DNA of 26,512 nt from a virus: IMG/VR virus record IMGVR_UViG_3300049893_002484, positions 1-26,512 of that record; one strand, given 5' to 3'. This document shows positions 1 to 26,512 of the stretch, one piece after another (positions within the stretch are counted from its first letter, which is position 1; the number at the start of each line of letters is the position of its first letter). The notes under the pieces were generated by a model. That model searched no databases. It was not told the DNA's origin and saw only the letters and a program-made list of their open reading frames with translations. The translations under genes and the position numbers were made by a program.

Positions 1-2
1 GA

Positions 3-362
3 GCACTGGAGTGTCTGGTGATTGCAGTAGGCGATGAAACGACTTCCTTGACCACGGGCACGGCCAAGGTCACTTTCCGCATGCCCTATGCCTTTACCTT
101 GACGGCTGCGCGAGCATCGGTGAATACGGTGTCTACCTCTGGCATTGTTACGGTGGATGTGAACGAGAGCGGTACGACTATATTTAGCCCGAATAAGCTA
201 ACCATTGATGCCAACGAGAAAACCAGCACCACAGCTGCAACGGCAGTGAGTTTGTCAGATACCGCCTTGGCTGACGATGCTGAAATGACCATCGATATTG
301 ACGTGGCGGGGACTGGCGCCAAGGGCCTGAAAGTGGTGTTGATCGGCAGGCAATCGGCGTGA
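3..362 (+). CDS. phage virion-associated beta-rich protein, 5' end outside window
   Basis: The frame is open to the left edge, so the gene very probably begins upstream; a GTG at 18 is the first possible start inside the window. The product is rich in Thr, Ala, Val and Asp. It has the pattern of a widespread small phage protein, with a VGDETTSLTTGTAKVTFRMP stretch at the start and a GLKVVLIGR end, usually encoded near tail genes. It looks all-beta with no signal peptide or membrane segment. Its stop overlaps the GTG of the next gene. A tail or decoration role is inferred from context only; no enzymatic motif is visible. Confidence 0.7.
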   Translation, partial: ALECLVIAVGDETTSLTTGTAKVTFRMPYAFTLTAARASVNTVSTSGIVTVDVNESGTTIFSPNKLTIDANEKTSTTAATAVSLSDTALADDAEMTIDIDVAGTGAKGLKVVLIGRQSA

Positions 363-1009
363 CCTTCCTAACTAACTCTGGCAGGTTTGGGGCTATTTAC
401 CCGATTTATATCGCGCATGATAGCAACACGGCGGTAGGGGCTGCGCAAGTCATTGTGAATGTCCCCACGGGCACCGCGGATGGGGATGTCATGATTGCTA
501 CTTTCTGCTCGAATAACACCGGCGCGCATAATGTGACGCTCACAGGCTGGACATTGATTCAGGATACGGCGGGCACTACGCCATCGCAGCGTATGATTAG
601 CTGGTTTCGCATTGCATCCTCCGAGCCAGCGAGCTACACCATAGATCAGGACGGCGGCGGCAAGGACTTGGCAGCAGCCATCATGACCTTTCGCAACGCG
701 AACGCCACACAGCCAGATACATCGAGCGAACAATACAACTCGGTATCTTCCGCGAATGTGGATGCGGCCACCATTACTGCCACGGCAGCTTCGGCCTTAG
801 TATTCGTGGGGGGCATGGGGGCCAACAATGTGACCTTCACGCCACCTTCCGGGTATACGGAAAAGGTGGATATCAAGGCAATTGGAACGAATGCGTCTCT
901 CACCATGGCGATTTTGGAGAACTGGAGTGGCGGGGCGACAGGGACGGTTACAGCGACGGCCTCAGCCTCTGATGAAAGCTTGGCTCATTTGATATCGGTG
1001 GCCCCGTAA
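359..1009 (+). CDS. putative phage tail/virion beta-sandwich protein
   Basis: 216 aa starting at a GTG that overlaps the previous stop (GTGA), typical of translational coupling. Residues around 35-45 read VPTGTADGDVMIA, followed by alternating hydrophobic/Thr segments and an aromatic WTLI/WFRIAS pattern, as seen in phage tail-associated proteins with an immunoglobulin-like or jelly-roll fold. No signal peptide, membrane helix or catalytic motif is seen. The stop TAA shares a base with the ATG of the next gene. The structural role is inferred from composition and position beside the preceding virion-type protein. It could be a tip or decoration protein. Confidence 0.6.
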   Translation: MTFLTNSGRFGAIYPIYIAHDSNTAVGAAQVIVNVPTGTADGDVMIATFCSNNTGAHNVTLTGWTLIQDTAGTTPSQRMISWFRIASSEPASYTIDQDGGGKDLAAAIMTFRNANATQPDTSSEQYNSVSSANVDAATITATAASALVFVGGMGANNVTFTPPSGYTEKVDIKAIGTNASLTMAILENWSGGATGTVTATASASDESLAHLISVAP

Positions 1010-1344
1010 TGTCATGGCAATTCTGGATAGACCCACAACAAGTGGCACAACAAGCAGTCAATATCAAGGACAGTGCACCTATGGCATTGCCATTCATGAT
1101 GTCTGCCACTAACGGGGCAAAACTATCTTTCCCCAGGCTCATTGAAGCCGTCATCATCGCCGCCATCAGCGGCGGATTAACGATGTGGGTAACGGTAAGC
1201 GTGATCAATGCGGAACTTGAACACCTTAAGGGCTCGATGCACGAATTGAAAGAGGATATCAAGGAACTGCGCCGAGATGTCTACAACCAGGTCCTGAGCA
1301 ATAAGGTACTCAATGGTCAACAACCTAGCAAGAACGGCAATTAG
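1009..1344 (+). CDS. small single-pass membrane protein with coiled coil (lysis-region)
   Basis: 111 aa. Residues about 44-66 form one strong hydrophobic helix (LIEAVIIAAISGGLTMW...), followed at 66-95 by a charged heptad-like coiled coil rich in Glu, Lys, Leu and Arg. A polar N-terminal segment of about 40 aa precedes the helix. Position between virion genes and a signal-peptide protein suggests a lysis or host-envelope role, such as a holin accessory or spanin-like protein. The N-terminal arm is too long for a classic Rz inner-membrane spanin. The start ATG overlaps the previous TAA; the 3' end overlaps the next gene by 32 bp in another frame. Confidence 0.65.
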   Translation: MSWQFWIDPQQVAQQAVNIKDSAPMALPFMMSATNGAKLSFPRLIEAVIIAAISGGLTMWVTVSVINAELEHLKGSMHELKEDIKELRRDVYNQVLSNKVLNGQQPSKNGN

Positions 1345-1603
1345 CGCATGGTTACTATCGTGCTCTCTTGCTCAGGCGCAGGAAGAAAGTGCGGAATGCA
1401 CCTTCCACCGGTGGTGGGCGGCTAAGGCGCTCTATATTGCCCAGGAACTCCAACTCCCGGCAGACCGTTGGCATATCGTGCCAGAGGGGTACACCAAGCA
1501 AGGTTATGACATTATCATAGCCATTAAGCGGGAAGCCTATAATGACCTCCCGGCACTGGCTCGCAGAATAACGCAGGCTTGTGCTCCCAAAGTTCCTACT
1601 TAA
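1313..1603 (+). CDS. secreted small protein overlapping the membrane gene upstream
   Basis: 96 aa with a good start: AAGG six bases before the ATG. Residues 1-22 look like a Sec signal peptide, with a hydrophobic core ISAWLLSCSLAQA and an AQA cleavage site. LLSC could also serve as a weak lipobox. The mature part has two Cys residues and ends with PALARRITQACAP. Overlap with the upstream membrane gene in a different frame resembles an Rz/Rz1 arrangement, but the mature protein is not proline-rich and is not recognised as a spanin. Periplasmic location is likely; the function is unknown. Confidence 0.6.
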   Translation: MVNNLARTAISAWLLSCSLAQAQEESAECTFHRWWAAKALYIAQELQLPADRWHIVPEGYTKQGYDIIIAIKREAYNDLPALARRITQACAPKVPT

Positions 1604-1613
1604 GGAGATTTAC

Positions 1614-2108
1614 ATGGCTGACGTAAAGCAAACCTGCAACACCGATATTCACTCGCTGTGCAGAAGGATTAACAGATTCATCGCCGAGGTTAACAAGTCG
1701 CAATCGAGCGGCATTAGCGCCACCATGCCCTTCGACATCACTCGCGTTCAGAGTTATCTCAAATCGCTCACCAGTTTCATGTCCTACATCGTCTCGCAGC
1801 CGTTGCTAGACCTGCCGGAAACGGGGCCGCAATGGATTGACCTGCCCAAAGATGAGCCCATGCCGAGAGTCGAGAACGAGTCGGCTTATGATATTTGCCA
1901 GCTTCTATCCGTCATGCGCGATGAACTGGCGAATAGCCAGAGCAGCCGCCTAAGCACGAACCTCGTGAAGTTTGACTACGACAGGGCGACTGCCGTAGTA
2001 GCAAAGATCCAGAACATGCTTGGCTACATTGCGGCCGCAGAGCCGTTGGATCTCCCGGAGAGTTCCCCGCGTGAGGCAATGTCAGGGCCTGGCGCGACTG
2101 GGATCTAA
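1614..2108 (+). CDS. phage protein with an internal tandem duplication
   Basis: 164 aa from the ATG at 1614, chosen because AAGGAG lies seven bases upstream. The protein is two related halves. Residues about 9-70 and 95-155 share the order LCRRIN / ICQLLS, NKSQSSGIS / NSQSSRLS, FDITRVQSYL / FDYDRATAVV, and PLLDLPETGP / PLDLPESSP. Each half looks like a helical pair followed by a DLPE turn. No known domain is recognised. It is soluble and acidic, without a signal peptide. The 3' end overlaps a possible antisense gene by 27 bp. Confidence 0.65.
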   Translation: MADVKQTCNTDIHSLCRRINRFIAEVNKSQSSGISATMPFDITRVQSYLKSLTSFMSYIVSQPLLDLPETGPQWIDLPKDEPMPRVENESAYDICQLLSVMRDELANSQSSRLSTNLVKFDYDRATAVVAKIQNMLGYIAAAEPLDLPESSPREAMSGPGATGI

Positions 2109-2261
2109 GTGATGGGCGACCCTTCGCTTCCTGTCCTCGGACCAGTGCGGCAGTTCTTCAGCGCACTCCGCGAGAAGGTTGCGAAGGGCCGCGTTCTCGG
2201 CAGTGAGCCTCTCGATTTCACTCAAGAGCGCTCGGAGAATGTTCAAAGTTTCGTGGTTCAT
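2082..2261 (-). CDS. possible antisense small coiled-coil protein
   Basis: 59 codons on the minus strand, starting at the ATG at 2261 with GAGGG about ten bases upstream and ending at TGA 2082. The product begins MNHETLNILRALL, continues through a leucine-zipper-like stretch (IERLTAENAALRNLL) and ends basic. This is a convincing coiled-coil pattern common in small phage proteins. The plus strand of the same region is also open and codon-aligned, so one of the two is a shadow. I favour the minus frame because its heptad pattern and SD are better, but it would lie alone inside a plus-strand operon. Confidence 0.4.
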   Translation of the reverse strand: MNHETLNILRALLSEIERLTAENAALRNLLAECAEELPHWSEDRKRRVAHHLDPSRARP

Positions 2262-2345
2262 GATCCAATTTCCCTCGATGCGCCAGTCACAGATGACACT
2301 TTAACTCAGTTCCTGGGCTGGCCGCTCTATGCAAAGGAGTTGCAA

Positions 2346-2573
2346 ATGGAAGACCGTTTCAATGCGCAGATATCTGTCGTTTTTACCAAGATCGGTGCCG
2401 GTGGTGCGCCTGACACGCCATGGCATGAGACTCGCCTTTCCTACAGCGACATGTCACTTAACTCTGTTCTGGAGTTGGAAGAGTTTATGTCCGGCGTGGG
2501 TAATCAGCTCGTGGAGATGGGCAAGAAAAAGCGCGACAAGAAAGCCGCCGAAGCCACGGGGAAGGGCAAGTAG
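2346..2573 (+). CDS. small phage protein, function unknown
   Basis: 75 aa from the ATG at 2346, chosen for the strong SD (AAAGGAG five bases upstream). The reading frame stays open upstream to 2109, which would add 79 residues, but that part has no SD and mirrors a better minus-strand frame. The product is a small acidic core with a basic tail (GKKKRDKKAAEATGKGK). No known domain, signal peptide or membrane segment is seen. It sits just upstream of the small membrane genes of the lysis block. Confidence 0.55.
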   Translation: MEDRFNAQISVVFTKIGAGGAPDTPWHETRLSYSDMSLNSVLELEEFMSGVGNQLVEMGKKKRDKKAAEATGKGK

Positions 2574-2608
2574 CTTCCCTTGAACGAATGCGCGTGGAGG
2601 TACAGATC

Positions 2609-2674
2609 GTGATTGCACTCTGTGTCCTCTACGCCATTCTCGATTTCCTCACATTCTGGAGCAAATTCCAATGA
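2609..2674 (+). CDS. tiny membrane peptide upstream of the holin candidate
   Basis: A 21-codon frame from GTG 2609, preceded by GGAGG eight bases upstream. An in-frame ATG at 2588 would give 28 aa but lacks an SD. The peptide is almost entirely one hydrophobic segment (IALCVLYAILDFLTFW) with a short polar end. Its TGA overlaps the ATG of the next gene (ATGA). Very small membrane peptides coupled to holin genes are plausible lysis regulators, but this is inference from size and position. Confidence 0.3.
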   Translation: MIALCVLYAILDFLTFWSKFQ

Positions 2675-2841
2675 AAGATTGGCTCGGTATTGATCTTACA
2701 CAGGGCAGCACCAAGCGCGGGTTGACCATGGTGGTCGCGGCGGTGGCAGTGTATTTCCTCATCCCCATGGAAGGGCGCGAGCAAGCGCTTTTGGCGCTCA
2801 TTGGCGGGCATGGAGTGCTGGGCAGTATCCTCAAGGACTGA
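2671..2841 (+). CDS. holin-like small membrane protein
   Basis: 56 aa starting MKDWLGIDLTQGSTKRG, with GGAG nine bases before the ATG. A hydrophobic helix spans about residues 18-33 (LTMVVAAVAVYFLIP) and a second, weaker hydrophobic stretch lies at about 38-54 (ALLALIGGHGVLGSIL). The KGST/RG layout before the membrane helix is common in small phage proteins next to lysis genes. Size and position beside a lipoprotein and a DUF5675 gene make a holin the best guess; activity cannot be judged from sequence. A related alternative is a superinfection-exclusion membrane protein. Confidence 0.5.
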   Translation: MKDWLGIDLTQGSTKRGLTMVVAAVAVYFLIPMEGREQALLALIGGHGVLGSILKD

Positions 2842-2844
2842 ACC

Positions 2845-2907
2845 ATGACCTACCCTGCCTATCGCTTCGTATGGGCGCTCTGGTTGGCCTTGTTCCTCAC
2901 GGATTGA
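2845..2907 (+). pseudogene. truncated copy of the downstream lipoprotein signal sequence
   Basis: An ATG at 2845 opens 20 codons (MTYPAYRFVWALWLALFLTD) and then meets TGA. This closely parallels the first 20 codons of the intact gene at 3099 (...YALWLALFLTAC), including the nucleotide run CTGGCCTT...TTCCTCACGG. In the alignment GCC TGC has become GAT TGA, so the stop falls exactly at the lipobox cysteine codon. No remaining lipoprotein body follows in this frame. It is most simply a decayed duplicate of the lipoprotein gene. Confidence 0.6.
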
Positions 2908-2910
2908 GCT

Positions 2911-3102
2911 ATGAACGAAGAACAATCGCTTATAGAGGCATTAAGCCAACGAGAAGGTTCGTTTGTGACCGAGCGCTTGATTATTTGCTCTACTTGGCCC
3001 ACTTCGCCATGGGATCATATTTGGCCCACTTCGCCATGGGATCATATTTGGCCTACGCACTCTGAGGCTCTACCTATATATGACTGGAGTACGCTTATAT
3101 GA
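2911..3102 (+). CDS. doubtful small ORF carrying a 9-residue tandem repeat
   Basis: 63 codons from ATG 2911 (MNEEQSLIEALSQREGS). A 27-bp tandem repeat gives WPTSPWDHI twice. In the alternative +2 frame the same repeat reads YLAHFAMGS twice and then YLAYAL, which would make a convincing C-terminal membrane helix. The N-terminal third looks more natural in this frame and the C-terminal third in the other, so a frameshift in an older membrane-protein gene is possible. It sits between a decayed and an intact lipoprotein copy. Low confidence that it is expressed as written. Confidence 0.3.
   Translation: MNEEQSLIEALSQREGSFVTERLIICSTWPTSPWDHIWPTSPWDHIWPTHSEALPIYDWSTLI
2994..3047 (+). repeat. 27-bp perfect tandem repeat, two copies
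   Basis: Two identical 27-bp units, 2994-3020 and 3021-3047, each starting TTGGCCCACTTCGCC and ending GGATCATAT; a partial third start (TTGGCCTAC) follows at 3048. The unit is a multiple of three, so it does not shift the reading frame. Each unit contains CCATGG. It looks like a recent slippage duplication. Confidence 0.9.
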
Positions 3103-3476
3103 TATCCGCCCCTTCGCGTTACCTGTACGCGCTATGGCTGGCCTTATTCCTCACGGCCTGCGCCAGCGCGCCCAAAACTCCCCGCCAATACTTCGCCGCT
3201 ACCTATCAGCTTATCAGTGCAACCTCGGACTCTATCGTGACCTTGGCCGAATCCGGGCAGATCATGCCCGATGAAGGATTGAGATATCACGATAAGTTGG
3301 AAGTCGCCAAGAGTCTAACGGATGAGGGTCGAAGAATCCTACAATGTCGGGATGCCATCAAGAGCGCGAAGGAAGCCGACGAGAAATGCGGCAGCGGTGG
3401 GACGGCGGAGTCCAACGCCGCCATGGCGCGGCGGATTATCAACCAGATTCAGTTAGCTCTGGAGAAAAGGAAATGA
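3099..3476 (+). CDS. phage lipoprotein (lysis-region, outer-membrane spanin candidate)
   Basis: 125 aa with GGAG nine bases before the ATG. Residues 1-22 are a lipoprotein signal with a hydrophobic core and the lipobox LTAC, so Cys22 should be lipidated. After it come SAPKTPRQYFAATYQLIS and a mostly helical body with one further pair of Cys. This matches small alanine-rich lipoproteins (beginning CASAPKTPRQ) found in phage lysis blocks. Outer-membrane lipoproteins there can act as spanins or exclusion factors; neither is proven. It is translationally coupled to the next gene (ATGA). Confidence 0.65.
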   Translation: MISAPSRYLYALWLALFLTACASAPKTPRQYFAATYQLISATSDSIVTLAESGQIMPDEGLRYHDKLEVAKSLTDEGRRILQCRDAIKSAKEADEKCGSGGTAESNAAMARRIINQIQLALEKRK

Positions 3477-3673
3477 CCCCCGCCAATATCATGCTCGCCA
3501 TCGAACTCATGATGACGCTTGCGAAAAGGTTTACTGCTTATAAGGACGCTGTGAACGAGGCGATGGCAAAAGGGGGCGACATTGACGACCCAAAACTTGA
3601 AGCCTTGGCCGAAGAGTGCGGACAGACTCTGGAACTCAATCGAAAGCGTTTAGAAGCCATGCAGAAGCCGTGA
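3473..3673 (+). CDS. small helical phage protein
   Basis: 66 aa beginning MTPANIMLAIELMMTLAKR. The ATG at 3473 overlaps the lipoprotein stop and has GGAGAAAAGG just upstream, which decides the start over a longer open frame reaching back to 3344. The product is mostly helical with an amphipathic N-terminus and a charged C-terminal half; it has no clear transmembrane helix. Location between the lipoprotein and DUF5675 genes links it to the lysis/accessory block. Function unknown. Confidence 0.6.
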   Translation: MTPANIMLAIELMMTLAKRFTAYKDAVNEAMAKGGDIDDPKLEALAEECGQTLELNRKRLEAMQKP

Positions 3674-4086
3674 TTCTGAAGCTTGCGCGTTTGCCCCCAG
3701 GCCCCGAGCGCATGTTCGGGAACCTGTCCGTGTACAAGGACGATGGGAAGACCTTGGTGTACTACTGTCATACCCTGGAAGATATCCCGCGTGACATAAA
3801 GATTCCCGGCAAAACCGCCATTCCTGCGGGACGCTACGAAGTGATTATCAATTGGTCCAACCGCTTCCAGCGCAAGATGCCCTTGCTGTTAGGAGTGCCG
3901 GGATTCGAGGGAGTGCGGATACACTCGGGGAATACAGAAGCCGACACGGAAGGCTGCATACTGGTCGGCTTGGGGAAAACAGAGCTAGGGCTGCTTAGGA
4001 GCCGGGATGCCTTCGCACTCTTGTTTCAGCACATTATCGCTGGGACGGAAGGCGGGAAGCTATTTATTACTATCGGGATGACATGA
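3670..4086 (+). CDS. DUF5675 family protein
   Basis: 138 aa from the GTG at 3670, which overlaps the previous stop (GTGA); the frame is open further upstream but only inside the neighbouring gene. Core features of the family are visible: the N-terminal strand LKLARLP, the YYCHTLEDIPRDIKIPGKTA segment, AIPAGRYEV, and GVRIHSGNTEADTEGCILVG. The conserved H, S and GC are reminiscent of L,D-transpeptidase-like folds, but no activity is established. The family is common in phage lysis regions. The 3' end overlaps a convergent gene by 27 bp. Confidence 0.8.
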   Translation: MILKLARLPPGPERMFGNLSVYKDDGKTLVYYCHTLEDIPRDIKIPGKTAIPAGRYEVIINWSNRFQRKMPLLLGVPGFEGVRIHSGNTEADTEGCILVGLGKTELGLLRSRDAFALLFQHIIAGTEGGKLFITIGMT

Positions 4087-4473
4087 TGCCTCGTAATGCT
4101 TCAAGGTAAACAACCATCGCTCGGATTGCTGGCGAGCCAATGCGATATCATTCATCTCAATGCGAGCCATATTACTTCTCGCCAAGTAACCATTCATTAT
4201 TCTCTGTAATTTCCACACAATTTGGCGCACCCGTTCGGGGCCAATATCATATCTAGCGCCCACTTCGGCATAAATCTCCCCAGTGATCACGCGCCGGAAA
4301 ATATCTAGGTTTCGCTGAAAGCTAAGCGTCTTCCCGCGCGCCTTGTCAATTCTTTCTGCTTCGTCGAGTTTGGCGATATCGCGCAAGACACCCTGAAGTT
4401 TCTCCTGAATAGGAGCCATCAAGTCTTCAAGAGCTTTCTTTTCTGCCAGCAGAATCTCTTTCCGTGAGGGCAT
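4060..4473 (-). CDS. helix-turn-helix DNA-binding protein (sigma region-4-like)
   Basis: 137 aa. Residues 5-45 form a charged coiled coil. Residues about 57-93 (FRRVITGEIYAEVGARYDIG followed by PERVRQIVWKLQRIM) have the look of a sigma-70 region-4 or MarR-type helix-turn-helix, with the recognition helix at PERVRQIVWKL. The C-terminus is basic. It lies last in the minus-strand early operon and converges on the DUF5675 gene with a 27-bp overlap. Likely a phage transcription regulator; the target is unknown. No strong SD is seen before its ATG. Confidence 0.6.
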   Translation of the reverse strand: MPSRKEILLAEKKALEDLMAPIQEKLQGVLRDIAKLDEAERIDKARGKTLSFQRNLDIFRRVITGEIYAEVGARYDIGPERVRQIVWKLQRIMNGYLARSNMARIEMNDIALARQQSERWLFTLKHYEASCHPDSNK

Positions 4474-4491
4474 ACTACAAAGAGTCTAGTT

Positions 4492-4728
4492 TCATAGTTC
4501 GCTCCCTCTAATTGCCTCAGCGCATGCTTGCGCCGACCTGCGCTCTGCCTCATCAACAATCACCGTGCTCGCATATTCTGCTACTTCTTCGCATACCTTT
4601 GCGCATCGCTCACATTCTGCTATTACTCCCGCCTCGAATCCATCCAGGAAGCTCTGTCGATGCCCATAAATCCGATGGTCTGGATTCTCTAGCCATCTGG
4701 CTAGCGCTTCCGCTGCTAAATCATTCAT
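4492..4728 (-). CDS. small phage protein, ECERCAKVCEE family
   Basis: 78 aa from the ATG at 4728, which overlaps the upstream stop (ATGA); a longer open frame reaches 4893 but only within the neighbouring gene. The product begins MNDLAAEALARWLENP and ends with the pattern ECERCAKVCEEV...AQACAEAIRG. This pattern (E-x-E-x-C-A-x-x-C/A-E ... A-x-A-I-R) is widespread in small phage proteins and recurs in the gene at 6836-7054. Helical and soluble, function unknown. Confidence 0.65.
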   Translation of the reverse strand: MNDLAAEALARWLENPDHRIYGHRQSFLDGFEAGVIAECERCAKVCEEVAEYASTVIVDEAERRSAQACAEAIRGSEL

Positions 4729-5054
4729 AACGCATGCCCACAGTTCTGGCAAACCATCACACCTTTTTTCTTGCTCCCCATTGGGGCCAGAATCTTGTAC
4801 CACCCATGTCCCATTTTCTCCGCCTCCCCACGCCCTATCATGCGGTGCATGATGGAGTGCACGGTAGAACTGCCTAGACCGGCCTTGTCGCACAGCACGG
4901 TCGAGGACACTTCCTTGCCTACCTGATCCTTGAGCAATGCCGCCAAGCGCTTGCTGGCCTCATCCCTGGGCAGGCCGGAATTGTGGGGGCGGCGCTTAGT
5001 CAGCACAAGCTCGGTTAGAGTCTTGCCTGCCAACGATGCAAATGGAAACTTCAT
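4725..5054 (-). CDS. winged-helix-like DNA-binding protein with C-terminal Zn knuckle
   Basis: 109 aa. Residues about 30-90 (ASKRLAALLKD, TVLCDKAGLGSSTVHSIMHR, GEAEKMGHGWYKI) fit a winged helix-turn-helix: a tri-helical core and a beta wing ending in GWYKI. The C-terminus has CQNCGH, one half of a zinc site. The end overlaps the next gene (ATGA), and its ATG abuts the stop of the secreted-protein gene upstream. A transcription or replication regulator is likely; the target is unknown. Confidence 0.55.
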   Translation of the reverse strand: MKFPFASLAGKTLTELVLTKRRPHNSGLPRDEASKRLAALLKDQVGKEVSSTVLCDKAGLGSSTVHSIMHRMIGRGEAEKMGHGWYKILAPMGSKKKGVMVCQNCGHAL

Positions 5055-5461
5055 TACAGGCCATCTCCATTATCCCCGGTCGCGTCATATCCGAACCAGA
5101 ATTGCCGAGTGCAATGGATGGCGCCGGTGAAGGGGTCGACGGTGCAAGAATCGGGGTGTAGGACTTTGCAAGTCTGGATATCGCCCAAGAGATTGGCGCT
5201 CACCCAATTGTAGACAGGGCACCCAAGGGTCAACCAGTTGTTGCCGACTTCCCAACATGCCGTACCCGTAGCGCTATTCGAGGTCCAGGTAATGCGGCAG
5301 GTTGGTTCATCCTTGGGAACATAGCCGCACCGATAAGTGCCTGCGCCAGGGCCTGCGTCCCAGCGCTTCGCCGTGAGGCAGTAGTCGTAGAGCGGATCGG
5401 CAGACATGGCCGGAGCGACTGAAAGAACCAACATGAGTGCTGCAAGGGTAATCGATTTCAT
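5054..5461 (-). CDS. secreted cysteine-rich protein
   Basis: 135 aa with a clear Sec signal peptide: MKSITLAALMLVLSVAPAMSA with cleavage near residue 21. The mature protein has eight Cys (about residues 28, 45, 55, 69, 81, 98, 106 and 117) and many aromatic and Gly residues, as in a small disulfide-bonded periplasmic or extracellular domain. The SD AAAGGAG precedes the ATG, which overlaps the upstream stop (ATGA). A secreted protein inside an early operon of nucleic-acid genes is unusual. I do not recognise the family. Confidence 0.7.
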   Translation of the reverse strand: MKSITLAALMLVLSVAPAMSADPLYDYCLTAKRWDAGPGAGTYRCGYVPKDEPTCRITWTSNSATGTACWEVGNNWLTLGCPVYNWVSANLLGDIQTCKVLHPDSCTVDPFTGAIHCTRQFWFGYDATGDNGDGL

Positions 5462-5658
5462 TTGTTGCTCCTTTCGGTTGATTCAATAATTTCATCAAGG
5501 CGCCTATCCCCTCTTCGGATGCTCCCATCCTCGGCGCGATAGAAATAAAAGTTAGGCGATATATAGGCCCTATTACTTTCAACGACCACCAAGAAATGAG
5601 GCCGGGTCCACATCTTGGCGAATTCTATTAGCTCTTGATCTGATGATGCATCATCCAT
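5458..5658 (-). CDS. small phage protein, function unknown
   Basis: 66 aa from the ATG at 5658 (MDDASSDQELIEFAKMW). The frame is open upstream to a TTG at 5685 (adding ASLFVIID), so the start is uncertain; neither has a good SD. The body alternates strands (HFLVVVESNRAYISPNFYFY) with acidic and basic stretches and ends STERSNK. The stop overlaps the start of the secreted protein (ATGA). No known domain is recognised. Confidence 0.5.
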   Translation of the reverse strand: MDDASSDQELIEFAKMWTRPHFLVVVESNRAYISPNFYFYRAEDGSIRRGDRRLDEIIESTERSNK

Positions 5659-5659
5659 A

Positions 5660-5800
5660 TCAATAATTACAAAGAGTGAGGCCAACGCCGATTGTGAGCA
5701 CCTGCCTCATGGTGTTGGGAGGAGACCGCTTGCGCGCAGCACCAACAGCGCGCCTACACGCACTCGAACCCACATCGGCGAGCAGAGATCGAATGAGCAT
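5660..5800 (-). CDS. doubtful 46-aa ORF
   Basis: ATG at 5800 to TGA 5660 gives a basic 46-aa peptide (MLIRSLLADVGSSACRRAV ... QVLTIGVGLTLCNY). Its stop lies one base before the ATG of the next gene (TGATATG), which supports coupling, and it fills an otherwise empty 119-nt interval between operon genes. There is no clear SD and the composition is not distinctive. An untranslated spacer is an equal alternative. Confidence 0.25.
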   Translation of the reverse strand: MLIRSLLADVGSSACRRAVGAARKRSPPNTMRQVLTIGVGLTLCNY

Positions 5801-5804
5801 GAAG

Positions 5805-5990
5805 TCAAACTACTACCAGCAAATCTTTGCGCTTGAATTCGCCCTGTTTGGCATCTCCGCGCTTGTTTACCCATAGGCAGATAATTTTATCGTCTTCGGT
5901 ATCATCCTCATCAAAAAGAATGATTTGTACTAGCATAATACGATTCTTCTTGTCATTCAATTTGCGGACCGCGCCGCCGACTTCAATCAT
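5805..5990 (-). CDS. DUF2158-like small protein (copy 1)
   Basis: 61 aa. The layout IEVGGAVRKLN ... IMLVQIIL ... DDKIICLWVNKRGDAKQGEFKRKDLLVV matches DUF2158/YodC-like proteins: a V-G-x-x-V start, a central strand, a C-x-W strand and a final F-x-x-x-x-L. These are small SH3-like barrel proteins common in phages and bacteria, with no established biochemical role. The start overlaps the stop of the related gene upstream, so the two are probably translated together. Confidence 0.6.
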   Translation of the reverse strand: MIEVGGAVRKLNDKKNRIMLVQIILFDEDDTEDDKIICLWVNKRGDAKQGEFKRKDLLVVV

Positions 5991-6178
5991 GCCAGCACCA
6001 ATTCCTTGGCGCGATACTGTTTCGTCTCAGTACCGCCCTGAGGATTGGACTTCGTGGCGAAAATCAAGTCATTGTCGGCATTGCCATCCGGGGACCGAGA
6101 GACAGCCGTCACTTCCATGACCTCAGTCTTGCCTTGTTGGCTAACATGATCGCCTACATTGAAAACGGTTCCGTTCAT
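5987..6178 (-). CDS. DUF2158-like small protein (copy 2)
   Basis: 63 aa from the ATG at 6178, chosen for the SD AAGGAG just upstream; a longer open frame to 6208 lacks one. The sequence MNGTVFNVGDHVSQQGK ... MEVTAVS ... LIFATKSNPQGGTE ... YRAKELVLA follows the same order as the adjacent DUF2158-like gene: V-G-D-x-V, central strand, and a Y/F-x-x-x-x-L ending. It is likely a diverged tandem paralogue. Its stop overlaps the ATG of copy 1. Confidence 0.6.
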   Translation of the reverse strand: MNGTVFNVGDHVSQQGKTEVMEVTAVSRSPDGNADNDLIFATKSNPQGGTETKQYRAKELVLA

Positions 6179-6207
6179 TTCCTTGCTCCTTATTAAGATA
6201 TACCACA

Positions 6208-6834
6208 CTAACTCTCCGTCACTCTTGCGAACAACTCATCAACTTCGCGCAGGAAGTTAATGGCATGCTCTTCAACACCAAGAATATACGCCTTGGCTTT
6301 ATCTCGCTCAAATCTCCGAATGAATCCCCGTTGCGCCTCGGGCATCCTTGGATCGAAAGCACAAAAGTCTACCCAGGGCTTGCCGGTTACCGATAACTGT
6401 AGAGCCAATTGCGGCCAATGTTCCTCGGGGATGGTTCCGGCCAATTTCCATTTGATGTAAGTCGAAGTATTGGGACATTTGAACTCTACGAGCCCATCAT
6501 CGATAAAGCCGTCCGGGGTAGCGCCGCATAGTTCAATCGATGGATGGTCCAGGAACTGACCTGCGAATACAGTTTTCCCCAGCTTATTCGAGTACCATTC
6601 CTGCGCATGTGGTTGAGTTTCTATCCCGAACTCCATGGCCGCATTTACATAGTGCGGCATGAATATCCCCGTCATGCGCTCGGCAACAATCTCGGTCTTG
6701 TACTTGCGTCTATCAGACCCTTCCTGCCCATTCTTGAGAAAGTGCATGGCATGCTTCATCCCGCTCGCCGTCAGTTTCCCCAGGCGGGCTTGCATGTCAT
6801 CGGCGGTCAACGTGCCGGTATCGGAGAATTTCAC
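6208..6834 (-). CDS. YqaJ/lambda-type exonuclease
   Basis: 208 aa with a GTG start; AAAAGGTG lies just upstream. The motifs are those of YqaJ viral recombinases, two-metal 5'-3' exonucleases of phage recombination. They include RLGKLTASG at 17-25, AMEFGIETQPHAQEWY at 66-81, GATPDG (Asp108) at 104-109, VEFK (Glu117, Lys119) at 116-119, and EEHWPQLALQLSVTG at 137-151. Length is normal for the family. It resects double-strand ends to give 3' ssDNA. Nearby ssDNA-binding and resolvase genes support a recombination module; no annealase is evident here. Confidence 0.9.
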   Translation of the reverse strand: MKFSDTGTLTADDMQARLGKLTASGMKHAMHFLKNGQEGSDRRKYKTEIVAERMTGIFMPHYVNAAMEFGIETQPHAQEWYSNKLGKTVFAGQFLDHPSIELCGATPDGFIDDGLVEFKCPNTSTYIKWKLAGTIPEEHWPQLALQLSVTGKPWVDFCAFDPRMPEAQRGFIRRFERDKAKAYILGVEEHAINFLREVDELFARVTES

Positions 6835-6835
6835 G

Positions 6836-7054
6836 TCACACCTTTTCTCTTATCGCTCGCGCTATGGCCTTCGCCGCATCATGAGACATCTTGTCGAAGA
6901 ATTCCTGCCCCATCGATTCAGCTATTTGCGCGCATTGTTCGCGTTCGTTTCGTGCGCCTTCTTCCCACGCCTCTTTTGAAAGGAAGTATTCGATACTGCT
7001 AAGACTTGAGCGTGCAATGTCATCAAATTGCTTACACCATTCTGAGAATTTCAT
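6836..7054 (-). CDS. small phage protein, EREQCAQIAE family
   Basis: 72 aa from the ATG at 7054; a TTG two codons earlier is possible. The body is helical, with EGARNEREQCAQIAESMGQE and a final DAAKAIARAIREKV. This is the same E-R-E-x-C-A ... A-x-A-I-R pattern as the gene at 4492-4728, suggesting paralogy. It lies between the ssDNA-binding protein and the exonuclease genes, with four-base or shorter spacings, so it is co-transcribed with the recombination genes. Function unknown. Confidence 0.65.
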   Translation of the reverse strand: MKFSEWCKQFDDIARSSLSSIEYFLSKEAWEEGARNEREQCAQIAESMGQEFFDKMSHDAAKAIARAIREKV

Positions 7055-7056
7055 GA

Positions 7057-7683
7057 TCAAAATGGGATGTCGTCTTGCAATTCCGCCAATCTCCTATTCG
7101 CCGCCTCGAAGTCGTCCGGCGAATCGTCATCATGCATCGGCCCGTGGGGCGCGGGATTGCGAATATGCGCGTACTCTGGCGAGAGTTCAATCATGCGCTT
7201 CAATCCGTCGGATAGATTCTCGTAGACCTCGGGCACAAAGTCATCCAGACTGAAAATCACGCTCTTGTTGAATTGTGGCGGGCATTGCATGCCTTTGGGC
7301 AAGGATGTAATGCTTTCAATGCGCGCCTTGCCTTTCTCGGTGTGCATAATAGTAAGCATGCACGGCTTGCCAAGAATGTTGGAGGAATCGAAGCCTAACA
7401 ATTCTTCTTTCGTGAACGCCCGTCCCCGCCACATTTCCAGATGGTGGCGCAGGTTGCTACGCTCGCTCAGGGACGCCGTATAGAACCGGGAGACAATGAA
7501 GGGCTTGCCGTCATCCATTAACTCCGTGGGCAATTCGAAGCTAATAATGCACTGGCGCTTAAAGGTCGGAGCGCCCTTGTACTCTCCCTTTTGCGTGCCA
7601 ATGTCGATCACCTTAATACAGCGCGCCACATGCGTGCCAATAGGTGCTTGTGCGAAATCTTGACCACTGCTAGACCACTTCAT
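7057..7683 (-). CDS. putative phage single-stranded DNA-binding protein
   Basis: 208 aa; GGGAGACGAGT precedes the ATG. The N-terminal 130 residues look like an OB-fold domain (PIGTHVARCIKVIDIGTQKG, FKRQCIISFELPTELMDDG, FIVSRFYTASLSERSNLRHHL, MWRGRAFTKEELLGF). The family is widespread in phages beside recombination genes. The C-terminus is acidic and ends DDIPF, as in SSB tails that recruit partners. It probably coats ssDNA made by the exonuclease two genes downstream. The assignment rests on family pattern and tail, not on a proven fold. Confidence 0.7.
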   Translation of the reverse strand: MKWSSSGQDFAQAPIGTHVARCIKVIDIGTQKGEYKGAPTFKRQCIISFELPTELMDDGKPFIVSRFYTASLSERSNLRHHLEMWRGRAFTKEELLGFDSSNILGKPCMLTIMHTEKGKARIESITSLPKGMQCPPQFNKSVIFSLDDFVPEVYENLSDGLKRMIELSPEYAHIRNPAPHGPMHDDDSPDDFEAANRRLAELQDDIPF

Positions 7684-7695
7684 ACTCGTCTCCCA

Positions 7696-8166
7696 TTATC
7701 GATTCATAAACGCCAACATTGCAGCAATCGCCACTGCGGACCAGACGTCCGCTTTTACTCCGTACAAAATGCCAGGGGCTTTTTTGGTTCCTTGTGGCCC
7801 GAAATGGTCCAAGAGCGCTTGTCTAATGTTCGCATCCTTGGCTTTTGTTGTGCCGCACCAATACAATTTGACATCTTTTCTAAAGATAAGCTGCACGTCG
7901 GAAGGGTTTGCACAACACTCCTGAAAACGCCCAATCCATACCGCTGTTTCAAATATTTCCCTACCCACAGCCATACCATAAGATGCAATCATTTCTATTG
8001 CCGTGATTTCACTTGGCTCTGATGTTTTCAGGATTGCGCGTAATTCTGAATTTTCCGTCTTGGCGAATGACATGGGCTTTCCACCTTCCCACCATACATA
8101 GGCACTATGCGTGGGTCCTGGATCAATCGCCAAAATGGAGGGCCTGGGGCGACCTTTAGCAATCAC
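7696..8166 (-). CDS. RuvC-like Holliday-junction resolvase
   Basis: 156 aa from the GTG at 8166, chosen because AGGAGG lies just upstream and the GTG overlaps the previous stop; an ATG at 8184 lies before the SD. RNase H-fold resolvase residues are visible: Asp15 in ILAIDPGP, Glu58 in ITAIEMIASYG, and Asp140 in GVKADVWSAVAIA. Length matches single-domain phage RuvC/A22-like enzymes. It would cut four-way junctions made during replication or recombination before packaging. Confidence 0.75.
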   Translation of the reverse strand: MIAKGRPRPSILAIDPGPTHSAYVWWEGGKPMSFAKTENSELRAILKTSEPSEITAIEMIASYGMAVGREIFETAVWIGRFQECCANPSDVQLIFRKDVKLYWCGTTKAKDANIRQALLDHFGPQGTKKAPGILYGVKADVWSAVAIAAMLAFMNR

Positions 8167-8336
8167 TTTCCCGCCTCCTGACATGCCGGATTGCGCGCAT
8201 CAATCATCAGCGCCGCTTTGATGGCGACCACCGTGCATAGCCATACATACCACGGTGCGCCGGAGCGCGCCAGCCACACGCACAGCGCAAATCCATTGAG
8301 CGATAGAGTGCCCCATAGCAGCGTATCCATTTTCAT
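8163..8336 (-). CDS. small two-pass membrane protein
   Basis: 57 aa from the ATG at 8336 (MKMDTLLWGTLSLNGFALC). Hydrophobic helices span about 6-22 and 27-43 (APWYVWLCTVVAIKAALMI), with a short charged tail. It ends QEAGK with the stop inside the GAGGCGGGAAA SD block of the resolvase gene. The start overlaps the previous stop by one base. Membrane location is likely; no family is recognised. Confidence 0.6.
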   Translation of the reverse strand: MKMDTLLWGTLSLNGFALCVWLARSGAPWYVWLCTVVAIKAALMIDARNPACQEAGK

Positions 8337-8560
8337 CACTTCCCCGCCTCCTTCTTTCGCGCTTCGTACACTCTCAGGCATCGTTTACATGCATTCGCCA
8401 GTGGCACATTGATCGTCATTCGATAGCCGTTAGGAACAATACGCCCGCACAATGGCTTGCCCAAAGATCCCCTGGGAATCAAATGATGAGCATCAATCCC
8501 CTCGCCAGGCTCATAGGCCAAATGCAGCTTCTGTCCTCGGGCGACTTGCGCGTAGATCAC
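8336..8560 (-). CDS. small Cys/His (Zn-finger-like) phage protein
   Basis: 74 aa from the GTG at 8560, overlapping the previous stop (GTGA). The segment GIDAHHLIPRGSLGKPLCGRI ends at a Cys, and ANACKRCLRVYEARKK adds C-x-x-C, so an H...C...C-x-x-C zinc site is plausible. Related H/C-x-x-C small proteins are common in phages. It ends KKEAGK, with the last codons forming the GGAGG SD of the next gene. DNA or protein binding is possible. Confidence 0.6.
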   Translation of the reverse strand: MIYAQVARGQKLHLAYEPGEGIDAHHLIPRGSLGKPLCGRIVPNGYRMTINVPLANACKRCLRVYEARKKEAGK

Positions 8561-8736
8561 TTCCCCGGCTCCTTATCATGATATTTCGCAAAATACTCCT
8601 GCGCCATATCAAAACCTCGCACATAGTTGGGCGTATTGTTATGATCTTCAGTCAGAGTAAGAATGATGCGGTCGGCTTCTGCGATGCGCTCTTGCATTTC
8701 CTTAAGCGCCTTATATTTGAGTTTTTCTGGGCTCAT
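8557..8736 (-). CDS. small helical phage protein
   Basis: 59 aa from the ATG at 8736, which overlaps the previous stop (ATGA); longer open frame upstream is inside the neighbouring gene. Starts MSPEKLKYKALKEMQERI, a charged helix, then RGFDMAQEYFAKYHDKEPGK. The terminal EPGK codons form the SD block (GAGCCGGGGAAGTGA) of the next gene. No domain recognised. Confidence 0.6.
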   Translation of the reverse strand: MSPEKLKYKALKEMQERIAEADRIILTLTEDHNNTPNYVRGFDMAQEYFAKYHDKEPGK

Positions 8737-8996
8737 TTCCCCGCCTCCCGTTCGGCATACTCCCGCGCGCATTGTTCGATGGCGAGCTTTACCGTCACAT
8801 AAGCGGAGTCGATGTCTAAATCTTTTATGAGGAAGCACAAATCCCCTACTGTCTCCCGCTTGATCAGATGCTCCGCCACCAGATCCCAATCAGGATCGCG
8901 CCGGAACTCGGCCTCCAGCCGGTCTTGCTCGGCGAGACGCTTGGAGGATTCTATGTCGTGAAGTTTCTCTGCTACGTCTACGGGGTCTTGACTCAT
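8733..8996 (-). CDS. small acidic helical phage protein
   Basis: 87 aa, ATG overlapping the previous stop (ATGA). Highly charged helices (VAEKLHDIESSKRLAEQDRL), then a mixed segment LIKRETVGDLCFLIKDLDI and a final EQCAREYAEREAGK. The EAGK codons carry the SD for the gene at 8736. The Q-C-A-R-E piece echoes the small-protein pattern seen at 4492-4728 and 6836-7054. Function unknown. Confidence 0.65.
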   Translation of the reverse strand: MSQDPVDVAEKLHDIESSKRLAEQDRLEAEFRRDPDWDLVAEHLIKRETVGDLCFLIKDLDIDSAYVTVKLAIEQCAREYAEREAGK

Positions 8997-9256
8997 TTCA
9001 ATCCTTTGTCAGGCCAATAGAGTTTTCCGATAGGCCCCTCCCAATCCTTGTAATCACGAAGATCGCGTAATCGTTCGTTACCAAAAATTTGCACCCTGAA
9101 TGCTGCGTCATCATCAAAGCGCAAGACACGAACTATCCACCGCAACCCGCCCGCTTGTCCGTAATCCCCTGGGCGCCATTTAACTGCATTTCTACTTACC
9201 GACGTAGCCCAATAAAAACCTTCCTCTGTCGGCTCTTTTGCTCTATTGTCGCTCAT
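8993..9256 (-). CDS. first gene of the leftward operon, small protein of unknown function
   Basis: 87 aa beginning MSDNRAKEPTEEGFYWATSV and ending WEGPIGKLYWPDKGLK. AAGGAG lies 12 bases upstream of the ATG, directly after a near-consensus promoter at 9286-9314, so this is the promoter-proximal gene of the operon that runs to 4060. The protein looks beta-rich with many Trp and Arg residues. No catalytic motif is visible; no family is recognised. Confidence 0.7.
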   Translation of the reverse strand: MSDNRAKEPTEEGFYWATSVSRNAVKWRPGDYGQAGGLRWIVRVLRFDDDAAFRVQIFGNERLRDLRDYKDWEGPIGKLYWPDKGLK

Positions 9257-9285
9257 TTCTCTTGCGCTCTCCTTACAATGCTGCT

Positions 9286-9314
9286 AGTATCTTCCTGCTT
9301 GTCGATCATGTCAA
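9286..9314 (-). promoter_or_regulatory. near-consensus leftward promoter
   Basis: On the minus strand TTGACA (9314-9309, perfect -35) is followed after 17 bp by GATACT (9291-9286, four of six at -10). Predicted transcription starts near 9279, just before the SD and ATG of the gene at 9256. It drives the long early operon to 4060. The -35 box lies in the operator-like dyad at 9297-9316. Confidence 0.65.
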
Positions 9315-9316
9315 GC
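9297..9316. promoter_or_regulatory. operator-like dyad overlapping the leftward -35 box
   Basis: The imperfect 20-bp dyad has arms GCTTG and CAAGC, with one extra symmetric base pair inside. It covers the whole -35 hexamer of the leftward promoter and lies 17 bp before the ATG of the divergent helix-turn-helix gene. This is where such a repressor would be expected to bind; binding is inferred. Confidence 0.45.
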
Positions 9317-9332
9317 ATTATCGGGAGAATTT

Positions 9333-9524
9333 ATGCGATACGTTAATATCATGGAAGAAGTTATGAATGAACTAGATAAATGGTCCGGTAACCTAGCAGA
9401 GCTTGCAGAACTCAGCGGGGTGAGCATTCATACAGTCTACAAACTGGCGAGCCGATATAATGACAATCCGACAGTGGAGACGGCGCAGAAGTTAATTGAT
9501 GTATTCACGTCCAATAAGCGCTAG
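9333..9524 (+). CDS. small helix-turn-helix regulator (Cro/CI-like)
   Basis: 63 aa; GGGAG precedes the ATG at 9333, which favours it over internal ATGs at 9351 and 9363. Residues about 18-56 (GNLAELAELSGVSIHTVYKL, then TVETAQKLIDVF) form a classic small Cro/XRE-type helix-turn-helix with the recognition helix at SIHTVYKLASRY. It is divergent from the early operon at 9256 and convergent with the Lar-like gene at 9528. It is likely an autoregulator of the 9257-9332 promoter region, possibly via the dyad at 9297-9316. Confidence 0.7.
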   Translation: MRYVNIMEEVMNELDKWSGNLAELAELSGVSIHTVYKLASRYNDNPTVETAQKLIDVFTSNKR

Positions 9525-9527
9525 CGC

Positions 9528-9752
9528 TCAAGCCCGCTCGTTCCATGACTCGATAGCGCGGCGGCGATTCTCTGGGCCATACTGTATCCCCAATATCGCG
9601 CGGACTTCCCCGCTTTGCGCGCCACAATTGATACATAGTGCGACAATCCACTTATAGCTGCTACCGACATTGGTAGTGATATGCTGGCTTCCGCAGAACG
9701 GGCAGGGCAGTGGTTGAATGTCTTCGTTCACGAAAAATACTCCATCGGCCAT
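9528..9752 (-). CDS. Lar-like restriction-alleviation/zinc-ribbon protein
   Basis: 74 aa. The core LPCPFCGSQHI ... WIVALCINCGAQSG ... AIESWNERA matches the Lar family: two C-x-x-C knuckles about 20 residues apart and a final A-I-x-x-W-N-x-R. Lar proteins of prophages ease type I restriction; small zinc ribbons of this shape are also seen with unknown roles. The first eight codons lie in a 46-bp duplicated unit. An in-frame GTG at codon 8 with GGAG eight bases upstream could be the older start. Confidence 0.7.
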   Translation of the reverse strand: MADGVFFVNEDIQPLPCPFCGSQHITTNVGSSYKWIVALCINCGAQSGEVRAILGIQYGPENRRRAIESWNERA

Positions 9753-9825
9753 ATTCCGGCATCGGCGTTAGTAACGCGCAAAATACTCCATCGGCCATAT
9801 GCCAGCGTCGTCGTTAACAACGCGC
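9734..9825. repeat. 46-bp imperfect tandem duplication spanning a gene junction
   Basis: Units 9734-9779 and 9780-9825 agree at 40 of 46 positions; the first 21 bases (starting AAAATACTCCATCGGCC) are identical. Unit 2 encodes the C-terminus of the gene at 9768-9971 (WPMEYFARY). Unit 1 encodes, in another frame, the first residues of the Lar-like gene (MADGVFF). Confidence 0.85.
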
Positions 9826-9971
9826 TTGATAAATAAGGTGCGCACCCAATTCCCTCGCTGGGTATCACGATGATATAGCCATACAAATTGTGGCTCGTGC
9901 AGGACGGCTAGGATCGTCATGCCATGCGTGTCTAGCCAGTCCTCAAGGTCCTTGCGGCTTAGTTCTTCCAT
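9768..9971 (-). CDS. small phage protein, function unknown
   Basis: 67 aa starting MEELSRKDLEDWLDTHGMTI, with strands AVLHEPQFVWLYHRD and a final VVNDDAGIWPMEYFARY. The ATG directly follows the TGA of the upstream gene, indicating coupling. Its last codons sit in the tandem-duplicated 46-bp unit. Alternating strands and aromatic residues suggest a small beta fold. No family is recognised. Confidence 0.6.
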   Translation of the reverse strand: MEELSRKDLEDWLDTHGMTILAVLHEPQFVWLYHRDTQRGNWVRTLFIKRVVNDDAGIWPMEYFARY

Positions 9972-10310
9972 TCAAAGATTCTCAATTATTTTAATAACCT
10001 TCTTGCGCATGCGTTCGTGCATTTTCTCTGCCTGTTCCCACGTGGCACAGCGATCTTGCTCACCATCCATCGGTCCTCCAAAAACCATCGTCTCGAATAG
10101 CTTCCTGCGGCCACTTCCCCGGCCGTGATCGATGCCAAGAAAAACAGTGGAGATATTCACATCCCCTATTTTATGGCCCGCACATATTGCATGAATCTCG
10201 CTGCTTTTAACAACTCTATTGGCAGATTCAAACCATCTCGCCCACCTGAACACGTCAGGCTCTGGGACTGCTTTTTTATCGACAAGAATATACTTGTCCA
10301 TCATGCTCAT
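9972..10310 (-). CDS. conserved phage protein of unknown function
   Basis: 112 aa. The pattern DKYILVDKKAVPEPDVFRWA, ISTVFLGIDHGRG, LFETMVFGGPMDGEQDRCAT and WEQAEKMHERM is that of a protein widespread in phages and prophages with no known activity. The order L-G-x-D-H ... F-E-T-M-V-F-G-G-x-x-D is strongly conserved. The ATG at 10310 overlaps the previous stop (ATGA); an internal ATG three codons later is possible. It lies in the short leftward operon 10680-9528. Confidence 0.75.
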   Translation of the reverse strand: MSMMDKYILVDKKAVPEPDVFRWARWFESANRVVKSSEIHAICAGHKIGDVNISTVFLGIDHGRGSGRRKLFETMVFGGPMDGEQDRCATWEQAEKMHERMRKKVIKIIENL

Positions 10311-10474
10311 GGCCTATAACGCCGCATCATCTCAATATGCCGCAGATGCCGGTTAAGGTTGCGCTGTGCGCGCCAGTCTCGAATACCATCGCGTATTGTG
10401 TAGCCCAGCCCGATAAGCAGGAACACGCAGAAGACGAGCAAGCAGATATGTAGGGCGTAATAGATGATTTCCAT
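10307..10474 (-). CDS. small single-pass membrane protein
   Basis: 55 aa from the ATG at 10474, chosen because AGGAAGGAAAAT lies just upstream and the ATG overlaps the previous TAA. Residues 2-28 (IIYYALHICLLVFCVFLLI) form one membrane helix, followed by a strongly basic tail (RDWRAQRNLNRHLRH). By the positive-inside rule the tail should be cytoplasmic. No family recognised. Confidence 0.6.
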   Translation of the reverse strand: MEIIYYALHICLLVFCVFLLIGLGYTIRDGIRDWRAQRNLNRHLRHIEMMRRYRP

Positions 10475-10680
10475 TATTTTCCTTCCTGTTTGAGTAACAT
10501 CTTGCAATGCCGAATCGCCTCGGCTTTATCAACCTCTCCCCAATTCACCCGAATCTCACTCGTCCTCAGATACTCCTGAAGCAACTGTTTGCGCGTCATG
10601 GGCGTAGTGGTCGACCACTTCTTAAGCCCGCTGAGAAAATTTACTTCGTCGGAAGTGTCCCATAGCGATACTCGTTTCAT
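10474..10680 (-). CDS. small phage protein, first gene of the 10680-9528 operon
   Basis: 68 aa from the ATG at 10680, chosen for the strong SD AAAGGAG; the frame is open back to 10824 but has no SD there. It starts MKRVSLWDTSDEVNFLSGLK and ends HCKMLLKQEGK. The middle (TRKQLLQEYLRTSE) looks helical. It is promoter-proximal to the short leftward operon, facing the dyad-rich interval 10681-11175. Function unknown. Confidence 0.65.
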   Translation of the reverse strand: MKRVSLWDTSDEVNFLSGLKKWSTTTPMTRKQLLQEYLRTSEIRVNWGEVDKAEAIRHCKMLLKQEGK

Positions 10681-10699
10681 CGTTTCTCCTTTCGCACCA

Positions 10700-10742
10700 C
10701 TAATGCACGGTTCATGCCGTAGGGCATTAGCCCCTAATGCAC
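10700..10742. promoter_or_regulatory. CTAATGC operator-like repeat cluster
   Basis: A perfect inverted repeat GCATTAG-CCC-CTAATGC occupies 10724-10740, and another half-site CTAATGCAC lies at 10700-10708 (also at 10734-10742). The cluster sits 20-62 bases before the first gene of the leftward operon, between its SD and any upstream promoter. Confidence 0.5.
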
Positions 10743-11009
10743 CATCATGCACGATCCATTGTGCCCAAAATTGCAGCACAAAGTGACGCTCCACGTCATT
10801 GGTGCACTGCAATACGTTTTGCATTTGACCTAGACAAAACGAGTTCGCACGAAAATACTTGACAGGAATTCTGCACCAAAGGTAACGTCGTGTTGTGCGA
10901 TATTTGTGGCGTTATGTTGGGTAGCGCACAGAACAAATTGTTGAATTGTTTTATTGCGCCATTACCATCGACGGCAGGGCGCGCCCGTAGCGAACGAGCG
11001 GGGCCGGGG

Positions 11010-11029
11010 CATACCAAAATATCGGTATG
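11010..11029. promoter_or_regulatory. dyad CATACC-N8-GGTATG
   Basis: Perfect 6-bp arms CATACC (11010-11015) and GGTATG (11024-11029) around an AT-rich 8-bp centre, the shape of a dimeric repressor site. It lies between the weak rightward promoter candidate and the gene at 11176. Confidence 0.4.
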
Positions 11030-11055
11030 AAGCTGCAATGCTGGGATCGTTCAGG

Positions 11056-11096
11056 GGTTAGCGACCGACTCGTCTCATCGGCAGATATTGCTAACC
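11056..11096. other. long inverted repeat GGTTAGC ... GCTAACC
   Basis: Perfect 7-bp arms (11056-11062 and 11090-11096) flank a 27-nt loop that itself contains CCGA ... TCGG. It could form a stem-loop in RNA or DNA upstream of the rightward operon; an origin-type hairpin or leader structure is possible. Confidence 0.35.
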
Positions 11097-11115
11097 GCCC
11101 TCTTTAACCTCTTCT

Positions 11116-11138
11116 GGGGGGTAGGGGGGGCGCTGGGG
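11116..11138 (+). other. G-quadruplex-capable G-run cluster
   Basis: Runs of 6, 7 and 4 G (11116-11121, 11124-11130, 11135-11138) lie within 23 bases on the plus strand. The 7-G run can supply two G3 tracts, so four tracts are available with loops of 1-5 bases. It is 38 bases upstream of the ATG at 11176. Confidence 0.5.
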
Positions 11139-11175
11139 ATCGCTCGCAATCTGAACTCTCAGCAGGGATGAAGAC

Positions 11176-11385
11176 ATGAACGCCGAAGTAATCAGAGTAA
11201 CCATAAGTAAAGATAGTTATTCGATTACTCCTAAGAAAGAAACTGTCCTATCAGGAAATTGCGCGCAATGTTGCCCACCTTGGGAATCCTGCGAGGAATG
11301 TCCTGATGCGATTTCAGAAGTTTGCCCAATTGAAGATATTGGGCAACTAGATTTGTTTGCTCTCCAACACTTCAGGAGTCTCTAA
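11176..11385 (+). CDS. small cysteine-rich protein, first gene of rightward operon
   Basis: 69 aa starting MNAEVIRVTISKDSYSITPK. A C-x2-CC-x5-C-x2-C-x7-C cluster follows (NCAQCCPPWESCEECPDAI then EVCPIED), which could bind zinc. The tail IGQLDLFALQHFRSL is hydrophobic. The SD is weak (AGGGATGAAGAC). As the first rightward gene after the control interval it could be a regulator, but I do not recognise the family. Confidence 0.55.
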   Translation: MNAEVIRVTISKDSYSITPKKETVLSGNCAQCCPPWESCEECPDAISEVCPIEDIGQLDLFALQHFRSL

Positions 11386-11453
11386 TGCCAGGAAACTAAT
11401 AGCCAATAATCGCTGGGTTCAATAAGCCATAAGAGCAATGAACGGGGAACAGC

Positions 11454-11822
11454 ATGCAGTTTGAGGAGTTTTGGTTAAGCTATCCGCGCAAGATAGCCAA
11501 GAAAGTTGCGCACAAAAGTTGGAATCGATTGACCGAAGAACAACAAAAACTAGCGCTTGAGGGTCTGGAGCGTTACAAGAAGTATCTGCTAGCCATGGGA
11601 ACCGGGCAGGAATATATCCTACATGCGGCTACCTACCTGAATCAGGAACGCTGGACCGATGAATTAGAGATGCCTGCAAACAAGCCAGAACAAACCCAAT
11701 GGTGGAAGAGTGAAGCGGCTACGCTCGCCATGGCTCAGCAGGTAGGGGTTATCCCGAGGGCTGCCGAGGATTGGGAATCCCTACGCGCGAGGATTCGAGC
11801 ATCGCTTATCAGGGCAGCATAG
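11454..11822 (+). CDS. replisome-organizer-like protein (C-terminal-domain type)
   Basis: 122 aa; GGGGAACAGC precedes the ATG. The stretch FEEFWLSYPRKIAKKVAHKS, then RLTEEQQ, YILHAATYLNQERWTDEL matches the conserved C-terminal module of phage replication initiators and helicase loaders (F-x-x-F-W-x-x-Y-P-x-K ... A-T-W/Y-L-N-x-x-R-W-x-D). Here it stands alone without the usual N-terminal DNA-binding domain. It probably helps load the host replicative helicase; that is family-level inference. The stop precedes the methyltransferase start by only a few bases. Confidence 0.65.
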   Translation: MQFEEFWLSYPRKIAKKVAHKSWNRLTEEQQKLALEGLERYKKYLLAMGTGQEYILHAATYLNQERWTDELEMPANKPEQTQWWKSEAATLAMAQQVGVIPRAAEDWESLRARIRASLIRAA

Positions 11823-11827
11823 TATCT

Positions 11828-12463
11828 GTGAATCCTTTAGCCATTGATCTTTTCTGCGGACTCGGAGGATGGACAGAAGGCCTGCTTGCAGAAGGATGGA
11901 AAGTCATCGGCTTTGATATTGAACGGCATGATTATGGAACCGGCGGATATCCTGCGCAACTCGTGCTTCAAGATGTTCTAACGCTCCATGGTTCGCAGTT
12001 CAAGGACGTTACTTTGATTGTCGCCAGCCCGCCTTGCCAAGCCTATAGCTACCGCGCCATGCCCTGGAGTCGCGCCAAGGCTTTGCCGCCGCCCGATAAT
12101 TCTCTGTTTGAGGCATGTTTCAGGATTCAGCGCGAAGCCTGCGAAGCCGCAGGTCAGCATGTCCCGATGATCGTGGAAAACGTGCGGGGCGCGCAGAAGT
12201 GGGTAGGCCGTTCACGCTGGAATTATGGGTCTTTTCACTTGTGGGGTGATGTGCCGGCGATGATGCCCTATGGCACTGCGCGTAAACAAGAAGGCGATCC
12301 CAGTTGGTTCTATGATAACTATGAGAATAGTGCCAGGAGGTTCAGTTCCAAGAGCAAGGAACGAAAAGCATGGTCGGCAAAAATCGCCAAGATTCCTTTT
12401 CCATTGGCTCAATACATAGCCAAGATATTCAAGCCTACTTCTTCTTATGCCCGCCCTTCTTGA
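11828..12463 (+). CDS. compact C5-cytosine DNA methyltransferase
   Basis: 211 aa from the GTG at 11828, the first good start after the previous stop. C5-MTase motifs are present: I (AIDLFCGLGGWTEGL, residues 5-19), II (GFDIE, Asp30), IV (ASPPCQAYS with catalytic Cys70), VI (VENVRG, 116-121), and a motif-X-like end (IPFPLAQYIAKIF, 189-201). It is about 100 residues shorter than typical enzymes, with a very small target-recognition region around 125-180. It probably protects phage DNA from host restriction. Its last 29 bp overlap an antisense gene. Confidence 0.85.
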   Translation: MNPLAIDLFCGLGGWTEGLLAEGWKVIGFDIERHDYGTGGYPAQLVLQDVLTLHGSQFKDVTLIVASPPCQAYSYRAMPWSRAKALPPPDNSLFEACFRIQREACEAAGQHVPMIVENVRGAQKWVGRSRWNYGSFHLWGDVPAMMPYGTARKQEGDPSWFYDNYENSARRFSSKSKERKAWSAKIAKIPFPLAQYIAKIFKPTSSYARPS

Positions 12464-12578
12464 TGCCGCTTATTTTCCCTTTGTTTTCCATGGCATATAG
12501 CACTTGCTCGCCTTTCTTTGAGCCATACTCTTTCTTCAGGGCGCGCTCGATTTTCTTTCCTTTGGCGGTTAGCGGCAT
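12435..12578 (-). CDS. small basic phage protein, MPLTAKGKKI family
   Basis: 47 aa on the minus strand with a strong SD (AGGAG, six bases before the ATG at 12578). The product reads MPLTAKGKKIERALKKEYGS, KKGEQVLYAMENKGKISGIK and a Lys-rich tail. This matches a small basic protein found in very many phages (M-P-L-T-x-K-G-K-K-I ... K-K-E-Y-G ... G-E-x-V-x-Y-A ... N-K-G-x-I), function unknown. It overlaps the methyltransferase C-terminus by 29 bp in antisense and starts 11 bp from the divergent gene at 12590. Confidence 0.8.
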   Translation of the reverse strand: MPLTAKGKKIERALKKEYGSKKGEQVLYAMENKGKISGIKKGGHKKK

Positions 12579-12589
12579 GAGATTCTCCT

Positions 12590-12826
12590 ATGAGTGAGAC
12601 TGCATTCGAGATTGTAGCGCGCAATCTTGCAAAGGCCAGGGGACTCAAGGCGCAGGAAGAAAAGGCTCGGGAAGGGCGATTGCAGGAAAGGAAAACCGAT
12701 CTGCAAAAGTTCTTTGCCCGGCATCCCGATATACAGGCCTGGGCCGAGGATATGAAGGCGCATTTTGGCGATAAAGTGAGAGTTAGGAGTTATGGAGAAA
12801 AGAAACAAGAGAGTGATAGTTTTTAG
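12590..12826 (+). CDS. small charged helical phage protein
   Basis: 78 aa, MSETAFEIVARNLAKARGLK then long charged helices and a basic middle (RLQERKTDLQKFFARHPD), ending GEKKQESDSF. No SD is visible before the ATG at 12590, because the upstream bases carry the antisense SD of the 12578 gene. The next gene starts 35 bp inside its end. Coiled-coil-like; function unknown. Confidence 0.55.
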   Translation: MSETAFEIVARNLAKARGLKAQEEKAREGRLQERKTDLQKFFARHPDIQAWAEDMKAHFGDKVRVRSYGEKKQESDSF

Positions 12827-13127
12827 TGATTCCAGGTATGGATTTAAAGGCGATTGGCCATCGGATCAAGCTTATGAATGCATTGCTTGGTTTGCCGCGA
12901 AGGTTGCCGAAATCCCTGAGGAATACCGAGAATCTGGAGAGATAGAACTCAACAGCGTTAACGGTTACGAGGGAGAACATTACCCGGCGATAAAAATTTC
13001 CTACACTCGCCCTGAAACAGATGAGGAACTGGCGAAGCGTAGGCAAGTTGAGCAACAAGAAGCAGAATTGCGCACAAAACGGGAAAAGCAGGTGCTCGTT
13101 GAACTAAAGGCAAAATACGAGAAATGA
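12792..13127 (+). CDS. conserved small phage protein
   Basis: 111 aa starting MEKRNKRVIVFSDSRYG; AGGAG lies two bases before the ATG, an unusually short spacing. The block SGEIELNSVNGYEGEHYPAI then KISYTRPETDEELAKR followed by a charged coiled coil (QQEAELRTKREKQVLVELK) is a pattern common in uncharacterised phage proteins (E-I-E ... Y-P-x-I-x-I-x-Y-x-R-P-E-T-D-E-E-L). Soluble; function unknown. Confidence 0.65.
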   Translation: MEKRNKRVIVFSDSRYGFKGDWPSDQAYECIAWFAAKVAEIPEEYRESGEIELNSVNGYEGEHYPAIKISYTRPETDEELAKRRQVEQQEAELRTKREKQVLVELKAKYEK

Positions 13128-13438
13128 GGACTGGAACGGGGATGAAGAAAGGGGTCTATAAGCAGTGCGCAAACCTGAAGTGCAAGGCGAATTTCTACTG
13201 CCCTCCGGGGCAGCCTAAACTTCAATGTTGCTCTATCGATTGCCGGACCGCTAGGAAGGCCCAGGAGCGCGCTGGGCTAGTCGAACCTGGTGCTCCCAGG
13301 AAAAGAGCGCCACGGGATGCCATAGGGCTTAGGAAAGCCGTTTTCGACGATTCTGCGCTGGTGGCCTGCCTGATGCCCAAGCCTGCGCCGATTCAAAGCG
13401 ACCGAATTACAGTGCGCCGGATATTCCCGGATGATTAG
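13124..13438 (+). CDS. small Zn-finger-like protein
   Basis: 104 aa from the ATG at 13124 that overlaps the previous stop (ATGA); an ATG at 13142 after GGAACGGGG is a good alternative start. YKQCANLKCKANFYCPPGQP, then LQCCSIDCRTARKAQE provide six or seven Cys arranged C-x4-C-x5-C-x10-CC-x3-C, followed by a basic linker and an RITVRRIF end. Nucleic-acid binding is plausible. The stop is overlapped 8 bp by the next gene. Confidence 0.6.
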   Translation: MRTGTGMKKGVYKQCANLKCKANFYCPPGQPKLQCCSIDCRTARKAQERAGLVEPGAPRKRAPRDAIGLRKAVFDDSALVACLMPKPAPIQSDRITVRRIFPDD

Positions 13439-13679
13439 ACTAACTGCCAGTCGTAATCAGTGCGCGGGGTGTCTGGAGTTATTCAACTCTACCAGCGCAT
13501 TCGAGAAGCATAGGGTCGGAGAATTTAACAAACAGCCGAGTTTGCGCCGATGCCTAACCGTGGATGAGATGATCGCCAGGGATATGGTCAAGAATGCGGC
13601 GGGATTTTGGGTCACGGCCCCCATGCCCGCTAGTATTCTGGCAAGTCACGATCAAAATGGCGAGATTACGGCCTTGTGA
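13431..13679 (+). CDS. small conserved phage Zn-finger-like protein
   Basis: 82 aa. The block NQCAGCLELFNSTSAFEKHR, then RRCLTVDEMIARDMVKNAAG followed by FWVT is a recurrent phage pattern: C-x-x-C ... F-x-x-x-x-A-F-x-x-H-R ... R-R-C-L-T-x-x-E-M ... G-F-W. The C-x-x-C and H/C residues resemble a single zinc finger. It is the last rightward gene before the inverted repeat at 13689-13741. Function unknown. Confidence 0.65.
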   Translation: MIRLTASRNQCAGCLELFNSTSAFEKHRVGEFNKQPSLRRCLTVDEMIARDMVKNAAGFWVTAPMPASILASHDQNGEITAL

Positions 13680-13688
13680 TGGCAAATC

Positions 13689-13741
13689 AGCCGTTTTCAT
13701 GGCGCCAAGGTATCCTAGGACCCATCGACCTGAAAACGGCT
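13689..13741. terminator. perfect 11-bp inverted repeat between convergent genes
   Basis: AGCCGTTTTCA (13689-13699) and TGAAAACGGCT (13731-13741) pair perfectly around a 31-nt loop that contains GGCGCC and TCCTAGGAC. It lies between genes converging from 13679 and 13751, where a bidirectional terminator would be expected. The loop is long and no clear U-tract follows, so an operator, attachment site or other element remains possible. Confidence 0.45.
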
Positions 13742-13750
13742 TAAACGGGC

Positions 13751-13876
13751 TTACAAGGATGGATCGTCATTCGCCCGTCGTTCGGCGCTGATGGCTTCAT
13801 CGGCCTCCAGAATGAGGATTCCGACGAAGGTAGTCAAGATCATCGTGCAGCCTAGGGTATGGAGTAGGGTGTACAT
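13751..13876 (-). CDS. 41-aa membrane peptide
   Basis: ATG at 13876 (MYTLLHTLGCTMILTTFVGI) to TGA-type stop at 13751, immediately after the DUF2958-like gene; longer upstream frame is inside that gene. The first 25 residues are one hydrophobic segment, followed by acidic/basic EADEAISAERRANDDPSL. AAGG lies about ten bases upstream of the start. It is the last gene of the 15821-13751 block; function unknown. Confidence 0.45.
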   Translation of the reverse strand: MYTLLHTLGCTMILTTFVGILILEADEAISAERRANDDPSL

Positions 13877-13878
13877 GA

Positions 13879-14289
13879 TTAAGCGGCCTTTTTGAGAGTT
13901 GCGAGCGTAGTTGGGGAAAAGTGCAGGTCGAGTTCGACGCCATTGGCCACCAGTTCGGGAATGCTGATATAGCCTAGCTCGGCGCCATGGCCCAGATTTA
14001 CCAATCCGAAGGCTTGATGCTGACCGGGTTCGTCTGGAGTCTCGATATCTAGCTCCGTGATATACCAATCCGCGCCCCCTTTGAAGTAATGCAGGTAGGC
14101 AATCGCTTGATCGCCCAGGCCATCCTGCCCATGGGTGCGGGGCATATGCTCGATGAGTTTGGCGAGGGTATGGATTTTGTCGCGGAAATAATTCCCCTCT
14201 ACATCTGATGCGCCTGTTTTCATGAGCGCAAATTGTATTCTGGACAGAAAAGGGCGAATGATGTCGAGAGATTGTGTTAGTTTGCTCAT
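13879..14289 (-). CDS. DUF2958-like protein
   Basis: 136 aa; AGGAACAAAGCACC precedes the ATG. N-terminal helices (LTQSLDIIRPFLSRIQFALM) are followed by the DUF2958-type core: GADWYITELDIETPDEPG, FGLVNLGHGAELGYISIPEL and a final LDLHFSPTTLATLKKA. DUF2958 proteins occur on plasmids, phages and conjugative elements with no known activity. It has its own upstream spacer (14290-14394) with an inverted repeat, so it may also be transcribed separately. Confidence 0.6.
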   Translation of the reverse strand: MSKLTQSLDIIRPFLSRIQFALMKTGASDVEGNYFRDKIHTLAKLIEHMPRTHGQDGLGDQAIAYLHYFKGGADWYITELDIETPDEPGQHQAFGLVNLGHGAELGYISIPELVANGVELDLHFSPTTLATLKKAA

Positions 14290-14305
14290 GGTGCTTTGTT
14301 CCTAG

Positions 14306-14340
14306 TAAATGTATTAAGGAAATGTTTTGACATACATTTA
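14306..14340. promoter_or_regulatory. 9-bp inverted repeat upstream of the DUF2958-like gene
   Basis: TAAATGTAT (14306-14314) and ATACATTTA (14332-14340) form perfect arms around 17 bp, all AT-rich. It lies 17-51 bases before the ATG at 14289 and just beyond the SD, where an operator or AT-rich promoter would be expected. The rest of the 14290-14394 gap shows nothing else. Confidence 0.35.
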
Positions 14341-14394
14341 AGGACTTACAGCCCGCTGGATTGAGTACCAGCCCGCCCGCCTTGGTTGTAATGG

Positions 14395-14532
14395 CTATAA
14401 ATAGAGCTCCGCGTCCTCCAAGTGAAGAAAAGTCTTGATTAGCGCGCCGTTAGAGTCAAGTAGCTCATAAACCCATGTGGGTTCACGGAATAGAATGATA
14501 AGTCGCGGTCTTATGGAAAGTGGTTTGCTCAT
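14395..14532 (-). CDS. 45-aa phage protein
   Basis: ATG at 14532 preceded by the shared cassette TAGGAGCAAAGCACC, stop TAG at 14395. The product is MSKPLSIRPRLIILF, then EPTWVYELLDSNGALIKTFL and a final HLEDAELYL. This strand-turn-strand-helix layout (Y-x-L-x-D-x-x-G ... D-A-E-x-Y-L) is common in small phage proteins that echo a minimal alpha/beta unit. Function unknown. Confidence 0.6.
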   Translation of the reverse strand: MSKPLSIRPRLIILFREPTWVYELLDSNGALIKTFLHLEDAELYL

Positions 14533-14544
14533 GGTGCTTTGCTC

Positions 14545-14775
14545 CTATTCGATTGGTGTTTTAATCCGCTGCCACGTAAGACTACGGCAAGGACTGTTAG
14601 TGGTCTCTTCGTAAGCTATCCATTCCGCGCCACAATACAGGCACCGCCGATGTGATGGGCCAACGTAGCAATTGGATGTGCTCACATTGCCAGGGCCATA
14701 TCCGCCCCATTGCGGGCCATGTGCTCCGAATCGGCACAATAAGGCGCGGAGCATAAAGGGCTTGCCGTGGCTCAT
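14545..14775 (-). CDS. small Cys/His-rich phage protein
   Basis: 76 aa from the ATG at 14775, which overlaps the previous stop (ATGA). MSHGKPFMLRALLCRFGAHG begins it; further on SHRRCLYCGAEWIAYEET supplies C-x-x-C-G, so a zinc site with the earlier C and H is likely. Its TAG stop is part of the TAGGAG SD of the next gene. Function unknown. Confidence 0.55.
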   Translation of the reverse strand: MSHGKPFMLRALLCRFGAHGPQWGGYGPGNVSTSNCYVGPSHRRCLYCGAEWIAYEETTNSPCRSLTWQRIKTPIE

Positions 14776-14960
14776 TTTGTGTTCCATGAGTTCAGCGGCG
14801 TACCATCGGCATTGACCACATCATACTTATCGGCGCCGTGCGATGCTGCGAATGCTCTCGCATCGCGGTATAGCATAAATGCCGCGACTGGATTGCCTGT
14901 GCCTTTGTTGATAACGATAAAATCCAACAAGTTAAGATCAAATCGCGTTGTTTGGCTCAT
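14772..14960 (-). CDS. small phage protein, VVxxxTGNPVA type
   Basis: 62 aa after the cassette TAGGAGCAAAGCACC. LLDFIVINKGTGNPVAAFML, then YRDARAFAASHGADKYDVVN and a short tail. The layout is strand-turn-strand-helix-strand, resembling the 45-aa neighbour at 14395-14532 and many uncharacterised small phage proteins. Its start follows the upstream TAG by twelve bases. No function recognised. Confidence 0.6.
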   Translation of the reverse strand: MSQTTRFDLNLLDFIVINKGTGNPVAAFMLYRDARAFAASHGADKYDVVNADGTPLNSWNTK

Positions 14961-14972
14961 GGTGCTTTGCTC

Positions 14973-15194
14973 CTATCGTTTCTTTTGATCCCAAAAGGGA
15001 AGGTATGCAAAAGGGATTTCTAGCCATAATTTATGATCGATTTGATTTCTGAACGTGGTATAGAACCATTTACTGCTTTTGACCAATTTAATGGTTTCTG
15101 GGGTTGCCTCAACGTACAGATCAGATTCATGGTGATCTATTTGCGCGCCGATTGCCATTAGTTCAGCATAAGGATTGCGGGGTTCTGCGCTCAT
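14973..15194 (-). CDS. conserved small phage protein
   Basis: 73 aa after the cassette TAGGAGCAAAGCACC. AELMAIGAQIDHHESDLYVE, TPETIKLVK and LWLEIPFAYLPFWDQKKR follow a recurrent phage pattern (Q-I-D-H-H-E-S-D-L-Y-V ... F-R-x-Q-x-D-x-K-L-W-x-x-I-P-F-A-Y). It is probably a small alpha/beta protein; no activity is known. The stop TAG lies in the SD block of the next gene. Confidence 0.65.
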   Translation of the reverse strand: MSAEPRNPYAELMAIGAQIDHHESDLYVEATPETIKLVKSSKWFYTTFRNQIDHKLWLEIPFAYLPFWDQKKR

Positions 15195-15206
15195 GGTGCT
15201 TTGCTC

Positions 15207-15407
15207 CTAGTAAGTGGTGATTAGAGTAAGGTTTAATTCCACCCAAAGCCCAGGCGCGCAACACGCTTTCCATGTATTGAAAGTCTTTTCAAGCGCGAAG
15301 TAGCCTGATTCATGATCTCGGTACTTATTGAGTGGCAAATAAACGCCGGGGACTACCTGCGACTCTTGGAATCGTGCGAGCAATTGTGTTAGCTGTAAGT
15401 TGGTCAT
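15207..15407 (-). CDS. small phage protein, function unknown
   Basis: 66 aa after the second cassette type (ATAGGAGAATAGACC). MTNLQLTQLLARFQESQVVP, then GVYLPLNKYRDHESGYFALE and a final WVELNLTLITTY; helix followed by strands. Its TAG stop overlaps the TAGGAG cassette of the next gene. No family recognised. Confidence 0.6.
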   Translation of the reverse strand: MTNLQLTQLLARFQESQVVPGVYLPLNKYRDHESGYFALEKTFNTWKACCAPGLWVELNLTLITTY

Positions 15408-15410
15408 GGT

Positions 15411-15620
15411 CTATTCTCCTATCGGTAATACGGCTGTATTTTGGCCGGTACTCCACTTGTTTCCGCGACTATCGGTATATCGGCCAATGCTGCACTTGGT
15501 TAGTATTTCCATGCTATGCGGAAACCTGAATTGTTCGCCTTTAGCTAATCCGCCAAAAGGCAGTGCGCTTTGCCCCGCAATAAATCTTGCCCAGGTGAAG
15601 GCGGTGTTTACTTTCCCCAT
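15411..15620 (-). CDS. small phage protein, function unknown
   Basis: 69 aa after the ATAGGAGAATAGACC cassette. The C-terminal half (EILTKCSIGRYTDSRGNKWS, TGQNTAVLPIGE) has the C-x-x-x-x-R-x-Y ... G-x-x-x-x-T-G-x-x-T-A-V pattern seen in small phage beta proteins. The last residues IGE are encoded by the SD cassette of the next gene. Function unknown. Confidence 0.6.
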   Translation of the reverse strand: MGKVNTAFTWARFIAGQSALPFGGLAKGEQFRFPHSMEILTKCSIGRYTDSRGNKWSTGQNTAVLPIGE

Positions 15621-15623
15621 GGT

Positions 15624-15821
15624 CTATTCTCCTATCAAGCGTGGGAGTTCATTTGGTCCTAGCCATGCTGTGACTCGAACGTATTCGCCGTCATGAGCTT
15701 GCACTGGATACTCTATTTTGACTATCCCGTTGCGCAGGGCCATGATTGTGGCGAAGTACACCTTATCGTCGTAGCCTACGAATCGAGCGGTCATTCCTAT
15801 GTGCGCTTTGGTAACTCGCAT
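15624..15821 (-). CDS. SH3-like small phage protein, first of the leftward cassette array
   Basis: 65 aa after a variant cassette (GGAGAGTAGACC). KAHIGMTARFVGYDDKVYFA, TIMALRNGIVKIEYPVQAH and VTAWLGPNELPRLIGE are five short strands as in an SH3-like barrel (G-x-x-A-R-F ... V-x-I-x-Y). The end IGE is encoded by the SD cassette. As the first gene of the 15821-13751 block it faces the structured interval 15822-16224. Confidence 0.6.
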   Translation of the reverse strand: MRVTKAHIGMTARFVGYDDKVYFATIMALRNGIVKIEYPVQAHDGEYVRVTAWLGPNELPRLIGE

Positions 15822-15907
15822 GGTCTACTCTCCGGTTGGTTGATGAGGGCCTACATCTCCACTACATGCAGCATATGTGCCAGGAGATATGAGGGGCCAG
15901 GATGCAA

Positions 15908-15921
15908 TTGTCCTAGGACAA
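15908..15921. promoter_or_regulatory. perfect 14-bp palindrome TTGTCCTAGGACAA
   Basis: Every base pairs with its partner across the centre CCTAGG. It sits 87 bases before the first leftward gene at 15821 and 47 bases before the rightward promoter candidate, a natural place for a dimeric regulator site. The core TCCTAGGAC recurs at 13713-13721. Confidence 0.55.
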
Positions 15922-15967
15922 AAGTGCCGTACAGCGTCACAAGTGGACGCAAATTGCGGCAGTGCGC

Positions 15968-15995
15968 TTGACATTGGGATGGGATGGGCGAAAAT
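15968..15995 (+). promoter_or_regulatory. rightward promoter candidate before the structured region
   Basis: TTGACA (15968-15973, consensus -35) is followed after 16 bp by GAAAAT (15990-15995, four of six at -10). A start near 16002 would begin the transcript just before the first hairpin, giving a 5' leader of about 220 nt for terS or a separate RNA. Confidence 0.4.
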
Positions 15996-16001
15996 GCTGA
16001 A

Positions 16002-16187
16002 CAAGCGGCGCTGAATCCTAGCGCCCCTGTGTTCCAGACAGCATACCTAGTGGTACGGCGAGTCTGGCAGGGGATAAACGTGCACTAACGCCAGCAGCTA
16101 AGCGTTATCAGGGACAAGGGTAACTCCCATGCCCGACAGTAGAAGTTACTGACAGCCACGATAAACGCACAGGTGACGTCACCTTTT
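16002..16187 (+). ncRNA. candidate structured RNA or leader upstream of terS
   Basis: Five consecutive stem-loops can be drawn. P1: GGCGCT/AGCGCC (16007-16025). P2, long: CCCCTG/CAGGGG (16024-16029/16068-16073), stacked on CCAGAC/GTCTGG (16034-16039/16062-16067), with an inner TACC-TAGT-GGTA hairpin (16044-16055). P3: TAACGC/GCGTTA (16086-16107). P4: two nested GGG/CCC pairs (16111-16134). P5: CAGTA/TACTG (16137-16151). P1 and P2 compete for two C residues. The block ends in the short hairpin and TTTT at 16171-16187. It matches no RNA class I recognise; a packaging site is an alternative. Confidence 0.4.
16171..16187 (+). terminator. weak terminator-like hairpin / 12-bp palindrome
   Basis: AGGTG-ACGT-CACCT is a 5-bp stem with a tetraloop, followed by TTT and then ATA. 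The inner GGTGACGTCACC (16172-16183) is a perfect 12-bp palindrome, so it may equally be a protein-binding site. As a terminator it would be weak. Confidence 0.3.
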
Positions 16188-16224
16188 ATAGGATCTAGAT
16201 TTAGGTTAAACGGTAGATGAACAA

Positions 16225-16731
16225 ATGACTACTGATAATAATCAAGAGCTTGCGACTAATACAGACAAGCCAACGCTGAGCCCGCAACAATTAGGCGCGC
16301 TCATTACTAACTCGGGACGATCTCCCATAGCCTCACTCTCCGAACAAGAGCGCAAAGCACTCGTGTCCCGAGTGCTAGACCAATACTTGGAAGATGGGCA
16401 TTTGCGAGATATCGCACAGAGCGTTGGCGTAAGTCGTACCGGTCTCAATTGGGCTATCATCAAGTACGCTCCAGAAGATTGGCAAAGCGCACAAGCAGCA
16501 AGAGCGCTGTATGAGTTAGACGATGCGCAAGAGGCGATGGAGAGTGCTAGCGATGCTATCGCTGTCGGTCGCGCCAGAGAACAGGTGAAAGCTGCCCAGT
16601 GGAGATTGGAAAAAACATGTCGCAGACTCTACGGTGATATCACTCCGGACCGTGGCGGATCTGGAACAATCAACATAAACATAGGGATAGAGCGTAATGC
16701 TACAGTGACCTATGAGCATGACGAGAAGTAG
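16225..16731 (+). CDS. terS: terminase small subunit (Sf6-like)
   Basis: 168 aa. Residues about 40-80 form a helix-turn-helix (ALVSRVLDQYLEDGHLRDIA, QSVGVSRTGLNWAIIKY). Residues 85-135 form the oligomerisation helices, with the family signature GRAREQVKAAQWRLEKTCRR and LYGD, ending in a beta strand TININIGIERNATVTYE. This is typical of Sf6-like TerS, which recognises viral DNA and feeds it to TerL. It is the first gene after the hairpin-rich interval, a likely site of DNA recognition. The SD (GGTAG) is weak. Confidence 0.8.
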   Translation: MTTDNNQELATNTDKPTLSPQQLGALITNSGRSPIASLSEQERKALVSRVLDQYLEDGHLRDIAQSVGVSRTGLNWAIIKYAPEDWQSAQAARALYELDDAQEAMESASDAIAVGRAREQVKAAQWRLEKTCRRLYGDITPDRGGSGTININIGIERNATVTYEHDEK

Positions 16732-16949
16732 TCACATGCGCGTATGTGCATAAATGTGATTATGTTCACTCTTATTGCGCTGCACAATTCCCCGGGTAAG
16801 CATGCTTTCACCAGAAAGAATTCTTTTTTCCACCGGGCGACCGGCGAGAAATGAGGGGGGGGGGGAAGATGTTCACGCACATCCCTACCCCACACGCGCA
16901 TATCTCTCTCTTTCCATGCTCTCCTTGCCACACATATGAGGTTGGCATC
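16732..16949. other. gene-free gap after terS with G11 homopolymer
   Basis: 218 bp without a convincing gene. It has CACAT ... ATGTG repeats just after the terS stop (16734-16763), a palindrome AAAGAATTCTTT followed by further T (about 16816-16830), and a run of eleven G at 16855-16865. A terminator for terS or an internal promoter for the next gene may be here; neither is clear. Confidence 0.4.
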
Positions 16950-17273
16950 ATGAATATCGATAATCTTCTGGATGCCTGGTATGAGGGCGAGAAGGTTGTG
17001 GTAGTGGTGTGTTTGGATGACGGGGAGATTCAGGAGTTTTGGATGTATTTACGTCCGGCGAACTGTCCTGAGAAAGAGTTGGAGCGAAGGAGGGAGAGAA
17101 CGCTGAAGAGACTATTGGCGGAAGTATTTGAGTCGAATGCTGGGCCTAGTTTTTTTTTGGATCGCACAAGATTTTGGTTGTGGATCAAGGCCAAGGAAAT
17201 GGTTTCTGGAGAATATTGGGAAGATGTTATGGAGCCGATTACGTTGGAATATACAAAACGTCAGCCGTGGTAA
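16950..17273 (+). CDS. small phage protein, function unknown
   Basis: 107 aa from the ATG at 16950 (MNIDNLLDAWYEGEKVVVVV), preceded by GAGG; the frame is open back to 16851 through the G-run but lacks an SD. Strands VVVVVCLDDGEIQEFWMYL are followed by a basic helix ELERRRERTLKRLLAEVFE and a Trp-rich end. A run of nine T (17150-17158) lies in the frame and could slip. It sits between TerS and TerL; function unknown. Confidence 0.6.
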   Translation: MNIDNLLDAWYEGEKVVVVVCLDDGEIQEFWMYLRPANCPEKELERRRERTLKRLLAEVFESNAGPSFFLDRTRFWLWIKAKEMVSGEYWEDVMEPITLEYTKRQPW

Positions 17274-17279
17274 GGCGTA

Positions 17280-17471
17280 ATGACCATGCTTGATCTGCCT
17301 ACCAGAGAGATTACGAGTGAGCTCCTGGCGAACAATCAGGGGTTATGGATGGAGGATGAGTATTGTTTGGGATGTCCTCGGCGTGGGGTGAAGAGGGAGT
17401 TTGATCATCCTTGGTTGATGGAGGTGAGGTGTTATTGGTGCCATGCTGTGAGTGGTAATGGCCGCGATTGA
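17280..17471 (+). CDS. small zinc-knuckle protein
   Basis: 63 aa; AAGGCG precedes the ATG. DEYCLGCPRRGVKREFD and VRCYWCHAVSG give two C-x-x-C pairs about 25 residues apart, as in a small zinc ribbon. Its last codons (GGC CGC GAT TGA) overlap the start of the next gene in a junction repeated at the terL start. Possibly a DNA- or protein-binding accessory; no family recognised. Confidence 0.55.
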   Translation: MTMLDLPTREITSELLANNQGLWMEDEYCLGCPRRGVKREFDHPWLMEVRCYWCHAVSGNGRD

Positions 17472-17814
17472 TATCATGAATAACGCAAAGGGAGAGATGA
17501 CCAGATCCAGAAAGTTGCGCATGCTCGCGGAGGCATTGGATGAACAATTGGCGCTCAATGATTTTGCTGGCAAATGTAAGGGGGCTTTTGCTGAGGCGGT
17601 AGTAAAGCTGCGATTTAAGATTAAGACCAAAGATGAAGTGGCCGATGTTGTTTACAAGAAACTAGATGACAATTATGGTCTGGAGATTTTAGAGGAAAGG
17701 ATTTCCAAGATTGTGGCGCGGAAATTCAAGGATCTTCTGGAAGAGGCCATTGCTGACCTGGATGCTCAGGTACGCAGGCTAGAAAGGTCTTTGGAGAGCG
17801 ATGGCTGCGATTGA
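17458..17814 (+). CDS. helical coiled-coil protein before terL
   Basis: 118 aa from the ATG at 17458 (MAAIDIMNNAKGE); a GTG two codons earlier is possible. The body is helical, with LRMLAEALDEQLALNDFAGK and a C-terminal coiled coil KDLLEEAIADLDAQVRRLER. The first six residues MAAIDI are the same as those of TerL, encoded by nearly the same bases, and its own stop overlaps the terL start by 14 bp. A packaging accessory role is suggested by position only. Confidence 0.6.
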   Translation: MAAIDIMNNAKGEMTRSRKLRMLAEALDEQLALNDFAGKCKGAFAEAVVKLRFKIKTKDEVADVVYKKLDDNYGLEILEERISKIVARKFKDLLEEAIADLDAQVRRLERSLESDGCD

Positions 17815-19294
17815 TATTCAGTATCGCCCTGCTGGTCGTGTTACCACTGCCTTCCACAAAAGTAATGCTTTCGTCCGGTCTCTCATGGGGCCGGTGGGGA
17901 GCAGCAAGAGCAGCGCATGTTTTATGGAGTTGCTGGACAGGGCGAGATTGCAGAAGCCGGACAAGAATGGGTACAGAAGGACAAGATGGGCGATTCTGCG
18001 CAACACTTACCCGGAACTCAAAAGTACGACGATCAGGACGGTGTTGGAGTGGGCGCCATATCTACAGATGAAGTGGGATTCCCCGATCACGGGGATGATT
18101 GATAAGTGGTTACCAGACAAGACTCGGCTTCAGGCCGAGTTTGTGTTTCTGGCTCTCGAACGACCGGAAGAGTCTGACAAATTGGGTTCGTTCGAAGTCA
18201 CGGGTGGGTGGATGAACGAGGTGCGCGAGATGGATAAGGGCATCTTCGACAAGCTCACAGAGCGCACAGGCAGATTCCCCCCTACCAAGGATGGCCATGG
18301 ACCTACTTGGCGCGGGATTGTGATGGATACGAACCCGCCAGACACGGAACACTGGCTCTACCGGCTCTCGGAAAGGAGTGACCCGGAGTTGATGGAGCAA
18401 ATGGAGATGGTGGAAAGGAATCTACGAAAGATTGGATTCCTGAAAGACAAAGAGCCATTGTTTGAGTTCTTCAAGCAGCCTGGCGGATTGATCAAATTGC
18501 CGAACGGGGAATATGAACCCAATCCCGAAGCCGAGAATATCCCGCATCTTGACGGTGGTTACGGGTATTACTACAGACAGATTGCCGGAAAGTCGGATCA
18601 GTGGATCGAAAGCCAAGTCCTGGGAAACTACGCCATACTCGTGGATGGACGACCGGTGTGGCCAGAATATGTGGATAACCAGCACTGCAAGGAAATTCAG
18701 GCAAATCCCAAGAATCCCCTGATTATCGGCATGGACTTTGGATTAACCCCAGCCGTGGCGATCTGCCAGATATCGGCCAGAGGGCAATTGCTAGTGCTGG
18801 ATGAGGTTTGCTCGGATGACATGGGCATTTCGCAGTTTGCGAGGGACATGCTGAAGCCACATTTAGCCCTGAATTGGCATGATTACACGTATCTAGTCGT
18901 AGGAGATCCTGCCGGGGTGGCAAGGGCGCAAAGTAACGAGCGTACTTGCTTTCAGGAACTCCTGGAACAAGGCATCCCCGCCGTTCCCGCCATTACCAAC
19001 GAGTTCATCAAGCGCCGGGAATCGGTCGCTAAATACCTGCTGAAAAGTGTAGGGTCAGGCAACCCCGGCTTTCTTGTACACCCGCGATGCACCCGAATCA
19101 GGAAGGCCCTGATAGGGGGGTATCACTACAGACGGGTGCAGCAAGGCGGTGGAACCGCGAAATACCGGGAAGTGCCGGACAAGAATCTCTACTCGCACCC
19201 TGCTGAAGCCTTGCAATACGCGGCGCTTTACACGCAATTGTCGGACAGCGTGGAGTTCAACAAGGAAATCGTTTACACGGAGAAGGTGCTATGA
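17801..19294 (+). CDS. terL: terminase large subunit
   Basis: 497 aa. The ATPase domain has a deviant Walker A GPVGSSKS (30-37), a Walker-B-like VTGGWMNE (133-140) with Glu140 as likely catalytic residue, and GIVMDTNPP (172-180) as coupling motif. The nuclease domain shows IIGMDFGLTP (Asp312), LVVGDPAGVA (Asp369) and SHPAEALQYAALY (465-477), where the third acidic position appears as Glu469 rather than Asp. Length is usual. It cuts and pumps DNA through the portal two genes downstream. Start ATG has GGAGAG upstream. Confidence 0.93.
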   Translation: MAAIDIQYRPAGRVTTAFHKSNAFVRSLMGPVGSSKSSACFMELLDRARLQKPDKNGYRRTRWAILRNTYPELKSTTIRTVLEWAPYLQMKWDSPITGMIDKWLPDKTRLQAEFVFLALERPEESDKLGSFEVTGGWMNEVREMDKGIFDKLTERTGRFPPTKDGHGPTWRGIVMDTNPPDTEHWLYRLSERSDPELMEQMEMVERNLRKIGFLKDKEPLFEFFKQPGGLIKLPNGEYEPNPEAENIPHLDGGYGYYYRQIAGKSDQWIESQVLGNYAILVDGRPVWPEYVDNQHCKEIQANPKNPLIIGMDFGLTPAVAICQISARGQLLVLDEVCSDDMGISQFARDMLKPHLALNWHDYTYLVVGDPAGVARAQSNERTCFQELLEQGIPAVPAITNEFIKRRESVAKYLLKSVGSGNPGFLVHPRCTRIRKALIGGYHYRRVQQGGGTAKYREVPDKNLYSHPAEALQYAALYTQLSDSVEFNKEIVYTEKVL

Positions 19295-19521
19295 GCATGC
19301 AAACCGAAGTGCAGGTAAATGCCCTGAGGAAGGCGGTGGCTGATATTGAGAAGCGCCTGGGGCAACTAGAAGAGGTTGCATCGTCTCAATTGGATGTTAT
19401 ACCCTTGCTGCGCAATGACATGACTTCATTCTTCAATGAAATTAAGGCACTAAAGGCGCGTATGGGATTGCTTAGGAAGCAGGCGATAGCTGAAGTCATG
19501 GCTTCGGACGACGGCAAGTAA
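19291..19521 (+). CDS. small coiled-coil protein between terL and portal
   Basis: 76 aa; the ATG overlaps the terL stop (ATGA). Nearly the whole protein is heptad-like: LRKAVADIEKRLGQLEEVAS, then LLRNDMTSFFNEIKALKARM and a short acidic end. It is soluble. The position in the packaging block suggests a terminase or portal accessory, but no family is recognised. The next gene starts directly after its TAA. Confidence 0.6.
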   Translation: MSMQTEVQVNALRKAVADIEKRLGQLEEVASSQLDVIPLLRNDMTSFFNEIKALKARMGLLRKQAIAEVMASDDGK

Positions 19522-21726
19522 ATGGCTAAGCCAGCCATGACCGATGAGGAAATCGCATCCCTCATAGAAGGCGAAATCAGCGACTCCGTAGGCTCGGATT
19601 CAGGTTCTCTCTCAGAGCGCCGCAGAAAGGCGCTACGCTACTACCACGGCGAGCCCTTCGGCAATGAAAACGTAGGCCGCAGCCAATTCGTATCCCTCGA
19701 CGTGGCCGACACGATTGAGTGGATCATGCCCTCCCTCATGAAAATGTTCATGAGCACCGATGAGCCGGTACGTTTCGACCCTGTGGGCCCCGAAGATGAA
19801 GCCATGGCGCCGGTGGTCAGTGGCTACTGTAATCACGTATTCGTGAAGCAGAATCCCGGCTTCAAAATCCTCTACACCTTCTTCAAGGATGCGCTTCTAC
19901 AGACCAATGGGTTTGTGAAGGTGTATTGGGAGAAACGAGAGAAAATCTCGGACGCCATCTACGAAGATATGTCGATGGAAGAAGTGTTCATGATGTTGCA
20001 GGAAGAAGAGCAAAAGGGCAACAAGCTCGAAATCCTGGCAGCAGAACCCAAGGGCAATGAACTCTTCGACGTGAATCTACGTTTGACTCGCGATGCCTCC
20101 AAAATCTGTGTAACCCCAATCCCGCCCGAAGAGTTGTTCGTCAACAAGAACGCGCCTTCGGACATACAGATGTGCCGCTTTGTCGCCCACAAATGCGAAA
20201 TGCGGGGCAGCGAATTGACCGAGATGGGCATCGATATCAGCGATGTGAGTCCTGATGACGATAGCGCGAATACCAATGAACGCATTGACCGATTCTTGCC
20301 CGAGCAAGAAGAGTTCGTTACCGATAACTCGCTCACGCAGGAAACCAAGCTCTATAGAGTGGTGGAAGCCTACCCCATGCTGGATCTGGATGGGGATGGT
20401 ATTGCCGAGCGGCGCTGCATCATCATGGTGGGGAACAAGGTCAAGGTGAACTATGTCGTGGATCGTGTCCCGATTGTCACGACCACGCCTATCCTGATGT
20501 CCCACAAGCTCTACGGCAAATCCATTACTGACTTGGTGATGGACCTGCAAGAGCTAAAGAGCCAATTGATTCGCCAGATTCTGGACAATATGTATCTGAC
20601 GAACAATTCCAGAATGAGTGTGGTCGATGGCATGGTGAACATGAGTGATTTGCTCACCAATCGCCCTGGCGGCATCGTTCGTACAAAGATGCCCGGTGCC
20701 GTGACTCCCCTGGCCGTGCCCTTCTTCGGCGCCCCCGCTTTCACGATGTTGGAATACATCGACACCATTCGGGAAAACCGCAGTGGTGTGACGCGCTACA
20801 ACCAGGGCATGAATGCGGACAGCCTGAACAAAACGGCCTCCGGCATTCAGAACATCATGAACGCCTCGCAGCAGCGCTCGGAGCTAATCGCCAGAGTGTT
20901 TGCGGAATCGGTCAAAGACATTTTCAACATGATTTACGAACTGGCGGTTAAGCACGAACGCCGGAAAATGATGAGGCTCAACAATGCCTGGATACAAATC
21001 CAGCCGCGTGATTGGGCCGATAAGTACGATCTAAGCGTGAATGTGGGCCTGGGGACGGGCAGCAAGGAACAAGTGCTGCAAGGCTCGCAGTTGTTGCTTG
21101 GGCTACAGAAGGAAATTCTTGCCGTCCTGGGGCCGGATCGTATCGTGAACGAAGGCAATGTCTACAATCTCGCCAAGGATGTCTCCGATGCGGTCTTCCC
21201 AAGAATGAGCAGCAAGTATTTCACCGATCCTGCCCAACTTGGCCCTCGCCAACCCCCTCCGCCCGATCCGAAAATCGAGTTGGCGAAGTACAAGGCCGAA
21301 TTGATGGACCAGACCAAGCGCGACGCCAAGAGTATCGATTTCATGACGCGGGTCATGGAACTGAAAGCGGGCGATGCCAAGCACATCAACGATTCGCATT
21401 TGAAGCAACTGCAAATTGGGGCTGATGTAGGCAAGGAACGGCTGGATTTGCACTTGCAGAAGCTAGAAAGTGATGTTGCGGCGCACAAGAAGGGCATGGA
21501 ACTCGACCGGCGTGAAGAGCAGGTCGGCGTGAGCGAAGAGCCCATGCGGCAGCAACATGAGTTCTTCGAGAAAACCCTAGAACAATTGAGCGCTAATCAG
21601 CAGGTACTCGCCAGCGCCTTGACCGCGCTTGCACAGTCCATGAATCAACCGAAGAAGCTCATTTTCAACGAAACCGGCGATCCTATCGGTGTAGAACCGA
21701 TGCCCATGCCTGCACAAGTCCAGTAA
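19522..21726 (+). CDS. portal protein (P22-like)
   Basis: 734 aa. Typical portal order: SERRRKALRYYHGEPFGNEN (about 30-50), SLDVADTIEWIMPSLMKMFM (near 56), the wing/clip region with VVEAYPMLDLDGDGIAE, the crown-proximal helix SITDLVMDLQELKSQLIRQI, LDNMYLTNNSRMSVVDGMVN, and the stem/tunnel-loop segment NQGMNADSLNKTASGIQNIM. A long C-terminal helical barrel is Lys/Glu/Gln-rich. Twelve copies would form the head vertex through which DNA passes. The P22-like length and motifs are clear; fine subfamily cannot be given. Confidence 0.9.
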   Translation: MAKPAMTDEEIASLIEGEISDSVGSDSGSLSERRRKALRYYHGEPFGNENVGRSQFVSLDVADTIEWIMPSLMKMFMSTDEPVRFDPVGPEDEAMAPVVSGYCNHVFVKQNPGFKILYTFFKDALLQTNGFVKVYWEKREKISDAIYEDMSMEEVFMMLQEEEQKGNKLEILAAEPKGNELFDVNLRLTRDASKICVTPIPPEELFVNKNAPSDIQMCRFVAHKCEMRGSELTEMGIDISDVSPDDDSANTNERIDRFLPEQEEFVTDNSLTQETKLYRVVEAYPMLDLDGDGIAERRCIIMVGNKVKVNYVVDRVPIVTTTPILMSHKLYGKSITDLVMDLQELKSQLIRQILDNMYLTNNSRMSVVDGMVNMSDLLTNRPGGIVRTKMPGAVTPLAVPFFGAPAFTMLEYIDTIRENRSGVTRYNQGMNADSLNKTASGIQNIMNASQQRSELIARVFAESVKDIFNMIYELAVKHERRKMMRLNNAWIQIQPRDWADKYDLSVNVGLGTGSKEQVLQGSQLLLGLQKEILAVLGPDRIVNEGNVYNLAKDVSDAVFPRMSSKYFTDPAQLGPRQPPPPDPKIELAKYKAELMDQTKRDAKSIDFMTRVMELKAGDAKHINDSHLKQLQIGADVGKERLDLHLQKLESDVAAHKKGMELDRREEQVGVSEEPMRQQHEFFEKTLEQLSANQQVLASALTALAQSMNQPKKLIFNETGDPIGVEPMPMPAQVQ

Positions 21727-21729
21727 GCC

Positions 21730-23844
21730 ATGGGCGTTACTGTCACCCATGCGCTCAGCGCCACGACGCCCGATGATCCCGCGTATGAAATACGCCCCAG
21801 CCATTGGAATAGTAATCATGCGATAACTTTCGCCCAGGATTGGCAAGCTACCGGGAATACGACCCAGAGCACCAGTGGTTCCGGCGATGGCATGTTCATC
21901 TCGGGCGCTGGCATTGCCAGTGTCGGCGTTTCCAACAATAGCCTCATTGTTTCGGTCCCGGCAGGCGCCCCCTCGCCGGTCAATTTCTCTGCGGGCACGA
22001 CCAGCAACAACCTGGGCTCGGTGGTCTTCGGGGATTCCAATGGCATCAGTTTTGGCCTGAACGGCAGCACCATTACCGGCACCGTTTCAACGCGTCATAC
22101 CCTGAGCTTCACGGGCGGTCAGACCACCTATAACACTTCGGGAACCCAGCCTATCGCAGCTTTCAGGCTGGGTGGTGAAGGCAATGTTTTCCTGGGGATT
22201 ACCGGCGCGGATTTGATCGTCAATGTCCCGGCAAGTGGCACGGTGAGCTTCGCGGGTGGCAATACCACCTATAACACCACGGGGTCCATCGCCTCCTATC
22301 GCTCGCTGACTTTTGTAGGCGAGGGTAATGCTTTCCTGGGGCATACAGGTGGGCAAATCGCCGTCAATGTGCCTGTGGACGGAACGGTCAGTCTGACCGG
22401 CATCAATACCACTTACAACTCATCGGGCACCTATAGCTATCGGTCGCTCAAGTTCACGGGCGAGGGCAACGCATTCCTGGGGCATACCAATGGCTTGATT
22501 GCCGTCAATGTGCCTTCTGCGGCCAATGTGACGATGAATGGCAATACGACGCATTCCTCGACGGGCACCTATGCCTATCGTGATTTGCGGATGTCAGGCG
22601 CTGGAATTGCCTCGCTTGGAATTTCCAACGGCACCATTATTGTTTCGGTGCCTTCGGGTGGTGGCGCGGGGGATGGCGTCAATGCTCTGGTAGTGAATGC
22701 TGGGGCTTCAACTGCATCGACAACCCTCACGCTTTCTGATTCGAACAATGTGTCGTTCGGGTTGGCTGCCGGAGTCATTACCGCCACGGCCAGCTTTGCA
22801 GCACAGACCAATCAAACCGGCGGTATCTACGTCACAGCGCAATCGACCGGCCAATCCTCATCCTCAACCTACGATTTGCGCACGCTTTCCATCGTGCCCG
22901 ATGGGATTGTGTCGGCAGGATGGTCCAATGGTTCCTTCCGAATCAGCGCGACGCAAAGCAACCAGGCTTTCAGCGCTGCGGGTGGTTCCAGCGCCTTCCA
23001 GACTTTAGGCTTCTCCGACAATGCCTATGCCAGTTGGACGAACACGAATGGTAGCGTAGCGCTCACCGAATTGCGCGGATCGTTCTACGCCACCAGCAAC
23101 ACGACCCAATCCAGTAGCGGCACCATCAATCTGGATTCCATCATCTTTCAGGGCGCCGGTGTCGCATCGGTGGGCGTGAGCAATGGCAGCGTGGTGATTA
23201 GCGTTCCAGCCGCTGCCGGAGCAGCAACAAGATCAATGTATGAGCCACAACAATTGTGGTCTGCCATCATGACGGATATGAGGAATGGCACTATCCACAT
23301 AATGCCGCTTTTTGGTCTTGAAGGTGCTTTATCAGTTAGCCGATTCAATATGTTTGGCCAGCTTAGTATTTCTTCATCTAGTAACAGTTCGCATGCTGGA
23401 GTAATAAGCGCTTACATGGGAATCTATACGCGCAACAATAGCACTTTATCTCTGGCAAGTAGTGGTTCTCAATCCTACCAATGGACAAATACATCTAATA
23501 ATTCCACATCAGTTCTCGCTGGCTCTGTAAGAGCCATATCAGTTCCTATTACGATCAATGCTTCCAATGGAGACTATTGGGCCGCGATAATGGTTAGGAC
23601 AAGTACAACCAATGCAAATTGGTTTACCTATTTTCACCTCATGCCGCATAGACATGAAAGCGCATATCAAGGAGTTATTGGCGAAGCTGCAAATAATACT
23701 CGTCAAATGGCCCCCGGCTGGGGACAGTTTAGTGCTAGCAGTACAGCCTTGCCTGCGTCAATGGCGTTTAGTGAGATCTCTGGAAGTTCAGGAACTATTT
23801 TGCATAGGTTTCCATATTGCAATTTTGTTAATTTTACGGCGTAA
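21730..23844 (+). CDS. repetitive fibre-like virion protein with C-terminal receptor-type module
   Basis: 704 aa. Residues 1-38 (THALSATTPDDPAYEIRPSH, WNSNHAITFA) match a common N-terminal segment of phage virion proteins. Residues about 41-495 hold about eight to ten repeats of 40-50 aa, each with N-T-T-x-x-S/N-x-x-G, a strand, G-x-G-x-A-F/S-L/V-G, and a V-N/S-V-P end. Residues about 500-704 are a different module (MYEPQQLWSAIMTD start), Asn/Ser-rich and AT-rich at DNA level. A trimeric fibre or decoration shaft with a binding tip is likely. Its place next to portal, not tail genes, is unusual. Confidence 0.75.
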   Translation: MGVTVTHALSATTPDDPAYEIRPSHWNSNHAITFAQDWQATGNTTQSTSGSGDGMFISGAGIASVGVSNNSLIVSVPAGAPSPVNFSAGTTSNNLGSVVFGDSNGISFGLNGSTITGTVSTRHTLSFTGGQTTYNTSGTQPIAAFRLGGEGNVFLGITGADLIVNVPASGTVSFAGGNTTYNTTGSIASYRSLTFVGEGNAFLGHTGGQIAVNVPVDGTVSLTGINTTYNSSGTYSYRSLKFTGEGNAFLGHTNGLIAVNVPSAANVTMNGNTTHSSTGTYAYRDLRMSGAGIASLGISNGTIIVSVPSGGGAGDGVNALVVNAGASTASTTLTLSDSNNVSFGLAAGVITATASFAAQTNQTGGIYVTAQSTGQSSSSTYDLRTLSIVPDGIVSAGWSNGSFRISATQSNQAFSAAGGSSAFQTLGFSDNAYASWTNTNGSVALTELRGSFYATSNTTQSSSGTINLDSIIFQGAGVASVGVSNGSVVISVPAAAGAATRSMYEPQQLWSAIMTDMRNGTIHIMPLFGLEGALSVSRFNMFGQLSISSSSNSSHAGVISAYMGIYTRNNSTLSLASSGSQSYQWTNTSNNSTSVLAGSVRAISVPITINASNGDYWAAIMVRTSTTNANWFTYFHLMPHRHESAYQGVIGEAANNTRQMAPGWGQFSASSTALPASMAFSEISGSSGTILHRFPYCNFVNFTA

Positions 23845-23868
23845 TAAATTTAGTCTAAGGAAAAAATA

Positions 23869-24264
23869 ATGATATTGCCAAACATGAATAGAGTGGAACT
23901 TTCTAAAAATACATCTGATGGAACGCAGATTAACGTAACTGATCTGGCTGTTGCGTCTAATAAAACCTTCTTCGTTCAAATAATGGCGCTTGCCGTGCGA
24001 GATAGCGGAGAAACATCCGTGATGTATAAGCATGGAATGTTTTTCTGCGACGTTAATGGAAATATGTCGGCGCGTTGTCAAAGTCGTTTGGAAAACACAT
24101 TTCCTAGCGTTATGAGCAATCAAGTGGCTGCTGTTTACGATATAAGATGCGATCTTTCTAATTTGAATAATGTCGGAGTAAATATAAGGGGGGCTGGCGG
24201 ACACAATCTCTATTGGAGTATAGCCATAGAGACATTGGAGTATTCTTATCTGCCACCGCCATGA
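23869..24264 (+). CDS. AT-rich partner of the fibre-like protein
   Basis: 131 aa; AAGGA lies about seven bases before the ATG. It is beta-rich (KTFFVQIMALAVRDSGETSV, GHNLYWSIAIETLEYSYLPP) without signal peptide or membrane helix. Codon choice is AT-rich, as in the 3' third of the preceding gene and unlike its right-hand neighbour, so both were probably acquired together. It may cap or modify the fibre tip. Its TGA overlaps the glycosyltransferase ATG. Confidence 0.55.
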   Translation: MILPNMNRVELSKNTSDGTQINVTDLAVASNKTFFVQIMALAVRDSGETSVMYKHGMFFCDVNGNMSARCQSRLENTFPSVMSNQVAAVYDIRCDLSNLNNVGVNIRGAGGHNLYWSIAIETLEYSYLPPP

Positions 24265-24998
24265 TCAAACCCCAACTAATCGAGGTCGGCAGACACAATG
24301 CGGATCTGCCGAAATCCACATTGCGAGTGGTGCAGGGGGGCTCATGGAAGCGCCAGCGCACTATCATGCTCATTCCTGCTGGCCCCACCATTCCCACGAA
24401 AGTCTACCTGTCGCACTGCGGCCTTATCTTCCCGCCCAATCAAGCCGCGCATCGTATGGCAGCGATTGGCATGGAAGTAGGCGAAGCCTATAGCAATGCG
24501 ATTGCCGAAATCATTGCGCACCCAGAGTTGGGGAATTGGGAGTATTTGCTCACGGTAGAGCACGACAATTGTCCGCCGCAAGATGGGTTAGTAAAACTCA
24601 TAGAGAGGATGGATAAGAACCCGGAGTTTGCCTGTATAGGCGGACTGTACTGGACAAAGGGAGAGGGCGGCGTCCCTCAAATATGGGGAGATATCAAAGA
24701 TCCTCTCATCAACTTTCGCCCGCAACCCCCGGACCCCAATGGTGGGCTGGTGGAGTGTTGGGGGACGGGGATGGGATTCAATCTATGGCGGCTTGCCATG
24801 TTCAAAGATACAAGGCTACGCCGTCCGTGGTTCAAAACGCTCAATGGCTCAGAAGGGCAAGGCGTGGGCACCCAGGATCTGCACTTCTGGGGCGATGCAC
24901 ACAAGTATGGCTATCGCTGCGCCATTGATTGCAGCGTGAAGGTGGGGCACTACGATCTGGATGGAAAATTCAGCAGTGTCCCGGACACGATGTGGTGA
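24261..24998 (+). CDS. GT-A type glycosyltransferase
   Basis: 245 aa from the ATG at 24261, overlapping the previous stop; an ATG at 24213 is inside the neighbour. The nucleotide-sugar site is seen in RTIMLIPAGPTIPTKVYL and the DXD-like EHD (100-102) in LLTVEHDNCPPQDG. The acceptor half has GLYWTKG, GTGMGFNLWR and TQDLHFWGDAHKYGYR, ending CSVKVGHYD with His230 as likely metal ligand. Similar GT2-like proteins occur in many phages and may decorate DNA or virion proteins. Substrate unknown. Confidence 0.8.
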   Translation: MIKPQLIEVGRHNADLPKSTLRVVQGGSWKRQRTIMLIPAGPTIPTKVYLSHCGLIFPPNQAAHRMAAIGMEVGEAYSNAIAEIIAHPELGNWEYLLTVEHDNCPPQDGLVKLIERMDKNPEFACIGGLYWTKGEGGVPQIWGDIKDPLINFRPQPPDPNGGLVECWGTGMGFNLWRLAMFKDTRLRRPWFKTLNGSEGQGVGTQDLHFWGDAHKYGYRCAIDCSVKVGHYDLDGKFSSVPDTMW

Positions 24999-25010
24999 CA
25001 AGGGAGACTT

Positions 25011-25247
25011 ATGGTTGATACTGGAGAGGTCCTAACATCTGAATATATCTCCGCATGTGGTTGCGGCGCCTTCGATGTATCAGGGCATAGACTGGAGCAT
25101 GAGCATGGAACCCAAGTGACCGGTATGTATGGGGCGGTCTATTCCTGCACCAAGTGCGAGAAGAAGCTCACCGTGAATTTGATGTCTCTCATGTTCAAGG
25201 GTAAGGAATACTGGAATCAAGCTGAATTAGGGCATTGCAATGGCTAA
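25011..25247 (+). CDS. small cysteine-rich (zinc-ribbon-like) protein
   Basis: 78 aa; GGGAG precedes the ATG. SACGCGAFDVSGHRLEHEHG and VYSCTKCEKKLTVN form C-x-C plus C-x-x-C pairs with intervening His, suggesting one zinc site. The end overlaps the methyltransferase ATG by 8 bp. It lies between the two transferases and may be part of the same module; no family is recognised. Confidence 0.6.
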   Translation: MVDTGEVLTSEYISACGCGAFDVSGHRLEHEHGTQVTGMYGAVYSCTKCEKKLTVNLMSLMFKGKEYWNQAELGHCNG

Positions 25248-25797
25248 AAAAAGCACGAAACTCGCAGCAGTCGAAGCCCCGGCGCAACCGATCAAACTTG
25301 ACCTGGGCTGTGGCCCTAACAAGCGTGCAGGTTTCCATGGGGTCGATGCGCTACCGTTCGATGGCAATGTAGATACCGTTCTAGACTTGCGCCAGCCGTG
25401 GCCGTGGGCGAATGAATCTATCGAAGAGGCGCATAGCTCTCATTTCATTGAGCACCTAACCGGCCCCGAGCGCATCCATTTCTTCAATGAACTGTATCGC
25501 GTCTTAAAGCCCAAAGCGCAATGTCAAATCATTACCCCGCATTGGGCGAGCGGGCGCGCATATGGTGATTTGACGCATCAATGGCCCCCGGTGGTAGAGA
25601 TGTTTTGGTTCTATCTGAACAAAGACTGGCGCGCCCAGAATGCCCCGCATGTGCCGCTCACCTGTGACTTTGATGCGGGATGGGGGCATTCCTTGGCGGC
25701 GCCTTGGACGGCCAGGAATCAGGAAGCCCAGGCTTTCGCCATCAATCATTATCGCGAAGTTGCGCAGGATATGATTTGCACCTTGACGAAGAAATGA
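25240..25797 (+). CDS. class I SAM-dependent methyltransferase
   Basis: 185 aa. The SAM-binding motif I is KLDLGCGPNKRAGFHGVD (about 19-36), followed by an acidic loop LDLRQPWPW and the motif EEAHSSHFIEHLTGPERIHF (about 62-81), then LYRVLKPKAQCQIITPHWAS. This is the order of COG4627-type predicted methyltransferases found in phages and surface-sugar clusters. It might act on a sugar or small molecule; the substrate cannot be read from sequence. It starts inside the end of the cysteine-rich gene. Confidence 0.85.
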   Translation: MAKKSTKLAAVEAPAQPIKLDLGCGPNKRAGFHGVDALPFDGNVDTVLDLRQPWPWANESIEEAHSSHFIEHLTGPERIHFFNELYRVLKPKAQCQIITPHWASGRAYGDLTHQWPPVVEMFWFYLNKDWRAQNAPHVPLTCDFDAGWGHSLAAPWTARNQEAQAFAINHYREVAQDMICTLTKK

Positions 25798-25798
25798 G

Positions 25799-26233
25799 AT
25801 GTTCGGCGGTTTCCAATGTGATGTCTTCCAGCAAAACGCCTTCCAGAATGTCTGCGGACAGCAGGTTGTTGCTCGCCGGGATGCCGGAAGAGGGCGTAAG
25901 CGCTATCGTCTCAAAACTTGGGAATTGCCGGATGGCACCTTGGTGCGCGGCACTTTCGAGCAGGTGGCCGGTATCTGGCGGCAAATCCGGGCAGTACAGG
26001 CCGAAGCAACGCCTCGTTTGGATGGCAAGCGCCTCTATCTGCCGAAGGTGGTCAACAAGCCCAAAATCATTTCCGATGCGGCGGCTGACAGGAAGATGCA
26101 AAGTGGCGCGCAACTCATTGACGCAACGCCTCTTCTTGACTTCCCTCATGTACCATGGTTTAAGATTGCCGACGAGTTCATTGTTAGGAGAAAGCGTAGG
26201 CGCAAGGCGATAGCCATGTTGCTACTGCATTGA
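25799..26233 (+). CDS. FQ-repeat phage protein
   Basis: 144 aa; the ATG is one base after the previous stop. The start MFGGFQCDVFQQNAFQNVCG has the x-F-Q-x-x-x-F-Q-x-x-A-F-Q pattern found at the N-terminus of many small phage proteins encoded near head genes. The remainder is Arg/Lys-rich and ends RRKRRRKAIAMLLLH. A DNA- or capsid-associated role would suit the charge. No activity is known. It is coupled to the next gene by a four-base overlap. Confidence 0.65.
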   Translation: MFGGFQCDVFQQNAFQNVCGQQVVARRDAGRGRKRYRLKTWELPDGTLVRGTFEQVAGIWRQIRAVQAEATPRLDGKRLYLPKVVNKPKIISDAAADRKMQSGAQLIDATPLLDFPHVPWFKIADEFIVRRKRRRKAIAMLLLH

Positions 26234-26484
26234 TGACCCCAGAAGCCGAAATCAGACGCGCTAATCAGGCTCAAATGATCCTGGACGATCCCTTGGTCAA
26301 GGGCGCCCTGGAAGAACTCAGAGCCAGAGTCATTAGCCAGTTTCGGGATTGTCCGGTGGAAAACGATGGCCTGCGCTATCGCCTGCAAGTGATGCTGAAT
26401 ATGATCGATCACTTTGAACGGCTCCTGCGGGAGCATATCGAGACCGGGCATTTTGCTGCGGCTCAACTTGGAATGGAGTCCTAA
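26230..26484 (+). CDS. small helical phage protein
   Basis: 84 aa starting MTPEAEIRRANQAQMILDDP, mostly helical with LRYRLQVMLNMIDHFERLLR and a final IETGHFAAAQLGMES. The ATG at 26230 overlaps the previous stop by four bases; the end overlaps the next ATG by one base (TAATG). Such short helical proteins often lie before scaffold or capsid genes. Function unknown. Confidence 0.6.
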   Translation: MMTPEAEIRRANQAQMILDDPLVKGALEELRARVISQFRDCPVENDGLRYRLQVMLNMIDHFERLLREHIETGHFAAAQLGMES

Positions 26485-26512
26485 TGGCTGAAGTTATGCC
26501 CCCCGTAGACGC
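26484..26512 (+). CDS. start of a further gene, 3' end outside window
   Basis: The ATG at 26484 shares its A with the previous stop TAA; AATGGAGTC lies just upstream as a possible SD. Only MAEVMPPVD can be read before the right edge. By gene order (after portal and small head-region genes) a scaffold or capsid-region protein would be expected, but nine residues cannot show it. Confidence 0.5.

Follow-up and report, generated by a model that had tools for sequence, protein, structure and literature searches.

A Hairpin-Rich Interval Upstream of a Phage Small Terminase Gene as a Possible Folded Leader of the Late Transcript

Introduction

Positions 16002-16187 of the IMG/VR record IMGVR_UViG_3300049893_002484 hold a cluster of hairpins in gene-free DNA just ahead of a small terminase gene, which raises the question of whether such a block acts as RNA, as DNA, or has no function of its own. 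The window analyzed here is the complete record, a metagenomic contig 26,512 bases long and classed as linear, and it is probably a fragment, since no major capsid protein appears among the profiled ORFs and the 5' end of the first ORF is missing. The original prediction, made from the sequence alone, placed the hairpins in a gene-free 403-bp interval at the TerS boundary, and this description holds: the interval covers 15822-16224, is flanked by a leftward 65-aa ORF (15624-15821) and by TerS (16225-16731), and contains only small ORFs that look non-genic. TerS is followed by TerL and the portal protein in the rightward operon. Given this divergent gene order, a rightward promoter is required in the interval, unless transcription enters from far upstream.

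The features on which the analysis rests are the following, from left to right.

15624-15821, minus strand: first gene of the divergent leftward operon (ORF list; start-site motif)
15908-15921, no strand assigned: 14-bp perfect palindrome TTGTCCTAGGACAA, possible operator (palindrome scan)
15968-15995, plus strand: sigma70-type promoter TTGACA-N16-GAAAAT, 10/12, with a predicted transcription start near 16002
16002-16187, plus strand: the hairpin-rich block itself, for which a role as folded 5' leader of the rightward late transcript is proposed (fold)
16007-16025, plus strand: stem-loop 1, GGCGCTG-AATCC-TAGCGCC, with a proposed start about 6 nt into the transcript (hairpin scan, fold)
16024-16073, plus strand: nested stem-loop 2, 6+6+4 bp with a 4-nt bulge (fold)
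16086-16107, plus strand: stem-loop 3, TAACGC...GCGTTA (hairpin scan, fold)
16111-16134, plus strand: stem-loop 4, an imperfect GGG/CCC stem (fold)
16137-16151, plus strand: stem-loop 5, CAGTA...TACTG (hairpin scan, fold)
16171-16190, plus strand: 14-bp perfect palindrome AGGTGACGTCACCT and a short T-run, candidate weak terminator-like hairpin or dimeric DNA-binding site (hairpin scan, fold)
16225-16731, plus strand: terS, first gene of the rightward operon (phrog_1482, E 2.9e-4; Sf6_terminase PF20901, E 8.5e-4, under the curated cut-off)

On the leftward side, one start-site motif is common to 15405-15423, 15618-15636 and 15819-15837, and the small leftward genes of 14271-15837 carry the start-site motifs GCTCATGGTGCTTTG(C/T)TCCTA (four copies) and CATGGTCTA(T/C)TCTCC (three copies), the former without a match in other viral contigs in a DNA pattern search.

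Hairpins and Folding Strength

Five perfect stem-loops had been described in the block. They are present as placed, but four non-overlapping ones are perfect (16007-16025, 16086-16107, 16137-16151 and 16171-16184), to which the nested stem is added, and that at 16111-16134 is imperfect. The 50-nt nested stem with 6+6+4 bp is found as described at 16024-16073, with a folding energy of -26.3 kcal/mol, and it competes with stem-loop 1, since its outer CC is common to both. The count of four perfect hairpins is slightly out of the ordinary: it compares with a mean of 1.2 in shuffled sequence, and at least four occur in 2.2% of 500 shuffles and in 2.7% of the contig's 186-nt windows.

Folding against shuffled sequence, the check proposed with the original prediction, revealed a moderate excess that is not exceptional against non-coding DNA of relatives. 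With 1000 shuffles, the block reaches z -2.72 (p 0.011) on the plus strand and z -2.91 (p 0.006) on the minus strand; most of the excess is carried by 16002-16076 (z -3.2 on both strands), the remainder (16077-16187) has z about -1.8, and the DNA just upstream (15822-16001) shows no excess in the shuffle test. In a scan of 880 windows of the contig, with 40 shuffles per window, 19 windows fold better than the plus-strand block, which ranks 20th, and two better than the minus-strand block, which ranks 3rd. A survey of relatives covered 124 non-coding stretches ahead of TerL, comprising 956 windows: z is -2.8 or lower in 11.7% of the windows, -4 or lower in 4%, and close to -9 in the most extreme ones, although single values are rough at 25 shuffles per window. 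Since about 12% of these windows fold at least equally well, the block lies in the ordinary range; its hairpins are real, and their strength is ordinary for phage non-coding DNA.

These figures bear on the view that the hairpins lack a function of their own, the block being non-coding DNA in which local pairing is moderately high and which was chosen because it is eye-catching. The frequency of such folds in relatives fits this view, as do the z of about 0 in the matching interval of the nearest TerS homolog and the hairpin count, for which p is about 0.02 before any correction. Against it, the block coincides with the contig's best plus-strand promoter and 16002-16076 stands out by itself, and thus an absence of function seems doubtful, though by no means far-fetched.

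The excess on both strands fits RNA and inverted repeats in DNA alike and does not discriminate between them, and a test for A-rich loops as a mark of the functional strand gave p 0.51. The minus strand folds at -72.4 kcal/mol versus -64.5 kcal/mol for the plus strand, with G-U pairs numbering 6 versus 2, as might be expected if the block encoded a leftward RNA, either the leader of the leftward operon or a small RNA. However, a strand difference of this size is usual across the contig (sd 9.4), where 44% of windows show one as large, and the interval has no minus-strand promoter of at least 9/12, so that a leftward RNA is quite improbable.

Equal excess on both strands is also what inverted repeats in DNA would give if the interval were divergent promoter and operator DNA, its palindromes and inverted repeats being bound by phage repressors or activators and the RNA folding being a by-product. 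Two of the contig's four perfect palindromes of at least 14 bp are in the 403-bp interval, and a repressor-like HTH gene is present at 9333-9524. Nevertheless, the two palindromes of the interval differ in sequence, neither recurs in similar form at other likely control regions, and most of the hairpins have asymmetric loops, which makes an operator function unlikely, if well above negligible.

Promoter and Late Leader

The original prediction also saw a -35 and a -10 element just before the block, and these are confirmed as TTGACA and GAAAAT. The site is the only one on the plus strand with at least 10/12 in 26.5 kb, lies 12 bp ahead of the first stem and predicts a transcription start at about 16002, precisely where the fold excess begins. 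Sites of at least 10/12 occur at about 0.075 per kb and strand, which gives a chance of about 0.002 for a slot of 21 bp, a figure calculated post hoc. The minus strand of the contig has three such sites, of which that at 9314-9286 sensibly precedes a leftward gene beside the repressor-like HTH gene and the other two are intragenic. The HTH gene (phrog_9425, E 1.8e-8) adjoins this leftward promoter, TTGACA-N17-GATACT, within 9286-9524, and both together could be a lysis-lysogeny switch. Moreover, a leftward 137-aa ORF at 4060-4473 has a sigma-70 region 4-like HTH (E 0.008, under the cut-off) and might be a late regulator.

The block is best read, with a probability of roughly 0.45, as the folded 5' untranslated leader of the late transcript that runs rightward through terS, terL and portal, regulating the amount of late mRNA in the manner of the lambda PR'-6S RNA-tR' arrangement, and this is more likely than a new RNA family or a packaging site. 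The structured leader of the original prediction is thus retained as the likeliest reading, because the best plus-strand promoter ends at the start of the fold. What is observed at the locus is a promoter match, a fold excess that starts at the same place, the hairpins and the gene order; from these we infer the transcription start and every regulatory step. RNA polymerase would start near 16002 from the promoter at 15968-15995, and the two first stem-loops would fold at the extreme 5' end of the transcript. About 186 nt downstream, ahead of terS, would come the weak hairpin at 16171-16190 and its short run of U. The leader would most likely set the amount of late mRNA through stabilization of the 5' end and/or through partial attenuation relieved late in infection.

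Several observations speak against such a leader: the -10 element (GAAAAT) is poor, the terminator-like hairpin is weak, no Q-like antiterminator was recognized among the ORFs scanned, and the fold excess is equal on both strands and frequent in non-coding windows of relatives. In addition, L085 and L088, which have the same divergent order, have their promoter-like site close to the ORF in the terS position, just 20-40 bp or so ahead of its annotated start; therefore, there is no long leader there and the arrangement is not general in the group. A more specific proposal seems improbable: the late operon would be controlled in cis by an antiterminator or attenuator RNA leader that is specific to the phage, needs no known Q or put and has no sequence in common with those described.

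Homologs and Related Loci

No known RNA family fits the block, as the original prediction had stated: among 4227 Rfam covariance models, none matches at the gathering score, and the best hit (E 1.4) is to an unrelated lncRNA model. The homologous intervals upstream of terS for which it proposed a search were not found by any of the searches. Thus, blastn of the region returned no homolog in phages or plasmids, DNA patterns for the nested stem and for the junction GGGGATAAACGTGCAC had no match in IMG/VR viral contigs, TerS peptide patterns and tblastn revealed no homolog, and single-sequence covariance models of both strands of the block, run over about 1.55 Mb of loci, mostly of TerL relatives, gave best scores at chance level (14.7 bits for the minus and 8.1 bits for the plus strand). 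The missing close relatives are partly a limit of the collections, since records very near the window may be absent from them.

The relatives of TerS, TerL and portal are all distant, with 40-54% identity. The closest TerL relatives (L003, L090 and L111) are 51-54% identical, and L111 has the nearest TerS homolog (40% over 104 aa), upstream of which the interval matching the block shows no fold excess.

Other structures were observed in further loci. In L002, whose TerL is 39% identical, a strong fold (664-849; z -4.7, 0 of 200 shuffles) occupies the non-coding interval before the ORF that precedes TerL and has no Rfam match; its kinship with the block was considered and is unsupported, as the L002 covariance model does not match the window. 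A divergent intergenic interval of Pelagibacter phage Hodr (L087, 2600-2740) has a very strong inverted structure (z about -8) without an Rfam match at the gathering score. Highly repetitive hairpin arrays lie upstream of tRNA genes in L109 (3519-3765) and L107 (121-420), with z about -7 to -9, and the related contig L003 contains a group I intron (12372-12592; RF00028, 74.7 bits). Clusters of hairpins are common between phage genes and call for caution: as long as homologs are lacking, such a cluster can be called neither an RNA family nor a packaging site.

Packaging Signals Near terS

The block adjoins terS, and the pac region of SPP1, which spans the promoters and the start of the small terminase gene (PMC4737164), occupies a similar position, so that 16002-16187 might be a cos or pac signal recognized by TerS. 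However, SPP1 pac is made of direct repeats, whereas no direct-repeat family (copies within 80 bp) is listed for 15800-16240, where the sole recurring sequence of the interval is GATAAACG, at 16073 and 16160. The pac site of P22, in turn, lies inside the TerS gene (PMC9611059), and the type of G-run that is enriched upstream of TerL in relatives sits elsewhere in the window. Consequently, the packaging element of the original prediction is unsupported, with no positive evidence in the block, and a packaging role there is very improbable.

The G-run in question has 11 G, at 16855-16865, in the non-coding gap after terS (16732-16952), and is followed by TTCACGCACATCCC. Plus-strand runs of at least 7 G number 16 in the kilobase upstream of TerL in 150 loci of relatives, an enrichment of about fourfold, while most of the remaining kilobases have about 0.01-0.04 per kb, and those at 4-5 kb upstream 0.05-0.08. 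In L085 (4197-4345) and L088 (1250-1363), from the related phages VA-RY-3 and Ss1, GGGGGAGGGGGTAA is followed by a CACGC-containing sequence and both share CACAGAAAA as well, before the ORF in the terS position; these common elements may represent a conserved cos site. The enrichment and the shared elements make 16855-16900, with its 11-G run, a better packaging candidate than the block, and a candidate cos-like site.

Comparison with Known Systems

Stem-loops that stabilize an mRNA from its 5' end are exemplified by ompA, and stem-loop 1, at a predicted distance of about 6 nt from the transcript end, would resemble them. A second parallel is the put antiterminator RNA of HK022, in which two adjacent stem-loops directly follow the promoter (PMC9378689). 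Here too, a pair of neighboring stem-loops, together about 70 nt long (16007-16073), comes directly after the promoter, and the block may work like put; however, stem-loop 1 is a plain short hairpin, and the duplex AGACG/CGUCU that starts putL stem I has no counterpart in the window when searched as the motif AGACG-N5-9-CGTCT.

The terminator-like hairpin with TTTT that had been predicted at the end of the block exists at 16171-16184, followed by TTTTAT, but it is weak: it forms only 5 bp in the RNA fold (-5.7 kcal/mol) and was not accepted by a terminator scan. The same scan also misses lambda tR' (in L252), and hence it is the comparison of the hairpins that carries weight for terminator strength. 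Lambda tR' has an 11-bp stem and TTTTTT, so the hairpin here is far weaker and falls short of a strong terminator. Moreover, the first late genes are lysis genes in lambda and terS here, and no Q-type antiterminator was recognized by profile among the ORFs scanned, a part of those in a contig that is probably a fragment.

The lambda PR'/6S/tR' region and the block have in common a promoter, a folded leader of about 190 nt, a terminator-like hairpin and a late operon, which are predicted from sequence in the present case. The lambda PR' promoter scores 9/12 and precedes a leader of 194 nt with -66.6 kcal/mol and z -3.46, compared with 186 nt, -64.5 kcal/mol and z -2.7 in the block. If the leader works as proposed, the phage would join those in which a folded promoter-proximal RNA controls the late operon.
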